64,000 bases of DNA from Neomelitea salexigens DSM 19753. GTDB lineage: Bacteria; Pseudomonadota; Gammaproteobacteria; Pseudomonadales; Spongiibacteraceae. Positions 1 to 64,000 of this stretch are shown in pieces. Position numbers and translations under genes: made by a program. Below the pieces are notes generated by a model. The model had not been told where the DNA came from. It ran no database searches and saw only the letters and a list, made by a program, of their open reading frames with translations. The stretch's first letter is position 1. Each line of letters starts with the position of its first letter. Location of the stretch: NCBI RefSeq assembly GCF_000422345.1, contig NZ_AULP01000001.1, forward strand, positions 620,001 to 684,000, read 5' to 3'.

Positions 1-699
1 TGACGTTGGGTGAGCACCGCCGGCAACCGGAATAACCGCCGAGGTCATAGTGCGCTCCCAGAAGACGTAACGCGCTTCGTCCCCCTGAGCAAAATATTCG
101 GTGTCGACCAGCTCTTCACAGCTAACGAAGGTCTTGTCAGCTGCGCGCGCCATCCACTCGTCCATATACACATCGGGGCCTTTGATCTGGCAAACGCCAC
201 GACGGTCCGCGCGGTCAACATGCAATAGCGCCGCATCGAGTTTCAGTGCGGGCATTGCCAGCCACTCTTTCTCATCGTAGGGGCTGTCGACCAGTTTGAT
301 GTCTGGGTTGAGGTTAACAACATCGGTTCCCAGGCCGAGGCGAGTGGGAATATAAGGACAGCCCCACGCTGCCGCGCGCAGGCCCAACAACAGCATACCC
401 TCGTCAATTTCCATCACCTCGATCTCGCCATTTTGACGAGCCTTGCGGAAATAGGGCTCCAGCGGAATAAAGTCCAGCGACACGAAGGCGAACACCACTT
501 TTTTCACCTTACCGGCAGCACACAACATGCCGACATCTGCACCGCCATAGGCCACGATAGTCAGGTCTTTTAAGTCAGACTTGAGAATCTCGCGAATCAG
601 CGCCATTGGCTTACGACGCGGCCCCCAGCCGCCAATACCGATGGTCATGCCATCGCGTAGCTCGCCAACGAGCTCCTGCAAAGCCATTTCTTTATTCAC
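1..699 (-). CDS. ipdA: IpdA-like CoA-transferase family alpha subunit (3' end cut by window)
   Basis: This is the alpha subunit of a class I CoA-transferase-fold enzyme. It closely resembles mycobacterial IpdA, which with IpdB opens the last ring (COCHEA-CoA) in steroid C/D-ring degradation. The first 233 codons are present and the C-terminus lies beyond base 1. The N-terminus carries the family signature GIGGWGPRRKPMA (about residues 21-33), then YGGADVGMLCAAGKVK and a conserved MEIDEGML stretch. Glu100 in that stretch aligns, from memory, with the active-site Glu of IpdA. The start is GTG at 699, chosen because AAGGAG sits five bases upstream (705-710). No ipdB is visible; it would lie to the left. 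A fadD3-like gene nearby supports the pathway. A generic acyl-CoA transferase is the alternative. Confidence 0.85.
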   Translation of the reverse strand, partial: MNKEMALQELVGELRDGMTIGIGGWGPRRKPMALIREILKSDLKDLTIVAYGGADVGMLCAAGKVKKVVFAFVSLDFIPLEPYFRKARQNGEIEVMEIDEGMLLLGLRAAAWGCPYIPTRLGLGTDVVNLNPDIKLVDSPYDEKEWLAMPALKLDAALLHVDRADRRGVCQIKGPDVYMDEWMARAADKTFVSCEELVDTEYFAQGDEARYVFWERTMTSAVIPVAGGAHPTS

Positions 700-751
700 G
701 TCCACTCCTTAATACAAAGCGAGGTTTGCCGCTTGAGACAATCCGTCATAC

Positions 752-772
752 GCAGCTCTACTACGCATAACA
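752..772. promoter_or_regulatory. Operator-like repeat upstream of ipdA
   Basis: Read on the minus strand, two TGCGTA half-sites lie in direct orientation 13 bp apart just upstream of ipdA. The 14-mer TACTACGCATAACA at 759-772 recurs exactly at 3581-3594, upstream of the fadD3-like gene. A third TTACGCA half-site is at 825-831. Shared sites before two genes of one pathway suggest a common regulator, plausibly one of the two Lrp proteins encoded between them. This is inference; no binding data are available. Confidence 0.4.
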
Positions 773-836
773 TTAGAAATTACAGCTTACCAATGAAAAA
801 AACCTAAGCCATAAGCCAAATAGATTACGCAAAAAC

Positions 837-1328
837 TTATTCGGACCCATTATCTAGCTCTGGACCGACGATCCGGCTCATGCGGTAATCATGCTTGACA
901 AAATTAACCCCCAACGAGCATTCGGTGCGCAGCACACCGGGCAGGCCACTGATACGTCGGTGCAAGAACGCCGCAAGCTCTGCATGGTTTTGCACCAGCG
1001 TAATGGCGAGCAAGTCAAAGCGGCCCAGCATTTTGCCGACAAAACCGATTTCCGGCACCGCTGCCAGCTGCTTGGCCAGCTCGTCGCACTGTGCACTGCG
1101 CTCTACTTCCACCCAAATGTAAGCCAGTATGGGGTTTCGCAGCCGCGCGATATTGGTCATTGCGGTGATACGCACCAAGCCTTCGGCTTCCATGCGTTTG
1201 ATACGCGAGCGCACTGTCCCCTCGGTAATCCCAAGCTCCGCAGCAATTTTGCGGTTGCTAGTGCGGGCGTCGTGGGCCAGGCCGTCGAGAATTTTCAGAT
1301 CGAGCTCATCTAGCTGTTTCTTCTGCAT
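837..1328 (-). CDS. Lrp/AsnC family transcriptional regulator (first of tandem pair)
   Basis: This 163-residue protein has the standard Lrp layout. An N-terminal winged helix-turn-helix (about residues 6-65, with the ARTSNRKIAAELGITEGTVRSRIKRM region) is followed by a RAM ligand-binding/oligomerisation domain (about 70-150). Length is normal for the family. It starts four bases after the stop of the second lrp gene and is the last gene of an apparent fadD3-lrp-lrp operon. Lrp proteins bind amino acids or other small ligands and form octamers. The co-transcribed ligase and the upstream ipdA suggest control of steroid HIP-ring catabolism, although the nearby alanine dehydrogenase is another classical Lrp/AldR target. 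The effector cannot be read from the sequence. Confidence 0.85.
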   Translation of the reverse strand: MQKKQLDELDLKILDGLAHDARTSNRKIAAELGITEGTVRSRIKRMEAEGLVRITAMTNIARLRNPILAYIWVEVERSAQCDELAKQLAAVPEIGFVGKMLGRFDLLAITLVQNHAELAAFLHRRISGLPGVLRTECSLGVNFVKHDYRMSRIVGPELDNGSE

Positions 1329-1331
1329 GAC

Positions 1332-1844
1332 CTAGTCCGCCTGCCCGAAGGGCACCCAATTTGACTGATTTTTGAGAACGTCCAGCGCGACGGATGGCTC
1401 CAACTTTCTCACACCGGGCACGGCAGCCAACTGGCTAAGCAGCTTGTTGAGGTCTTCCTGATCACGCGCCACCGCCAGCGCTTCAATATCCAACGTGCCA
1501 ACCACCTGGCACACGGAGAAAACCTGGGCAAAACCCGCCAAATCTTCTGCGACCTCATCGGCGGCGCGGCCTTCCACCTGAATACCGACCGCCAGCATCA
1601 TGCTGTAGCCCACCGCTTCGTAGTCGGTAACAGCAACTACCCGCAGGCTGTCGGCCTCCTCCATGCGACGCACCCGCGAGCGCACAGTGGCTTCGGTTAG
1701 ACCGAGATCCGCAGCAATGGCTTTGTAGGGCATGCGCCCGTCGCGGCGCAGCAAGGCAACAATGCGAAAGTCCACCTCGTCCATGCCTTGGTTGGACTCA
1801 TCCCCCGCTAGCGGCGGGATGGCACCATCGCTGCCAATATTCAC
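1332..1844 (-). CDS. Lrp/AsnC family transcriptional regulator (second of tandem pair)
   Basis: This 170-residue Lrp-family regulator has an HTH at about residues 22-85 (DEVDFRIVALLRRDGR, then LGLTEATVRSRVRRME) and a C-terminal RAM domain. The GTG start overlaps the fadD3-like stop as GTGA, implying translational coupling, with GAGG seven bases upstream. A later ATG (residue 21) has only a poorly placed ribosome-binding site but would remove a non-conserved N-terminal extension. It is a paralogue of the adjacent Lrp gene but clearly diverged from it, so the two may form hetero-oligomers or sense different ligands. Function beyond regulation is inferred from the operon. Confidence 0.83.
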   Translation of the reverse strand: MNIGSDGAIPPLAGDESNQGMDEVDFRIVALLRRDGRMPYKAIAADLGLTEATVRSRVRRMEEADSLRVVAVTDYEAVGYSMMLAVGIQVEGRAADEVAEDLAGFAQVFSVCQVVGTLDIEALAVARDQEDLNKLLSQLAAVPGVRKLEPSVALDVLKNQSNWVPFGQAD

Positions 1845-3493
1845 GCCTGGGCCTCAATATGCTGGGCGGCCTGCGCAGCCAGTTCCGTTTTCAACACCTT
1901 GCCCGAGGCGTTCATTGGCAGCGCATCGACGAATGCCACGTAGTAAGGAAGTTTGTAGCGCGCCAATTGCTCAGCACAGAAGGCTTTTACCTGTTCAGCC
2001 GACAGCTCGCTGCCCGCGCGGCGTACGATAAAGGCCATACCCACTTCACCCTGTGGTGCCTTGGGCACACCGATGACGGCAGCCTGGGCGACGCCATCCA
2101 AACCGTAGAGCAGCTTTTCAACTTCCGCGGGATAGACGTTTTCACCGTTCATGATGTACATATCTTTTAAACGGTCGGTAATGCGCAGGTAACCGCGCTC
2201 ATCCATCACACCAATATCACCGGTGCGCAGCCAGCCATCGCTGGTGATGGCATCGGCGGTCGCCTCGGGCATGTCGAAGTAGCCTTGCATGACGTTGTAG
2301 CCCCGCAACCACACCTCACCCTCTTCGCCGGCAGCACGCGCCTCACCGGTTTGCGGATCGGCGCATTTAAGCTCGACACCGGGCATCGCGCGGCCGCAGG
2401 TATTGGCGATGGTCTCGGGGTCGTCATCAGGCCGGCAGATGGTCACCACCCCCGTCGACTCCGTGAGGCCGTAGGCGGTCACCACCGTTTCAAAACCCAG
2501 TTCGCTGCGCATGTCTTCCACCAGCTTTACGGGCACCGTCGCAGCGCCGGTTACGCCGAGGCGCAAGCTTGAGAAGTCATAGTTACCCCGCTCGGGGTCG
2601 GCCAGTAGCATTTCGTAAAGCGAGGGCGCGCCGGGCAACATGCTGATGCGGTGACGAGAAATTGCCTCCATTACCTGGCGGCGATCAAACTGCGCCATGG
2701 GGAAAATCGTGCAACCGCTAATCAGCGCCGCCAACCACCCGGCCTTGTAACCAAAGGAGTGGAAGAAGGGGTTGATGATCAGGTAGTTGTCGTCGGCGCG
2801 CAGGCCAACGGTGTCGCTCCAGGTGGCGAATACGCGAATGTTTTGTTCGTGACTACACAGCACGCCCTTGGGTTTGCCGGTGGTACCCGAGGTAAACAGC
2901 ATGTCGGCACTGTCTTCGGGGTTAATCGCGCGCTCCAGCGCAATGAAGGCAGCGTCGTCAGCTTCGCTGGCCTTCGCCATAAATGCCGCCCACCCCAACT
3001 GGTCCGCGCTGTCGCCGTCGCTGTCCAGTCGAACAATGTAGCGCAAGGCCGGCAGGCTTTCGCTCTTCACTACCTCGGCGGGAACCGCCCCCTCCAGCGC
3101 GCCGACAGTCAGCAATACACTCACTCCGGCCCGCGCGAGAATATCGGCCGCCTCAGGGCCCTGCAGACGGGTATTGAGAGGCACCAACACCGCGCCCACT
3201 GACTGCAAGCCCAGCGCGGCAATAATCCAGCGCGCACTATTCGGCGCCCAAATAGCCACCCGGTCACCCGACTGAACCCCCAGCGCCATGAAAGCGCGAC
3301 CAGCACTGCGGCGAAGGTCATTTAGCTGCCGATAACTCAGCACCTCGTCGTCAGCCTGTATTGCCGTTTTTGCACCGTACTGCTGCGCGGCCCACCCCAT
3401 CAATCGGGGGACAGTCAGCGGCGGCAAGGTGAGGTCAGCAAGCTGATCAGCGCGGCCAGAAGCATTGGAAGAAGGCGATTTAGACGATGACAT
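1841..3493 (-). CDS. fadD3: FadD3-like acyl-CoA synthetase (HIP-CoA ligase candidate)
   Basis: This ATP-dependent acyl-CoA ligase of the ANL superfamily has about 550 residues. It shows the P-loop LFTSGTTGKPKG, the INPFFHSFGYKAG stretch, the adenylate motif TAYGLTEST, the hinge region GWLRTGDIG...RLKDMYIMNGENVYPAEVE and the C-terminal catalytic lysine in NASGKVLKTEL. Several of these stretches are nearly identical to FadD3, which activates the steroid remnant HIP. I place the start at ATG 3493 because AGGGG lies seven bases upstream; an earlier in-frame ATG at 3523 lacks a good site. The stop overlaps the next gene. Together with ipdA this supports a steroid C/D-ring locus. Another medium- or short-chain acyl-CoA ligase specificity remains possible. 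Confidence 0.85.
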   Translation of the reverse strand: MSSSKSPSSNASGRADQLADLTLPPLTVPRLMGWAAQQYGAKTAIQADDEVLSYRQLNDLRRSAGRAFMALGVQSGDRVAIWAPNSARWIIAALGLQSVGAVLVPLNTRLQGPEAADILARAGVSVLLTVGALEGAVPAEVVKSESLPALRYIVRLDSDGDSADQLGWAAFMAKASEADDAAFIALERAINPEDSADMLFTSGTTGKPKGVLCSHEQNIRVFATWSDTVGLRADDNYLIINPFFHSFGYKAGWLAALISGCTIFPMAQFDRRQVMEAISRHRISMLPGAPSLYEMLLADPERGNYDFSSLRLGVTGAATVPVKLVEDMRSELGFETVVTAYGLTESTGVVTICRPDDDPETIANTCGRAMPGVELKCADPQTGEARAAGEEGEVWLRGYNVMQGYFDMPEATADAITSDGWLRTGDIGVMDERGYLRITDRLKDMYIMNGENVYPAEVEKLLYGLDGVAQAAVIGVPKAPQGEVGMAFIVRRAGSELSAEQVKAFCAEQLARYKLPYYVAFVDALPMNASGKVLKTELAAQAAQHIEAQA

Positions 3494-3559
3494 GTTCAAG
3501 CCCCTAAACATCGACGAAAACATAGAGTCTAGAAGCAGAATCGCAACACAACAAGGCTT

Positions 3560-3594
3560 TGCGTAGCATTATCTACCAAATACTACGCATAACA
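3560..3594. promoter_or_regulatory. Inverted repeat in the fadD3 promoter region
   Basis: TGCGTAG (3560-3566) and CTACGCA (3583-3589) form a perfect 7-bp inverted repeat whose arms are 23 bp apart centre to centre, about two helical turns. The right arm belongs to the 14-mer TACTACGCATAACA that also lies upstream of ipdA. It sits 67 bp upstream of the fadD3 start and downstream of ald. An Lrp-type or TetR-type operator is plausible. Confidence 0.45.
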
Positions 3595-3625
3595 CCGATA
3601 ACTAATCCCTTCGGATGACGTTAAC

Positions 3626-4735
3626 TTAGGCTGTGAGTGACCCCAGGTCAGCCAGCGGGCGCTGCTGCGCCTCGGCCACCGCCGGGCAGTAAACGGTACC
3701 ACCGGCGATATTGATACCGTCGCGTATCCCAGGCGTAGCCGCAATGCCGGGCAGGTCACTGCTGGCAATGCGCTGCACATAGGCCAGCGTTGCCTGGCTC
3801 AATGCCAAGCTCGCCGTTCGCGATACCGCACTGGGAATATTGGCGACACAGTAATGAACAATACCCTGATCAATAAATGTGGGCTGCTGGTGACTGGTCG
3901 GACGACTGCTTTCGAAACAGCCGCCCTGATCGACAGCGACGTCGACCAATACCGCACCGGCATTCAGCAGTGGGAGATGGCTGCGCTTAATCAGCTGCGG
4001 CGCTCGCGCCCCCGGCACCAAGGCCGCACCGACCACCATATCGACGTTAGGCAACACCGCCTCGCAATCGAGCTCGGCCAATACCGCCAGGTGCGCACTG
4101 TTGTAATGAGCGGCCAACTGATCCCGGCGCTGTCGCTGCTTTTCCACCACCGCAACCGTTGCCCCCATTCCCAACGCTACGTCGATGGCCTGACTGCCCA
4201 CAACGCCGCCGCCGAGCACCAGCACTTTTGCCGGCGGCAGCTCGGCAACAGCACCCAGCAACACGCCCCGGCCACCTTGCGCAGTTTCCAAACAGTGGGC
4301 CCCGGCTTGCACAGAGAGCCGCCCCGCAATTTCGCTCATTGGTTTTAGCAGGGGCAGTCGGCCCGCGTCGTCGGTAATCGTTTCATAGGCGATAGCCGTC
4401 ACGCCGCTGGCAAGCAGGTCATCACATAGCGCAATGTCGGGGGCGAGGTGGAGATAACAGAACAAGCACTGGCCAGCGCGCAGCAGGTCAATTTCCCCAG
4501 GCTGGGGCTCCTTCACTTTGACGATAAGCGCCGCTTGCGCGTAGACCTCTTCAGCGCCTGACAACAAGTTAGCACCGGCTTGCCGATATTCTTGATCCAG
4601 ATAGCCAGACCCCTGACCTGCGCCCTCTTCGACGACGACTTGGTGCCCCTGCTCAGTGAGCTGACGCACCGCGCTGGGCGTCAAACCCACACGATATTCT
4701 TGCGCTTTTTGCTCTTTTGGCACGCCGATACGCAT
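3626..4735 (-). CDS. ald: Alanine dehydrogenase
   Basis: This NAD-dependent L-alanine dehydrogenase interconverts alanine and pyruvate plus ammonia. The 369-residue length matches the family. The N-terminus MRIGVPKE and the RVGLTPSAV stretch are diagnostic. A CYLHLAPD segment carries the catalytic His, and a Rossmann motif VLVLGGGVVGSQA begins near residue 170. The start is supported by GGGAG six bases upstream. It lies 132 bp upstream of the fadD3 operon on the same strand, with no clear terminator between them, so read-through is possible. In mycobacteria ald is controlled by the Lrp-type AldR, so the neighbouring Lrp genes could act here too. Confidence 0.95.
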   Translation of the reverse strand: MRIGVPKEQKAQEYRVGLTPSAVRQLTEQGHQVVVEEGAGQGSGYLDQEYRQAGANLLSGAEEVYAQAALIVKVKEPQPGEIDLLRAGQCLFCYLHLAPDIALCDDLLASGVTAIAYETITDDAGRLPLLKPMSEIAGRLSVQAGAHCLETAQGGRGVLLGAVAELPPAKVLVLGGGVVGSQAIDVALGMGATVAVVEKQRQRRDQLAAHYNSAHLAVLAELDCEAVLPNVDMVVGAALVPGARAPQLIKRSHLPLLNAGAVLVDVAVDQGGCFESSRPTSHQQPTFIDQGIVHYCVANIPSAVSRTASLALSQATLAYVQRIASSDLPGIAATPGIRDGINIAGGTVYCPAVAEAQQRPLADLGSLTA

Positions 4736-4848
4736 ATCGATCTCCCGTTACACCGCACAAAGGGCAGCTTTCTCACAGGAAATATGGCTGATATCTACAA
4801 GATTACCAATTTAGTGAACGGGCAACGGCCTTATCGCGGTTTACGGAT

Positions 4849-5682
4849 TTACACGCGCTGCCATAGACCATCGCGCTCTATCGCTTCGCCGTCTTTTTGC
4901 AATTTCAACAGATGGGCCCACAGCGAGAGCTGGGCTATAGGGTGCAGAGCAGGGTCAACATCGTCGTAGGCGTGTACCACCAAGCCATCCAGCGCCTGGG
5001 GGCGTTGCTGCGACTCAAGTGTTTGGCGCACTTTGTGCTCTCGCCCCAAACGGTGCTTTATCAGCGCCTCGATTTCCGCGCGGGGCTCGTCAATAAGACG
5101 GCCATGCCCCGGCGCCAGGGCCTGAAGTGGGTATTCCAGCATGCGCTCGAGCGACGCAATATAGTCGGCCATATCGCCGGCGGGAGGGATAATCACCACC
5201 GTCGACCCTTCCATAATATGGTCGCCGGTAAACAGCAGGCCGCTGGACTCATGGAGAAAGCAAAAGTGATTATCGACATGCCCGGGGGTATGCACGGCTA
5301 TTAAGCGCTCGCCATCGACATCGATATCATGCTCGTGCTGCAGCTCAATGTTTGGCGAGAAACTCGTATCCTGATGGCCATCATCCGCAATGGCCCGCCC
5401 AAGCAGCGGCACATCGTAACGCTCTGCCAGCATGGCCGCCGCGGGAGAATGGTCCGGGTGGGTGTGGGTCACAACAATTTGCGTAAGTTCGCCGCCAATT
5501 TGTCGCAGAGCGGCCTCAAGAGCCTCCACATGTTCGACCATTGGCGGCCCCGGATCGAGCAGGGTTATACGGCGACGGCCAAGTAAATAGCTATTGGTGC
5601 CGGGGCCGGTCATTACACCGGGGTTTGGTGCAATCACTCGGCGCACCGTCGGTCGCAATTGTTCGAGAATTCCACTTTGCAT
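4849..5682 (-). CDS. LACTB2-like metallo-beta-lactamase-fold hydrolase
   Basis: This 277-residue MBL-fold hydrolase has the zinc motif HTHPDHSPA (about residues 73-81), a later H in HTPGHVDNHF, an Asp in FTGDHIMEG and an APGHG motif. A C-terminal helical/winged region (about 200-277) is typical of the LACTB2 group, whose members include endoribonucleases and thioesterase-like enzymes. The N-terminal PGVMTGPGTNSYLLG stretch is characteristic. The start has GGAG eight bases upstream. It lies 52 bp downstream of the MATE gene on the same strand and may be co-transcribed with it. The substrate is not evident. Confidence 0.85.
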   Translation of the reverse strand: MQSGILEQLRPTVRRVIAPNPGVMTGPGTNSYLLGRRRITLLDPGPPMVEHVEALEAALRQIGGELTQIVVTHTHPDHSPAAAMLAERYDVPLLGRAIADDGHQDTSFSPNIELQHEHDIDVDGERLIAVHTPGHVDNHFCFLHESSGLLFTGDHIMEGSTVVIIPPAGDMADYIASLERMLEYPLQALAPGHGRLIDEPRAEIEALIKHRLGREHKVRQTLESQQRPQALDGLVVHAYDDVDPALHPIAQLSLWAHLLKLQKDGEAIERDGLWQRV

Positions 5683-5734
5683 TGTCTATGCTCCGCCTTT
5701 CACGCTACAAGTGTGTCGATTTCGCAGTGGGCCG

Positions 5735-7117
5735 TCAAAGTAGCGGCGCTTTGTTGTGCGCCGCCTGCAGTGGACTGCGCAAGCGCCATAGCAACCGCGC
5801 ACCCAACAATAGCGCCGAACAGCTCAGCCCGGCACACAAGCCCAACCAGTAGCCGCTTGGCCCCATCGGCGACAGCTGCCACTGCCCGGTCGCCAGCACA
5901 TAGCCCACCGGCAAGCCCACGCCCCAATAGGCAAATAGCGTGAGCAACATCGGCACACGGGTATCTTCAAAACCGCGCAGGCAGCCATTAGCGGTGACTT
6001 GTAGAGCGTCTGAAACTTGATAGAGCGCGGCGAACAGCAGCAGGTAACTGGCCAGCGCGATGACCTCTGCATTATCGGTGTAGATGCGGGGAATCCACTG
6101 CCGGGTCAGCACCAGCAAGCTCGCCGCCGTAATACCAATAAATAAGGTTATACGGAAAGCGACGTTAATTGCAGTGCGCAGCGCTTGCTCGTCCTCGCGA
6201 CCACGTGCATGGCCGATCCGTGCCGTGGCCGCCAAGGCAAAACTGAGCGGCAACATGAAGACCAGCGAAGTGAAGTTCAGGGTTAATTGGTGGCCCGCCA
6301 CAATGATGGGGCCAGACTGGCTGAGCAACAAAGCTATAACCGCAAAAATGCTGACTTCAAAAAATATCGCCAAGGCCACTGGCAAACCCAAGCCAAATAA
6401 GTACCGCAAGGTTGCCGGTTCCAGCCGCCATGGGCTCAGTTTGAAGCGGTCATCCGAATTTGCATAACTGGGGTGGCGCAACACATAAAAGATCATCAGC
6501 AGCGCCATCAGCCACATCACCACCGCTGTGGCCCACCCGCAGCCCACGCCACCCATTGCAGGAAAACCCAATTTGCCGTAGATCAGCACGTAGTTCACCG
6601 GGATATTAACGAGCAGACCTATCACGCTAATCCACAATACGGGCCGGGTATCCCCCCGCGCCTCGGTGTAACTGCGCAGCGCCAATACCACGGCAATGGC
6701 CGGCAAGCCCCAGCTCAGGCCCCGCAGGTACTCGCGCACCATTGGACGCATCGACTCATCAACATCCATCCAGGCCAACACAGGGGCCGTGTTTCTCAAC
6801 AGGAAGAATGCCAGTACCCCAAACAGCAAGCCCAGCATCACCGCCTGTTGCATAATGGGGCTCACGCGGTGGTGCTGGCCTGCACCCATATGGCGGGCCA
6901 GCACCGAGGTCGTGCTCATCAGCAAACCGGTCAGGAACAGAAATACCGGCACCCAGATACTCGCGCCGACTGCCACAGCGGCCAAGTCCAGTGCCGAGAC
7001 CCGGCCGGCCATGACGGTGTCTACAAATCCGTTGGCAGACTGGGCCAACTGGCCACCAAAAATAGGCAGAGCAATACGCAGCTGGCTACGTAATTCCTGT
7101 TGCTGGGAGGACGACAT
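5735..7117 (-). CDS. MATE family multidrug efflux transporter (NorM-like)
   Basis: This 461-residue inner-membrane MATE exporter has about 12 hydrophobic segments. Its N-terminal IALPIFGGQLAQSANGFVDTVMAGRV stretch is the usual MATE first helix, and its length matches NorM. Such proteins export cationic drugs in exchange for Na+ or H+. I use ATG 7117 with GAGAG upstream rather than the longer TTG frame at 7177, whose extra 20 residues are arginine- and proline-rich and not membrane-like. The fabV terminator separates it from the upstream gene. The substrate is unknown. Confidence 0.9.
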   Translation of the reverse strand: MSSSQQQELRSQLRIALPIFGGQLAQSANGFVDTVMAGRVSALDLAAVAVGASIWVPVFLFLTGLLMSTTSVLARHMGAGQHHRVSPIMQQAVMLGLLFGVLAFFLLRNTAPVLAWMDVDESMRPMVREYLRGLSWGLPAIAVVLALRSYTEARGDTRPVLWISVIGLLVNIPVNYVLIYGKLGFPAMGGVGCGWATAVVMWLMALLMIFYVLRHPSYANSDDRFKLSPWRLEPATLRYLFGLGLPVALAIFFEVSIFAVIALLLSQSGPIIVAGHQLTLNFTSLVFMLPLSFALAATARIGHARGREDEQALRTAINVAFRITLFIGITAASLLVLTRQWIPRIYTDNAEVIALASYLLLFAALYQVSDALQVTANGCLRGFEDTRVPMLLTLFAYWGVGLPVGYVLATGQWQLSPMGPSGYWLGLCAGLSCSALLLGARLLWRLRSPLQAAHNKAPLL

Positions 7118-7203
7118 TGAGACTCTCGGTGGGATCGGTTCGGCCTGCACTCTAACGCAGCCAACGCGGCGCCGCAAACCGCCCTTATCAATTTTTCCTG
7201 CAC

Positions 7204-7232
7204 AAATAAAAACGGGAGCGAATGCTCCCGTT
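7204..7232 (-). terminator. Intrinsic terminator of fabV
   Basis: A 9-bp perfect stem (AACGGGAGC with GCTCCCGTT) and a 4-base loop are followed on the minus strand by TTTTATTT. It lies 20 bases after the fabV stop codon. Confidence 0.85.
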
Positions 7233-7251
7233 GCACGGCTAATTCAGCGGT

Positions 7252-8442
7252 TTACACCATGTTTTTGATCGCCACCACGGGGTCGACATCGGCCTCGTAG
7301 TCCACGCCATCAATATCGAAGCCAAACAACTTCAAAAACTCGTGCTTATAGCCGGCAAAATCGGTGAGGTCGTGGAGATTTTCTGTCGTCACCTGATCCC
7401 AGGCCTCAGCCACTGCCTGCTGAATCTCGTCACGCAGCTCCAGACCATCGGCGCGCAGACGGCCCTCCTCGTCTAGCACCGGCGCATCGCTGTACAGGCT
7501 GTTGCGAAACAGCCCGTATACCTGCTCGATACACCCTTCGTGACTGCCGTCAGCTTTCATCACCTTGAACAACAACGACAAGTACAATGGCATAATCGGG
7601 ATCGCTGAGCTCGCCTGAGTCACCACCGCTTTCAACACCGAGACTCTGGCGTCGCCACCCTTGGCCGCCAAGCGCTGGCGAATGTCGACCACGCGTTTAT
7701 CCAAGTCTTTTTTCGCCTGGCCGATAGTGCCATGCCAATAGATATCCCAGGTGATGCGCTCACCGAGGTAGGTGTAGGCAGTCGTCTTGGCGCCATCAGC
7801 AAGCATATCGGCCTCATCGAGGGCATCGATCCACATCTGCCAATCTTCACCGCCCATCACGGCCACCGTGTTGTCGATGTCCTCCTGTGAAGCCTCGGGC
7901 AGCGTGACTGTTTCGATCACCTCTTTATCGGTATTCACGCCGCGCTGGCTAACTGCCTTGCCGATGGGCTTCAAGGTCGAATTATAGATCTCACCGGTTT
8001 TGGGGTGCTGACGACGCGGCGCCGCCAAGCTGTATACCACGAGGTCCACCTGACCCAGGTCTTGCTTTATCTGCGCGATGGTTTTTTGCTTTATTTCATC
8101 GGAGAAAGCGTCGCCATTGATGCTCTTGGCATACAGCCCTTCGGCCTCGGCAAACTTGTGAAACGCCGCCGAGTTATACCAGCCTGCGGTGCCCGGCTTT
8201 TTCTCGGTGCCCTCTTTCTCGAAAAAGATACCCAGCGTGGCCGCCCCACTGCCAAAGGCAGCACTGATCCGCGAGGCCAGGCCGTAGCCAGTGGAAGAGC
8301 CAATCACCAGCACTTTTTTAGGGCCGTTTTCGATAGCCCCCTGCGCCTTTACATAGTCAATTTGTTCGCGAACATTAGCCTCACAGCCTACGGGGTGAGT
8401 CGTTACACACATAAAGCCGCGCACACGGGGTTTAATGATCAT
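7252..8442 (-). CDS. fabV: FabV-type trans-2-enoyl-ACP/CoA reductase
   Basis: This NADH-dependent enoyl-ACP reductase of the FabV class catalyses the last step of the fatty-acid elongation cycle and typically confers triclosan tolerance. The 396-residue length is standard. The N-terminus [10 protein letters not shown] is diagnostic. The NADH-binding motif [12 protein letters not shown] lies near residue 48, and the catalytic pair appears as the FabV-specific Y-X8-K spacing in [14 protein letters not shown] lies six bases before the ATG. The gene stands alone, with a strong terminator behind it and a divergent TonB-dependent receptor gene upstream. Confidence 0.97.
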
Positions 8443-8778
8443 TCGCTGTCCTGCTCCATCGTTATTAGCCCTGAATTGTCGGGCATTATACGGCCTGCTT
8501 TAGTCGGCGACTAATATGCACTGTCAACTTTGAAGGCCCCACTGGCCACGGCGACAACGAGCACAATTTTTCTAGCCAATGACCGCGGCACATAATCGTT
8601 TCAGACTACCCAGCTACCGGGAAACGCTGTGCTATGATTGCTCTCATAAAAGTAACAATAGTGTAACTAATTGCACAAAATCTGCTTTATGCGCAATAAG
8701 AAATAACCATAATTCCGAATAATCAAGGAAAACTACGCAGTCGCAATCGCATTGCGTCTTACAAAAAAAGGGTGATAT
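8443..8778. other. Divergent intergenic region fabV / TonB receptor
   Basis: These 336 bases hold no convincing gene. They are AT-richer than the surroundings near the receptor. A weak promoter candidate for the plus-strand gene is TTGCAC (8671-8676), 17 bases, then CAATAA (8694-8699). The receptor ribosome-binding site AAAGGGTG lies just before its ATG. I found no clear operator palindrome. Confidence 0.4.
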
Positions 8779-11253
8779 ATGAAAGTCAGTAAGCTTAAAT
8801 CCCTCGCTGCACTGGGCGGGCTGGGCTTGTCGGCGTTTGCGCCATCGCTGTACGCACAAGCCGCGCTTGAGGAAGTTATTGTAACGGCTCAAAAGAAAGC
8901 TGAGTCACTGCAGGACACACCTATCTCATTGACCGCGTTCAGCGAAGACCGCCTCGAAGTTGAAGGCATCAGCAGCCTGGGCGACATCGGCTCTAAGGTG
9001 CCAAGCCTGACCATTGAACCCTTCCCAATCAACAATGCCACACTGCGTATCTTTATTCGCGGTATTGGTATTTCAGACGCGCAAATCACCCAGGATCCAC
9101 CGGTTGGTATTTATGTAGACGGCGTATATATCGCCCGCTCAACAGGCACCGCTCTGGATGTAGCCGACCTGCAACGTATCGAAATTCTGCGCGGCCCGCA
9201 GGGTACCCTTTATGGCCGCAACACCACAGGTGGCGCGATCAACCTGGTGACCAAGAAGCCCACCACTGAAGGCATCGAGTTTAAGCAGAAATTCACCGCG
9301 GGTAACCGCGACCTGTTTACATCAAAGAGCACCCTGAACCTGCCACTTAGCGATACCATCGCGGTGAAGCTGGCGGCGATGCGCACTATGCAGGATGGCC
9401 ACATTGAAAACACCGGCCCAGGCGGCGACTTTGGTGACCGCGACGTAGAGGGCTACCGCGTCGATCTTCGCTGGGATATTACTGAGTCACTGGCCATGGA
9501 TTTTGCCTACGACAAATCAGATTTCGACTATTACAACACCCAGTACCAACATGTTCGCCCACGTACACCAATCGCGGGTAGCCAAGCGGACTTAGTCGCC
9601 GCCAGCCAGAAAACGACCTACTCAAATTCTCGGCAAAAGAAAGTTGGAACCGTAACAACGTTTGAGCCTTCGACCACCGATATTGAAGGCTACGCTTTTA
9701 CTCTGACTAAAGACTTTGAAAACTTCCAGGTCAAGTACATCGGCGCCTATCGCGAGCTGTTTGATAAGTCCTATGCTGACCTAGGGGGCGGCGTGCCGCT
9801 CGAGCCAGGTGAAAGCCCACATGCAGACAACTCAGAAAGCAAAGATATTTTCCGCCTAGACTCGAATGAGTACTGTGGTCAGGCTGCCGAATTCGTTATG
9901 GGACCTGGACAGTGTCTGCCCTTGGTTTACCCTAAAGTTAACCAAGAACAATACTCCCACGAATTGCAAATCAGCGGTGACCTGTTTGAAAGCCGCGTAA
10001 ACTACATTGTCGGCGCCTATTATTTCAAAGAGGAAGCCACTGAAGATAACGGCCCTCTTCACCACCAGCTGAGTGGCCCCGTAAATGTTGATATCCCGGG
10101 GTTGAGCGGCGTAATTGCTAACAATGTTCGCGCCGTAAATATGCTCAGCCAGATTTACGATATTGAAAATGAAGCAGCAGCTGTGTTCGGCCAGTTCACT
10201 TGGACACCGAATATCCTGGAAGATCGCCTACACCTGACATTTGGCGCACGTCACTCTGAAGATAAACGCTCAACAGTCAAATTTCAGGAAGACATCACTG
10301 TTGCCGAAACGACCCTCGGCCCCATTGATGTATCCTTTGTCCAGTGCGGCGGCGACCCGACCAACGGGGACTGCCGGAACTTCAACAATATTCCTGCATC
10401 TCAGGACTTCAGCAACGACTCGTTCAGCTTTGTTGCCGAGTACGACCTGACTGACGACATCAATATTTACGCCAAGCGTGTGGAGGCCTACAAATCTGGT
10501 GGCTTTAACACCCGCGATCCACAGCAAGACGGCAACCAAGGCCCTGCGACTGACGGCAACGACTACGGCTTTGGCTACGCTGATGGCTTCGACGCTGAAT
10601 ACGTGACCTCTTACGAGCTCGGTATTAAAAGCGAGCTAATGGATCGCCGCCTGCGTATCAACGCCGACGTATTCTTCAGTGAATACGAGGACATGCAGCT
10701 GAACTTCATCCTGGCAGGCACAGTGGCAGACACTAAGGTCACTAACGCCGGTGAAGCAGAGATGTTCGGCTTTGAAGCAGATGTGACCTTCCTCGCCACT
10801 GAAAACCTGCTGATGATGTTGAACTACGCCTACCTCGATACTGAGGTTACCAAAGCAACTGATGTTAATGGCAACGACGCCTCAGACGAATTCGTGTTCT
10901 TCTCAGCACCCGAACACAGCTTCACTGCCTCTGCTGACTACACCCTATTGCAAGCAGACTGGGGACGTACCAGCGTCAACGTGAGCGTGAACTACATGGA
11001 CGAGCGCAACGGCGGCTCGCGTGCTGAAAACGTTAAAAACACTCAGCTGCGTCAGTACGAGCTGGTTAACGCTCGCCTTAGCCTGACCGATGTTCCCTTT
11101 GCTGGCGGCCGCCTTGCTGCGGGCCTGTGGGCGAAGAACCTGCTGGATGAAGAGTACGAGCTGACAGCGGTCGACAACCTGCCTCAGGCAGACCGCTCGG
11201 TAATTTGGGGTGAGCCCCGTACCTACGGCATCGACATCTTCTATGAGTACTAA
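8779..11253 (+). CDS. TonB-dependent outer-membrane receptor
   Basis: This 824-residue TonB-dependent transporter begins with a Sec signal peptide (about residues 1-26, ending YAQA). A TonB-box-like segment EEVIVTAQKK is followed by the plug domain (VGIYVDGVYIAR; RIEILRGPQGTLYGRNTTGGAINLVTKKP). The long C-terminal barrel ends in the aromatic YGIDIFYEY. It imports an unidentified substrate powered by TonB-ExbBD. The plug type belongs to the large receptor group common in marine gammaproteobacteria and sphingomonads that use hydrophobic or aromatic substrates. The next gene is a ketosteroid dehydrogenase-like enzyme, which makes steroid uptake a reasonable guess, but a terminator separates the two. 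Ligand specificity cannot be read directly. Confidence 0.95.
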   Translation: MKVSKLKSLAALGGLGLSAFAPSLYAQAALEEVIVTAQKKAESLQDTPISLTAFSEDRLEVEGISSLGDIGSKVPSLTIEPFPINNATLRIFIRGIGISDAQITQDPPVGIYVDGVYIARSTGTALDVADLQRIEILRGPQGTLYGRNTTGGAINLVTKKPTTEGIEFKQKFTAGNRDLFTSKSTLNLPLSDTIAVKLAAMRTMQDGHIENTGPGGDFGDRDVEGYRVDLRWDITESLAMDFAYDKSDFDYYNTQYQHVRPRTPIAGSQADLVAASQKTTYSNSRQKKVGTVTTFEPSTTDIEGYAFTLTKDFENFQVKYIGAYRELFDKSYADLGGGVPLEPGESPHADNSESKDIFRLDSNEYCGQAAEFVMGPGQCLPLVYPKVNQEQYSHELQISGDLFESRVNYIVGAYYFKEEATEDNGPLHHQLSGPVNVDIPGLSGVIANNVRAVNMLSQIYDIENEAAAVFGQFTWTPNILEDRLHLTFGARHSEDKRSTVKFQEDITVAETTLGPIDVSFVQCGGDPTNGDCRNFNNIPASQDFSNDSFSFVAEYDLTDDINIYAKRVEAYKSGGFNTRDPQQDGNQGPATDGNDYGFGYADGFDAEYVTSYELGIKSELMDRRLRINADVFFSEYEDMQLNFILAGTVADTKVTNAGEAEMFGFEADVTFLATENLLMMLNYAYLDTEVTKATDVNGNDASDEFVFFSAPEHSFTASADYTLLQADWGRTSVNVSVNYMDERNGGSRAENVKNTQLRQYELVNARLSLTDVPFAGGRLAAGLWAKNLLDEEYELTAVDNLPQADRSVIWGEPRTYGIDIFYEY

Positions 11254-11269
11254 GTAATTGGTCTTATTT

Positions 11270-11295
11270 GGGCTGCTTATGCAGCCCTTTTTTTT
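11270..11295 (+). terminator. Intrinsic terminator of the TonB receptor gene
   Basis: GGGCTGC pairs with GCAGCCC around a TTAT loop and is followed by eight T residues, 16 bases after the stop codon. Confidence 0.92.
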
Positions 11296-11431
11296 GCCCG
11301 CAACAGGCAGAAAAGTCATCGCCAACAACATTAAACCCTGGAAACGCAAGCATTAGACGGTTGCCGAAAAAGGCGAAAAACAGTAGATTAGACGCAGTTT
11401 TTAATACAGACATATTAAAAGAGTCACCACT

Positions 11432-12922
11432 ATGAGCGATAAAGATAAAAGCAGCCCCAGTAAACCCCTCCGCGCCAGAGATGTGAGCAACTGGGATATC
11501 GAAACAGACGTAGCCATTGTCGGCTTCGGCGGCGCAGGTGCTTGCGCGGCGATTGAAGCAGCCGATGCAGGCGCCTCGGTCGCCCTGTTTGAGTTAGCCA
11601 GTGCCAGCGGTGGCTCCACAGCACTTTCAAGCGCTGAAATTTACATGGGCGGCAATGGCGGCACGCCGGTTCAGAAAGCCTGCGGCTACGAAGACGACAC
11701 CGACAATATGCTCAGCTACCTTCGCGCATGCTTTGGCAATCAGGCCGATGACGCGAAATTACAACACTACTGTGAAAACAGCATCAAGCACTACGAATGG
11801 CTCACCGGCATGGGCGTTCCCTTCAAAATGAGCGAGCTGAAAGAGCGCGCCATTATGGCCCTGACCGACGACTGCCTGCTGTTTACCGGCAATGAAAAAG
11901 CCTACCCCTTCTACGAGCAGGCCAAACCCGTGCCCCGCGGACACAACCTTGAAGTAGAGGGCGACAACGGCGGCCCTCTGCTGATGAAAATTCTTACTGA
12001 AGCGGTGGAACAGCGCCCGGCGATTAACGTTCATTACGAAGCTCGAGCATTGACCTTGGTTCAAAACGATGACGGCGAAGTCGTTGGCATCGTGGTGCGG
12101 ATCAACCAGAAAGAGCAGTACGTGCGAGCGAATAAAGGCGTAATTCTCTGTGCTGGCGGGTTCTGCATGAATGAAGACATGCTGCGCCAATATGCTCCCC
12201 AGTTTGACTGTGGTCTGACACCAATCGGCAATCCCGGTGACACCGGCAGCGGCATCCGTATGGGCATGGGTGCAGGCGCAGCGGTCACCAATATGCATGA
12301 GTGCTTTGTAAGCCTCCCATACTACCCACCGTCGTCACTGACTTACGGCATTTTGGTCAACGACAAGGGCCAGCGCTTTATCAACGAAGACTGCTATCAC
12401 GGCCGCGTTGGCTATAACGCCTTGCTTCAGCAGCAAAATTCAAAGCGTATCTACCTGATCACCGACGTTGACGGCTATGGCGACTACGAAAAGATGAGCT
12501 ACCTCGGCGCCCAAGTTGCCGGCACCGGTGAAAGCATCGCCGAACTGGAACAGGAACTGGAATTGCCCGAGGGCAGCTTGCAGCACAGCCTAGATACCTA
12601 CAACCAAAATGCAGAGCGCGGAGAAGACCCCCTATTCCATAAATCGGAAGCCTGGCTGCGGCCAATTCAAGCGCCTTACGTCGCGCTGGACTGCACTCTG
12701 GGGCGGGGCCCCTTCTATCCATTCTTCACACTCGGTGGACTGGAGAGCTTACCGACCGGAGAAGTGCTGAACGGCGACAAAGAAGTCATTCCGGGCCTTT
12801 ATGCTGCCGGTCGCACCACCGCGGGTATTCCGCGCACGGCGGCAGGGTATGCCAGTGGCATGTCAGTGGGTGACGCAACGTTCTTTGGTCGCATGGCCGG
12901 CAAGCAAGCCGCTCTTCGTTAA
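11432..12922 (+). CDS. FAD-dependent 3-ketosteroid dehydrogenase-like flavoprotein (Delta4-type candidate)
   Basis: This 496-residue flavoprotein belongs to the fumarate reductase/KstD superfamily. The FAD dinucleotide motif (VAIVGFGGAGA) is at about residues 27-37. A cap domain follows, and the C-terminal FAD-contact region runs from GLYAAGRTTAGI to SVGDATFFGR. The C-terminal GYASG segment contains Tyr473 and Ser475, which match the Tyr/Ser pair described, from memory, for 3-ketosteroid Delta4-(5alpha)-dehydrogenase; Delta1-KstD ends differently. There is no signal peptide, so it is cytoplasmic. A receptor gene lies upstream. A related dehydrogenase acting on a non-steroid enone is possible. 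Confidence 0.75.
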   Translation: MSDKDKSSPSKPLRARDVSNWDIETDVAIVGFGGAGACAAIEAADAGASVALFELASASGGSTALSSAEIYMGGNGGTPVQKACGYEDDTDNMLSYLRACFGNQADDAKLQHYCENSIKHYEWLTGMGVPFKMSELKERAIMALTDDCLLFTGNEKAYPFYEQAKPVPRGHNLEVEGDNGGPLLMKILTEAVEQRPAINVHYEARALTLVQNDDGEVVGIVVRINQKEQYVRANKGVILCAGGFCMNEDMLRQYAPQFDCGLTPIGNPGDTGSGIRMGMGAGAAVTNMHECFVSLPYYPPSSLTYGILVNDKGQRFINEDCYHGRVGYNALLQQQNSKRIYLITDVDGYGDYEKMSYLGAQVAGTGESIAELEQELELPEGSLQHSLDTYNQNAERGEDPLFHKSEAWLRPIQAPYVALDCTLGRGPFYPFFTLGGLESLPTGEVLNGDKEVIPGLYAAGRTTAGIPRTAAGYASGMSVGDATFFGRMAGKQAALR

Positions 12923-12945
12923 ATTCAGCGGCAAAACCACTAACC

Positions 12946-12980
12946 CCTGCCTCGGAAACTACCTACGTTTTCGAGGCAGG
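12946..12980. repeat. Long perfect hairpin after the dehydrogenase gene
   Basis: CCTGCCTCG pairs with CGAGGCAGG, and after one mismatch AAAC pairs with GTTT, leaving a 7-base loop. There is no T-tract on either side, so it is at best a factor-assisted or bidirectional terminator. It lies between the dehydrogenase stop and the kinase start. Confidence 0.5.
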
Positions 12981-13033
12981 CCTGCCATACCATTTGTGTT
13001 AGCGTAGCAACTAAACATAATTACACGTTTGCT

Positions 13034-14815
13034 ATGTCCAGCACGACAACTGAACAACAAGAGCTAGCCGACGAACGGCGCAGTATCGAACGCTCAGGTC
13101 GCTTACACGGCGCGCACTGGAGTGTGCTGGCACTTTCGCTCGTGCTCACTTTTTTCGTTTGGCAATACGCTGAGCGCCAAGCACAGGACAAGCGCGAAAG
13201 CCGCTTCCAACGCTACAGCTCCCAGGTTGCTGGCCTGATTCAGGAACGGCTCCACAAGTACGAAGATGCCCTCTGGGCAGGTGTCGCCGCTAAGCACTCC
13301 CATAGTCAAGCGGTCGACCTGGCAACGTGGCGGCGCTTCTCCTCGGCCTTACACATTAGCGATAAATACCCGGGTATTAACGGCATTGGTGTTATCGACT
13401 ATGTGCCTCGGCAGCAGTTAGACGACTACCTTGCCACGCACCGACGGGACCGCCCGGCATATAAGGTGCACCCGCAGCACACACTACCCTTTTTGCTGCC
13501 CATCACCTTTGTCATGCCGGAAGATAAAAATGCTGCAGCCATTGGCCTTGATGTCGCCCATGAAGCGAACCGGTTGCGCGCCGCGCTTAACGCCCGAGAC
13601 AGCGGTAAGGCGCAAATTACCGGGCCCATCGTACTGGTTCAGGATGCTAATAAAACGCCGGGGTTTCTCTTCTACGCACCGTTTTACCGCCAACACAGTG
13701 AAACACTAGACGAGCGCCGCGCTAATTTCGCAGGCATGGTCTATGCGCCGTTTGTGGTCGCTGAACTGATGCGCGGGACACTGGAGCGGCAACAACGGGA
13801 CATATTTTTACGCATTTCTGATGGCGATACCGTGCTATACGATGAGTTCCCTGAAAACAATCAAGCACAGGGCCTCTTCGCCCAATACAAGCTGAATATC
13901 TACGGCCGTGAATGGCAGATAGCGACGGCCAGCAGCCCAAGCTTTTGGACCAATACTGACGACTCACAGCCCAAGGTTATTCTGATCTGCGCACTGGTTA
14001 TTGATGCCATGCTCCTGCTGCTGTTTATCAGCCTGAGCCGCGCTCACCGCCGCAGTTTTAATTTTGCACAGCGCATGCTCGCCAGCTCAGAGAAAAACGC
14101 CGCCGCCCTGACCCAAACCATTGATAAGCTGGAGCAAAGCAATCACCAGTTGGAGCGCTTTGCCTTTATTGCCTCACACGACCTGCGCGAGCCGCTGAGA
14201 AGCTTGGGAAATTACAGCGAGCTGCTCAAAAGTGATGGTGGCAGTATGTCGGACGAGCAGCGCGGCAAGGCCACCGGCTTTATACAGGCAGCTGCTAAGC
14301 GCATGGAAGAGCTGCTCACCGCCCTACTGAACTACAGCCGCATCGACTTCAGCTACCAAGCTGAAACGGTAAATTGCGCTAAATTGCTCGCCGAGTTGCG
14401 CGATGATCTCAGCAAGCAACTCGCAGACGGCGAAGTGGACATTAGCATTGGCCCAATGCCGGTTATTCAGGTCGGGCGCAATGAGATCCGTCAGCTTTTA
14501 CAAAACCTGATTACCAATGCGATAAAATTCCGTGCAAACGACAGGACCGCACAAGTAAAGGTCGAGTGTATCGAAAAACAGAATGCGTGGTTGTTCAGTG
14601 TTTGCGATAACGGCATTGGCATAGACAGCGCGCATCAGAATGCTATCTTTGATGTATTCAAACGACTACACCGGCACGAAGACATCCCCGGCAGCGGCAT
14701 CGGCTTGGCCAGCTGCAAACAACTTTCGAAACTAATGGGTGGCGAAATTTGGGTGGAAAGTGAGGCCGGAAAAGGTAGTTGCTTTTATTTCACCGTACCG
14801 AAGGGCGAAGAATAA
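13034..14815 (+). CDS. CHASE-domain hybrid-less sensor histidine kinase
   Basis: This 593-residue membrane sensor kinase has a first membrane segment at about residues 31-48, a periplasmic CHASE domain (about 75-290, with INGIGVIDYVPR and GFLFYAPFYR) and a second segment near 320-340. A coiled linker is followed by HisKA with phospho-acceptor His382 in SHDLREPLRSLG. HATPase_c follows with the N box NLITNAIKF, DNGIGI and GSGIGLASCK. CHASE domains sense small extracellular ligands. The gene ends in a TAATG overlap with a single-domain receiver, so the pair is translationally coupled. It lacks a strong ribosome-binding site. The ligand is unknown. Confidence 0.92.
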   Translation: MSSTTTEQQELADERRSIERSGRLHGAHWSVLALSLVLTFFVWQYAERQAQDKRESRFQRYSSQVAGLIQERLHKYEDALWAGVAAKHSHSQAVDLATWRRFSSALHISDKYPGINGIGVIDYVPRQQLDDYLATHRRDRPAYKVHPQHTLPFLLPITFVMPEDKNAAAIGLDVAHEANRLRAALNARDSGKAQITGPIVLVQDANKTPGFLFYAPFYRQHSETLDERRANFAGMVYAPFVVAELMRGTLERQQRDIFLRISDGDTVLYDEFPENNQAQGLFAQYKLNIYGREWQIATASSPSFWTNTDDSQPKVILICALVIDAMLLLLFISLSRAHRRSFNFAQRMLASSEKNAAALTQTIDKLEQSNHQLERFAFIASHDLREPLRSLGNYSELLKSDGGSMSDEQRGKATGFIQAAAKRMEELLTALLNYSRIDFSYQAETVNCAKLLAELRDDLSKQLADGEVDISIGPMPVIQVGRNEIRQLLQNLITNAIKFRANDRTAQVKVECIEKQNAWLFSVCDNGIGIDSAHQNAIFDVFKRLHRHEDIPGSGIGLASCKQLSKLMGGEIWVESEAGKGSCFYFTVPKGEE

Positions 14816-15225
14816 TGAGTCCGAGTGTGAATTCTATACTGTTGGTCGATGACAGCGACGCCGACAATTACTACCACCAGTTATTGCTGGAACGGGCCAG
14901 CATAGCGACGCAGGTCACCGCTTGCACCTCGGCATTAAGCGCCCTCGACCACCTGATTGCCGCCTTGGATGGCGAGCACCCCATGCCGGATATCATCTTC
15001 TTGGATATCAATATCCCCTCGGTCGATGGTTGGGAGTTTCTCAATCACTACAGCCGCTGTCTGACTAAGGAGCAGCGAACAGCGGATATTTACATGCTGT
15101 CAACGTCGACTGACCCGAAAGATCGGGAGCGCGCAGAGGCTCACCCACTCATTAAAGGCTATATCAGCAAACCGCTGCAAAAAGATTGGTTGGACAGCCT
15201 CACTCAGCAGCTCGAACCGTCCTAA
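14815..15225 (+). CDS. Single-domain response regulator (Rcp1-like receiver)
   Basis: This 136-residue protein is a lone receiver domain. It has the acidic pair in LLVDDSDAD, phospho-acceptor Asp64 in FLDINIPSVDGWEF, a Ser/Thr switch (MLSTST) and the conserved Lys in ISKPL. The extended loop around the phosphorylation site is typical of Rcp1-type partners of phytochrome-like and CHASE kinases. No output domain is present, so it must act by protein-protein contact or phosphorelay. The start overlaps the kinase stop (TAATG). Confidence 0.92.
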   Translation: MSPSVNSILLVDDSDADNYYHQLLLERASIATQVTACTSALSALDHLIAALDGEHPMPDIIFLDINIPSVDGWEFLNHYSRCLTKEQRTADIYMLSTSTDPKDRERAEAHPLIKGYISKPLQKDWLDSLTQQLEPS

Positions 15226-15253
15226 TTATCGAGAATTCACCGAAGCGCTAGCC

Positions 15254-16162
15254 CTAACGCAGGCTCGCCGTTGCTTGCTTTGCCATATAGCCCGCCAGTT
15301 TGTTGCGCTGATAGCTCAGCGCTGACGATGCCACGCGGCCGCTTTCACCGTTTTCAATCCAGCGCTTGATCCGGCCTGCATCCCCCACTGGGCTGCTCTT
15401 ACCGAAGGAGTCCAGCATTACCATGACGACAGGGCGATCATCCACTTCTGTTTTCATTACCAGACAGCGCCCAGCCAGATCTAAGTAACCGGTCTTACTA
15501 ACCTCGGCCTGCCAGCGCTCATAGCGCAGCAAAGGGTTAGTGTTGACGTAAGCCAGGCGGTATCGCGGACGGCTGAAATTCGCGGTGTGAACGGGCGTTG
15601 TGGAATATTCTTTGATTTCGGGATACTCGGCAGCTGCAGCCACCATTTTTGCGAGATCAAGCGCCGTCGACGTATTTTTAGGCGACAGCCCGCTACTGTC
15701 TACAAACCGTGTGTTCTTCATCCCCAATTCGGCGGCCTTAGCGTTCATCGCTGCTACGAATTGTCGCTCCCCACCCGGATAATTATTCGCCAATGCTGCT
15801 GCGGCAAGGTTTTCGGAGGACATCAGAGCAAGCCTCAGTAATTCTCCCCTGGGGAGCTCTGAGCCAACACGAATACGAGAGAAGTAGTAATTAATCGCGC
15901 GTCGATCTACGTCACTGAAGCGAATCTTTTCATCTAGGGGCTGAGCACTATCAAGGATCACCATCGCCGTCATCACCTTGGTCAGCGATGCGATCGGCAT
16001 GCGAAGATTGGCGTGCTTTTGGAACAAGAGCTCGCCGCTTTCCGCATCCATTGCCAATGCGCTAACGGATGCCAGCTTTAATCTTTCCTGTGTGTTCCCA
16101 GCAAAAACACTACCGCTGAAAATAATAAGTATGGCTGTGATGAGAGAACTCAAACTTCTCAT
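15254..16162 (-). CDS. pbpG: D-alanyl-D-alanine endopeptidase, PBP7 family (peptidase S11)
   Basis: This periplasmic serine peptidase trims peptidoglycan cross-links. A Sec signal peptide (about residues 1-21, ending SVFA) precedes the S11 domain. All three penicillin-binding motifs are visible: SLTK (SxxK), SEN (SxN) and KTG. The absence of the PBP5-type C-terminal beta domain and membrane anchor, together with about 302 residues, favours PBP7 over PBP5/6. I set the start at ATG 16162, which gives a clean signal peptide, instead of the longer frame from 16219. It is convergent with the receiver gene. Confidence 0.9.
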   Translation of the reverse strand: MRSLSSLITAILIIFSGSVFAGNTQERLKLASVSALAMDAESGELLFQKHANLRMPIASLTKVMTAMVILDSAQPLDEKIRFSDVDRRAINYYFSRIRVGSELPRGELLRLALMSSENLAAAALANNYPGGERQFVAAMNAKAAELGMKNTRFVDSSGLSPKNTSTALDLAKMVAAAAEYPEIKEYSTTPVHTANFSRPRYRLAYVNTNPLLRYERWQAEVSKTGYLDLAGRCLVMKTEVDDRPVVMVMLDSFGKSSPVGDAGRIKRWIENGESGRVASSALSYQRNKLAGYMAKQATASLR

Positions 16163-16298
16163 AGACTTTGCCCTAACGTTTTTATTTAGCCAGACATTAG
16201 CACAGCTCAGGGGCCGCAACTGTGCGCGCTGTCGCCTTTCTTAACACAAACGCTAGGTTACAACAACTTCGCCAAGTGATTTTAAACCATTGGTATAG

Positions 16299-16697
16299 TT
16301 ATGCTTTCAAACGAAGACTATCCAGAATCTCATCTACGGCGCCGCGATCCATGTCGCGATCCTCCATGGCGCAGGTATAGGTAATAAGCAGCAAATGATC
16401 CTCCGCCATCAGATACCATTCGCGTATAAAGTCGCCTTGGTCTTCGCCAATAAACTCCCAACCGCGCCACGCTTCACCAACGTCCACCCGCTCACCATCA
16501 CTCAGCGAATGCCCCATTTCAGCGATAAGTCGCTCAAGTCCCTGGGGGTCGACCCTGCCGTCATCGGATTGCAGGTTGCTGAGACAGATACAGCCCAGCT
16601 CGTCTTCGTCAAAAATTAAAATACTGTCGTCGTCACGTTCGCTTCGCCATTGTTCAGGCAGAGCAATAAACCAAAAATCACTTTCGACTTCACGCAT
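16299..16697 (-). CDS. Conserved hypothetical protein
   Basis: I do not recognise this 132-residue acidic cytoplasmic protein. It is rich in Asp/Glu and Trp (DFWFIALPEQW, EAWRGWEFIGEDQGDFIREWYL) and has no signal peptide or membrane segment. It starts five bases after the rimI stop, so it is the last gene of the leuA-holD-rimI operon. Codon use looks like that of its neighbours. The alternating beta-strand/acidic pattern suggests a small alpha/beta fold. Function unknown. Confidence 0.75.
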   Translation of the reverse strand: MREVESDFWFIALPEQWRSERDDDSILIFDEDELGCICLSNLQSDDGRVDPQGLERLIAEMGHSLSDGERVDVGEAWRGWEFIGEDQGDFIREWYLMAEDHLLLITYTCAMEDRDMDRGAVDEILDSLRLKA

Positions 16698-16702
16698 GGG
16701 GA

Positions 16703-17164
16703 TTATCCTGTATACAGAGGCAACGGCGTCGACATGAGGATGGCATCTTCGCGACCGTTGCCCGAGGGGTAATAATTTTTCCGGATACCGTCTTCAGTAA
16801 AACCCAGAGTCCGATACAAGGCGCGTGCTGGAACGTTGGATTCACGCACTTCCAAAAAGCAGCGCTGAGCGCCTACTTGCTGCATCCACTCCAAGCCATT
16901 ACAGAGCAGCTGTCGCCCAAGACCGCGACTGCGCTGTTTATCGCTAACAATAATATTGAGCAGGCTGAGTTCGTCTAAGACCAGTGAAAACGCCGCAATA
17001 GCGATCAACTCGCTATCCTCGCGCAGGGCAAAGCAGTAATCGTCTCGCAGGCTGCGTCGCCAGTTTTCATCTCGCCAGGGATAGGGGTCGCTGTGGCGGC
17101 TAAGCATTAAGCAGGCTGGCAAATCGGCACTGCTTAGCTCAACGAAGTCGACCGCCCTAGACAC
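16703..17164 (-). CDS. rimI: [Ribosomal protein bS18]-alanine N-acetyltransferase
   Basis: This GNAT acetyltransferase is about 153 residues long, the usual RimI length. The acetyl-CoA loop is QRSRGLGRQLL, followed by LEVRESNVPARALYRTLGF and the diagnostic C-terminal RKNYYPSGNGREDAILM, which matches E. coli RimI closely. The open frame extends to 17236, but those residues lie inside holD and are not conserved. GTG 17164 gives the family length and an 8-base overlap with the holD stop. RimI acetylates the N-terminal Ala of ribosomal protein S18. The order holD-rimI is conserved in gammaproteobacteria. Confidence 0.9.
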   Translation of the reverse strand: MSRAVDFVELSSADLPACLMLSRHSDPYPWRDENWRRSLRDDYCFALREDSELIAIAAFSLVLDELSLLNIIVSDKQRSRGLGRQLLCNGLEWMQQVGAQRCFLEVRESNVPARALYRTLGFTEDGIRKNYYPSGNGREDAILMSTPLPLYTG

Positions 17165-17906
17165 TTGCCTGAACAGCCCGTAATGCCGCCCATAACTCGG
17201 CTTTTGCGCCAGGACGCGCCTGTAAAACCTCAACACTGGGCGCGAGAATCAGTTTCGCAGAATTTGCGGCCAGATAGTCGCCATTGACATAAGGGCGCAA
17301 CGAATCCCCAAAGACAACTACCACGTTCGCCGTAACAGCACTGCCCCGCTCCGCAATAAGATAGGCGCTTAGCGCCTCGCGCGCTTCTTCTTCGCCCGTT
17401 AACAAGCCCGGCACTTTCACAATAGGCCAGTCAAACACGGTGGCCGTTAGCGACAACTGTTGCTCGCGCTGCCAGTGCCGCGCCATCGCTCGGGCAATAT
17501 TGGCTACAAGCCGTTTACTGGCAGGTGATAGGTCTGAGTCGCTGCAGTCAGCCAAGAACCGTACACCGATACCACTGTCGACCAGGCTAGCAGTAAAACG
17601 CAGCGCGGTGCTGCGCTGCGTCTCCGCAGTCGCCGCCGCGGCGGGGCGTTTCTCAACCGGCTTCTCTGCAGGCGAATCTTTACTTCCGGTCAGCTCCTCC
17701 AACGCACGCCGCGCAGACGCCGTATCGATATTCGACGCCCCAGTTTCAAGTGGCCGCTCGGGTTCAACTACGGCATCGCGCGTCGGCTCAGGTGCTTGCG
17801 CGTATTCAGCGCGAGCACTCGGCTTGGCGCCAGGCAGGCAAAAACGCGGCACATAGAGCGGTAGCCCCATGGCCTGTAAGTAAGCATGCTGAAGCTCAGC
17901 GCTCAC
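17157..17906 (-). CDS. holD: Probable DNA polymerase III psi subunit (HolD-like)
   Basis: This 249-residue protein shows weak sequence identity to known families. The call rests mainly on position: it lies directly upstream of rimI, as holD does in E. coli and as the cryptic psi gene does in Pseudomonas. Its N-terminus (LQHAYLQAMGLPLYVPR) resembles the short psi motif that binds chi. A low-complexity Pro/Ala/Glu linker (about residues 30-95) is followed by a globular alpha/beta region that fits the psi fold. GTG at 17906 shares its G with the leuA TAG stop. Alternative: an unrelated lineage-specific protein. Confidence 0.65.
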   Translation of the reverse strand: MSAELQHAYLQAMGLPLYVPRFCLPGAKPSARAEYAQAPEPTRDAVVEPERPLETGASNIDTASARRALEELTGSKDSPAEKPVEKRPAAAATAETQRSTALRFTASLVDSGIGVRFLADCSDSDLSPASKRLVANIARAMARHWQREQQLSLTATVFDWPIVKVPGLLTGEEEAREALSAYLIAERGSAVTANVVVVFGDSLRPYVNGDYLAANSAKLILAPSVEVLQARPGAKAELWAALRAVQASV

Positions 17907-19453
17907 TACACGCCCTCGCGCTGGGGATGAGCACGGGCGCTGTCCAGCTCCAGCAGGTTCAAGGCGTCCAAATACGCTTTGACCGAAGCGACAATGATAT
18001 CGGTATCCGCACCATTGCCATTGACGATACGGCCATTCTTGGCAAGGCGCACTTGCACCTCGCCTTGCGAGTCGGTGCCCTGAGTAATTGCATTAACTGA
18101 GTAAAGTTCCAGTTTTGCGCCGGAGTTTACCGCCGACTCAAGCGCTTTAAACGCTGCGTCGACAGGGCCGTCACCCTCTGCACTGACACTGTGAGATTCA
18201 CCATCAATGCTCAATAAAATATCGGAGCGAGGCTTGAAGCCACTGCGCGACACCGCCTCCAGGGTTTGCAGCTGGTAGCGCTGCGGTTTATCACCAGGCT
18301 GCACGTCGCTCATTAACGCCTGCAGGTCCTCGTCGAAGATCTCGTGTTTCTTGTCCGCCAGTTCTTTAAAACGGGTAAAGGCGAGATCGAGTGCACCTTG
18401 ATGGGCAACTTCTATGCCCAGCGCCTCAAGACGCGCTTTGAAGGCAGCTCGGCCCGAATGCTTACCCAGTACCAGCTTGTTGGTGTGCCAACCCACATCC
18501 TGAGCGCGCATAATTTCATAGGTTTCGCGATGCTTCAGCACGCCATCCTGGTGAATACCCGACTCATGCGCAAACGCATTGGCACCGACAATCGCCTTAT
18601 TAGGCTGCACAGGAAAGCCCGTAATCGATGAGACTAACCGCGACGTTGGCACGATTTGCGTAGTGTCTATTCCCACATCAACCGGGAACACATCGCGCCG
18701 GGTGCGAACAGCCATAACGATTTCTTCGAGAGAAGCGTTACCCGCGCGCTCACCCAAGCCATTGATCGTGCACTCCACCTGGCGAGCACCATTCATCACT
18801 GCCGACAGAGAGTTGGCCACTGCCAGACCTAAGTCGTTGTGGCAGTGCACAGAAAAAATGGCTTTGTCAGCGTTGGGAATGGTGGTTATTAAGCGCCGAA
18901 CCAGCTCGCCATATTCACCAGGCTCACCATAACCCACGGTATCGGGCAGGTTGATTGTTGACGCGCCGGCGTCGATCACCTGCTCGATAATCCGGCATAA
19001 AAAATCAAACTCGGAGCGAGACGCATCCTCGCAGGAAAACTCCACATCGCCAACGAGATTGCGTGCGTGCTTAACCGCCGATACGGCGCGCTCGACCACA
19101 TCATCTGGCTGCATCCGCAGTTTGTACTGCATATGTATTGGCGAAGTTGCTATGAACGTGTGGATACGCCCCTGCTTGGCCGGCTTCAATGCCTCCGCAG
19201 CGCGATCAATATCCTGTGCACCCGCCCGTGATAAGCTACACACCGTACTCTCACTCACGGCCTCAGCAACGGCTTTTACCGATTCAAAATCTCCGACACT
19301 GGCAATCGCAAAACCCGCCTCGATAACATCCACACCCATGCGCTCAAGCATCTTGGCAATGCGAACCTTCTCCTCTCGCGTCATTGACGCACCGGGACTT
19401 TGCTCGCCGTCTCGCAAGGTTGTATCAAAAATTACCAGCCTGTCTTGTGCCAC
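17906..19453 (-). CDS. leuA: 2-isopropylmalate synthase
   Basis: This enzyme condenses acetyl-CoA with 2-oxoisovalerate, the first committed step of leucine synthesis. The 515 residues comprise an HMGL-like TIM barrel ([13 protein letters not shown] at the N-terminus, [22 protein letters not shown]) and a C-terminal LeuA regulatory domain with the [12 protein letters not shown] segment that binds leucine. GTG 19453 is chosen because AAGGAG lies six bases upstream; the frame runs open to 19477. It heads an operon with holD, rimI and a hypothetical gene. I see no leucine-rich attenuator peptide upstream. Confidence 0.95.
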
Positions 19454-19673
19454 TCCGTGCTCCTTCTGCCACTGCACTGATGAGAATGGCCCAATTATAG
19501 ACTTTGTGGACCATTACCGCGCCCCCAATTTAACACTCGCCGCGCTCTCTGCGGAACTTGTCGGCGTATCGACATCAAACATGCACATAAGCCTGTCGCG
19601 CACTTGACCTGCGTCGCCGGGCACGGCTAAGTAGCCTTTTCAACCTCGAATCGACCGCCGGAGCTGTTCAATT

Positions 19674-21116
19674 ATGCGTGCACTGCCATTGACGATAAGC
19701 CTCATAGCACTGCTTGCACTGCAAGCTGTTGCTACCAGTGCCTTGGCTAACGAGCAACAGAACAAGTCATTGGAAGAAGCCGCCACCAAGCCCAGCAACG
19801 GCCTGCAAACGCCACGACAAAAGCGCTCCGCAGCGATCATCGCTCGCGCTGAAGTGCCCGAAGCCGACCCCAATATCGCTTTAAACATACTCGGACACGA
19901 TATTCTGCGCGGCAGTTTTCAACGCCTCTATTGGACCGCCGGGCAAGCCGTAGCCGGGCTCGCCATGCCCACCCCCGTTTTGGTTGCCGCTGGAGTGAAC
20001 CCCGGGCCCACACTGTGCCTTACGGCGGCGGTGCACGGCGATGAACTCAACGGTGTCGAAACTATTCGCCGCGTGATGTTCAGCCTGGAAAGCGACAAGC
20101 TAAATGGCACTGTCATTGGCGTACCTATCGTCAACATGCACGGTTTTCTGCGCACCTCTCGCTACCTGCCTGACCGTCGCGACCTCAACCGCTATTTCCC
20201 CGGTGATGCGCAGGGCAGTTCCGCTGGACGCATTGCACACAGTTTTTTCAATGAGGTGATTTCCCACTGCGACCGCCTTATCGATATTCATACCGGCTCC
20301 TTCCATCGCACCAACCTCACGCAGCTGCGCAGTGACCTGGGCAAAGAGAGCGTGCAGCAATTTAGTAAGATGTTTCACGACGTCACGGTATTAGATGGCG
20401 CTGGTGCCAAGGGCACACTCCGCCGCGCCGCGGTCGACGCAGGCATTCCAGCCGTTACGCTCGAAGCCGGTGAACCGTTGCGAATGCAGCTCAAAGAGGT
20501 GAAGCAGAGCGTCAACGGTATTAAAGCCGTTATGCACTACATGAAGATGATCGACGACAAACCCGTTCGCGCGCCCAAGCAGAAAGTCTTTTATAAATCA
20601 CTCTGGCTACGCGCCGAGCAAAGCGGCGTTTTTCTGTCGGAGAGCAAGTTGGGCGAAAACGTGAAAAAGGGCGATATTCTTGGCACCGTTACCGACCCGA
20701 TCACCAACCGGTCCAGTGTTATCCGCAGCAGCGTAGACGGCCAGATCATCGGTATGGCGCTCAATCAAATGGTCATGCCGGGCTTCGCCGCCTACCATGT
20801 GGGCATCGCTGCCGACGAGAAGCGCGTCACGGCGGAAAAGGTCGCCGACTCCGTAGTAGCCGAAGCGCTGGAACCGGTTGCCGAAAACATGAAAGAAGCA
20901 GCCCGTGAAGCAGCGACGTCTGCCGCCGAGCGCAGCGATGACCCGAAAACTGTTAGCGATGCTGCCCGCGAGGCGGTGAAAGAAGCCGCCAAAGACGCCG
21001 GTCGTCTGCTGGAGGAGAAGCCCGCCAAACCCAAAGCGGGCGACCATCTCGCTCCCGATGCGGCGTCACTGCCTGAAGACGCCCAACACCGCGAAATCGA
21101 CGAGCACCCTGAATAA
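19674..21116 (+). CDS. Exported succinylglutamate desuccinylase/aspartoacylase-family protein
   Basis: This 480-residue M14-like zinc amidohydrolase has a Sec signal peptide (about residues 1-25, ending ALA). Zinc ligands appear in AVHGDELNG (His, Glu) and in DIHTG. The RYLPDRRDLNRYFPG stretch is typical of the AstE/aspartoacylase family. After the catalytic domain comes a beta-rich, biotinyl-like region (about 315-390). An unusual 80-residue charged, Ala-rich helical tail (VAENMKEAAREAATSAAE and similar) ends the protein. It is transcribed divergently from leuA. The substrate is unknown; peptidase-like activity in the periplasm is likely. Confidence 0.85.
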   Translation: MRALPLTISLIALLALQAVATSALANEQQNKSLEEAATKPSNGLQTPRQKRSAAIIARAEVPEADPNIALNILGHDILRGSFQRLYWTAGQAVAGLAMPTPVLVAAGVNPGPTLCLTAAVHGDELNGVETIRRVMFSLESDKLNGTVIGVPIVNMHGFLRTSRYLPDRRDLNRYFPGDAQGSSAGRIAHSFFNEVISHCDRLIDIHTGSFHRTNLTQLRSDLGKESVQQFSKMFHDVTVLDGAGAKGTLRRAAVDAGIPAVTLEAGEPLRMQLKEVKQSVNGIKAVMHYMKMIDDKPVRAPKQKVFYKSLWLRAEQSGVFLSESKLGENVKKGDILGTVTDPITNRSSVIRSSVDGQIIGMALNQMVMPGFAAYHVGIAADEKRVTAEKVADSVVAEALEPVAENMKEAAREAATSAAERSDDPKTVSDAAREAVKEAAKDAGRLLEEKPAKPKAGDHLAPDAASLPEDAQHREIDEHPE

Positions 21117-21124
21117 CTCTGCGG

Positions 21125-22603
21125 CTAAGTGAGCAGCGGGAGGTCGGTAAAGCCCACTTCTCGCTCTAGTTGCCCTGCCAGGCTAAACAACAACTCTTCT
21201 TCACACATACCGGCGATAAATTGCATACCAAACGGCAGCCCGCTGCTGGTTTTATGCAGAGGCACCGACATGCAGGGCAGGCCCGTAATATTGCCAAGCA
21301 GGGTGTAGGCCATTTTACCAAGTACCGGCAAGGCCATTTTTTTCACTAATCCGCTGCGCATTAACGTTCGGCCTATATTCATACGGTGAGACGCCAGCAT
21401 TTGCGCAGCCTCCCAGGGTGATGGCGGTAACTGACCGTGCGGCACTGCAGCGGTGGGCGTTGTGGGGCAAAGTATGACATCGTAATCGGCCATCAACTCA
21501 CCCGCGGCACGTTGCACTTTATGCCAGCCGTAACGCGCCTCCACGAGGTCTGCCGCTGAAAAGGAGCGTCCCATCATTGCCAGATTTTTGGTCGACGCCT
21601 CACAGCGACGGATGTCACTGCCGGGGTAGTCTCGTTGAATACGGCGCAGCAAACCGGCTACCTCTGCACCGACAATAACCAGAAAGTCTCGCCACATTTG
21701 GTCGCGATCAACCGACAGCTCAGCCTCCTCCACCCGGTGACCCAGCGCCGCCAGTCGCTCAGCGGTTTGTTCCAGCCCAGCCAGCACCTCTGGATCCACA
21801 TCGGTCGGCACCAGCGGCTCTCGGCATAGAGCAATACGCAAAGGTTTTGGGTCCCGCTCAGCGGCCGCCAGGAAGCTGCCCTCAGGCGGCCGAATATTGT
21901 AGGGCGCCCCCAGCTCCGGTCCGGCTGTGCGGTCGAGCATCGCGGCACTATCGCGAACGGTTCTAGTCAACACATGCTCTGCCACCGCCCCCTGCCAATC
22001 CTCCCCCAGGTCGGGGCCCATTGGGTTGCGGCCTCGTGATGGTTTTAAACCAAACACACCACACCAGCTCGCGGGGAAGCGAATCGAGCCGCCGCCATCG
22101 CCACCGTGGGCAATGGGTACAATGCCCGCCGCCACAGCCGCCGCACTCCCCCCTGAGGAGCCACCCGTGCTGTAACCCGGCCGATGTGGGTTGTGAGACG
22201 GGCCAAAACGCTTGGGCTCGGTGGTAATAATCAGCCCAAATTCCGGTGTATTCGACTTCGCAAAAATATTCAATCCGGCCGCTTTATAGCGCTTCACCAG
22301 CTCGCTGTCATAGCTGGGGGTATAGGACAACGCGCGACTCCCCATACAAATCGGTTCGCCAGCAAACATCGCCATCAGATCCTTCAGTACAAAAGGCACA
22401 CCTTGAAAGGGCCCCTCTGGCAGGCCATCAGTAATCTGCTGTCTGGCTCGGTCGGCAAAACTGTGAATCAGTACATTTAACTGCGGGTTGCAGGTGGCAG
22501 CCCTGGCCAGTGCCGCGTCCAATAATTCTTGCGCCGACACCTCTCCACGGCGCGCCAGAGCCGCCAGTTCCATCGCGTCAAACTGTGAGTATTCACTGAA
22601 CAT
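21125..22603 (-). CDS. Amidase (amidase signature family)
   Basis: This 492-residue amidase-signature hydrolase has the Ser-Ser-Lys triad in GVPFVLKDL (Lys), the Gly-Ser-rich loop [16 protein letters not shown] and the [15 protein letters not shown] segment. The length and the C-terminal [11 protein letters not shown] stretch are typical of broad-substrate amidases and 6-aminohexanoate-cyclic-dimer hydrolase-like members. ATG 22603 has AGGA eight bases upstream and is preferred to a TTG further out. It is convergent with the preceding gene. The substrate is not evident; it is not GatA, since gatB/gatC are absent and the sequence differs. Confidence 0.88.
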
Positions 22604-22716
22604 GATCGTTATCCTAGTTACTGTCGCAGCCCGAACGCCGAACAATGGAAAAGTTGCTCGATGCTGGCTACATTGATTCAGGCCTGCCAGTTTTTGTTAA
22701 TTTGGAGCCTTCGCCC

Positions 22717-22974
22717 ATGAGAATGTCGGACAGTATATTGCAAGAAATTCGTGTGCTTTCCCAGTTCAACCCCGCCTCGGGCTTGGAGGGCATCAAGGTC
22801 CATCACGATGCCGACCCCGCGCTGATTGCCGCGACCGAACGCTTGTTTAGCAAAGGCATCATCAGCCGCATAGACGGCGGCTATCTCACCGACGCCGGCA
22901 TCGAGCTTATGCGTCACTTGGATAGCCTGACAACGGTCTTGGCAACCCAGATGGAAAGCGCGTCGCTGCACTAG
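22717..22974 (+). CDS. TIGR02647 family small protein
   Basis: This small protein of 85 residues matches the pseudomonad/gammaproteobacterial TIGR02647 family. Its hallmark is the GLEGIKVHHDADPALIAATERLF region followed by LTDAG and a C-terminal helix. It looks like a compact winged-helix-type fold and has been loosely annotated as DNA-binding. I start at ATG 22717 (GGAG nine bases upstream); ATG 22723 is also possible. The open frame from 22645 is too long at the N-terminus. Function is not established for the family. Confidence 0.8.
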   Translation: MRMSDSILQEIRVLSQFNPASGLEGIKVHHDADPALIAATERLFSKGIISRIDGGYLTDAGIELMRHLDSLTTVLATQMESASLH

Positions 22975-23052
22975 GTGTAACAATTCACTGGCCAGCGAGC
23001 CACATTGCAGGAAATCGCGCTACACTAGGGGCTTTGCATCCCTGAGCCTGAT

Positions 23053-24123
23053 ATGGATCCACTCACACAAGGGTTACTTGGCGCCAGCGCCGCGCAAAAC
23101 CTATCACCACCGCGGCGCTACGCCGTTGCCGCCGCCACACTCGGCTTCTTGTCTGGTATGGCGGCAGATCTAGACGTACTGATTCGCTCACCTCACGACT
23201 CGCTGCTGTTTTTGGAGTTTCACCGCCAATTCACCCACTCACTGATCTTCATTCCCGTGGGTGCACTACTCTGCGCCGCAGTGCTGAGACTATTTTTCCG
23301 GCGCCTGTGGCCAATGCCCTTCGGCCGCAGCGCACTATTCTGTGGTGCCGGCTATGCCACCCATGCTCTCTTGGACGCCTGCACGACCTATGGTACGCAG
23401 CTACTCTGGCCATTTAGCGACGCCCGCATTGCGTGGAATATATTGTCGATTATTGACCCCCTATACACCCTACCCATCGCCGCGCTGGTCGCGCTGGCAT
23501 GGAAGGGCAATCGCCGCTGGGCTGCGCGTCTGGCCCTGGCCTGGATACTCGCCTACCCTCTGCTGGGCATTGTGCAGCGCGAACGCGCTGAGGCAGAGGG
23601 CTATCGGCTGGCAGCGAGTCGCGGCCACAACGTCGAATCATTGGAGGCCAAACCCTCTTTCGCCAACCTAATACTGTGGAAAACGGTGTACCGCAGCAAC
23701 GGCCGCTTTTATGTGGATGCCGTGCGCGTGGCCCGGAATATCCGCACCTACCCCGGCGAGTCGATTGCCGCGCTTAATATTGAGCGCGACCTGCCCTGGC
23801 TACCGCCGGCCTCACGTCAGGCGAATGATGTAAAGCGCTTTGACTGGTTTTCCAAGGGCTATACCGCCCTTCAACCCGGTAATCCAAGCAAAATCATCGA
23901 TATTCGCTACTCGATCCTACCCCACGAACTCGATGCTCTGTGGAGCATCCAACTCTTTCCCAGAGAGCCACAACGCGGCGTTGAGTATCAGGTTCACCGA
24001 AATAGCCGAGAAAAAACCGCGCTGGTCTGGGCAATGCTTCGCGGCGAAGACCTTCCCGCTGCTCAGGGGCACTCGCTGGCGGCACGTGGCAATGGCAACG
24101 CTGAGGAAAACAAAGCACTGTGA
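23053..24123 (+). CDS. YdjM/DUF457-type inner-membrane metal-dependent hydrolase
   Basis: This 356-residue membrane protein of the LexA-regulated/YdjM hydrolase family starts with the typical [11 protein letters not shown]. It has His/Asp residues in [11 protein letters not shown] and FHRQFTHSL, which are likely metal ligands, and TM helices at about residues 70-90, 95-115, 140-160 and 165-185. The C-terminal 170 residues are soluble. Its GTGA overlap with the next gene implies coupling to the LLM monooxygenase. The biochemical role is not known. Confidence 0.85.
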
Positions 24124-25109
24124 CCAAACTCTCCGTACTCGATCTGGCACCTGTCGCGCAAGGCAGCGATATCGGTGAAACACTAGCGCGCAGCGCAGAA
24201 CTGGCCCAGCGCTGCGAATCTATCGGCTATCAACGCTACTGGATCGCCGAGCACCACAATATGCCCGGCATCGCCTCCGCCGCCACCGCCCTGGTCATTC
24301 AGCACGTGGCGGCAGCCACTTCCCGCATTCGGGTAGGCGCTGGCGGTATTATGCTACCCAACCACGCGCCGCTTATTATCGCCGAGCAATTCGGCACCCT
24401 GGCATCACTGTATCCAGGGCGCATTGACCTCGGTGTGGGCCGCGCACCAGGCACCGACCCCGCCACGGCTCGTGCGCTGCGACGCAACTTACATGCGGAT
24501 GTTGAGCAATTTCCACAGGATGTTGTCGAGCTGCTTAATTACTTCGACGGCGACCCCCAAGCGATGGTGCGAGCCATTCCCGGTGCGGGGCTGGATATTC
24601 CTGTGTGGGTTCTGGGCTCGTCACTTTTTGGCGCGCAACTCGCTGCGCAACTCGGCCTACCCTACGCCTTTGCCTCGCACTTTGCGCCGGGGCAACTGCA
24701 ACAGGCTATTGCTCTGTACCGTCAGCAGTTCACGCCATCAAAGTACCTCGATGCGCCCTACGCGATGGCCGGCTTCAATGTGTTTGCCGCCCCGGAGCAG
24801 TCTGAAGCAGAGTACCTTGCCAGCTCCATGCAGCAAGCATTCGTCAACCTGCGTCGCGGCACACCTGGCCAATTGCCGCCGCCAATACCCAACTACCTGG
24901 ATCAACTCGCCGCCCCTGAGCGCGCGCTGATTCAGTCAGTGATGAATTGCTCCGCAATTGGCGATGCCCAGACGATTGCCCAGCAGACCCGGCAGTTCAT
25001 TGAGGAGAATAATGTCGATGAGCTGATTATCAGCTGCCAAATGCACAGCCACGACGCCAGAGTGCGCAGCTATGAAATACTGGCTAACGCACTCGCCGAC
25101 TACGTTTAG
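24120..25109 (+). CDS. LLM-class flavin-dependent oxidoreductase (YhbW-like)
   Basis: This 329-residue luciferase-like monooxygenase has a TIM-barrel fold. It carries [15 protein letters not shown] near residue 40, [12 protein letters not shown] and LGVGRAPG, the signatures of the YhbW/alkanal monooxygenase-like subfamily that uses FMNH2. The GTG start overlaps the stop of the upstream membrane hydrolase. The gene ends convergently, sharing four bases with the thioesterase gene. The substrate is unknown. Confidence 0.9.
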
Positions 25110-25510
25110 CCCTTGGGAATCGCGTAGCTGGCCGATGCATAGGCCACCGGGTGCTCCTCACCCTCAGAGAAAATTTCAACGTCGGCAACCGCAATGCTGC
25201 GCCCGCATTTAATCAGCCGACAGTGCGCCAGTAAGTCTTTTCCGGCGGCGGGCTTCTTTAAGAAGTGGATATTGAGGTTGGTCGTCACCGCCAGCGGCAC
25301 AATGCCGATACGCGACAGTACCGCCACATAGACAGCCAGGTCGGCCAGCGCCATCAATGTTGGCCCGGAAACCGTGCCACCCGGGCGCAGCGAGCTGTGA
25401 TCAACGGCCTGCCGCACCACCGCTCGGCCGTCGCTCAGGTTTTCGATAACTGCCGGGCACTGGGGGAATTCCTGTAGCAGAAACTCACTGATTGCTTCCT
25501 TACTTGCCAT
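25106..25510 (-). CDS. PaaI-type hotdog-fold thioesterase
   Basis: This 134-residue single-hotdog thioesterase has the conserved loop [22 protein letters not shown], where an acidic residue at the helix start is catalytic in the family, and the strand [12 protein letters not shown]. Length and layout match PaaI/YdiI thioesterases that hydrolyse acyl-CoAs. It lies 27 bases downstream of chrA on the same strand and may be co-transcribed, though the roles are not obviously linked. The substrate is unknown. Confidence 0.88.
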
Positions 25511-25537
25511 GAATGGACGCTCCTTGGAAATGGGGGC

Positions 25538-26659
25538 TTAGAGAAAAAACAGCGAATAGACGACCACAACCCCGATCAGCACCAGCAATGGCACTTTGCC
25601 GCTACGCAGCGCTGCATATAACACAATCGCCATCCCAATGCTTGCCGCCTCTCGGGGCAGCTCCAGTAGCAAGGGGTCAACCCAGGCCGCAGCCAACATG
25701 CCCACCGCCACCGCATTTACGCCGGCCACGGCGGCGCGCACCCGCGGCCGCGCTGCCAGCGTATGCCAGGCCCGCGACAAACCCAGCACCAACAGGAAAC
25801 CCGGCAAAAAAATTGCTGTGCAGGCAGCCAATGCACCAACGAGCGGTTGCGCCGGACTCAACATAGCACCCAGGTATGCCGACATAGAAAACATCGGGCC
25901 TGGAACGGCCTGCGCCGCCGCATACCCCAAAATAAACTGCTCGCCACTCAGCGAGTCACCCACAAAAGCATTGAGCAGCGGTAGCGCGACGTGACCGCCG
26001 CCAAAGACCATGCTGCCAACGAGATAGAATTCGCTGAACACAGCGTCGGGGATCAGCGCCGCCACGGCCAACAAGGCTAAAAATAGCAGCAAGGGAATGC
26101 GCGCCGGTCGCGACGAAGGCAGGGGGTCGCGCTCAACCTTCGGCGACCGCAAATAGGCGACCAGCGCCGCGCCAAGCATTAGCGACAACTGCAAGGCAGG
26201 GTGCATCATAAACAGCAGTGCCAACCCACTTAGCAATGCGGTGGACCAAAGCCAGGGCCCTGAACAAAATTGCCTGGCCATATTGATTAGCGCATCAGCC
26301 ACCACCACCAGCGCTAACAGCTTCATCCCTGCCACAAGACTCTGCATCCACACCGGTGTCTGCGCCAAGCTGAACACAGCAAGGCCGTACATCAATAGAA
26401 ACGATGGCAGTGTAAAGCCGATGAAAGCGGCGAAAGCAGCAGGAATGCCGCCCCGCTGAAGGGCTATGGCAAAGCCGAGCTGACTCGATGCTGGCCCTGG
26501 CAGAAATTGACACAGCGCCAACTGACGGGCGAAGTCGTCGTCACTGAGCCACTGGCGCTGCTGAACAAATACTTTGCGGAAGTAGGCGATATGCGCCGTA
26601 GGCCCACCAAAGCTGACGCAGCCCAAAAGAAGAAAGTGCAGAAAAATCCGCGCGCTCAC
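25538..26659 (-). CDS. chrA: Chromate transporter, ChrA family (two CHR domains)
   Basis: This inner-membrane transporter of about 373 residues is the long-chain form with two homologous CHR halves. The first half shows FLLLGCVSFGGPTAHIAYFR and CQFLPGPASSQLG. The second shows GSMVFGGGHVALPLL and AQAVPGPMFS. The family exports chromate, probably by proton-linked exchange with sulfate-like specificity. GTG 26659 is preferred because GAGAGGG lies six bases upstream, while the frame continues to a TTG at 26674. No chrB regulator is seen nearby. Confidence 0.93.
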   Translation of the reverse strand: MSARIFLHFLLLGCVSFGGPTAHIAYFRKVFVQQRQWLSDDDFARQLALCQFLPGPASSQLGFAIALQRGGIPAAFAAFIGFTLPSFLLMYGLAVFSLAQTPVWMQSLVAGMKLLALVVVADALINMARQFCSGPWLWSTALLSGLALLFMMHPALQLSLMLGAALVAYLRSPKVERDPLPSSRPARIPLLLFLALLAVAALIPDAVFSEFYLVGSMVFGGGHVALPLLNAFVGDSLSGEQFILGYAAAQAVPGPMFSMSAYLGAMLSPAQPLVGALAACTAIFLPGFLLVLGLSRAWHTLAARPRVRAAVAGVNAVAVGMLAAAWVDPLLLELPREAASIGMAIVLYAALRSGKVPLLVLIGVVVVYSLFFL

Positions 26660-26720
26660 AGCACACCCTCTCAAAAAACTCGCGGAGAGTGTACGTGAGC
26701 CGAGCGGCAGGGCCTAGCCC

Positions 26721-28538
26721 TTAGTCTTTATTGCGGAGTTTGATCGGCCGTTTGCTAGGCGCTTTTCCCGTGGGTTTCGCCTTGGCGCCAGGCTTGTCAG
26801 CTTTGCGCGGTTTTTTACCCGACGAAGGCGGCCCCTTGCGGTGCTTGCGCACCGGGGTGTCTGGTAGCTCTCCGCTAAACCGAGACATGTTCAATGGTTG
26901 CCCCGCTACGCGAGGAGACTGCAAAGAGCCCAACACCTCGTCGGGCATTTCCGCAGGCAGGTCGACCGTACTGAAGTTGTCGAAGAGCTGGATACGACCG
27001 ATATAATCACTGTCGATCCCCGCTTCATTCGCAATTGCGCCGACAATGTTGCCCACACCAACACCGTGCTTGCGGCCGACTTCTATGCGGAAACGCTCCA
27101 TCCCTGACTCCGGCCCGGCACCGCGAGGGCTGCGGCGCTCAGTGCGAGCGGCTTTGCCGGGAGCAGGCTTGTCCGCCAGCGCTTTGCTGGGTTTCGGGTC
27201 GCCTTTAAGCAGAAGGTCTTTATCGCCCTGAGCCAGACGAGCCAGCGCTGCAGCAACATCCAGAGGATCGACACTGTGCTCTTCACAGAAACTCTGCAGC
27301 ATTTCGCGATAAAGGTCTTTTTCTCTTCCGGCCTCGAGTGTCGCCAACAATTTTGCCTGAAAACGCTGTATGCGCAGGGCATTAATTTCGGCGGCACCGG
27401 GCAGGCCCATCTCTTCGATACGCTGACGCGTGGCACGCTCGATTGATTGCAGCATCCGGCGCTCGCGCGGTGCAACAAACAAAATGGCATCGCCGCTGCG
27501 CCCCGCCCGACCAGTACGGCCAATGCGATGCACATACGCTTCGGTGTCGTAGGGAATATCATAGTTAATCACGTGGCTGATGCGATCGACATCCAAGCCC
27601 CGCGCCACCACATCGGTGGCAACCAAAATATCCAAGCGCGAACTTTTGAGCATTTCCACGGTACGCTCACGCTGCGCCTGGGCGATATCGCCGTGCAATT
27701 CTGCCGCTGCATAACCGCGGCCCTGGAGCTTCTCTGCCAACTCGGTTGTAGCCAGTTTGGTGCGCACGAAAATAATAATGCCGTCGAAGTCTTCTGCCTC
27801 CAACACTCGGCACAGCGCATCAAACTTGCTCGCACCACGCGCCAACCAATAGCGCTGACGAATACTGACCGCAGTGCTTGTGGCGGTTTTGATCGTCACT
27901 TGCTCGGGGTCGTTAAGGTAAGTATTGGCAATGCGTCGAACAGCGGCGGGCATAGTCGCTGAAAACAGCGCTATCTGGCGGCTTTCCGGCGTCTGCGACA
28001 TGATCCATTCAACATCGTCGATGAAGCCCATGCGCAGCATTTCGTCGGCTTCATCAAGTACCAAGTGGGTCAACCCGTCCAGTTTGAGTGTACCGCGACG
28101 GATATGGTCCATAACCCGGCCTGGGGTGCCAACAACCACTTGGACGCCCCGCTTCAAGGCATCGAGCTGCTCGCGATAACCCTGACCACCATAGATTGAG
28201 AGTACTTTCAGACCTTTTAAGTGCTTAGCATAGCTCTGAATCGCCTCGGCAACCTGAATGGCCAATTCACGCGTAGGAGCAAGAATTAACGCCTGGGTGG
28301 TTTTGTTTTTAACATCCAGCATAGACAGCATAGGCAGCGAAAACGCTGCCGTCTTGCCCGTGCCAGTTTGGGCCTGTCCCAATACATCGCGACCTTCCAA
28401 TAACAAGGGAATAGTCGCAGCTTGGATTGCCGATGGACGCTCATACCCCAACTCTGAGACAACCGTCTCAACAGCAGGATGGAGGCCAAGTTCGGTAAAT
28501 AAGGGGAGTTCCGCGTCAGCGGTTACGGTGTTGCTCAT
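26721..28538 (-). CDS. deaD: ATP-dependent RNA helicase DeaD/CsdA
   Basis: This DEAD-box helicase of about 605 residues contains the Q motif, motif I AQTGTGKT, motif II DEAD, motif III SAT and motif VI HRIGRTGRAGR. After the two RecA domains comes a linker (about 370-455). A DbpA-type RNA-binding domain (about 480-555, FRIEVGRKHGVGVGNIVGAI...) follows, and then a Lys/Arg/Pro-rich basic tail. This layout defines DeaD/CsdA, which assists ribosome assembly and cold adaptation. ATG 28538 starts the conserved sequence; an in-frame extension to 28619 has no support. Confidence 0.95.
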   Translation of the reverse strand: MSNTVTADAELPLFTELGLHPAVETVVSELGYERPSAIQAATIPLLLEGRDVLGQAQTGTGKTAAFSLPMLSMLDVKNKTTQALILAPTRELAIQVAEAIQSYAKHLKGLKVLSIYGGQGYREQLDALKRGVQVVVGTPGRVMDHIRRGTLKLDGLTHLVLDEADEMLRMGFIDDVEWIMSQTPESRQIALFSATMPAAVRRIANTYLNDPEQVTIKTATSTAVSIRQRYWLARGASKFDALCRVLEAEDFDGIIIFVRTKLATTELAEKLQGRGYAAAELHGDIAQAQRERTVEMLKSSRLDILVATDVVARGLDVDRISHVINYDIPYDTEAYVHRIGRTGRAGRSGDAILFVAPRERRMLQSIERATRQRIEEMGLPGAAEINALRIQRFQAKLLATLEAGREKDLYREMLQSFCEEHSVDPLDVAAALARLAQGDKDLLLKGDPKPSKALADKPAPGKAARTERRSPRGAGPESGMERFRIEVGRKHGVGVGNIVGAIANEAGIDSDYIGRIQLFDNFSTVDLPAEMPDEVLGSLQSPRVAGQPLNMSRFSGELPDTPVRKHRKGPPSSGKKPRKADKPGAKAKPTGKAPSKRPIKLRNKD

Positions 28539-28701
28539 AATGTGGACCTGATCTGGGGGTCGAGAGTGACGCGCGGTTAAATTCGGCGTCAGACGAACAC
28601 AGTACCGGCGGGGGCGCAAATTATACGCGCTAGTGCCAATAAATACCCGAGCTAATCGATGCTCATTGCGGTATTTATGCGCAGCCCCTGCCTACTACGA
28701 C

Positions 28702-29097
28702 TCAACCCTCTTTCACTATTTCCTTTAGTGCACGGCGGCAATGTTCGGGTATCACTCCCTTTTGCTGAGCATTGTAGTCAAAGTACACGAGCACAGCCGT
28801 GCCGCTTGCCGTCATCTCGTCACGCTGCCATAACTCATGACTGACCGTGAACGAGGTGTTACCAACATGACTGACCCAACTGCGGACTTCAACTGGATAC
28901 TCGTGATAGGTTTGCGCGATAAACTCCACATCTATCTTGCGAAGAATCAAGTTCCATTGATCCAGGCTGAGCTCGGGATTAAAGATTTTAAAAATCGGCG
29001 TGCGCGCCGTTTCAAACCACTTTGGCACGACCGTGTTATTGATATGTCCCAGACCATCGGTTTCGTAGAACCGGGGCAATAATTCGCAGCGCAGCAT
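28702..29097 (-). CDS. 4-hydroxybenzoyl-CoA thioesterase family protein (YbgC-like)
   Basis: This 131-residue hotdog thioesterase has the conserved N-terminal YETDGLGHINNTVVPKWFE, whose Asp in the DxxGHxN-type motif is catalytic. The RKIDVEFIAQTYHEYPVEV strand follows. GGAG lies six bases before the ATG. It is ten bases downstream of a small membrane-protein gene. Such enzymes hydrolyse short or aromatic acyl-CoAs; the substrate is not determined. Confidence 0.88.
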   Translation of the reverse strand: MLRCELLPRFYETDGLGHINNTVVPKWFETARTPIFKIFNPELSLDQWNLILRKIDVEFIAQTYHEYPVEVRSWVSHVGNTSFTVSHELWQRDEMTASGTAVLVYFDYNAQQKGVIPEHCRRALKEIVKEG

Positions 29098-29107
29098 TCA
29101 TTACTCC

Positions 29108-29398
29108 TCAGGCTATAACAGCTTGCTGTAACCAGTAAGCAAACATACATACCCAAAGCACCACCGCCATAACTGCTGCAGGAAAGGCCTTCTCCGCTAT
29201 CTCGCTGCCCTGACGGCGCTGCTCGGCGGCATACAATAGCAGACATGACAACAAAACCTGCAGGGCCAGCAGAAAGGAGGCGCTTTTCCAGGAGTAGTCA
29301 AGCCCCGCAAAACTGACCGGGTGCACAAATACCAGGGCTGCACTGGCCAAACCCAAAGCCCCGATGCATTTTGCCACTAATACTGATATCGCCTTCAT
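29108..29398 (-). CDS. Small membrane protein, unknown
   Basis: I do not recognise this 96-residue protein. Three hydrophobic segments (about residues 5-28, 40-58 and 70-92) predict an inner-membrane protein. A short basic loop (AEQRRQGSEIAEK) lies between the second and third. GGAGAG precedes the start. Ten bases separate it from the thioesterase, so they probably share a transcript. Function unknown. Confidence 0.7.
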   Translation of the reverse strand: MKAISVLVAKCIGALGLASAALVFVHPVSFAGLDYSWKSASFLLALQVLLSCLLLYAAEQRRQGSEIAEKAFPAAVMAVVLWVCMFAYWLQQAVIA

Positions 29399-29652
29399 CG
29401 ATACTCTCCAAACTTAGGGCTAGGCAACGACTAGTACCTGTTGTCTCGTCCATCACTGCCGTCACATGCTAAACACCGCAAGTAAAGATGACTAGTTTTA
29501 GCCACACACTGCATACGATGCCCACAAAATAGGGGATTCTATTGAAGAGTGGTAGGACAAATAACGAGAAAGACGCCAACAGCGCTCGGGAGAGTCGAAA
29601 AGGGATTCACGCATTCGATGGCAGCGCGATGATCACTCAGAAACCGAAGCGC

Positions 29653-29934
29653 TTAACCTGCGCGCCGTTGCGCTAGCTCGCCGCGTCCTTCAAAGAGCAC
29701 CTCTAGGTGGTGGGCGCCGTTGGTGGATATCACTTTACGGACGACAATATTGCCGAGCCGACCATCGCGCAAACGGATTCGATACTCCCTAGAGCGCAGC
29801 AGATCGCCATTCTTACGCTTGAGGTGCAAGCAGCCGCTCCACTGTGCATAGCCGTCGTCGGCCGAAATATACATGGGCACATTACTCAGCAGCTCTTTAC
29901 CGCCGTCAAGCACATCGCCGTGGGTCAAATCCAT
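29653..29934 (-). CDS. Small hypothetical protein, possibly PilZ-like
   Basis: This 93-residue soluble protein has a strong GGAGG ribosome-binding site six bases before ATG 29934, so it is probably expressed. It is beta-rich (YAQWSGCLHLKRKNGDLLR, YRIRLRDGRLGNIVVRKV). The pattern of a small barrel with basic residues faintly recalls PilZ-like or other OB-type domains, but no RxxxR/DxSxxG pair is present. It stands alone between a 250-base gap and the MaoC gene. Function unknown. Confidence 0.55.
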   Translation of the reverse strand: MDLTHGDVLDGGKELLSNVPMYISADDGYAQWSGCLHLKRKNGDLLRSREYRIRLRDGRLGNIVVRKVISTNGAHHLEVLFEGRGELAQRRAG

Positions 29935-30090
29935 TGACAACCTCCATGCGGATAGGGACTATCTCGTATCGCCTTATAGCAACACTTTTGTTATACCACG
30001 ACGACCCTGACCGACCTATCACTTCCTTATATCAAAGGTTTTTAACGGCCGCCGTTAATATTCACTTTGCTGATCTGCGCAAACGAGCGA

Positions 30091-30549
30091 TTACTCTGGG
30101 AAATAGCGACTGATGGTGTCCACCACGCAGGCTGGGCGATCGCCGCCCTCAATCTCAATGGTCACCCTCACCACCGACTGTACACCGCCCTTCAATTCTT
30201 CAGCAGAGAGTAACTCACCCACCCCTCGCACTCGCGAACCAACCGGCACCGGCGCAGGGAAGCGAATACGCTCACAGCCAACATTCACACCCATCGAAAT
30301 GCCTTGCACATCGATAATTTGTGGCAGGAATAAATTGACCAATGACAAGGTCAAATAGCCGTGGGCAATACACTTGCCAAAGGGCCCATCCTTCGCGCGC
30401 TCGGGGTCTGTGTGAATCCACTGATGATCACCAGTCGCATCGGCAAAAAGATTGATACGCTGCTGGTCAATCTCCAGCCATTCACTGGCCCCCAAATGTT
30501 CACCCACCGCGCCCAACAGGGCCGAGGGTGTGGCAAAAACTCTACTCAT
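30091..30549 (-). CDS. MaoC-family (R)-specific enoyl-CoA hydratase-like protein
   Basis: This 152-residue hotdog-fold MaoC dehydratase has the hydratase-2 motif FADATGDHQWIHTDPERA, with catalytic Asp and His, followed by GPFGKCIAHGYLTLSL. The length suits the single-domain NodN/MaoC group that hydrates 2-enoyl-CoA in fatty acid, PHA or steroid side-chain metabolism. ATG 30549 has GGGA eight bases upstream; the frame runs open to 30591. It is divergent from cls. The substrate is unknown. Confidence 0.9.
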   Translation of the reverse strand: MSRVFATPSALLGAVGEHLGASEWLEIDQQRINLFADATGDHQWIHTDPERAKDGPFGKCIAHGYLTLSLVNLFLPQIIDVQGISMGVNVGCERIRFPAPVPVGSRVRGVGELLSAEELKGGVQSVVRVTIEIEGGDRPACVVDTISRYFPE

Positions 30550-30693
30550 AATGACATTCCCATTCTGCAAAACTGTGAAAGCAACACACACAGTCGTATT
30601 CTCATGGCAATCACTTTACCATCGGCTACGCAACACTCGGCATCGTCTATGCGGGTGAAGGCCACGGCGTCGCGACTACTTGCATGAGGGCAC

Positions 30694-32181
30694 ATGGGAA
30701 TCAGTGACTTTTTTTCGAGCAGCACAGCCTGGGTGGTGGCGAACCAGTCAGGGCTAGCGGCCGCTGTTGCCGCGTTTATTGCGCTGCTCGGTATACTCTC
30801 GGCTCTGGAGGCCATTCTTAAAACCCGCACCGCTCAGGGTGCGGTGGCGTGGGCCATCGTGCTAATCGTTCTCCCCCCGCTCTTTGTGCCGCTCTACTGG
30901 ATATTCGGCCGACGCAAATTTCGCGGGTACGCAATCGCCAAACGTGGCGATACACGCGCAATCGAAGACTTGATCCGCGAGCTTGCGCCACAGCTCTCAA
31001 ATATTGAAACCTACCCGAGTCGCCGGGACTCGCGGCTGCTAGGTCTCAACCGTCTCAGCACTCTGCCATTCACTCGTGGTAATAACGCTCGCCTGTTGAT
31101 TGATGGTGAGCAGGCCTTCGCGGATATGTTTGCGCATATCCGTGCTGCCAAACACTATGTATTGCTTGAGTTCTACATTCTGCGCAGCGACCGCATTGGC
31201 AATGAACTGGCAGAGATACTGGTAAAAAAAGTCGAAGAAGGCGTGTCGGTTTACTTTATCTACGACGAAATCGGCAGCCTAAAATTGCCGCGCCAGTATG
31301 TGCAAAGACTGCGCGCTGCCGGGGTACAAATTGTCCCCTTCAACAGCACCAAGGGCGCGGGCAACCGCCTACAGCTAAACTTTCGCAACCATCGAAAAAT
31401 TGTCGTTTGCGATGGCAACTACGCCGCCATTAGTGGTATGAACATTGGCGATGAATACTGCCATCAACACCCCGTCCTCACGCCCTGGCGCGATACCGGC
31501 TTGGCAATAACAGGGCCAGCGGTGCAAGCCGTACAATTGAGTTTTGTCGAAGACTGGTATTGGGCGCAGGAGTCGCTACCTTCTCTGAACTGGACACCTA
31601 CACCCTGTGAGGCCGCACCCGGTGACAATAGCGACCAACAAATGCTGATTATTGGCACCGGCCCCGCCGACAGTATTGAAAGCTGCGCATTGTTTTTTGA
31701 AACCCTCATTCACCAAGCTCGTGAGCGCCTGTGGATCGTCAGTCCCTACTTTGTTCCCGACACCCCTATTATTCACGCCCTGCAACTGGCCGCGATGCGC
31801 GGCGTGGATGTACGCATTATGCTTCCCGAGCAACCCGACAAACTGATCATCAAATTGTCGTCTTTCTCAGCAATTCGTGAAACCTTGCCCCACGGCGTGC
31901 AGTTTTATTACTACCAATGTGGCTTCTTGCATCAAAAAGTCATGCTAGTGGATGATGAGATTTCCGTCGTGGGAACGGCAAACCTGGATAACCGCTCCTT
32001 CCGGCTGAACTTTGAAATAAGTGCACTGGTCTATGATCAGGGTTTTGCGGGGGAACTCACTCACATGCTCGAAAATGACTTCAAGCAGTGTCGACAGCTA
32101 CTGCCGAGAGACGTTGCCAGCTGGTCGCTGATCCGCCGCCTGGCTAGCCGCTGCGCCTACTTATTCGCGCCACTGCAGTAA
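30694..32181 (+). CDS. cls: Cardiolipin synthase (ClsA-like)
   Basis: This 495-residue phospholipase D superfamily enzyme condenses phosphatidylglycerol to cardiolipin at the inner membrane. Two N-terminal hydrophobic segments (about residues 22-42 and 53-70, the second ending in FGRRKFRG) precede two HKD motifs, HRKIVVCDG at His233 and HQKVMLVDD at His413. Each is followed by the usual GMNIGDEY or TANLDNRS stretch. It begins an envelope block that continues into PqiA/MCE genes ten bases downstream, which suggests co-transcription and a shared role in membrane lipid homeostasis. Confidence 0.94.
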   Translation: MGISDFFSSSTAWVVANQSGLAAAVAAFIALLGILSALEAILKTRTAQGAVAWAIVLIVLPPLFVPLYWIFGRRKFRGYAIAKRGDTRAIEDLIRELAPQLSNIETYPSRRDSRLLGLNRLSTLPFTRGNNARLLIDGEQAFADMFAHIRAAKHYVLLEFYILRSDRIGNELAEILVKKVEEGVSVYFIYDEIGSLKLPRQYVQRLRAAGVQIVPFNSTKGAGNRLQLNFRNHRKIVVCDGNYAAISGMNIGDEYCHQHPVLTPWRDTGLAITGPAVQAVQLSFVEDWYWAQESLPSLNWTPTPCEAAPGDNSDQQMLIIGTGPADSIESCALFFETLIHQARERLWIVSPYFVPDTPIIHALQLAAMRGVDVRIMLPEQPDKLIIKLSSFSAIRETLPHGVQFYYYQCGFLHQKVMLVDDEISVVGTANLDNRSFRLNFEISALVYDQGFAGELTHMLENDFKQCRQLLPRDVASWSLIRRLASRCAYLFAPLQ

Positions 32182-32191
32182 ACGCCAAACA

Positions 32192-32806
32192 ATGACGCAA
32201 CAACCTCACCTCCACGCCTGCCCTGACTGCGACTTGTTGCAAACGCTGCCACCGCTCGAAAGTAAAAAGCGCGCCCACTGCACGCGCTGCAATGCGGTCT
32301 TGGCCGAAGCACCGCCGCGCCTGCCACAGCTCAGTTTGGCCGCCGGTCTGTGCGGCCTGATTTTATTCATTCCCGCCACCTGCCTGCCACTTTTACAATT
32401 TACCCTGGCCGGGCAAACCGGCAGCAATACCCTCGCAGAAGGCGTACTCAGGCTGTGGCAACAGGACTTCAAACTGCTGGCCCTGATTGTATTACTCTGC
32501 TCGCTGTTAGCGCCGCTACTGCACTTACTCCTCAACACCTTTATCGCCCTTTGCCAGCACCTCAACTACTGCCCGCCAAGCTTTTCGCGAAGCATCAAGC
32601 TCGGCAACTTTATGCGGGAGTGGAGCATGTTGGAGGTCTATGCGATCGGAATTTTAGTGGCCTATGTGAAGATGATGGACGACGGTGAGATACACATTCT
32701 CAGCGGAAGCTATTGCCTGGCCGGTTTAATGATCAGCCTTATCCTTTGTGCGCAAAGCTTTAATGCCGAGCAAGCCTGGCAGTTTTGGCAGCGGAGGCAG
32801 ACATGA
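32192..32806 (+). CDS. PqiA-family membrane protein, first half-unit
   Basis: This 204-residue protein has one PqiA domain: a zinc-ribbon-like pair of CxxC motifs (HACPDCDLL and HCTRCNAVL) followed by four hydrophobic helices. In E. coli PqiA and LetA (YebS) two such units are fused in one chain; here the second unit is a separate overlapping gene. PqiA/LetA partners work with MCE proteins to move lipids between inner and outer membranes. It begins ten bases after cls. Confidence 0.9.
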   Translation: MTQQPHLHACPDCDLLQTLPPLESKKRAHCTRCNAVLAEAPPRLPQLSLAAGLCGLILFIPATCLPLLQFTLAGQTGSNTLAEGVLRLWQQDFKLLALIVLLCSLLAPLLHLLLNTFIALCQHLNYCPPSFSRSIKLGNFMREWSMLEVYAIGILVAYVKMMDDGEIHILSGSYCLAGLMISLILCAQSFNAEQAWQFWQRRQT

Positions 32807-33435
32807 ACGCAGCAACAGCCAAGCAACACGGGCTCGCCCGCTGCCAGCACTGCGGCTTACTCAGCGCTATGCCTGCACGCGACCAACACCACCTTGCGCG
32901 CTGCCCGCGCTGCCATGCTCACCTCTATTTCCGCCGCCACCACAGTCTGCAGCGTTCACTGGCGCTGTGCCTCGCCGCCGCCGTGCTACTGATACCGGCG
33001 AATGTCTTGACCATTATGACGGTCGTCAATCTAGGACAGGGCGTACCCGACACCATTATGTCGGGGATCATTCGCCTGTGGCAGGCAGACCTGCGAGCGA
33101 TCGCCGCCGTTGTCTTCATTGCCAGCATCGTTGTACCGATTATTAAAATCGTTGCACTGCTATTACTGATGATGGTGGTGCAATTTCGTCTTTCACTGAG
33201 CAAGCAGCAATGCACCGCGCTCTACCGTTTTGTGCACCTTATCGGCCGCTGGTCGATGCTAGACCTATTCATGATTTCGATACTGGTTACCGTTGTCAGC
33301 CTTGGCAATATCGCCACCGTCGATACCGGCCCCGCCGCCACTGCCTTTGCGGGTGCGGTGGTATTAACCATGCTTGCTGCCAACAGCTTTGACCCGAGAC
33401 TGATTTGGGATTTGGAACACCATGACAAACACTGA
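32803..33435 (+). CDS. PqiA-family membrane protein, second half-unit
   Basis: This 210-residue PqiA-domain protein starts with two CxxC pairs (RCQHCGLL and RCPRCHAHL) and four hydrophobic segments containing IPANVLTIMTV and GRWSMLDLFMISILV. Both stretches are hallmarks of PqiA. ATG 32803 overlaps the first unit's TGA (ATGA) and has GGAGG five bases upstream. The gene itself overlaps the MCE gene by 14 bases. The tight overlaps imply the two half-units and the MCE protein are made together, equivalent to the fused LetA plus LetB. Confidence 0.9.
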   Translation: MNAATAKQHGLARCQHCGLLSAMPARDQHHLARCPRCHAHLYFRRHHSLQRSLALCLAAAVLLIPANVLTIMTVVNLGQGVPDTIMSGIIRLWQADLRAIAAVVFIASIVVPIIKIVALLLLMMVVQFRLSLSKQQCTALYRFVHLIGRWSMLDLFMISILVTVVSLGNIATVDTGPAATAFAGAVVLTMLAANSFDPRLIWDLEHHDKH

Positions 33436-35722
33436 ACAAAACTACCCCCAAGCCGAATTAAAAACCAAAAAACGGCTGTCGGCAGTGTGGTTACTTCCTG
33501 TGGTGGCCGCAGCCATTGCAATGTGGCTGCTCTACGAGAACCTAAGCAGCAACGCCCTGCAGGTGACCGTACACTTTGACAATGGCAGCGGCATTACCGC
33601 TGGCAAAACGCCCGTGGTATACCAAGGAATTACCGTGGGTAGCGTCAGTCAACTTCAACTCGACGACGCGCTAAAAGGGGTGAATGCCACGCTGGACCTG
33701 CAAACACAGATCGAGCCACTGATTAAAGAGAACACCAAGTTCTGGCTGGTTAAACCGCAAATCTCGCTCTCTGGCGTCTCGGGGCTCGATACCCTGGTCG
33801 CCGGCAACTACATCAGCTTTCAGCCCGGTGAAGGTCAGGCGGCTCGCAGTTTTACCGCGCTGCTCGAGCCACCGGCCACGCCTCGCAGCGACTCGGGGTT
33901 GCAAATCACCCTGCATGCCAAAGAACTTGGTTCGCTATCTGTTGGCGCCCCCGTGCTCTACCAGCAAATCGACGTCGGTGATATTGAGGGTTATACACTG
34001 CTTAACGACGGTGTGGAGATTACCGCCCACATCGACCCACGCTACACCCATCTCATCAACCATCGCAGCCGATTTTGGAACCACAGCGGCGTTAAGGTCA
34101 CGGCGGGGCTACAAGGCGTCCAGCTTGAAACAGGTTCATTGGCGAGCATTCTTGCGGGCGGCGTAGCCTTCGACAGCCCCGAAGACGGCGACGCTGTCGA
34201 CAGCGGTCACCGATTTACGCTGCATCAAAATCGCGCGCACGCCGAAGGCGGCAAGCGGATTGTGGTGGCCTTCGACAGCGCCGAGGGCTTGAGCCAGGGT
34301 GCGGACCTTCGCCTGCAAGGTATACGCATCGGCAGCGTTGAAAGCTTGCGCTTTAATGAGGCTGGCCCTACCGCCGGTGCCGAGGCTGAGCTGCGCATCA
34401 ACGCCCCCTATTACGATTACCTGAATGAAAATAGCCAGTTTTGGCTAGTCAGCCCCAAAGTCTCGGGCTCAGGCGTTGAAGGACTAGACACCCTGCTGGG
34501 AGGGCCGTATATCGCCGTGAATGTCGACGGCGAAGACGGCGAGCTGCAAGAACGCTACACAGCACTGCGCGACGCCCCCAGTCAGCGGATCAGTGCACCT
34601 GGAATCAGGGTGGTGCTCGAAGCCGACGAACTGGGCTCGGTGAAAATTGGCAGCAAAGTGTATTTTCGCAAGATCGCGGTAGGCCAGGTGGAAAGCGTGT
34701 CGCTACAGCGCAAAGGCGTTGAAATTGGCGTATTTATTCATCAGCGCTACGCCCACCTATTGCATCGCGAGTCGCTGTTCTGGAACGCCAGCGGCATCAG
34801 TATCAGCGGCGGCCTCGGTGGCCTCGACGTAAAAACCGAGTCGCTGGCGACCATTGTCAGTGGTGGCATTTCCTTTCACACCCCTGAGGTGGCTCGCCCG
34901 CAAGCCGCTTGGGAGGGGCTGCGGTATACCCTGCACGAGGACTACGAAAGCAGCTTTGCCGACAAGGGCAGAGAAATCCGCCTGTACTTCTCCAGCGGTG
35001 CCAGTCTAAGCAAGGGAACAGAAATTAAATACGAAGGGATCAAGGTCGGCGAAGTGACCGCCGTTGAGCTGGACCAAAGCATGCAAGGCGTTGTGGTCAG
35101 CGCCCGTCTGGCGCCCTCGGCAAAAGCTATCGCTCGCGAAGGCAGCCGCTTTTGGGTGGTGAAGCCGCAACTGGGCTTGGTGGGTACGCGCAACCTCGAA
35201 ACCCTGGTAACCGGCGCCTACATTAGCGTGCTACCGGGTAGCGGCGACGTGCTCACAGAATTTATCGGCTTGGAGCGCGCGCCACCGCTGCGGGCGCCTG
35301 CCAAAGGGTTGAATCTAATATTGAGCGCTGACCAGCGCGGCTCACTCAAAGAGGGCGTGAGGGTCTTTTATCGCGACATTCCTGTGGGTGAAGTCTACGG
35401 CTTTGAACTGTCTAGCGATGCACGCCGTACCTTAATCCATATTAATATTGAGCCCCGCTACGCCACACTGGTGCGACGCAACACCCGCTTCTGGAACTCC
35501 AGCGGGGTCGCCATCAATTTTGGCCTATTCAGCGGCACGACCATCCGCAGTAAGTCGGTCGAATCGCTGCTTGAAGGCGGCATCGCCTTCGCCACACCAG
35601 AAGCGCGAGGCGACAACGGTTTAGCCCCCCCGGCAGAAGCCAGCCAGCACTTTCCTCTGCACGCCGACGCAGAACCGAGTTGGTTACGCTGGGCACCCGC
35701 CATCCTTCTGGGCGACGAATAG
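33422..35722 (+). CDS. PqiB/LetB-type MCE protein with six MCE domains
   Basis: This 766-residue protein is anchored by one N-terminal TM helix (about residues 20-38) and has a periplasmic chain of six MCE repeats starting near residues 46, 159, 276, 393, 515 and 628. Each opens with a variant of G-x-x-V/I-x-x-x-F/A...G-x-x-V-x-Y/F-x-G/K-I-x-V-G. PqiB has three such domains and LetB seven, so this is an intermediate form. Stacked MCE hexamers form a tunnel for lipid transfer. It is co-transcribed with two PqiA half-proteins and lies close to an RND pump. Confidence 0.93.
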   Translation: MTNTEQNYPQAELKTKKRLSAVWLLPVVAAAIAMWLLYENLSSNALQVTVHFDNGSGITAGKTPVVYQGITVGSVSQLQLDDALKGVNATLDLQTQIEPLIKENTKFWLVKPQISLSGVSGLDTLVAGNYISFQPGEGQAARSFTALLEPPATPRSDSGLQITLHAKELGSLSVGAPVLYQQIDVGDIEGYTLLNDGVEITAHIDPRYTHLINHRSRFWNHSGVKVTAGLQGVQLETGSLASILAGGVAFDSPEDGDAVDSGHRFTLHQNRAHAEGGKRIVVAFDSAEGLSQGADLRLQGIRIGSVESLRFNEAGPTAGAEAELRINAPYYDYLNENSQFWLVSPKVSGSGVEGLDTLLGGPYIAVNVDGEDGELQERYTALRDAPSQRISAPGIRVVLEADELGSVKIGSKVYFRKIAVGQVESVSLQRKGVEIGVFIHQRYAHLLHRESLFWNASGISISGGLGGLDVKTESLATIVSGGISFHTPEVARPQAAWEGLRYTLHEDYESSFADKGREIRLYFSSGASLSKGTEIKYEGIKVGEVTAVELDQSMQGVVVSARLAPSAKAIAREGSRFWVVKPQLGLVGTRNLETLVTGAYISVLPGSGDVLTEFIGLERAPPLRAPAKGLNLILSADQRGSLKEGVRVFYRDIPVGEVYGFELSSDARRTLIHINIEPRYATLVRRNTRFWNSSGVAINFGLFSGTTIRSKSVESLLEGGIAFATPEARGDNGLAPPAEASQHFPLHADAEPSWLRWAPAILLGDE

Positions 35723-35728
35723 TCGCCC
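35710..35728 (+). terminator. Hairpin overlapping the MCE stop codon
   Basis: GGGCGAC pairs with GTCGCCC around a 5-base loop that holds the TAG stop. There is no T-tract, so termination is uncertain. A second hairpin, GGCGGC-ATT-GCCGCC, is at 35822-35836 in the leader of the next gene. Confidence 0.35.
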
Positions 35729-35859
35729 AAAGTGTGACAAAGACGCTGCTCTTACCAAGATTTCACACTGTTAGATGGCAGATAGGGCTAGAATAGCGCC
35801 CCAATAAGCTATCGACTCGCCGGCGGCATTGCCGCCACCGACAAAAAGAGAACGTTGTT

Positions 35860-37086
35860 TTGCCTAATTTGCCCAAGCAGGCCATTGCCGTCGCGTCAAT
35901 CATCGGCCTTTCCATTGTCGTTGCCGTGATCCTTTTCGCGCTGCGCCCCGCCCCCGAACAACAGGACGTTGAGCAGCATTCACTGATCATTGACGTCGCC
36001 ATTGCGACCAAACAGTCCCTGATGATCAACGTGAGTAGCCAGGGCACCGTGCAGCCGCGCACAGAAACCAGCCTGGTCACCGAAGTATCGGGGCAGGTCA
36101 TGGACGTTTCTCCCAAATTCGAAAATGGCGGCTTGGTAGAACAAGGCGAAGTGCTGTTGCGCATTGACGATCGCAATTACCGCGCTGAACTCAAACGCGC
36201 CGAGGCTGCCGTGGCCACTGCCCACAGTAACCTGCTACAAGAAAAAGGGCGCGCGGCAGTAGCGAAGGAAGACCTACGCAAATACCCCCGCCGTCACGCC
36301 AGTAAAGAAGCGCGTGCCCTGGCGCTCAGGCTGCCGCAATTGAACGAAGCCAAGGCCAGACTGAACTCCGCACTCGCGGACCGCCGTCAGGCCAAGATCA
36401 ACCTGGACAGGACGCAAATCAAAGCCCCCTATCGCGGCTTGATCAAAATGCGCCAGGTCGACCTCGGACAATTTGTTAGCACCGGTACGCCGGTCGGCCA
36501 AATGTTCTCCGTCGACACTGCCGAAGTTCGGCTCCCTGTGCCAACGGACCGCCTCGCTTATCTGGAACTGCCCAATAATAGCCAGCACGACACCTACCCC
36601 CGAGTCATTCTGGAAAATGATATTGGCGATCGCTGGCCCGCCGAGGTCGTGCGCAGCGAGGGCGTACTCGATGAACGCAGTCGCGTGTTGTTTGTTGTCG
36701 CGCGCGTGAATGACCCCTACCGCTTGGAGAACCCGGGCAAGCCCCTACTCAATGGCAGCTTTGTAAAAGCGGATATAGAAGGCAAAAAAATCGATGGGCT
36801 GATCGCCGTTCCCCGGCATATCCTGCGCACCGGCAATCAACTGTGGGTGGTCGACGACAAGCAAACCCTGCGCAACCGCGATATCAAAGCATTGCGCACA
36901 GAAGGCAAGCTGGTCTACGTGTATGAAGGTCTTGAAGAAGGTGATCGGATTTGCCTGTCATCAGTGCCCAGCGCCATCAGCGGCACCCCCGTTAAAGTCA
37001 ACAGCAGCATGTCGACCGCCGAGCTGGTTAAGCCACAGAGCGAATCAGGCATGGCTACCTTTACCGAGCTTAGCAGCGTCCAATGA
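35860..37086 (+). CDS. RND efflux periplasmic adaptor (membrane fusion protein)
   Basis: This 408-residue HlyD/AcrA-type adaptor has an N-terminal membrane anchor (about residues 8-28), a barrel-sandwich half (VSSQGTVQPRTETSLVTEVSGQV), a coiled-coil hairpin (about 110-170) and the second lipoyl half (KAPYRGLIKMRQVDLGQFV). A beta-barrel and a membrane-proximal domain follow. It links an RND pump to an outer-membrane channel. The only good start is TTG at 35860, with AGAG nine bases upstream. Its stop overlaps the pump start as ATGA. No TolC-like gene is adjacent. Confidence 0.92.
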   Translation: MPNLPKQAIAVASIIGLSIVVAVILFALRPAPEQQDVEQHSLIIDVAIATKQSLMINVSSQGTVQPRTETSLVTEVSGQVMDVSPKFENGGLVEQGEVLLRIDDRNYRAELKRAEAAVATAHSNLLQEKGRAAVAKEDLRKYPRRHASKEARALALRLPQLNEAKARLNSALADRRQAKINLDRTQIKAPYRGLIKMRQVDLGQFVSTGTPVGQMFSVDTAEVRLPVPTDRLAYLELPNNSQHDTYPRVILENDIGDRWPAEVVRSEGVLDERSRVLFVVARVNDPYRLENPGKPLLNGSFVKADIEGKKIDGLIAVPRHILRTGNQLWVVDDKQTLRNRDIKALRTEGKLVYVYEGLEEGDRICLSSVPSAISGTPVKVNSSMSTAELVKPQSESGMATFTELSSVQ

Positions 37087-40000
37087 CTATTCCCGAGCAC
37101 CTAGACACTCGCCGCGGCATCATTCCGTGGTTCGCACGCAACAGCGTTGCCGCCAACCTGTTGATGATCGTCATCTTGTGCGTGGGGATTGGCTCGGCAC
37201 TGAATATTCAGCGCACCCTGCAGCCTGACTTCGAAATCAACATCATCCGCATCACGGTTCCCTACCCCGGCGCAACGCCGGAGGAAGTTGAAGACGGTGT
37301 CATTCTCAAAATTGAGGAAGCGCTGCAGGACATTGATGCCATTGAGAGCATAGAGTCCACCGCCGACGAATCACTGGCAACGATCAGTGCGGACATCTAC
37401 AAAGACTATGACATCTTGGCCGTGATGGACGAGATCAAAAGCGCGGTAGATGGCATTGTCAGTTTTCCCGAACAGGCTGAGCGCCCCATCGTAAAGCGCC
37501 TGGAGTTTCAGAAGCACACCGTCAACGTTGAGCTTTACGGCGACCTGGATGAGCGCAGCCTGAAATCGCTGGGCGAGCAAGTCAAACAGGAGATGCTGCA
37601 AGACCCCGAGATCGCCTTTGTTCAGATCAACGGCGCCCGCGACTTTGAGATCAGCATCGAAATTCCCGAGCACCGCTTGCTTGAGTACCAGCTGACCCTC
37701 AGCGATGTCGCCGACGCCATTCGTCGCTCGTCGCTAGACCTGCCCGGCGGTACGATTAAAACCAGCAACGGCAATATTTCCCTGCGAACCCAAGGCCAGG
37801 CACGCCAGCAACAGGAATTTGAACGCCTGGTTGTAAAGAGCTTCCCCGACGGTACCCGCTTAACGCTGGCCGACATTGCGACGATTAACGACGGTTTTGA
37901 GGAAGTTGACGGATTTGCATACTTCGACGGCAAGCCCAGCCTGGGCCTGCAAGTCTTCTCAGTAGGTAGCCAGGATTTGATCCGCGTTGCCGAGGCGGTA
38001 AGTCGCTATGTGGAAAACAAGCGCGAGCAATTGCCGGAGGGCGTTGAAATTGCGCAGTTTGCCGACATCAGCTACTACCTGAAAGGCCGCATGAGCATGA
38101 TGCTCGACAACCTCAGCATGGGTGCCTTACTGGTATTTGTGGTGTTGAGCTTATTCCTGAATATCAAACTGGCGTTCTGGGTAATGGTCGGCTTGCCGAT
38201 CTGCTTCCTCGGCACCTTTGCGCTGATGCCAATGGTCGATATCAGCCTGAATATGCTCAGTCTGTTTGGCTTTATTTTGGTCCTGGGTATCGTGGTTGAT
38301 GACGCGATCATCATTGGTGAAAGCGCCTACGCCGAAGCGGAAAAAAGCGGCCACTCGGTCGATACCGTTATCAAAGGCGCCTTGCGCGTGGCCACCCCCG
38401 CCACCTTTGGCGTGCTCACCACCATCATGGCGTTTTCGCCAACCCTGTTCGCCAGTGGCACCTTCGCGCCCTTCCCGGAGTCTGTCGGTTGGGTTGTTAT
38501 TCTGTGCCTGGCATTTTCACTGGTGGAATCAAAATGGATTCTACCTGCTCACCTGGCACACAGTTCGCCCGGCACTGGGCCTATCTGGCAAAAGCTCGAC
38601 CGCATTCCAGCAAAGTCCAATGCGATACTCAGTAATTTTGTCGAAAACACCTACCGGCCTTTTATTAAGCGGGCCATTGCCCAGCGCTATATCACCGGCG
38701 CGAGCTTCACCGCGATGCTCATCGTCACAGTAGGCCTGGTCGCTGGTGGTATCGTACATTTCGTCATGATCCCCGAAGTGCCCGGCGACTTCGTTCAGGC
38801 CAACCTAGAAATGGTTGAAGGCACCCCCGAGGAAGAAACGCGCCGCGCCTTCGAACATATGGACAGCAGCCTCCGCAAGGTCAACGAGGCCTACTCCGCC
38901 GCCCATGCCAACGACGATAACCGCGCCCTGATCAGCCACGTTGCCGCCTTTGGCCGCGGCGGACGTCACGTGACGTTTATGGCCGAACTCACCAAGAATG
39001 ACATGCGCGATATCGACGGTGCGGAAATTGCGCGGCGCTGGCGCGAAGAGATTGGCGATATCCCCGGCGCCAAGGTACTCGCGGTGAGTATTGCCGACCA
39101 ACAAATGGGCCCGTCGATCTCACTAAAAATCAGCAGCCCCCATCCAGAAGACCTTACCGCTGCCGCAGCACAAGTGGAAAATGCCCTGCGCCGCTATGAG
39201 GGCGTCTACGATATTCGCAATGGTGCCAGCGCACTGCGCGATGAAATTGTCCTGGAAATTCTCCCCGAAGCGGAAACCCTGGGCCTCAGCTCAGCAGCAC
39301 TAGGACAGCAGATTCGCGATGCCTTCTATGGCGCGGAAGCCCAGCGCGTGCAGCGCGGCAACGACGAAGTGAAGGTGATGGTTCGCTACCCGCGCGATGA
39401 GCGTGCGGCGGTGTCCGACCTGCAAAGCATGTTTATTCGCTCCGCCGAGGGGGCCTTTGTGCCGCTCTCTAATGTGGCAAAGATCACCATCCAGCCCGCC
39501 TACACAACCATGACGCGTATCGATGGCGAGCGCTCTATCAGTGTGACTGCCCAAGCCGATAAGTCACGTGTTGAGCCGGATAAAGTCACCTCCAGTATCC
39601 TTAAAAACCTGCTGCCCGGTTTGCAACAGCGCTACCCCGGCCTAGATATCAAACTCAGTGGTGAAAGTGAGGAAGTGGGCACCCTGATGGTCAGTCTACT
39701 GGTCGGCTTTGCCCTCGCCCTGTTTGGCATTTATGGTCTATTGGCCATCCCCTTACGCTCGTACCTGCAGCCGCTAATCATTATGGGGGTAATCCCTTTT
39801 GGCATTATCGGTGCGGTGTTCGGCCACATTGTGACGGACCTGTCCTTCAGTATGATGTCGTTCTTTGGCGTTATCGCGCTATCCGGCGTTGTCGTCAACG
39901 ACAGTCTGATTATGGTGGACTTCATTAACTCGGCGATCGACCGCGGCGAGCGCCTGATCGACGCTGTTGTCGACTCGGGGTGTCAGCGCTTTAGAGCGAT

Positions 40001-40229
40001 ACTGCTGACGTCGCTAACAACCTTCTTTGGTCTGTTACCGATGCTGATGGAAGACAGCTTGCAAGCCCAGTTCGTGATTCCCATGGCGGTGTCACTCGGC
40101 TTCGGCATCATCTTCGCCACGGTCATCACATTGATATTAATACCCTGCCTGTATATCGTGCTTGAAGACGTGAAAACGCTGTTTGGCAGTAAGTCTGCTC
40201 GCGAGCTCGAACCGGCACTGAGCGAGTAG
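37083..40229 (+). CDS. RND-family efflux pump permease (AcrB/HAE-type)
   Basis: This 1048-residue inner-membrane RND transporter has 12 predicted TM segments and two large periplasmic loops. TM4 carries the proton-relay pair in GIVVDDAIIIGES, and the PFGIIGAVFGH and SGVVVNDSLIMVDF stretches mark the second half. The start GIIPWFARNSVAANLLM and general layout match the HAE1-like subgroup often found with MFP proteins in marine gammaproteobacteria. ATGA overlap with the adaptor. Substrate unknown; its position after the MCE operon hints at hydrophobic or lipid cargo. Confidence 0.95.
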   Translation: MTIPEHLDTRRGIIPWFARNSVAANLLMIVILCVGIGSALNIQRTLQPDFEINIIRITVPYPGATPEEVEDGVILKIEEALQDIDAIESIESTADESLATISADIYKDYDILAVMDEIKSAVDGIVSFPEQAERPIVKRLEFQKHTVNVELYGDLDERSLKSLGEQVKQEMLQDPEIAFVQINGARDFEISIEIPEHRLLEYQLTLSDVADAIRRSSLDLPGGTIKTSNGNISLRTQGQARQQQEFERLVVKSFPDGTRLTLADIATINDGFEEVDGFAYFDGKPSLGLQVFSVGSQDLIRVAEAVSRYVENKREQLPEGVEIAQFADISYYLKGRMSMMLDNLSMGALLVFVVLSLFLNIKLAFWVMVGLPICFLGTFALMPMVDISLNMLSLFGFILVLGIVVDDAIIIGESAYAEAEKSGHSVDTVIKGALRVATPATFGVLTTIMAFSPTLFASGTFAPFPESVGWVVILCLAFSLVESKWILPAHLAHSSPGTGPIWQKLDRIPAKSNAILSNFVENTYRPFIKRAIAQRYITGASFTAMLIVTVGLVAGGIVHFVMIPEVPGDFVQANLEMVEGTPEEETRRAFEHMDSSLRKVNEAYSAAHANDDNRALISHVAAFGRGGRHVTFMAELTKNDMRDIDGAEIARRWREEIGDIPGAKVLAVSIADQQMGPSISLKISSPHPEDLTAAAAQVENALRRYEGVYDIRNGASALRDEIVLEILPEAETLGLSSAALGQQIRDAFYGAEAQRVQRGNDEVKVMVRYPRDERAAVSDLQSMFIRSAEGAFVPLSNVAKITIQPAYTTMTRIDGERSISVTAQADKSRVEPDKVTSSILKNLLPGLQQRYPGLDIKLSGESEEVGTLMVSLLVGFALALFGIYGLLAIPLRSYLQPLIIMGVIPFGIIGAVFGHIVTDLSFSMMSFFGVIALSGVVVNDSLIMVDFINSAIDRGERLIDAVVDSGCQRFRAILLTSLTTFFGLLPMLMEDSLQAQFVIPMAVSLGFGIIFATVITLILIPCLYIVLEDVKTLFGSKSARELEPALSE

Positions 40230-40292
40230 CGCCCTGCGCGCTCGCTCTGCTATTTCACCGATAATTTACCAACTGACCTGATAAGTACGCCT

Positions 40293-40613
40293 ATGTCCTT
40301 TAAACGCATCTCGATCTCAGACGCCGAACAACTGCTGCGCCAGCCCTCAACGCAACTCGCCGACATCCGCGACGAGCAGTCCTACCAGCTGGGGCACATC
40401 AAGGGCGCCTGCCATTTGGACAACCACAACCTGCAGCAGTTTATTGAAGACGCCGACCCGGACGCGCCGCTCATCATTTACTGCTACCACGGTAATAGCA
40501 GCCAGAGCGCCGCGCAGTTTTTTGTTGAAAAAGACTTTACCGAGGTCTACAGCATGGACGGCGGGTTTGAAGAATGGCGGCAGCACTACCCCCATCAAAG
40601 TGGCGAGCAATGA
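40293..40613 (+). CDS. glpE: Thiosulfate sulfurtransferase GlpE-like rhodanese
   Basis: This 106-residue single-domain rhodanese transfers sulfane sulfur from thiosulfate to cyanide or thioredoxin. The active-site loop is CYHGNSS with catalytic Cys64, matching GlpE (E. coli has CYHGNSS). The preceding LADIRDEQSYQLGHIKGA is the rhodanese signature. The length equals GlpE. It follows the RND pump by 63 bases and may have its own promoter. Confidence 0.92.
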   Translation: MSFKRISISDAEQLLRQPSTQLADIRDEQSYQLGHIKGACHLDNHNLQQFIEDADPDAPLIIYCYHGNSSQSAAQFFVEKDFTEVYSMDGGFEEWRQHYPHQSGEQ

Positions 40614-40642
40614 GGCCTGAAGGCAACGAGGACGCCAAGGCC

Positions 40643-41248
40643 CTAGGCGTGCTGCCGAAGGATACGTGTCAGCGTATCAACGTGGTGGTCAATGTAGTCA
40701 CTGGAGTCGGGCCGCAGCCCCAACACACGCTCAGTTATCGGCGCAACGCTTACCAAATACAGCAACGCACCCGAAAGAATATGCAAAAGGTCCATCGCAT
40801 CCACTTTTGGCAGTAAACCTTGATGCTGACCTAGCTCTATCATTGCACGCCCTTCAATAAAGTCCGTGCCGATAAATTCTTTGACGAGCCAATCTAAGCG
40901 CGGCCCCGGCGCCGATGCTTCCTGAAACATTATTTTTACCCACTCGGGGTGAGCAAACGTGAAGTGCAGTATTTTTCTGCACAAGTCACGAATCATTTTT
41001 TCCCTGTCGTCGGACGCACGCTGCAAGGAAATATCTTCAATGTAGCGCGGTAAGGCATTGTTGCGCTGCAACCAAACATGCGACACAGCAGCTCGCCAGA
41101 GTACCTCTTTATTTTGGAAGTGGTATTGAACAAAGGTTTTCTGTTCACCCGCTTTCTCCGCCACCAACGCAAATGATGTCCCGTCAAAACCGAGTTGTCC
41201 AAACAACTGCGCGGCTGCCCGGAGTACCCGCTCCCGGCGCTCATTCAT
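40643..41248 (-). CDS. TetR-family transcriptional regulator
   Basis: This regulator of about 201 residues has a TetR HTH at residues 4-50 (ERRERVLRAAAQLFGQLGFDGTSFALVAEKAG...FVQYHFQNKEVLW) and a C-terminal ligand-binding helical domain. ATG 41248 has GGAG eight bases upstream; an ATG at 41275 in frame has none. It is divergent from the RPH-like operon, with a perfect palindrome between them, so it probably represses that operon and possibly itself. The HTH and the tail (YIDHHVDTLTRILR) resemble the AcrR/FadR-like regulators of lipid or hydrophobic-compound genes. Confidence 0.9.
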   Translation of the reverse strand: MNERRERVLRAAAQLFGQLGFDGTSFALVAEKAGEQKTFVQYHFQNKEVLWRAAVSHVWLQRNNALPRYIEDISLQRASDDREKMIRDLCRKILHFTFAHPEWVKIMFQEASAPGPRLDWLVKEFIGTDFIEGRAMIELGQHQGLLPKVDAMDLLHILSGALLYLVSVAPITERVLGLRPDSSDYIDHHVDTLTRILRQHA

Positions 41249-41356
41249 TTTCGGCTCTCCGCTACCGGCCTTCATCGGAATTTAACTTACCCCAACTCAT
41301 TAGAAAAATGCGTTCAATTTTAGGAAGTTAGCACTGCCCTTGACACAAAGCCAACA

Positions 41357-41372
41357 CTATACGATCGTATAG
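41357..41372. promoter_or_regulatory. Perfect 16-bp palindrome, probable TetR operator
   Basis: CTATACGATCGTATAG is fully self-complementary and is centred about 78 bases before the RPH-like start, 109 bases from the TetR start. A TTGACA hexamer at 41340-41345 lies just to its left, so binding would occlude a plus-strand promoter. Size and symmetry are typical of TetR-family operators. Confidence 0.7.
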
Positions 41373-41442
41373 CAAGGGTGGCCTTGCCGCCACCACCGGC
41401 AGAAGCAACACCACACATAACAATAATGAGCTGAGAAAAACG

Positions 41443-43827
41443 ATGATCACTGACAGCGTGACGACTATTCACTGGCTAAACGATACCGATACAAGCCAAG
41501 ACGCATTGCTTTCCATGGGCGGTAAAGCCAGCGGCCTTAGCCAACTGATGCGCTGGGGACTTACGGTGCCCAGTGGCTTTGTTATCGTTGATGCGCAATG
41601 TGGTGAGTACCCTGAAGCATTGGCCGACTATTACCAAAAGCTCGGTGGCGCTAAAGTCGCCGTTCGATCATCGGCACTGGGGGAAGACGGTGCGGAGAGT
41701 TCCTTCGCCGGCCAATATGAAAGTATCCTCAACGTCGGGGGCCTCGACGATCTAAAAACAGCAATCGACCGCTGCGTCACATCACTACATAGCCAACGGG
41801 CTAGTGCCTACCAAGGCAAAAACAATATTCATGGCGTGCAAATGAACGTCGTTGTGCAAACCATGGTAGATGCCCGCGCCGCCGGTGTTTTGTTCACTGT
41901 TGACCCCGTATCGGGTCGCCACGACCGGCTTGTCGTGGATGCCGTAGAAGGGCTGGGGGAATCACTCGTCAGCGGGGAAGCGACACCCGATCACTACGAA
42001 TTTAACCGCAGTGGCCAGCTAAGCTACTCTGAGCTTATCGGCGATACGCCGATCCTCTCCGACGCACTACTCGGCACGCTCGTTGCCCAGGCCAAACACG
42101 CTAGCCAACAGGCCGGCATCCCGCTTGATCTGGAGTGGGCCGCTGACAGCGAGGGCCGCATCTTCTGGCTGCAAGCTCGGCCAATTACCACCATCGGGAC
42201 GGATCTGAACGAGTTAGATACGCCAATCAACGCCACTGACGTTGTCACGCGCTGCAACGTGGGCGAAATGATGCCGGGCGCCGTTTGCCCCCTAACCTTT
42301 TCAACGACAGGACGAAGCATCGAAAATGGCATGCAACACATGCATGTGAGCTATGCCGGCCGCAAAACCGTCACCGATGAGTGGACTCAAATAGCAATGA
42401 GTCACGGCAAGCTCTTCATCAACCTCAGCGGATCAATCGCAGCTGCCGCTAACGTGCTCGGGGTAGACGCAAAGTCGATGGGCTATAGCCTGTGCGGTGG
42501 CGTCGTGGAAGAGCTTCAAGAGCCCCCCAAACGCCCCTGGTGGATACGTCTATTGGGCACCGTAAAAATGCTCCGGTATCTGCAAAAAGCCGATGATGTC
42601 ATCGCCCGATTTAGCAAGAAAGCCGACGCCTTCAACCTGCCAACTTCTGGAAATAGCGTGGAAATCGCTCAGGCGCTGGACAAGGCCTTACCCTTCTATT
42701 CCGAAGCAATGGCCGTCCACCTTCAATCCTCCACAACCTCCGGAGTGGCCAGCAATATCCTCCAGTCCATGATTTCTGGAGGGCAAGAGAGCAGCGCTGC
42801 AGAACAGGCACAGGCGGCAAACTTAATGGCTGGCGCAAGCGGCGTTGAAAGCGCCATCCTCGTCGAGCAGCTAGATGCCATTGTCGAGAAGATCGCTCAA
42901 CATGAGCGCGACGCTCAGGCTTTCGTCGATGCCTCGCCTACCGATGCTGTCGAGTGGTTAGCCAGCAGCGCAATTACGTCTGGCGACTTTAAGGCGTTTT
43001 TACATCGCCACGGTCACCGTGGCTATCGAGAACTCTGCATGCGAGAAGCCTGCTGGGCAGATGCGCCCGAGACACTGGTCACCACGTTACAAGCCTCGGT
43101 AAGCGCGCGTCGCTCTGGCAAGGCGGTGAACCCGAAACCACAGGCAGTCGACACCAGCCAACTGAGTCGAGGCGTACGCTGGATATTACCCAAGGCGCAC
43201 GCGGCAATTCGCCGACGAGAGGCAACAAAATCACTACTGGTCGACATCGCCAACCGTTTCAAACGCAGCTACCGGGCCCTGGGTGAGCAACTTCACCGCG
43301 AAGGAAAGCTGGACGACGCCGATCAGGCTTTCTTTTTCACCCACGATGAGCTTATGAACGTCGTCCGCTCCGCTGACCCAGCGCTGGAGAAAGAAAAAGC
43401 CAGCAACCGTCGAACCGCCCTCGCCTTTCAAAATAAACTCGATTTCAATGAAATCTGCGTGGGCCCTCCACAACCAATCGACCGTCGACTACAGAGCACT
43501 GAAACCGGTGGTGACATCCTAGGGCGGCCGGTTTCCTCTGGCCTGGTCGAGGGCAAGGCCAGAGTCGCCTTTAGCGTTAGCGACGCCGCGGGGCTGCAGC
43601 CTGGTGAAATCCTCGTGGCCCCCATCACCGATGTGGGCTGGACCCCGTACTTCAGTTCAATAGCCGGACTAATTACCGACGTTGGAAGCTCAGTCTCCCA
43701 CGGCGCGGTCATTGCCAGAGAATACGGTCTGCCGGCAATCGTAAATACCCGCGTTGCCACCCAACGAATAAAAACTGGCGACAGTATCCGCCTCAACGCT
43801 GATACCGGCGTGGTATCACTTCTGTAA
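41443..43827 (+). CDS. PEP/pyruvate-binding phosphotransferase, rifampin phosphotransferase (RPH)-like
   Basis: This 794-residue three-domain enzyme has an N-terminal ATP-grasp PPDK domain (about residues 20-250, with VRSSALGEDGAESSFAGQYESIL). The middle domain starts near NVGEMMPGAVCPLTFS (about residue 271) and matches the RPH substrate-binding domain type. The C-terminal swivelling phosphohistidine domain has catalytic His753 in SSVSHGAVIARE. PpsA lacks this middle domain and has a PEP-binding TIM barrel at its C-terminus, which is absent here. It therefore probably transfers a phosphate from ATP to a small molecule, releasing AMP and Pi. It is the first gene of a TetR-controlled operon. 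The substrate is unknown; rifampin itself is unlikely in this context. Confidence 0.85.
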   Translation: MITDSVTTIHWLNDTDTSQDALLSMGGKASGLSQLMRWGLTVPSGFVIVDAQCGEYPEALADYYQKLGGAKVAVRSSALGEDGAESSFAGQYESILNVGGLDDLKTAIDRCVTSLHSQRASAYQGKNNIHGVQMNVVVQTMVDARAAGVLFTVDPVSGRHDRLVVDAVEGLGESLVSGEATPDHYEFNRSGQLSYSELIGDTPILSDALLGTLVAQAKHASQQAGIPLDLEWAADSEGRIFWLQARPITTIGTDLNELDTPINATDVVTRCNVGEMMPGAVCPLTFSTTGRSIENGMQHMHVSYAGRKTVTDEWTQIAMSHGKLFINLSGSIAAAANVLGVDAKSMGYSLCGGVVEELQEPPKRPWWIRLLGTVKMLRYLQKADDVIARFSKKADAFNLPTSGNSVEIAQALDKALPFYSEAMAVHLQSSTTSGVASNILQSMISGGQESSAAEQAQAANLMAGASGVESAILVEQLDAIVEKIAQHERDAQAFVDASPTDAVEWLASSAITSGDFKAFLHRHGHRGYRELCMREACWADAPETLVTTLQASVSARRSGKAVNPKPQAVDTSQLSRGVRWILPKAHAAIRRREATKSLLVDIANRFKRSYRALGEQLHREGKLDDADQAFFFTHDELMNVVRSADPALEKEKASNRRTALAFQNKLDFNEICVGPPQPIDRRLQSTETGGDILGRPVSSGLVEGKARVAFSVSDAAGLQPGEILVAPITDVGWTPYFSSIAGLITDVGSSVSHGAVIAREYGLPAIVNTRVATQRIKTGDSIRLNADTGVVSLL

Positions 43828-43879
43828 GTGCGGCCTTGCTGATTGCCACAACCAAACACACTACCGAGAGCAGAGCACA

Positions 43880-44881
43880 ATGCTAGATAATAAAACGCTG
43901 ACGCAATTTGGTATTCAGCTCGACGACGAGTTTCCACACCCCTTTAGCGGCGATCATTCAGACTGGAATGAATCGTATTTTTTCGATTGGTATGACGCCA
44001 ATGGCCGAATCGCAGGGCACTGTCGAGTCGGTTGGCACCCCGTACAACAACGAGTGCTATTTTGGCTGTACCTGCTCGATGGTGAAGAATGGCTAACGAT
44101 CGAAGAGTACCGTCTCCCCTTCTCAGCGCTGAAGTTACAAAGCGACAATCACGTTTTCGCTTATGAGGGCTGGGGCTTAGCATTTAATTATCAGGCAGGT
44201 GAGGCCCTGCAAAGTGGAACGCTGAGCGTATCAGGCTTTGCAAGGGTGCTGTCGGGGCAACGCCAAGGCCTGGTGCTACCGGTCGCCGTCAAGCTAGCCA
44301 TGAATGCGCTGGGCCCCGCCCACTCTAGCGGCGGTGGCACCGTTGAAGATCACCAAGCAGAGGGCTTCAGCACCAATCGCTATGAACAGCCAATCGCCGG
44401 CGCCTTGACGATGAACATCGACAAACACACACGGGACGTTACCGTTCGGGGCGAACGCGACCACTCATGGGGGCCGCGCCCCTGGGATATGCAGTGGCAG
44501 TTTCTGGTCATTAACACGGAGAAATTTAGCCTTCAGTCCACCGTGGTTAATATTCCCGAGTGGCCGGAAATCAAAGTCGGTTATTACCAAGAAAGCGGCG
44601 GCGAGATGGAAAACCTAGAGGGCGTTGAATTCGACCTCTCTTTTGATGCGACCTCCCCACACCGCTCCGTTGCCGGACACTTCGACCTCGCCTGCAGTAG
44701 TGGTAGGCTGATCAGCGGTCGTATTGAAACGATCTCCGGTGTAGAAATCGATATTACCCACACCTTCTCACCGCCCAAACGCACCGAGTATCGACGCTCT
44801 TTAGTACGCTGCCATATCGGCGATGAAGCGCCCGTCATCGGCTGGTTTGAATGCAATCGCGACAGCAATCCAAGTAAATAG
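43880..44881 (+). CDS. AttH/CrtC-like domain protein (DUF7064/7065-type)
   Basis: This 333-residue beta-rich soluble protein is not well recognised. Its centre carries GERDHSWGPRPWDMQW (about residues 190-205), the motif of the AttH/hydroxyneurosporene synthase-like (CrtC) fold and of DUF7064/DUF7065 proteins, which are repeatedly encoded with phosphotransferase-like genes. No signal peptide is present. Members of this fold bind lipids or isoprenoids, and CrtC hydrates carotenoids. It lies 52 bases after the RPH-like gene and 14 bases before the LLM gene, so all three probably act on one substrate. Confidence 0.75.
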   Translation: MLDNKTLTQFGIQLDDEFPHPFSGDHSDWNESYFFDWYDANGRIAGHCRVGWHPVQQRVLFWLYLLDGEEWLTIEEYRLPFSALKLQSDNHVFAYEGWGLAFNYQAGEALQSGTLSVSGFARVLSGQRQGLVLPVAVKLAMNALGPAHSSGGGTVEDHQAEGFSTNRYEQPIAGALTMNIDKHTRDVTVRGERDHSWGPRPWDMQWQFLVINTEKFSLQSTVVNIPEWPEIKVGYYQESGGEMENLEGVEFDLSFDATSPHRSVAGHFDLACSSGRLISGRIETISGVEIDITHTFSPPKRTEYRRSLVRCHIGDEAPVIGWFECNRDSNPSK

Positions 44882-44895
44882 AACAAGGTAAAACA

Positions 44896-45912
44896 ATGAA
44901 AATTGACGGCCCCTTTTATGCGCAAATGAGTGGCGCAGCGGCGGAAGCCAAACGCCTGGCAGCAATCGGCTATGATGGCGTGTATTCACTGGAGGGTAGC
45001 TGGGATCCGTTCTTCCCTTTAGCGCTCGCCTCAGAGCATGCACCCGAACTCGACATTGCCACCGGCATTGCCGTTGCCTTCCCCAGAAACCCCTCTCACA
45101 TTGCCTACCAGGCGTGGGACCTACAAACGTTTTCAAAGGGCAAATTCAGCCTGGGGATCGGCTCGCAGATTAAAGCACACATAGAAAAGCGCTTCGGCAT
45201 AGACTTCAATCCACCGGCGGCGAGAATGCGAGAGTATATCTTAGCGGTCAAAGCGTTTTTCGACTGTTGGCAACATGGCAACAAACTCGACTTCCAAGGG
45301 AAATACTATCGTCATACATTGATGACGCCGATGTTCAACCCAGGGCCAAACCCTTATGGAGTGCCCCCAATCATGCTGGGTGCCCTGGGGCCAAAAATGA
45401 CCGAAGTCGCCGGCGAGGTTGCCGATGGGTTGATCGTGCATCCCTTCAACACCTTGCCCTTTCTGGAAGAGAAGGCCTTACCTGCCGTAAAAAGAGGCTT
45501 GGAGAAATCGGCGCGCTCCCTGGATGACTTCACCTTGCAAGTTAATGCCATCATCGTCACCGGAGAAACCGAAGAGGAATATGTTGCAGCGGAAAATAGC
45601 GTGAAGAGCTTGCTGGGGTTCTATGCCTCGACACCCGCCTATGCACCGCCGATGGAGGCGGTAGGCCTGGGCGACTTACAGCCGACAATGAACCGACTAT
45701 CAAAAGAAGGTAAGTGGGATGAGCTGGGCAGTTATGTGGACGATGATTTTCTCGACGCTTTCTGCACTCGCGGCAAACCCGAAGAGATCGCCGGTTTGCT
45801 TAAACAAAAATATGCCGGCTACGCCGACAGATTGGCAATTTACGCTCCTTACGCTGCAGCCGACTCTATGTGGGCGTCGATTATTCAGGAGCTAAAAGCC
45901 GGCCCGGAGTAA
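44896..45912 (+). CDS. TIGR03617-type LLM oxidoreductase, probably F420-dependent
   Basis: This 338-residue luciferase-like TIM-barrel oxidoreductase matches the TIGR03617 family (MSMEG_2256 type), defined from F420-using actinobacteria. It shows DGVYSLEGSWDPFFPLALASEH at the N-terminus, GTGIAVAFPRNP-like and FSLGIGSQIKAHIEKRFG stretches, and PPIMLGALGPKMTEVAGEVADGL. Which cofactor, F420 or FMN, is used here cannot be told from sequence alone, and no F420 biosynthesis gene is in the window. It ends the TetR-controlled operon. Confidence 0.85.
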   Translation: MKIDGPFYAQMSGAAAEAKRLAAIGYDGVYSLEGSWDPFFPLALASEHAPELDIATGIAVAFPRNPSHIAYQAWDLQTFSKGKFSLGIGSQIKAHIEKRFGIDFNPPAARMREYILAVKAFFDCWQHGNKLDFQGKYYRHTLMTPMFNPGPNPYGVPPIMLGALGPKMTEVAGEVADGLIVHPFNTLPFLEEKALPAVKRGLEKSARSLDDFTLQVNAIIVTGETEEEYVAAENSVKSLLGFYASTPAYAPPMEAVGLGDLQPTMNRLSKEGKWDELGSYVDDDFLDAFCTRGKPEEIAGLLKQKYAGYADRLAIYAPYAAADSMWASIIQELKAGPE

Positions 45913-45934
45913 CCTCGTTTCGCGGTTACTCCGG
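45904..45934 (+). terminator. Long hairpin at the end of the RPH-like operon
   Basis: CCGGAGTAACC pairs perfectly with GGTTACTCCGG (11 bp) around a 9-base loop, and the left arm includes the stop codon of the LLM gene. No T-tract follows on either strand, but its position between two convergent operons suits a bidirectional terminator. Confidence 0.5.
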
Positions 45935-45972
45935 CGCCAGTGCAAGAGGGTTTTCAATGTCTGTATTCGCGG

Positions 45973-47787
45973 CTACGGGCTCACACACACCGGACAGTAG
46001 GCATACATGCCACGCGGGTCATTTAGCGTAGGGAGCGCTGCGGTCACAGGCAACCACTGCTGAATTAACGCAGAAAGAGACTGGGGGAGCAAAGGCGCCG
46101 CGACCCCCGAGCTCAGTATCCAGCGCATCAGCTCTTCTTCCGGGCTCATCGGCAAGCGCAATTCACGGTGCCGGCTGTCGCCCAGCCCGGCAAGCTTCGC
46201 CGCAGACTGGATGGCTTGTTCTAAGGTGCCCAGCTTATCTACCAAGCCAAGTTCATGAGCATCCATACCACTCCACACTCGCCCTTCGGCAATCGGCTCG
46301 ACTTGTTCCGGCAGTTTGCCGCGTCCCTCGGCAACCACATTAATAAATCGGCGGTAGCCATTATCGATACTGCTTTGAATGGACCGCGCCACAATAGGGT
46401 CTAGCGGGCGGTCAACACGCAGTTTCCCGGCAACTGCCGACGTGCCGACACCGTCGGTGTTTACACCCAAATCAGCCAGTAATTCCTCAACGGTGGGAAA
46501 GGCACCAAAGATGCCGATAGAGCCTGTCAACGTAGCGGGGCTCGCCCAGATCTCATCGGCACCTGCCGCAATCCAGTATCCACCTGATGCCGCCAGGCTA
46601 CTCATTGACACCACATAGGGCTTGCCAGTCTGTTGCAGTGCCTCGAGTTCAGCGCGAATAATTTCTGACGCAAAGGCGGAACCCCCGCCGCTGTCGATCC
46701 GCAACACCAGCGCTTTAACACTCTCATCCAGCCGCGCGGTACGAACCAGACGCGCAAGGCTATCGCCGCCAATGCTGCCCGCAGACCGTTCGCCATCCAC
46801 GATATTGCCGCTAGCAACGATTAACGCCACACCCGCGGTATCGTCGGGTAAGGTTATGCCGCGCTTAAAGCGCAGATAGTGCTTGTAATAAACCTGGTTA
46901 AAATAGCCATCTTTATCCCAACCCACCTGCTCAGCCATCATTTCGCTGAGCCGTGGCCGACTGACAATACCGTCGACCAAGCCATAGTCCAGGGCAGCTT
47001 GTGCGGCATCGCCACCACTACCAGCCAGCACGCGATCGATATGGTTAACGTAGTAATTGAAGTCTTTAACGGCAATATTGCGGCGCTCAACGACGCGGTC
47101 TCGGTATAGGTCCCACAGCGGTTCCAACCACCCTCGGTTCGCTTCACGCGCTTCCGGCGACATATCATTGCGAATAAATGGCTCGAGTGCCGACTTGTAG
47201 CTTCCCACTTTAAATACGTGGAAGTTGACCTTTAATTTATCAATCGCCTCACTCAGGTAGTTGCGTACCACGGCAAAGCCTTCCAGGCTGACGCCGCCCA
47301 TATTGTGCAGCAGTATTTGGTCGGCCTCACTCGCTAACAAATACTTATCCTGATCGTAGTGTCCCGACATCGCGACAACTTGCTTACCCGACTCCCGAAA
47401 ACGTCGAAGTGCTTCTGACAATTCCAAGGAACGCGCCATACCGATGTGCTGCAGGTCGTCGAGCAATAACAACAGCACCTGAATGCTGCTGTCCTCGCGA
47501 GCGTAATCCACACTATCGATCAGGTCTTGCAGCAATGTTTCTACCGGCAAACCACTGCCACTGATTTGCGTGAATGCGTCAACAGCGGTGTATTGCTCAA
47601 CCACCACCCCCTCAGGAGCCAGTACCAGAACGCCACCGTTAGGCACTTCAACACGAAAGGCGTTAACAATGTTGAACAGCAGCAAGCCGATAAACAACAA
47701 GAAGAACAGGTTCAAGGTCCAGCGGCGCACACCGTCGAGCACATTGCCCAAACGGCTAAAGAAACCGCGCTTTTTCGAATCACTCAT
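45973..47787 (-). CDS. sppA: Signal peptide peptidase SppA, long (67K) type
   Basis: This 604-residue membrane-anchored serine protease degrades cleaved signal peptides in the periplasm. One TM segment (about residues 24-44) precedes two tandem S49 domains. The catalytic dyad is split between them as in E. coli SppA: Lys198 in VGSYKSALEPFIRNDMSPEA and Ser401 in LAASGGYW. The TGSIGIFG strand follows the serine. Length matches the long form. It lies 16 bases downstream of the DUF2069 gene and ends convergently with the RPH-like operon. Confidence 0.95.
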   Translation of the reverse strand: MSDSKKRGFFSRLGNVLDGVRRWTLNLFFLLFIGLLLFNIVNAFRVEVPNGGVLVLAPEGVVVEQYTAVDAFTQISGSGLPVETLLQDLIDSVDYAREDSSIQVLLLLLDDLQHIGMARSLELSEALRRFRESGKQVVAMSGHYDQDKYLLASEADQILLHNMGGVSLEGFAVVRNYLSEAIDKLKVNFHVFKVGSYKSALEPFIRNDMSPEAREANRGWLEPLWDLYRDRVVERRNIAVKDFNYYVNHIDRVLAGSGGDAAQAALDYGLVDGIVSRPRLSEMMAEQVGWDKDGYFNQVYYKHYLRFKRGITLPDDTAGVALIVASGNIVDGERSAGSIGGDSLARLVRTARLDESVKALVLRIDSGGGSAFASEIIRAELEALQQTGKPYVVSMSSLAASGGYWIAAGADEIWASPATLTGSIGIFGAFPTVEELLADLGVNTDGVGTSAVAGKLRVDRPLDPIVARSIQSSIDNGYRRFINVVAEGRGKLPEQVEPIAEGRVWSGMDAHELGLVDKLGTLEQAIQSAAKLAGLGDSRHRELRLPMSPEEELMRWILSSGVAAPLLPQSLSALIQQWLPVTAALPTLNDPRGMYAYCPVCVSP

Positions 47788-47803
47788 ACTGTACCCCTAC
47801 TCC

Positions 47804-48181
47804 CTAGGCTTCTTGTGAGGCACGCATCGCCTGCGCATGCCAACGAATAAATGCTGTCGCACTGCAGAACAAAATGACTACCAGTGCCAGCTCTATATAG
47901 TTGATCCAGATAACGAAGGGCGACATTGCTTCGGTCACTGCGGAGGCAAAATACAACAGGCTTACAAAACACATCCAGGCAATGCCTTTGAGCTGCTGGC
48001 GAAAAACCGGCAACACAAAAATCAGCAGTGGCAACACGCGAATCAGCCAGATGGTAACGCTGGGCTGGCGTCCCTCTTGCACCCACACCCACGTACTCAA
48101 ACTCAATGAAATTAACAAACCGACGTAGGAAAACTTCATCAAAGCCGCCGTGACGGCCGCGCGCTTTTCCAAACTTGTCAT
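47804..48181 (-). CDS. DUF2069 family small membrane protein
   Basis: This 125-residue inner-membrane protein has four hydrophobic helices with the DUF2069 pattern: RVLPLLIFVLP, QQLKGIAWMCFVSLLYFASAVTEA and IELALVVILFC. In pseudomonads a DUF2069 gene sits beside wrbA and arsC, and the same order is kept here (arsC-wrbA-DUF2069). The family has no assigned function. It lies 23 bases after wrbA. Confidence 0.88.
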   Translation of the reverse strand: MTSLEKRAAVTAALMKFSYVGLLISLSLSTWVWVQEGRQPSVTIWLIRVLPLLIFVLPVFRQQLKGIAWMCFVSLLYFASAVTEAMSPFVIWINYIELALVVILFCSATAFIRWHAQAMRASQEA

Positions 48182-48204
48182 ACCTGAAGTTTCCTTATAT
48201 AGAA

Positions 48205-49165
<961 letters not shown>

Positions 49166-49237
49166 GACTCATCCAGCGTAGTAAACGATGAGCGACATTA
49201 TACACAGCGCATTGCTGGTCACCATTTGGAATAGGAA

Positions 49238-49666
49238 ATGATACAACTGCGATCAATCTTGCTACTGCTTACGTGTTCTTTATTAATCGCCTGCAGCCGC
49301 AGCGAAACCAGCGCAGAGGGCTTGCCAGACACCGGCAACTGGGTACTGATTAATTATTGGGCGACATGGTGTGGCCCCTGTCGCGATGAAATTCCCGAAC
49401 TCAATAAACTTGATGCCGAACACAGCGACATCGACGTTTACGGCGCAAACTACGACCGCCTGCAGGGCCCGGCGCTAGACGAGGCCATTGCCGAGTTGGA
49501 TATACAATTCGAAAGTATGCTCGCCGACCCCGCGCAATTGCTCGGGCAAGAGCGCCCCAAAGTATTGCCGACCACCTATATCCTCAGTCCCCAAGGTGAG
49601 TTGCACAGTGTACTCACGGGGCCGCAAACGGAAGCCAGTTTGCTCAAGGCTTTAGGCCGCCAGTAA
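49238..49666 (+). CDS. TlpA-like thioredoxin-domain lipoprotein
   Basis: This 142-residue lipoprotein has a signal peptide with lipobox LIAC (lipid-modified Cys19), followed by a thioredoxin fold with the redox motif WCGPC at residues 44-48 (Cys45 and Cys48) and the cis-Pro in LPTTY. It is divergent from arsC and convergent with the macro-domain gene. Pseudomonads have a thioredoxin-like gene at the equivalent position. It probably reduces periplasmic disulfides; the partner is unknown. Confidence 0.88.
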   Translation: MIQLRSILLLLTCSLLIACSRSETSAEGLPDTGNWVLINYWATWCGPCRDEIPELNKLDAEHSDIDVYGANYDRLQGPALDEAIAELDIQFESMLADPAQLLGQERPKVLPTTYILSPQGELHSVLTGPQTEASLLKALGRQ

Positions 49667-49669
49667 ACC

Positions 49670-50182
49670 TCAGTCGTGTGCTAAAGCCCGCTGCCAATGG
49701 GCCAGCACTTCCGGGCTGAAGGCCACTAATAAGATCTGCCGGAGGCTGCGCGGCTCAAGCAAGGCCTCCCGTAAACTGGCCACCGCAATAGCGCAAGCCT
49801 TGTCGTGAGGGTAGCCATAGACGCCGCAGCTAATGGCCGGAAAGGCCAGAGTGGCAAGCTCCAGTGCCTTGGCCTCTTCAATACAGCGGCGGTAGCAACT
49901 CGCCAGTTTATCAGCCTCGCCCTGATCACCGCCGTGCCACACCGGCCCTACCGTATGAAGAATGTATTGAGCTGGCAACGCAAAACCGGGGCTGACCTTG
50001 GCATCGCCGGTCTCGCAACCCTGCAAGCCGCGACAGAAGTCCAACAACTCCGGCCCCGCCGCCCGGTGAATGGCGCCGTCGACACCACCCCCGCCAAGCA
50101 AGCTGTTATTCGCGGCGTTAACGATGGCATCGACGTTTAGCAGGCAGATATCTGCCTGTATGGCTCGCAGTTCACAGGGCAT
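49670..50182 (-). CDS. Macro-domain O-acetyl-ADP-ribose deacetylase (YmdB-like)
   Basis: This 170-residue macro domain has VDAIVNAANNSLLGGGGVDGAIHRAAG at the N-terminus and PAISCGVYGYPHDKA near the centre, the ADP-ribose-binding loops of the YmdB/MacroD type. Family members remove ADP-ribose or O-acetyl groups and YmdB also modulates RNase III. It starts two bases after a CPXCG-protein gene and follows the guanidine operon on the same strand. Confidence 0.9.
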   Translation of the reverse strand: MPCELRAIQADICLLNVDAIVNAANNSLLGGGGVDGAIHRAAGPELLDFCRGLQGCETGDAKVSPGFALPAQYILHTVGPVWHGGDQGEADKLASCYRRCIEEAKALELATLAFPAISCGVYGYPHDKACAIAVASLREALLEPRSLRQILLVAFSPEVLAHWQRALAHD

Positions 50183-50184
50183 CG

Positions 50185-50433
50185 TTACACCTCATCCTCG
50201 CGCTGAAGCTGAACCTGCAAACCGGAGTCGGACGCCGACGCGGGCAGCTCCTCTATCGCCTGTGCCCAGCTATCGGCACCCAGTGGCGCGTCGCCATCCC
50301 TCACGCTGACGCGCATGGGGCGACAGCAAACCTCGCAGTCTTCAACGTACGGCTCCCCTGCCAGACTCGGGTCGATCAGCAGTTCAATGCGCTCACCGCA
50401 GTAGGGGCAGTAATCCTTCCAGCTTTCCAACAT
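50185..50433 (-). CDS. CPXCG-motif cysteine-rich protein
   Basis: This 82-residue protein has two Cys pairs (YCPYCGERIELLI and EDCEVCCRPM), a zinc-ribbon arrangement, and an acidic C-terminus. It belongs to the CPXCG cysteine-rich family, which has no assigned function. It lies 37 bases after the allophanate hydrolase stop and two bases before the macro-domain gene, so it may be on the guanidine transcript. Confidence 0.85.
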   Translation of the reverse strand: MLESWKDYCPYCGERIELLIDPSLAGEPYVEDCEVCCRPMRVSVRDGDAPLGADSWAQAIEELPASASDSGLQVQLQREDEV

Positions 50434-50470
50434 GGCTCAGCCATCACGACAAAAACGCCATGCTGCCACG

Positions 50471-52282
50471 TTACAGGCTGCGGAGGTAGGCCCGCCAGCC
50501 GCCAAAATGGCTGATGTCCGTCGCGCCGCGAATCCCCGACTGCTCGCAGATAAAGCCGGGACAGAGCCGTCCGTCGACCAGCCGTACTTTGCCGATACCC
50601 AACGGCGCGGGAATCCCGGCCACAAAACTGCCAAGTTCGGCGAGCGGCATCGACCACACTTCCACCTCGATCGCCTGCCCCTGGCCGGACTCGGCCAGCA
50701 CCATGGCCGGACGCAACGGCGGCCCAACGGGCAAGGCATAGAGTTGGTAACCAGGGGCTGACTGCGTGCAAAGCTGTAAGGTGGCACCACGCTCACGAAG
50801 CTGCCAGTTAAGGGGCTGACCGTCCAGGTGGGCGCCGCAAACCACCACGTCCACCCGCTCGGCCGCTGTCGAAGCATTCTCGGAAAGCGGTTCAAAAGCG
50901 CGCTTTTCCGCGCCCAGCGGCAAGGCAAAACGCTGTTGCAGACGGTTGCCAATCGACAGCAGCTTACGGTCGCCGAAAGCCTCGGCCACCAGCGTCAGGC
51001 CAAAGGGGAAACCGTCGTCGGTAAACGCCGTAGGCAATGCCAGACCGCAGAGGTCAAACAGATTCATATAGTTGGTGTAGTAGCCGGTATTACTGTTCAG
51101 GGCGATGGGGTCAGCGTCCAGCTCGGCAATCGAATAAGGTCGTGGCGCGGTGGGTGTGAGCAGTGCATCCACCGAATCCAGCGCGGCCTGCGCCAGTTTG
51201 CGCAGGGCTTTTAAACGGTACTGGGCAGAGAAGGTATCCCGCGCTGATGGCGTTGCACCGCCGCTGATAATCGTTCGGGTGACCGGCAACAGCGCCTCGG
51301 GCTGCTCCTCAATCAATGGTGAACAGGCCAGATAGCGCTCCGCCACCCAGGGGCTTTCGTAAAGCAGTTTGGCGGCATCGAGAAAGGCTGACATATCCAC
51401 CTCGATCAGCTCAACCTCGTCATCTTCGGCAATCGCCGCCAGGCTCTGCTGATAGGCCTGCTCGTAGCCCGCGTGACCGAAAAAAGCGAGTTGTTCCGCT
51501 GGCATCACGCCCAGACGCAATTTACCGGCGTGTCGTCCGTAATGGCGGGAACTGTTGCCGAAGGGATTGGTGCGGCTGTAGGCATCACTGGCGTCCTCAC
51601 CCTCAGCCACCGACAGCACGGCATTGGCGTCATCCACATTCAGTGCAAATACCGTCATGCAGTCCAGCGAGCGGCAGGCGGGCACCATCCCCGTGGCGGA
51701 CAACAGGCCGATACTGGGCTTGAGGCCCACCAGATTATTAAAGCAGGCGGGTACGCGACCCGAACCCGCCGTGTCGGTACCCAGGCTGAAACAGGCCAGC
51801 CCCTTGGCCACGGCCACCGCCGAGCCAGAGCTGGAACCGCCGCTGATCATGTCGGGGTCGACACTGTTTTTACAGGCGCCCCAGGGCGAGCGGGTGCCCA
51901 CCAGGCCGGTGGCAAATTGATCGAGATTGCTCTTGCCCACCGGAATCGCTCCGGCGGCAATCAGCGCTTGCACCACCGTCGCCGATTGCGAGGGGGTATA
52001 GCTAAAGGCTTCGCAGGCCGCCGTGGTGGGCACACCCGCCAGGTCGATATTGTCTTTAATGGCAAAGGGCAAACCAAACAGCGGCAGACTGTCGGGATTG
52101 TGACTGTCCAGCGCTTGCAAATACGGCTCCAGCTCCGCCGCGCTGAGGCGGTAAATCCAGATATTGTGGTCCTTGAGCGCGTCGCAGCGCGCGGCGATAT
52201 CGGCCATCAGCTTGCGCGGTGTCAGGCTGCCATCGCGGTAAGCCTGATGCAGACTGCGGCGACTCAGTGTGGGCAATGTCAT
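50471..52282 (-). CDS. atzF: Allophanate hydrolase
   Basis: This 603-residue AtzF-type enzyme splits allophanate into two ammonia and two CO2. The amidase-signature domain carries the Lys of the triad in FAIKDNIDLAG and the serines in ISGGSSSGSAVAV and GTDTAGSGRVPA. The C-terminal allophanate hydrolase domain (about residues 460-603) is complete, as in AtzF. ATG 52282 overlaps the carboxylase stop (ATGA) with GGAGG upstream; the frame extends further, but those residues are inside the carboxylase gene. It is the last enzyme of the guanidine pathway in this operon. Confidence 0.95.
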   Translation of the reverse strand: MTLPTLSRRSLHQAYRDGSLTPRKLMADIAARCDALKDHNIWIYRLSAAELEPYLQALDSHNPDSLPLFGLPFAIKDNIDLAGVPTTAACEAFSYTPSQSATVVQALIAAGAIPVGKSNLDQFATGLVGTRSPWGACKNSVDPDMISGGSSSGSAVAVAKGLACFSLGTDTAGSGRVPACFNNLVGLKPSIGLLSATGMVPACRSLDCMTVFALNVDDANAVLSVAEGEDASDAYSRTNPFGNSSRHYGRHAGKLRLGVMPAEQLAFFGHAGYEQAYQQSLAAIAEDDEVELIEVDMSAFLDAAKLLYESPWVAERYLACSPLIEEQPEALLPVTRTIISGGATPSARDTFSAQYRLKALRKLAQAALDSVDALLTPTAPRPYSIAELDADPIALNSNTGYYTNYMNLFDLCGLALPTAFTDDGFPFGLTLVAEAFGDRKLLSIGNRLQQRFALPLGAEKRAFEPLSENASTAAERVDVVVCGAHLDGQPLNWQLRERGATLQLCTQSAPGYQLYALPVGPPLRPAMVLAESGQGQAIEVEVWSMPLAELGSFVAGIPAPLGIGKVRLVDGRLCPGFICEQSGIRGATDISHFGGWRAYLRSL

Positions 52283-55200
52283 TGGGCATCCTCCCCGTCC
52301 AGAATTAACAGTGGCTGACCGGCACTGACGCGGCCGCCGGCTTTCACCACCACCGTTTTCACGCGGCCCGGCTGGCTGGCCAGCACAGCCACTTCCATCT
52401 TCATCGACTCCAGCAGCATCACGCACTGCCCGGCTTCAACGGTATCGCCCTCGTCCACATTCAGCTGCCAAACGCTGCCCGCCACCGAGCTGTCCACCAC
52501 AATATCGTTGTCACCAATCACCAGCGTATCGTCGCTGACCTCGACCTCCGGTGCCTCGTAGTGGAACTGGCCATCGGCATGCCAGCGCGCCAGTTCGTCA
52601 TCGAAGGCCTGCTCTCGGCGGCGAGTATGGGCGTCGATTTCCGCCGCGTGCTGCGTGGTAAACGCCTCGTACTCCGCCAGCGAAAACTCGCCCTCCTCGG
52701 TGCGCAGCGGGTAGTCGCCCAGCGGGAAATCGCGACGGATTTGCGTGAGTTCATCGTGGCTGACTTCGTAGAAGCGAATCTGATCAAAAAAGCGCAGCAG
52801 ATAGGGCTCGGTAAACGCAGCCGTGCGACGGTAGCGGTTCCACATTTGCAGGGTGCGACCGACAAACTGGTAACCGCCCGGCCCTTCCATGCCGTACACA
52901 CAAAGATAAGAGCCGCCGATACCCACCGAGTTTTCTGCGGTCCAGGTACGCGCCGGATTGTATTTGGTGGTCACCAGTCGGTGACGCGGATCGACGGGTG
53001 TGGCGACTGGCGCGCCCAGATACACATCGCCCAGCCCCATCACCAGATAGGCGGCGTCGAAGACGATATCCTTGACATCAGCAATGCTGTCGAGACCATT
53101 GATGCGGCGGATAAACTCCAGATTACTCGGGCACCAGGGGGCATTGGCGCGCACCGACTGCTGATATTTATCCACTGCCAACTGGCAGGCCTCGTCGTCC
53201 CAGCTCAGCGGTAGCCACACCGTGCGCGACGGCACCTGCAGGGAATCCAAGCGCTGCGATAAGCGCCGTTCGCGGCGCGCCAGTTCGTCCAGCAGCTCAC
53301 TCAGCGGTAATTGCTGCGCGTCATAATGCAGTTGCAGTGAGCGAATGCCCGGCGTGAGTTCACACAGCCCCGGCAATGGCGTTTGCTGCAAGTCCTGCAT
53401 CAATGCGTGGGCGCGAAAGCGCAGGCGAATATCCAGTTCCAGCGGGCCGTATTCCACCAGCAGGAAGTGATCCCCCGCCAGGCGATATACCACCTCATCG
53501 CCCACCTCGTGAGCACTAAGGCGTTGAACAATGGGCGACGGCAGGGCCTCCACAGAGACTGGCGCCGCGTTTTCGGCAGCGGCGGTGTTATCGCCGAGCT
53601 CATCACCGGCGAAAAAGGCCTGCTGGTAACGCTCAGCCGCCACCGCCGCGTCAACACTGACCGGCACAAAGCGCAGCGTATCCCCGGCGCGTAACTGACC
53701 GAGCTTCCACAGGTCGGCGGTAATCACCGTGGCGGGACAGACAAAGCCGCCCAGCGAGGGGCCGTCCGGGCCGAGGATCACCGGCATATCGCCGGTGAAA
53801 TCCACCGTGCCAAAGGCGTAGGCGTTGTCATGAATATTGGACGGATGCATGCCCGCTTCGCCGCCACTCTGGCGTGCCCACTGCGGTTTGGGGCCGATCA
53901 GGCGCACGCCGGTGCGGCTGGAGTTGTAATGCACTTCCCAGTCGGTGCTGAAGAACTGCTGGATATCAGCGTCGGTAAAAAAGTCTGGCGCGCCGTGGGG
54001 GCCATAAATCACCCGTAGCGACCACTGCGAGCCGATGTCCGGCAGGGCGGCCTGATCCGGACTCAGCGGTGGCCCTATGGCTTCGGACTGCGCCAGCGCC
54101 AACACATCGCCGGTGCGCAGCGCACGACCGTTATGACCGCCGAACTGGCCGAGGGTAAAGGTGGAGCACGAGCCTAGGTACTCGGGGCAATCAAGGCCAC
54201 CTGCAACAGCCAGATACGCCCGCGCGCCGCGCTCGATGCGCCCCATCACCAGCATCTGCCCAGCAGCCACCTCCACCGGCGTGTGCATCGCCACGGGCTC
54301 GCCATCCAGACTTAGAGGAATAGCCGCCCCCGCCACCACAATGCGGGTGGGCGCACTGAATTGCAGGGTCGGCCCCTGCAGGGTGACTTCCAGTGCGGCC
54401 GCATCAGACGTGTTGCCCAGCATCGCATTGGCGAGCCGGAAGGAATAGTTGTCGAAGGGCCCCGAGGGCGGCACGCCCACATCCCAGTAACCGCTGCGAC
54501 CGGGGAAATCCTGAATGGTGGTCTGAGTACCGCCCTGCAGCACATCGATACGCGCAGGCTGCCAAGTTACCTGCGCAAGATAGCGGGTTGTGACGTCGCC
54601 CTTAGACACCACTGCGTCATCCAGCAAGTAACGCAGATAGGCACAGTTGCTTTCAATGCCATAAAGCTGCGTCTGATCCAGCGTCTCCCGCAAACCCTGA
54701 ATCGCGGCGTCGCGGTCCTCCCCTCGGTAGAGAATCTTCGCCAACATCGGATCGAAGTACGGTGACACTTCAATGCCGCTTTCCAGCCAATGTTCAATAC
54801 GCAGGCCAGGCAGCGCCTCACCCCGCTGGGGAAATGCCACATGACTAAGCAGCCCCGCGCAGGGCTGAAAATCCCGGTAGGGGTCTTCGGCATACACCCG
54901 CAACTGAATCGCATGCCCGCTGGCAGACAGGCCCTGGCGAAGCTCATTCAGTGGTGGCAGTTCCCCCGCCGCCTGCTGCAGCATCCACTGCACCAAGTCC
55001 ACCGACCAGACCATTTCGGTGACGCCGTGCTCTACTTGTAAGCGGGTGTTCACTTCAAGGAAGTAGCACTCCTCAGTGTCGGCATCAAAGATGTACTCCA
55101 CCGTGGCGGCGTTGCGGTAGTTCACACTGGACAGCAGCGCTTCGGCCAACTGATACAAGCGCTGGCGCACCGGCTCGGGCAAATTAGGCGCCGGGCACTC

Positions 55201-55917
55201 TTCAATGACTTTCTGGTTGCGGCGCTGGGCGCTACAATCGCGCTCGCCAATCGCCAGCACTCCGCCCTGACCGTCGCCAAAGGCCTGCACTTCAATATGC
55301 CGGGCGCGGGCAATGTACTTCTCCAGAAACACACCGTCGTCGGCAAAGTTGTTCTTACCCAGCTGCTTGACCTTGTTAAAGGCCTCGCGCAGCACCGCCT
55401 CGGAATCACAGACCTGCATGCCGATACCGCCGCCCCCGGCGGTACTTTTGAGCATTACCGGGTAGCCAATATTCGCGGCCTCGGCGCAGGCGGTATCCAC
55501 ATCCGCCAGCAGACCCGAGCCCGGCGGTAGGGGCACGCCCGCCGCGGCGGCTATCTCCCGTGCGCGATGTTTCAGCCCAAAGCTTTGCATCTGCTCCGGA
55601 GTGGGGCCAATAAAGACAATACCCGCCGCCTCACAGGCAGTGACGAAGGCCGCATTTTCGCTGAGAAAACCGTAGCCGGGATGGATGGCCTCGGCGCCAC
55701 AGGCGCGGGCAATTTCCAAGACTTTGTCGCTGTTGAGATAGGTGTCGGCTGCGCCGCCCTCGCCCAGGCTGTAGGCTTCGTCGGCGTGACGCACATGCAG
55801 ACTGCGGGCATCGACGTCGGCGTAAACCGCCACGGAAGTGATGCCCATTTCGCGCAAGGTACGAATAATTCGGGTGGCAATTGCACCGCGGTTGGCAATC
55901 AATACTTTCTTGAACAT
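52279..55917 (-). CDS. Biotin-dependent guanidine carboxylase (urea carboxylase family)
   Basis: This 1212-residue carboxylase has biotin carboxylase (residues 1-450: FKKVLIANRGAIA, STAGGGGIGMQ, EVNTRLQVEHGVTE), two carboxyltransferase subdomains of the KipA/KipI type (about 465-1090) and a biotinyl domain with Lys1173 in ESMKMEV. Sequence alone would be called urea carboxylase. The guanidine-I riboswitch and the two DUF1989 genes in the same operon point to guanidine carboxylase, which makes carboxyguanidine with ATP and bicarbonate. Asp706 (TVDFTGDMP) may be the residue that separates guanidine (Asp) from urea (Asn) enzymes; I recall such a switch but cannot verify the alignment. Start ATG 55917. 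Confidence 0.9.
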   Translation of the reverse strand: MFKKVLIANRGAIATRIIRTLREMGITSVAVYADVDARSLHVRHADEAYSLGEGGAADTYLNSDKVLEIARACGAEAIHPGYGFLSENAAFVTACEAAGIVFIGPTPEQMQSFGLKHRAREIAAAAGVPLPPGSGLLADVDTACAEAANIGYPVMLKSTAGGGGIGMQVCDSEAVLREAFNKVKQLGKNNFADDGVFLEKYIARARHIEVQAFGDGQGGVLAIGERDCSAQRRNQKVIEECPAPNLPEPVRQRLYQLAEALLSSVNYRNAATVEYIFDADTEECYFLEVNTRLQVEHGVTEMVWSVDLVQWMLQQAAGELPPLNELRQGLSASGHAIQLRVYAEDPYRDFQPCAGLLSHVAFPQRGEALPGLRIEHWLESGIEVSPYFDPMLAKILYRGEDRDAAIQGLRETLDQTQLYGIESNCAYLRYLLDDAVVSKGDVTTRYLAQVTWQPARIDVLQGGTQTTIQDFPGRSGYWDVGVPPSGPFDNYSFRLANAMLGNTSDAAALEVTLQGPTLQFSAPTRIVVAGAAIPLSLDGEPVAMHTPVEVAAGQMLVMGRIERGARAYLAVAGGLDCPEYLGSCSTFTLGQFGGHNGRALRTGDVLALAQSEAIGPPLSPDQAALPDIGSQWSLRVIYGPHGAPDFFTDADIQQFFSTDWEVHYNSSRTGVRLIGPKPQWARQSGGEAGMHPSNIHDNAYAFGTVDFTGDMPVILGPDGPSLGGFVCPATVITADLWKLGQLRAGDTLRFVPVSVDAAVAAERYQQAFFAGDELGDNTAAAENAAPVSVEALPSPIVQRLSAHEVGDEVVYRLAGDHFLLVEYGPLELDIRLRFRAHALMQDLQQTPLPGLCELTPGIRSLQLHYDAQQLPLSELLDELARRERRLSQRLDSLQVPSRTVWLPLSWDDEACQLAVDKYQQSVRANAPWCPSNLEFIRRINGLDSIADVKDIVFDAAYLVMGLGDVYLGAPVATPVDPRHRLVTTKYNPARTWTAENSVGIGGSYLCVYGMEGPGGYQFVGRTLQMWNRYRRTAAFTEPYLLRFFDQIRFYEVSHDELTQIRRDFPLGDYPLRTEEGEFSLAEYEAFTTQHAAEIDAHTRRREQAFDDELARWHADGQFHYEAPEVEVSDDTLVIGDNDIVVDSSVAGSVWQLNVDEGDTVEAGQCVMLLESMKMEVAVLASQPGRVKTVVVKAGGRVSAGQPLLILDGEDAQ

Positions 55918-55992
55918 GCTGGTCCGTTGCGGGCCGTCCCGCTTGTGTCTACGACAGTGGCCGTCCACTGAAGTCGTTGGATCGCTTGTTAA

Positions 55993-56634
55993 TCAGGCCG
56001 CCCAGATCAGGCACTCGACCGGGGTCGGGTTGTAGGCATTGCAGGGGTTGTTGAGCTGCGGGCAATTGGAAATGAGCACAATGGTGTCGACCAGCGCTTT
56101 CAGTTCTACATATTTCCCCGCGCCGGAAATACCGTCGGCAAAGCTCAGCTCACCGTCTGCCGTGACAGGCACATTCATAAAAAAGTTGATGTTATGACCG
56201 ATATCCCGCTTGCTCAGCCCGTACTCTGGGTGCTCGGCAATAGCGAGCATCCAACTGTCGCGACAGGCGTGCATACAGCGTTTTTCCAGGTCGTAACGCA
56301 CGGTATTGCTCTCGCTGGCGCAGGCGCCGCCCAGAGTGTCGTGACGGCCGCAGGTATCGGCCACCATTTCCAGCATCGGGCGGTTCAGGGTACTGCGCAG
56401 CACCGAACCGGCGCTCAGGTAGACATTGCCCTGTTCGCGAATGGTGTCGGTGGCGCTGTAGCGCTCAGCGGGGTCGTCGGCGCAGAAGAACAGCGTATCC
56501 GCCGCCTGATTCCCCTCTAAATCGAGGATGCGCAGCACTTCGCCGGCGCCCAGTTTCGCAATGTAGTAATCCCCCGCGTCGATCTGCTCGCGGCGCAGCG
56601 CGGTAGCAGCGAGGCGTTCACTGTGTTTAATCAT
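55993..56634 (-). CDS. DUF1989 protein, carboxyguanidine deiminase subunit
   Basis: This 213-residue DUF1989 protein is usually annotated as urea carboxylase-associated protein. It shows the family core: [50 protein letters not shown] and [17 protein letters not shown], with several His/Cys likely to bind metal. In guanidine-degrading bacteria a DUF1989 pair (CgdA/CgdB) deiminates carboxyguanidine to allophanate, releasing ammonia. GAGGAG lies six bases before ATG 56634. It is a paralogue of the adjacent DUF1989 gene and the two probably form a heteromer. Confidence 0.92.
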
Positions 56635-56644
56635 GTTTCTCTCC

Positions 56645-57355
56645 TCAGGCGCCCAGGTAATACAGTGCGTTGTTGGCAAAGCCACGGCGGTTTTCGTCGC
56701 AGTGATTTAGACAGATATCGTCCTCGGTCATCGGCTCGGCCACGCTCAATTCCACACCAATGCGGCGGCGCGGGTAGTCGGCAGCAGTGTTCAGCGGGTG
56801 GGGACAAGCGTGAATCAGCACCAGGCAATCCATCTCGATGCGCAGAGTCAAGGTGCTGCCCGGCGCACTGTGCCCGGTGGCCAAGTGAAGATTGCCCTCG
56901 TCGTCGGTTTCCACCTTGCTGAAGGCATTGATGTTGGCGGCCATGTCCGCGGCGCCAAGACCGTATTTCGCCAGCTCAACCAGAAAGGCGTCGTGACCGT
57001 TCTGGTGCCAGTCGTTGCGATCGTGTTGGTAATCGCGACGGCCCCAGCGCGCATCAATATGGCTGGCGTGACTATTGCCACACACGGTGTCGTGCCATCC
57101 CAGATCATCGTCAACGATCGAGGCAAAAATGCGTCCCATATCCGAGTACAGACAGTTGCCACGAGTCAGTTTGAAGGTGTGCTGACACTTGAGGGTGTCT
57201 GGCGCGTTGTAGCGCTCGAGCAGGTTGCGCGGGTTATAAAACAGCAGCCCGGCATTGCCGTTGCCGTCGATATCCTGCAGCCGCAACAAGGTGCCGCGAC
57301 GCAGCTCCAGCGACCAATGGCCGCCCGGCGCGATGGTGGTTTCATAATGATTCAT
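56645..57355 (-). CDS. DUF1989 protein, partner carboxyguanidine deiminase subunit
   Basis: This 236-residue DUF1989 protein is the second member of the pair. It shows [51 protein letters not shown], and [19 protein letters not shown] with a [10 protein letters not shown]-like stretch rich in His. It shares one base with the ATPase stop and ends ten bases before its partner. Which subunit corresponds to CgdA or CgdB I cannot assign without an alignment. Confidence 0.92.
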
Positions 57356-58128
57356 CAGACTAACTCCTGGCCTGAGCTGCTCAGGCCACTGTCAATTTCT
57401 TGCAGTAATTCAGGCTCGCACTGCCCAACGGGTAGGTCGTAGGTAATACCTGCACCGAAACGATTGGGCGCTTGCGGGTCGAGGCGTAACTTGTCGAACA
57501 CCCACAGACGGGTGCCCAGATGAAAACCCTCGGCCAGATCGTGGGTCACCATGAACACGGTGAGCTTGTGCTGGCGCCATAGCGACAGCACAAGCGCGTG
57601 CATGTCGGCGCGAATGCCGGGGTCGAGCGCTCCGAAAGGCTCATCCAGCAATAAGATCCGAGGTTTTAGAATCAACGCCTGAGCAATCGCCAGTCGCTGG
57701 CGCATACCGCCGGAGAGTTCATCCGGGTAACGTGCCGCCATATGTGACAGCCCCACCGTTTCCAGCATCGCCATCGCTTCCTCGCGGGCAGCGCGTTTAC
57801 GCTTGCCCCAGAGAAAGCCCAGGCGGGTCTTCTCAAACGCACGGGCGATGATGACGTTTTCCAACACGGTCATGTGAGGAAACACCGAGTACTGCTGAAA
57901 GACCACTCCGCGCTCGGCATCGGGCTCATCGGCAATGGTTTTGCCGTCCAGCAGAATCTCACCCTGATTGGGCACATCAGTGCCCAACAACATGCGCAGG
58001 AAAGTGCTCTTGCCACAGCCCGAGGCCCCTACCAAAGTGATAAATTCCCCTTCAGCAACCGTGGCAGAAATATTTTCCAGAATGACGTTGTCGCCGTAGC
58101 GCTTCCATACATTGCGAATCTCGATCAT
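57355..58128 (-). CDS. ABC transporter ATP-binding protein (guanidine uptake)
   Basis: This 257-residue SsuB/TauB-type ATPase has Walker A GASGCGKST, a Q-loop in VFQQYSVFPHM, the signature LSGGMRQR, Walker B LLLDEPFGALD and a switch His in MVTHD. ATG 58128 overlaps the permease TGA (ATGA). It drives the importer whose permease and binding protein precede it, and it shares a nucleotide with the DUF1989 gene. Guanidine or a closely related compound is the likely cargo given the operon. Confidence 0.95.
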   Translation of the reverse strand: MIEIRNVWKRYGDNVILENISATVAEGEFITLVGASGCGKSTFLRMLLGTDVPNQGEILLDGKTIADEPDAERGVVFQQYSVFPHMTVLENVIIARAFEKTRLGFLWGKRKRAAREEAMAMLETVGLSHMAARYPDELSGGMRQRLAIAQALILKPRILLLDEPFGALDPGIRADMHALVLSLWRQHKLTVFMVTHDLAEGFHLGTRLWVFDKLRLDPQAPNRFGAGITYDLPVGQCEPELLQEIDSGLSSSGQELV

Positions 58129-58940
58129 GAGCGACTCTCCTGCCAGGGAAAGGCCCACAAACTCAGCTTGCGCAGCACAAAGTCGATAACAAATGCCAGC
58201 AAAGCGATCCAGGCAACATAGGGCAGGATCACGTCCATCGACAGGTAGCGGCGAACAAGAAACACCCGATACCCGAGGCCATCGGTAGAGGCGATGGCTT
58301 CTGCGGCGATAAGGAACAACCACGCGCTCCCCAACGACAGTCGCAAGGAATCGATCAGCCGAGGCATCAATTGGGGGATCAGCACCCGCAAGACTATTTG
58401 CCCACTATTGGCACCCAGTGTCTGCGCTTTTACCAGCTGTTCCCGGGGAATTTCCAGACAGCGCTTTTGGATATCGCGCGCGACGAAGGGCGTTACGCCA
58501 ATGGCAATAAGCGCAACCTTAGACACCTCCCCCAAACCAAAGACAATAAACAGTATCGGCAAAATCGCCATTGGCGGTATTAGTGATGCCACCGTCAGCA
58601 ATGGCGCAACACCCGAATAGGCAACAGGAAAGGCGCCGGTACTCAGACCTAGCAACATCCCCAAGCCAGCGGCAATTGCCATACCCAAACCCAGGCGCTG
58701 CAAACTGCTGAGAGTGTCCTGCCAAAACAGGTACTCCCCCGTGCGCTTACTCGGCTCAAATGCTAAGCGCTGCATCGCCTCACCCATCTGAGAGAAGCTG
58801 GGTAAAAGCTTGTCGTGGGGGTTTTCCGCCAAACGTGCATCAGAGGCCGTGACGTAAAGCACCAACAGGATTACGAAGGGCAGTAATGACAAGGCAATGC
58901 CCCATACCCGCGTCGGCTGCTGATTAATCAATCGTTTCAT
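58125..58940 (-). CDS. ABC transporter permease (guanidine uptake)
   Basis: This 271-residue inner-membrane permease of the SsuC/TauC class has about six TM helices. The EAA coupling loop is visible around CLEIPREQLVKAQTLGANSGQIVLRVLIPQLMPRLID. ATG 58940 has GGGA seven bases upstream, and the frame to 59162 overlaps the binding-protein gene and is not conserved. It is 58 bases downstream of the binding-protein gene and overlaps the ATPase gene by four bases. Confidence 0.95.
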   Translation of the reverse strand: MKRLINQQPTRVWGIALSLLPFVILLVLYVTASDARLAENPHDKLLPSFSQMGEAMQRLAFEPSKRTGEYLFWQDTLSSLQRLGLGMAIAAGLGMLLGLSTGAFPVAYSGVAPLLTVASLIPPMAILPILFIVFGLGEVSKVALIAIGVTPFVARDIQKRCLEIPREQLVKAQTLGANSGQIVLRVLIPQLMPRLIDSLRLSLGSAWLFLIAAEAIASTDGLGYRVFLVRRYLSMDVILPYVAWIALLAFVIDFVLRKLSLWAFPWQESRS

Positions 58941-58998
58941 AGAAGCATCCCAGCTGAGAAAAATGGTTAGGGTGGCAGGCGCCACCCTCGGGCACGGT

Positions 58999-60039
58999 TT
59001 ACAATTTGCCGTCAGCCGCCATTTGCATAAAGCTGGGGTTAAAACGCAGTTTGACGTTTGCCGGATTGCCATAGACACCGACAGGCGTTTCGATACCGAT
59101 GAAACCGGCGTCGGGAGCGCCGTCACCCAGCAAACCGTGGTTAAACGAGAATTCAGCCACACTCTGCATGGTTGACTTCAGGTCACTGCTGCGGGTGAAA
59201 GCGACCGCGTCGCTGGGCGTGTAAAACATTTTCGTACTGGCCAGCTGCGCATCGTAGCCGGCGGTGTCCGTCCCCGACGCAATTGCCATCGCCGTGCGGG
59301 CAGCGAGACCCGCCTTTCCTGGGGCGCTCATGGTCGCCATGATTTCATACCAAGCGCCAACTAACGCCTTACCGAGAGCAGGGTTTTTCTTTAATACCTC
59401 GGTGTTCACCACGAGCAGGTCGATAATTTCGCCGGGTATTTGAGAAGAGTCGAACACCTTGTTTGCGCCGGGCATGGTGAGAATTTCACTGAGTAATGGG
59501 TTCCAAGTCACCACAGAACTTACCCCCGCTGTTGGGTAGATAGCGACCATATCGGCGTCGGAGGTATTCACAACGGTAACGTCAGATTCGCTCATGCCGA
59601 CGCTATCCAGTGCGCGCGCCAGCAAATAGTGGGAAACACTCAACTCAACTAAATTCACTTGCTGTCCCTTCACAGCCTGAAGTGAGTCGGTATTTTTCAG
59701 TACCAGCCCGTCATTGCCATTAGAAAAATCGCCGACAATTAACGCAGTACTGTCCACACCGCCTGCAGCGGGAATTGTCAGCGCATCCATGTTCGTCATG
59801 GTGCATGCGTCAAACTCGCCGGTGGTGTATTGGTTTATTGACTCGATGTAGTCGTTGATCTGAACGACATCAATCTCAATGCCGTATTTCTTCGCCCATT
59901 TATCGACGATTTTTTGCTCTTCACCATAGCCCCACGGCATCCAGCCAACATAAATTGACCAGCATACTTTGAAGCTGTCTGAAGCGAGACTAAAAGAGGA
60001 ACATGAGAGAGTAAGTAGTAATGCGGCTATTCGTTTCAT
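58999..60039 (-). CDS. ABC transporter substrate-binding protein (guanidine uptake)
   Basis: This 346-residue periplasmic binding protein has a Sec signal peptide (about residues 1-19, ending SLAS). The NMT1/SsuA-like fold is shown by VCWSIYVGWMPWGYGEE, ACTMTNMDALTIPAAGG and the second lobe with PGEIIDLLVVNTEVL. The gene is first in the operon, and GGAGG six bases before the ATG lies in a small hairpin. It is preceded by the guanidine-I riboswitch, so guanidine is the likely ligand, although this family also binds nitriles, sulfonates and thiamine precursors. Confidence 0.93.
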   Translation of the reverse strand: MKRIAALLLTLSCSSFSLASDSFKVCWSIYVGWMPWGYGEEQKIVDKWAKKYGIEIDVVQINDYIESINQYTTGEFDACTMTNMDALTIPAAGGVDSTALIVGDFSNGNDGLVLKNTDSLQAVKGQQVNLVELSVSHYLLARALDSVGMSESDVTVVNTSDADMVAIYPTAGVSSVVTWNPLLSEILTMPGANKVFDSSQIPGEIIDLLVVNTEVLKKNPALGKALVGAWYEIMATMSAPGKAGLAARTAMAIASGTDTAGYDAQLASTKMFYTPSDAVAFTRSSDLKSTMQSVAEFSFNHGLLGDGAPDAGFIGIETPVGVYGNPANVKLRFNPSFMQMAADGKL

Positions 60040-60094
60040 TGCCTGCCTCCGGCATCGTTACGCGGTAAATAGAGCACTCCTGGCAACTGGCTGC

Positions 60095-60222
60095 CGATCG
60101 TCTCCCGGGCTTTTTTCCCGCCGTGTAACCTATCCCGTGGCGAATCCAATCGATGGGGGAAAAGGTCGAAAGCTCTCGGACCAGACGTTGTGCAAGGTGC
60201 ACAACCGGAACCCTAGCTCTCC
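60095..60222 (-). promoter_or_regulatory. Guanidine-I (ykkC) riboswitch aptamer
   Basis: Read on the minus strand, the region contains the conserved blocks of the guanidine-I class in the right order: CTAGGGTTCCG, a P1b hairpin (GTTGTGCACCTTGCACAAC), GTCTGGTCCGAGAG, a variable stem, ACACGGCGGG, then an A-run and GCCCGGGAGA. These match the published consensus almost base for base. It lies 56 bases upstream of the binding-protein start of the guanidine operon. Binding of guanidinium should turn the operon on. No U-tract terminator follows, so control may be translational. Confidence 0.95.
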
Positions 60223-60546
60223 ATTACCAAATTGTGATGCTTTGACAGCATGTCCTGCGATACCAAGAGTGCGGACACCGTGTTCTATACAGAATCCATG
60301 CCAACACTACTTCCACCGCCAATTCACGGTACTCGCCGACCGGGGCGACCGAACCTGCCGCCATTACCGCCCTCCAATGGGGCGCAAAATGTTCTAACGC
60401 ACAAATATGTCGCACTCAGCCAGCCTGGTGGTTGTCACAAATTCGTCAACTCTTCGACATGTTTTCTTTGTTAAACCGTCATAGTCCGTCCCTAGACTGG
60501 GCTCCCGTTATAACTAGACCAATCCACCTCTTTCTAGGGAACTGTT
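60223..60546. other. Divergent intergenic region guanidine operon / phoX
   Basis: These 324 bases hold no convincing gene. On the minus strand they must carry the guanidine operon promoter; I see no clear -35/-10 pair. On the plus strand a PHO-box-like repeat (60431-60448) and a TATAAC hexamer (60509-60514, no good -35) precede phoX. Confidence 0.5.
60431..60448 (+). promoter_or_regulatory. PHO-box-like direct repeat upstream of phoX
   Basis: TTGTCACAAATTCGTCAA has two GTCA cores 11 bp apart, separated by an A/T-rich AAAT spacer, as in the PhoB consensus. The match is 5/7 in the first half and 4/7 in the second. It lies 99 bases before the start of a PhoX-type phosphatase gene, where PhoB control would be expected. 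Confidence 0.4.
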
Positions 60547-62397
60547 ATGAACAAGAAGTTATTGAGCGCTTCCATTGCCGCTATTCTGGCTGCAACACTG
60601 TCAGCCTGCGGCGGCGATGACGGACGCAATGGTAGCGATGGCCAAGACGGCGCGGTAGGCCCACAAGGTCCTGCGGGCGTAGATGGAAGCAATGGTGCAA
60701 ATGGCGCTGATGGCCAGGATGGCGCAGACGGTCAAGATGGTGCTGATGGCATCTCTACGGTGACACCTAAAGGCCTCAAACGGTTTGCTACCGCTCCGCT
60801 CGGCGCTGAGTTTACCGGAATATTCGTTAACGAAGACGGCAAGCTGTTCTCCAATATTCAGCACCCAAGCAGCTCTAACACAACCACGGATTCAGCTGGC
60901 AAGGTCTTTAACGTAGGTACCGTTGGCTACTTTAACGCCGACGTTAACAACATGGGCGATATTGCCGCTCTGGATTTCCCGATCACCACGGCACAAAAAG
61001 AAACCGTACAAAGCGCCGCTGGAAGTTACATTGTGTTGGCGCAACAGGGTGACAACCTGGCCGATGGCAACAAAATGGGTGACATCCTCAGCGCCAACGG
61101 CAGTTTAATCAAAAGCTCTAATGACCCCGACTTTAACGGCGCCGTCTCCGATGGTGGCACCGGCTACTACCTGTATACCAACTGGGAGGACCGCCCAGGC
61201 AGCATGAGCCGTATTCGCTTAACGGATACTTATAGCCCGACCCAGGAAGGCATGCTGGACTTCTCCAGTGTCGACGGCACCTGGGTTAACTGCTTTGGCA
61301 CGGTAAGCCCCTGGGGAACGCCACTGTCGGCAGAAGAGCTGTACTTTGACAATACCGCCGACTGGTTCAATGCCAATGCCAATTATTTCTCCAATGCCGA
61401 AGCGATTGCTGAATACAAAGGTTACCCGCTGGATCGCAGCGGGAACTGGGGCAACCCTTACGACTACGGCTACATTGTCGAGATCGGCACTAACAACACC
61501 GCAGCAACAGCCAATGTTGCCGATGTTGAAGTGAACAAACTTGAGCTGATGGGCCGCTTCTCACACGAAAACCCCGTGGTTATGCCAGACCGCCGCACCG
61601 TCTTCCTCAGCGACGATGGCACCGGCACAGTGCTGTTTAAGTTTGTGGCCGATGCCGCTAACGATATGAGCGCGGGCAAGCTCTACGCCGCAAAAGTCAC
61701 CCAATCCAATGGCATCATTGACCCAGCCGAAGCTGCCTTTGCCGTGGAATGGATTGAGATCGGTGCTGGCAATGAGGCCGATATCGAAAACGCCATTGCG
61801 AGCTTCGACGGCACGTTTGCCGACGCCAAGCACATTAGCGATGCGCAAATTCAGGCCTTCGCAGAATTCAAGTCAGGGCAAGACCTCGACAACAGCGGTA
61901 GCGTTGCCGCCAACCCCTTTGCCGATGAGCGCGTCGCCTTCCTTGAAAGCCGCAAACTCGCTGCAGCAATGGGCGCAACGGCTGAGTTCCGCAAAATGGA
62001 AGGCATCAACATCAACTTCGGCTTGGCCGACACATGGTGGAATAACGGCGCTGCAGATGGTGCCCAAGCCTACATGTATCTGGCCATGTCTTCGTTCGAC
62101 GCCACTATGGCTGACGGCACCGGAGACATTCAGCTAGACGGCACTCACGGCAAGTGTGGTGTGGTCTACCGCATGAAGCTCGTTGAAAAGGATGGCCTCG
62201 TAGACATCAACACCCTCACCCCAGCGCTTGTCGGCGGCCCCTACTACGGCGATCGTGCAGCAAACCGCTGTAACACAAATAACATCTCCAACCCCGACAA
62301 TCTGGTGATCTTGGACGATGGACGAGTGTTGATTGGCGAAGACACTGGCAACCACGAGAACAATGTGATCTGGCTGTTTGAAGATCCTGCTCTGTAG
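60547..62397 (+). CDS. phoX: PhoX-family (DUF839) lipoprotein with collagen-like linker
   Basis: This 616-residue exported protein has a lipobox LSAC (Cys21), then 14 Gly-X-Y triplets (residues 26-67). A PhoX/DUF839 beta-propeller-like domain follows, with NCFGTVSPWGTPLSAEE, VVMPDRRTVFLSDDGTG, FKFVADAAND and SNPDNLVILDDGRVLIGEDTGNH. PhoX is a Ca/Fe-dependent alkaline phosphatase. Most PhoX proteins are Tat-exported and soluble; this one looks like a Sec lipoprotein held on a flexible spacer. AGGGA lies six bases before the ATG. Enzymatic activity is inferred; some DUF839 proteins are not phosphatases. Confidence 0.88.
   Translation: MNKKLLSASIAAILAATLSACGGDDGRNGSDGQDGAVGPQGPAGVDGSNGANGADGQDGADGQDGADGISTVTPKGLKRFATAPLGAEFTGIFVNEDGKLFSNIQHPSSSNTTTDSAGKVFNVGTVGYFNADVNNMGDIAALDFPITTAQKETVQSAAGSYIVLAQQGDNLADGNKMGDILSANGSLIKSSNDPDFNGAVSDGGTGYYLYTNWEDRPGSMSRIRLTDTYSPTQEGMLDFSSVDGTWVNCFGTVSPWGTPLSAEELYFDNTADWFNANANYFSNAEAIAEYKGYPLDRSGNWGNPYDYGYIVEIGTNNTAATANVADVEVNKLELMGRFSHENPVVMPDRRTVFLSDDGTGTVLFKFVADAANDMSAGKLYAAKVTQSNGIIDPAEAAFAVEWIEIGAGNEADIENAIASFDGTFADAKHISDAQIQAFAEFKSGQDLDNSGSVAANPFADERVAFLESRKLAAAMGATAEFRKMEGININFGLADTWWNNGAADGAQAYMYLAMSSFDATMADGTGDIQLDGTHGKCGVVYRMKLVEKDGLVDINTLTPALVGGPYYGDRAANRCNTNNISNPDNLVILDDGRVLIGEDTGNHENNVIWLFEDPAL
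60622..60750 (+). repeat. Gly-X-Y (collagen-like) tandem repeat within phoX
   Basis: Fourteen consecutive Gly-X-Y triplets, residues 26-67 of the PhoX-type protein, are followed by a further Gly68. Several triplets recur as GQD and GAD, so the DNA is also an imperfect 9-bp repeat. Gly-Asp-rich, Pro-poor triplets of this type form bacterial collagen-like stalks or spacers. Confidence 0.9.
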
Positions 62398-62433
62398 TAC
62401 GACGCGCGGCCGATGGGCCAAGCAACAGTAAAC

Positions 62434-62463
62434 AAAAGGGGCGGATTCTTCGCCCCTTTTTTT
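62434..62463 (+). terminator. Intrinsic terminator of phoX
   Basis: AAAAGGGGCG pairs with CGCCCCTTTT (10 bp, 7-base loop), followed by three more T residues. It begins 37 bases after the phoX stop and separates it from the haem lipoprotein gene. Confidence 0.92.
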
Positions 62464-62488
62464 ATTAGTAAACATGTTGGTATCCGCA

Positions 62489-64000
62489 ATGAAAAAAACC
62501 TGGATGATTCTTCTCAGTGCCTTGCTGTATGCATGCAGTGGTGACAACGCCCACACAACGGCGGCCTCTGGCCAGCAAACGCCGGGGCAACCGGGGGACA
62601 AGCTCCCGGCGGCAGACCAGGAACTGCTGAGCAGTCTTTCGTTTCCAGGCGAGGTTGCCACCGCTTCACCAACACCAACCCTGCGTCAGCCCAAACCAGA
62701 AACCATTTACAATGCAGAGGCGGTTATCCCACCCCAGTGCTATACCAAGCACGAAGCCAAGTACAACCCTTGCATGACCTGCCACCAAACCTATCCCTAT
62801 CGCAGCAGGCCCAACACCATGGACGATGGCAGTCAGCAGGTTGCGTACCTGTTCTCTGACATTGGCGAAGTTAACCACTGGACCAACCTTTTCGAAGATC
62901 GCCGCGAACGCATTGAAAAAATCAGCGACCAGCATGTGCTGGACTATATCCATACCGATAATTACAGCCCGCTGATTGAACAACTTAAAAATACCCGCGA
63001 CTGGCAGGGCCCCACTCCCGAGCTAAAAAATTTAGCACTGGGGGCAGAGGCTTTCGATGAGCTCGGCTTTGCCAAAGATGGCAGCCACTGGGTGGCTTTC
63101 AATTACAAACCGCTGCCCAGCACATTCTGGCCAACCAATGGCGCAACCGACGATGTCATGATTCGCCTGCCTGCCAAGTTTCGCCAAGCCAGCTGTGGCG
63201 GTGACGGCCAATATTCAAAAGACGCCTATCTGGCGAACCTCTCCATACTGGAAATGGCTATTAAGGATCTACACGATATTTCGACCCCGGACATCGATGA
63301 GCGGGCCTTTTGCGTCGACCTCAACGGTGACGAACAGCTCAGTGTCGTCAACCGTATCAAGCGCCCTGAGCAGTACGTGGGTGATGCCGCCGATGAAGTG
63401 GTCGCAACCATGTTATACCCCTTGGGGACGGAGTTTCTGCACAGCGTGCGCTATGTCGGTATCAACGAGGGCGGCGAGATCACCGTGCCTCCTCGCATGA
63501 AAGAGCTGCGTTATATGAATAAGTTTGTGTTCTATCCGCCAGAGCACTTGGTATCGATGTATGGCAATGAGCGCCAGGAAAAAGTCGATGAGTTGATTCC
63601 CAAATATATCAACCGCGGAGACAAGGGAACCGATAACAGCTTTGGCTGGATGATGCTCGGCTTTATCGAAGATGAGCAAGGCAGCCTGCGGATGCAAAGC
63701 GAGGAAGAGAACTTATTTTGCATGGGCTGCCACACAACCGTGGGCACCACCATTGACCAAACCTTCGCCTTTGCTCGCAAGGTGACTGGCAGCAACGGTT
63801 GGTCTTATATCAACCTGAAAGGTATGCAAGACGCGCCCTACGTTGGCCAAGAAAACGTCGATGGCGAAGTGATCGGAGAAATCGCTGACTATCTGGCAAC
63901 AGTAGGCGGTGGCAATGAGTTCCGAGAAAATGCCGAAATTCGCCAACGCTTTCTCAATGAAGATGGCAGCTTAAATACTGCTGCGCTGGCCGGCAAAGAT
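62489..64000 (+). CDS. Diheme c-type lipoprotein with EF-hand-like loop (3' end cut by window)
   Basis: The first 504 residues of this protein are present with no stop before the window end. A signal peptide with lipobox LYAC (Cys16) is followed by two haem c sites, CMTCH at residues 95-99 and CMGCH at 411-415, about 310 residues apart. DLNGDEQLS at residues 277-285 fits an EF-hand/dockerin-type calcium loop. ATG 62489 is the start that gives a clean signal peptide; ATG 62474 is in frame. I do not recognise the family. The two CxxCH sites argue for electron transfer or a peroxidase-like role. Its upstream neighbour is phoX, separated by a terminator. Confidence 0.75.
   Translation, partial: MKKTWMILLSALLYACSGDNAHTTAASGQQTPGQPGDKLPAADQELLSSLSFPGEVATASPTPTLRQPKPETIYNAEAVIPPQCYTKHEAKYNPCMTCHQTYPYRSRPNTMDDGSQQVAYLFSDIGEVNHWTNLFEDRRERIEKISDQHVLDYIHTDNYSPLIEQLKNTRDWQGPTPELKNLALGAEAFDELGFAKDGSHWVAFNYKPLPSTFWPTNGATDDVMIRLPAKFRQASCGGDGQYSKDAYLANLSILEMAIKDLHDISTPDIDERAFCVDLNGDEQLSVVNRIKRPEQYVGDAADEVVATMLYPLGTEFLHSVRYVGINEGGEITVPPRMKELRYMNKFVFYPPEHLVSMYGNERQEKVDELIPKYINRGDKGTDNSFGWMMLGFIEDEQGSLRMQSEEENLFCMGCHTTVGTTIDQTFAFARKVTGSNGWSYINLKGMQDAPYVGQENVDGEVIGEIADYLATVGGGNEFRENAEIRQRFLNEDGSLNTAALAGKD

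Follow-up and report, generated by a model that had tools for sequence, protein, structure and literature searches.

A guanidine-I riboswitch upstream of a guanidine import and assimilation operon in Neomelitea salexigens, with a candidate long-range switching helix and a sigma-54-like promoter

The operon studied here is preceded by a guanidine-I (ykkC) riboswitch, and we regard both this identification and the function of the operon in guanidine import and assimilation as virtually certain. The riboswitch and the guanidine substrate are in themselves already-known, ordinary biology. We further propose that guanidine would bind the aptamer and turn on the import and assimilation operon through a helix (E1:E2) that encloses the aptamer, with transcription probably directed by a sigma-54 promoter. 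Taken as a whole, with the proposed switching and promoter layer included, this explanation is given a probability of roughly 0.7. Positions throughout refer to the window, i.e. the whole 64 kb stretch of DNA that was analysed (Table 1).

Table 1. Positions in the window of the riboswitch, its associated sequence elements and the operon genes
Feature	Position	Strand	Basis or remark
Sigma-54-like promoter TGGCATGGATTCTGTA	60288..60303	-	Compared with TGGCAYN5TTGCW
E1, GCACUCUUGGUA, 5' strand of long-range helix enclosing the aptamer	60261..60272	-	
Guanidine-I (ykkC) riboswitch aptamer	60100..60227	-	RF00442, 87 bits, full length
GGUUACACGG, 3' strand of P2 plus conserved ACACGG core; candidate alternative partner of A'	60121..60130	-	Aligned aptamers, complementarity test
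GGGAG, conserved aptamer 3' end; may be the 5' strand in an alternative hairpin with E2	60102..60106	-	
E2, UGCCAGGAGUGC, 3' strand of long-range helix	60074..60085	-	12 pairs with E1
A', CCGCGUAAC, complementary to GUUACACGG, immediately before the ribosome site	60057..60065	-	
Shine-Dalgarno GGAGG	60046..60050	-	Sequence
ABC substrate-binding protein, TIGR03427	58999..60039	-	562.6 bits, cut-off 333.9
ABC permease	58125..58940	-	PF00528; start is a chosen internal ATG, ORF open to 59162
ABC ATPase	57355..58128	-	PF00005; start is a chosen internal ATG, ORF open to 58323
Carboxyguanidine deiminase-type subunit UAAP1, TIGR03425, DUF1989	56645..57355	-	311.8 bits, cut-off 205.95
Carboxyguanidine deiminase-type subunit UAAP2, TIGR03424, DUF1989	55993..56634	-	316 bits, cut-off 284.7; internal ATG start chosen
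Guanidine carboxylase, annotated urea carboxylase, TIGR02712	52279..55917	-	1797 bits, Asp signature; internal ATG start chosen
Allophanate hydrolase, TIGR02713	50471..52282	-	764 bits; internal ATG start chosen

The aptamer, the operon and its substrate

A covariance-model search with RF00442, which had been suggested as a check when a first-pass annotation proposed a guanidine-I (ykkC) riboswitch at this site, bore the proposal out. The match to the minus strand of the 64 kb window (87 bits, the model's gathering score being 63; E = 3.5e-14) runs end to end, from 60227 to 60100 and from model position 1 to 107 of 107. The four conserved blocks claimed for this strand, CTAGGGTTCCG, GTCTGGTCCGAGAG, ACACGGCGGG and GCCCGGGAGA, were found in the claimed order, and the position directly upstream of an ABC importer operon was also correct, the importer gene starting at 60039 after a gap of 60 bases. 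The boundaries first given, 60095-60222, located the element but lie five bases off those of the model. Among 21 aligned aptamers both the ACACGG core and the GGGAG end are invariant (21/21 each). This element is the one guanidine-I match in the 3.4 Mb genome (E up to 0.001). A second riboswitch nearby was rejected, since no further Rfam family reached its own cut-off in the 64 kb window; under relaxed thresholds, the sole extra row at 57000-61500 besides guanidine-I was a sub-threshold snoRNA match. In one congener (G004, L039) a long P2 arm splits the aptamer into two weak Rfam matches whose conserved blocks look intact, and at G080:C31, G387:C8, G497:C1 and G512:C13 two guanidine-I aptamers share a strand, separated by about 1.4-1.6 kb.

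Judged by its protein families, the operon is the gene set of the known guanidine carboxylase pathway, and published guanidine carboxylase operons have the same gene set (PMC12508155, PMC12186494). PF09347 was found in both DUF1989 proteins, which score above the cut-offs of TIGR03425 and TIGR03424 and adjoin the carboxylase. Carboxyguanidine deiminases are DUF1989 (PF09347) proteins with two subunit clades (PMC11410670), and we read the family models as identifying UAAP1 and UAAP2 as the putative subunits of such an enzyme. The importer would bring guanidine into the cell and the biotin-dependent carboxylase would convert it to carboxyguanidine, which the two DUF1989 subunits would deiminate to allophanate; allophanate hydrolase would then release the remaining nitrogen as ammonia. 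A search of the genome for urease alpha gave no match. Just past the operon lies a macro-domain ADP-ribose hydrolase-like gene (49670-50182, minus strand), and the divergent gene on the other side (60547-62397, plus strand) encodes a protein with a PhoX domain and, at its N-terminus, a collagen-like repeat. The genome has one small multidrug resistance family gene (G000:C12:73235-73513), away from the guanidine-I element.

Evidence on the substrate also came from the carboxylase itself. In an alignment to the K. lactis enzyme, N1330 and D1584 correspond to Asp 723 and Asp 981 of the window carboxylase, numbered along the ORF at 52279-55968. These two positions constitute the signature of guanidine carboxylase, Asp at K. 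lactis position 1330 being guanidine-type (PMC11410670), and the window enzyme, with D723 and D981, has the guanidine signature. The same positions were read in 59 other carboxylase genes listed above the family cut-off, whose linkage to a riboswitch was assigned by coordinates: Asp was present in 45 of the 45 riboswitch-linked genes, and the 14 unlinked ones comprised nine with Asn and five with Asp. These five (L145-L149) belong to genomes without a guanidine-I match, and at least two of them lie close to a contig end. A congener, G010, has no guanidine-I match and no carboxylase among those listed above the cut-off, which suggests joint loss or absence of riboswitch and carboxylase. The best 80 of 267 relatives of the importer protein were also inspected, and all 80 have an aptamer core no more than 900 nt upstream. 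Among named matches to this protein the top one, 99% identical, is from S. marinus DSM 17750, and the source belongs to the Spongiibacter/Zhongshania group.

An alternative is that the operon serves urea and that the riboswitch-like RNA is either incidental or a sensor of another ligand, as in ykkC subtype 2 (ppGpp or PRPP). Urea is indeed named in the database labels of importer and carboxylase, TIGR03427 still being called a 'putative urea ABC transporter substrate-binding protein'. However, this reading is opposed by the full-length RF00442 match, by the guanidine-type Asp and the deiminase-type subunits, and by the fact that all nine Asn-type carboxylases among the 59 lie away from any guanidine-I match, and we consider it extremely improbable. 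A ligand other than guanidine was rejected given the full-length RF00442 match and the operon content. The earlier statement that the riboswitch fixes the substrate as guanidine rather than urea was right about guanidine, for which the Asp signature and the deiminase-type subunits speak, but too strong in letting the riboswitch alone decide the matter.

Complementarities around the aptamer and the proposed switch

The aptamer is flanked by two complementary strands, E1 ending 33 nt before it and E2 beginning 14 nt after it. E1 lies between promoter and aptamer within a motif, GUCCGYACUCUUGG...GGAC, that is conserved within the group and absent or replaced elsewhere; in the window this motif, including its own GUCC/GGAC repeat, spans 60252-60276, and with up to three mismatches allowed it was present in 60 of the 122 upstream regions. 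From the 122 leaders, removal of G094 and L130 by a start-codon rule and of L094 for its Ns left 119, and 56 non-redundant ones entered a permutation test. The best helix between a leader and its own upstream region had a mean of 23.3, compared with 17.5 for cross-pairings, and the own value was reached in 0 of 20,000 permutations, a statistic that kinship among the leaders inflates to an unspecified degree. The signal persisted in the remaining 36 leaders (0/10,000) when the 20 with an E1-like motif were removed. Control regions gave 1161/10,000 (100-200 nt upstream) and 581/10,000 (first 60 nt of the gene); the region from -100 to -60, in which E1 lies in some leaders, also gave a signal against the leader (1/10,000). 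Taken leader by leader, the complementarity reached p<=0.05 in 18 of 56, and another count of 18 of 56 applies to leaders that have no E1:E2 helix inside the length and position limits used. For the window's E1, the E2 regions of three other leaders fit equally well as or better than its own, and congeners share the motif. A register test on 43 distinct motif-anchored E1/E2 pairs found 93% of positions paired, against 38-50% in slid registers and a mean of 87% (maximum 90% of 5000) with permuted partners; this is a weaker test because the anchoring motifs are themselves complementary. Among 26 aptamers from outside the order, a set from which three guanidine-I matches below cut-off were excluded, the signal was weaker yet present (10/10,000, redundancy unfiltered). 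Complementarity of E1 and E2 beyond chance in the relatives, with covariation, is statistically supported.

A second complementarity involves the conserved core of the aptamer. In the window, A' forms eight of nine pairs with GUUACACGG, with one A.C mismatch. In the leaders of relatives a CCGUGUAACC-like sequence, complementary to the GGUUACACGG of the aptamer, is common shortly before the ribosome site. Compared with shuffled leaders, core:A' complementarity reached p<=0.05 in 17 of 50 non-redundant leaders, and eight control probes did so in 0-2 of 50. When folded unforced and without E1, the core was paired with the leader (mean probability >0.5) in 40/50 leaders and in 7.6/50 shuffled ones. 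These comparisons give statistical support to core/A' complementarity beyond chance in the relatives. Probes for GGGAG showed no excess of complementarity to the leaders (0 and 1 of 50); in folding, GGGAG was predicted to pair with leader sequence in 48 of 50 cases (mean of 37.9 and range of 34-44 for shuffled leaders), a modest excess.

The mechanism that we propose combines these elements. Without guanidine, the core would pair with A' beside the ribosome site and E2 could pair with the GGGAG end of the aptamer; this fold would disrupt the aptamer and block the start region. When guanidine is present, the aptamer would retain core and GGGAG and E1 would capture E2, while A' would be released and the start region would open. 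As ordinary secondary structure, E1:E2 and core:A' are alternatives because the two helices cross and cannot nest.

Folding with the aptamer forced was applied to 38 leaders with a suitable E1:E2 helix. The mean predicted E1:E2 probability rose from 0.20 to 0.90; E1:E2 increased in 35 of the 38, the other three being already at 0.98 or above, and the start region opened in 30/38 (Wilcoxon p 5e-5). These shifts, and the exclusivity of E1:E2 and core:A', are partly by construction, since pseudoknots were disallowed and the core was barred from pairing in the forced fold. Even unforced, E1:E2 was at 0.5 or above in 8/38; it stayed low under the forced aptamer in L079 and L107 (0.17 and 0.28). A simpler version, in which core:A' alone controls opening of the start region, was tried and rejected: the start region opened in 36 of 50 leaders, with a mean change from 0.41 to 0.46 (Wilcoxon p 0.005), and the window was unchanged (0.38 to 0.38 when folded without E1 and with the aptamer forced). 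The opening shift was larger once E1 was included.

For the window's own leader the predictions are equivocal. Its minimum-energy fold without E1 contains the core:A' pairing. With E1 included, the unforced fold gives core:A' a probability of only 0.10 and E1:E2 one of 0.50 already, and the free and aptamer-forced folds differ by 2.3 kcal/mol, which indicates that the blocked state is not favoured here. Forcing the aptamer with E1 present raised openness of the start region modestly, from 0.28 to 0.39. We put the switch as written, in which guanidine would replace a fold that blocks the core by the E1:E2 fold, at about an even chance. We infer which way the switch works in this clade, and likewise an output that would be translational rather than Rho-dependent.

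Promoter, nitrogen control and competing explanations

Upstream of E1 is a sigma-54-like site whose -24 part is perfect and whose two mismatches both fall in the -12 part. Sites were scored with what we take to be the sigma-54 consensus, TGGCAY-N5-TTGCW, and with what we likewise take to be the NtrC half-site consensus. Similar sites are present in the congeners, with -12 parts that resemble that of the window; the strict pattern (one mismatch) found nothing in 16 congeneric upstream regions, since the -12 part is CTGTA in most of them. Across the non-redundant set, TGGCAYN5TTGCW was found 20-260 nt upstream with at most one mismatch in 43/56 leaders (shuffled 1.8%) and with at most two in 52/56 (shuffled 14.1%), and NtrC-like half-sites averaged 1.32 per upstream region against 0.21 in shuffled sequence. 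Outside the order, 18 of 26 carried the sigma-54 motif at the one-mismatch limit. In eight leaders classed as 'same phylum' (L218, L222, L225, L229, L233, L234, L237 and L241) the motif precedes the aptamer by 25-28 nt, which leaves no room for E1 and would place the start of transcription at about the aptamer 5' end. Genes for RpoN and NtrC are present in the genome, and no sigma-70 promoter was found around the element (59900-60600). Transcription is probably from a sigma-54 promoter, and expression would then need both nitrogen limitation and guanidine. We infer sigma-54/NtrC control and the transcription start from these motifs, and consider a nitrogen-control layer likely.

Two further explanations bear on E1 and E2. 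They may be inverted DNA sites of a protein regulator, with complementarity reflecting operator symmetry and not RNA pairing. A palindrome-like GAGUACUC inside E2 in part of the clade and the closeness of E1 to the promoter are in keeping with this reading. However, the sequences differ between clades while pairing is kept (e.g. L085 with 19 bp, G082, G106 and G139), which would not be expected from one shared operator, and the signal survives without the common motif, making an operator improbable. A stronger competitor has the same aptamer acting through transcription termination, either intrinsic or Rho-dependent with E1:E2 as the antiterminator. Guanidine-I usually prevents a terminator, according to a review (PMC12186494), and in several members of other families of the class (G348, G306, G291 and G510) a post-aptamer hairpin followed by a U run could be read by eye; in G510, also by eye, E1 pairs as an antiterminator would, with the strand that precedes these Us. 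Against this, the usual intrinsic-terminator platform, which is typical but not obligatory, is represented by zero terminator-like sites at 59900-60600, and TTTTT occurs in only 5 of the 50 leaders of the set. We rate termination as a genuine contender that falls somewhat short of an even chance. The comparison suggests an ON role for E1:E2 with an output that differs between families: because other families have the corresponding hairpin as an apparent intrinsic terminator, a change of output with retention of the antiterminator arm would have taken place in the platform.

Relation to known systems and significance

Compared with known guanidine-I riboswitches (ykkC subtype 1, RF00442), the element is alike in its aptamer, end to end with all conserved blocks, and in its target genes, which are guanidine genes. 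It differs in three respects: the search for an intrinsic terminator was negative, sequences 5' of and after the aptamer are complementary to each other around it, and the core has a complementary stretch at the ribosome site. The operon of Vreelandella boliviensis likewise combines a guanidine-I riboswitch with ABC importer genes, two cgd subunits, carboxylase and allophanate hydrolase (PMC12508155). According to the same paper, mgdH/mgdL lie there between carboxylase and allophanate hydrolase, whereas here the two ORFs overlap and leave no room; its guanidine-I switch has a presumed intrinsic terminator, whereas none was found here. Also in this comparison, guanidine-II had no match anywhere in the genome studied here. 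The P0 helix of PRPP and ppGpp ykkC riboswitches resembles E1:E2 in linking sequences on either side of the aptamer and in being tied to the expression platform (PMC6031431). Unlike E1 and E2, with their spacing from the aptamer, P0 is formed by the ends of the aptamer and recognizes part of the ligand, and that paper states that it is absent from guanidine-I.

Among the titles and abstract starts listed, a coverage that lies outside the original guanidine-I description, there was no description of E1:E2 or of sigma-54 control. It is possible that E1:E2, the second, core-complementary stretch and the sigma-54-like promoter are undescribed in the literature covered and form a platform variant. 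Whether a large group of proteobacterial guanidine operons carries the aptamer inside an E1:E2 switching helix exclusive with a core-blocking helix at the ribosome site, on a platform that would have changed its output while keeping the antiterminator arm and behind a sigma-54 promoter that would make the operon an AND gate of nitrogen limitation and guanidine, is in our view evenly balanced.

Riboswitch and pathway together confirm a role in guanidine use, in this marine genus, for genes whose annotation still says urea. The architecture supplies specific base pairs and promoter positions. If real, it shows the rewiring of one aptamer class between termination and another output, and it connects guanidine sensing with nitrogen starvation, a link relevant to the question of when bacteria make use of guanidine in nature.
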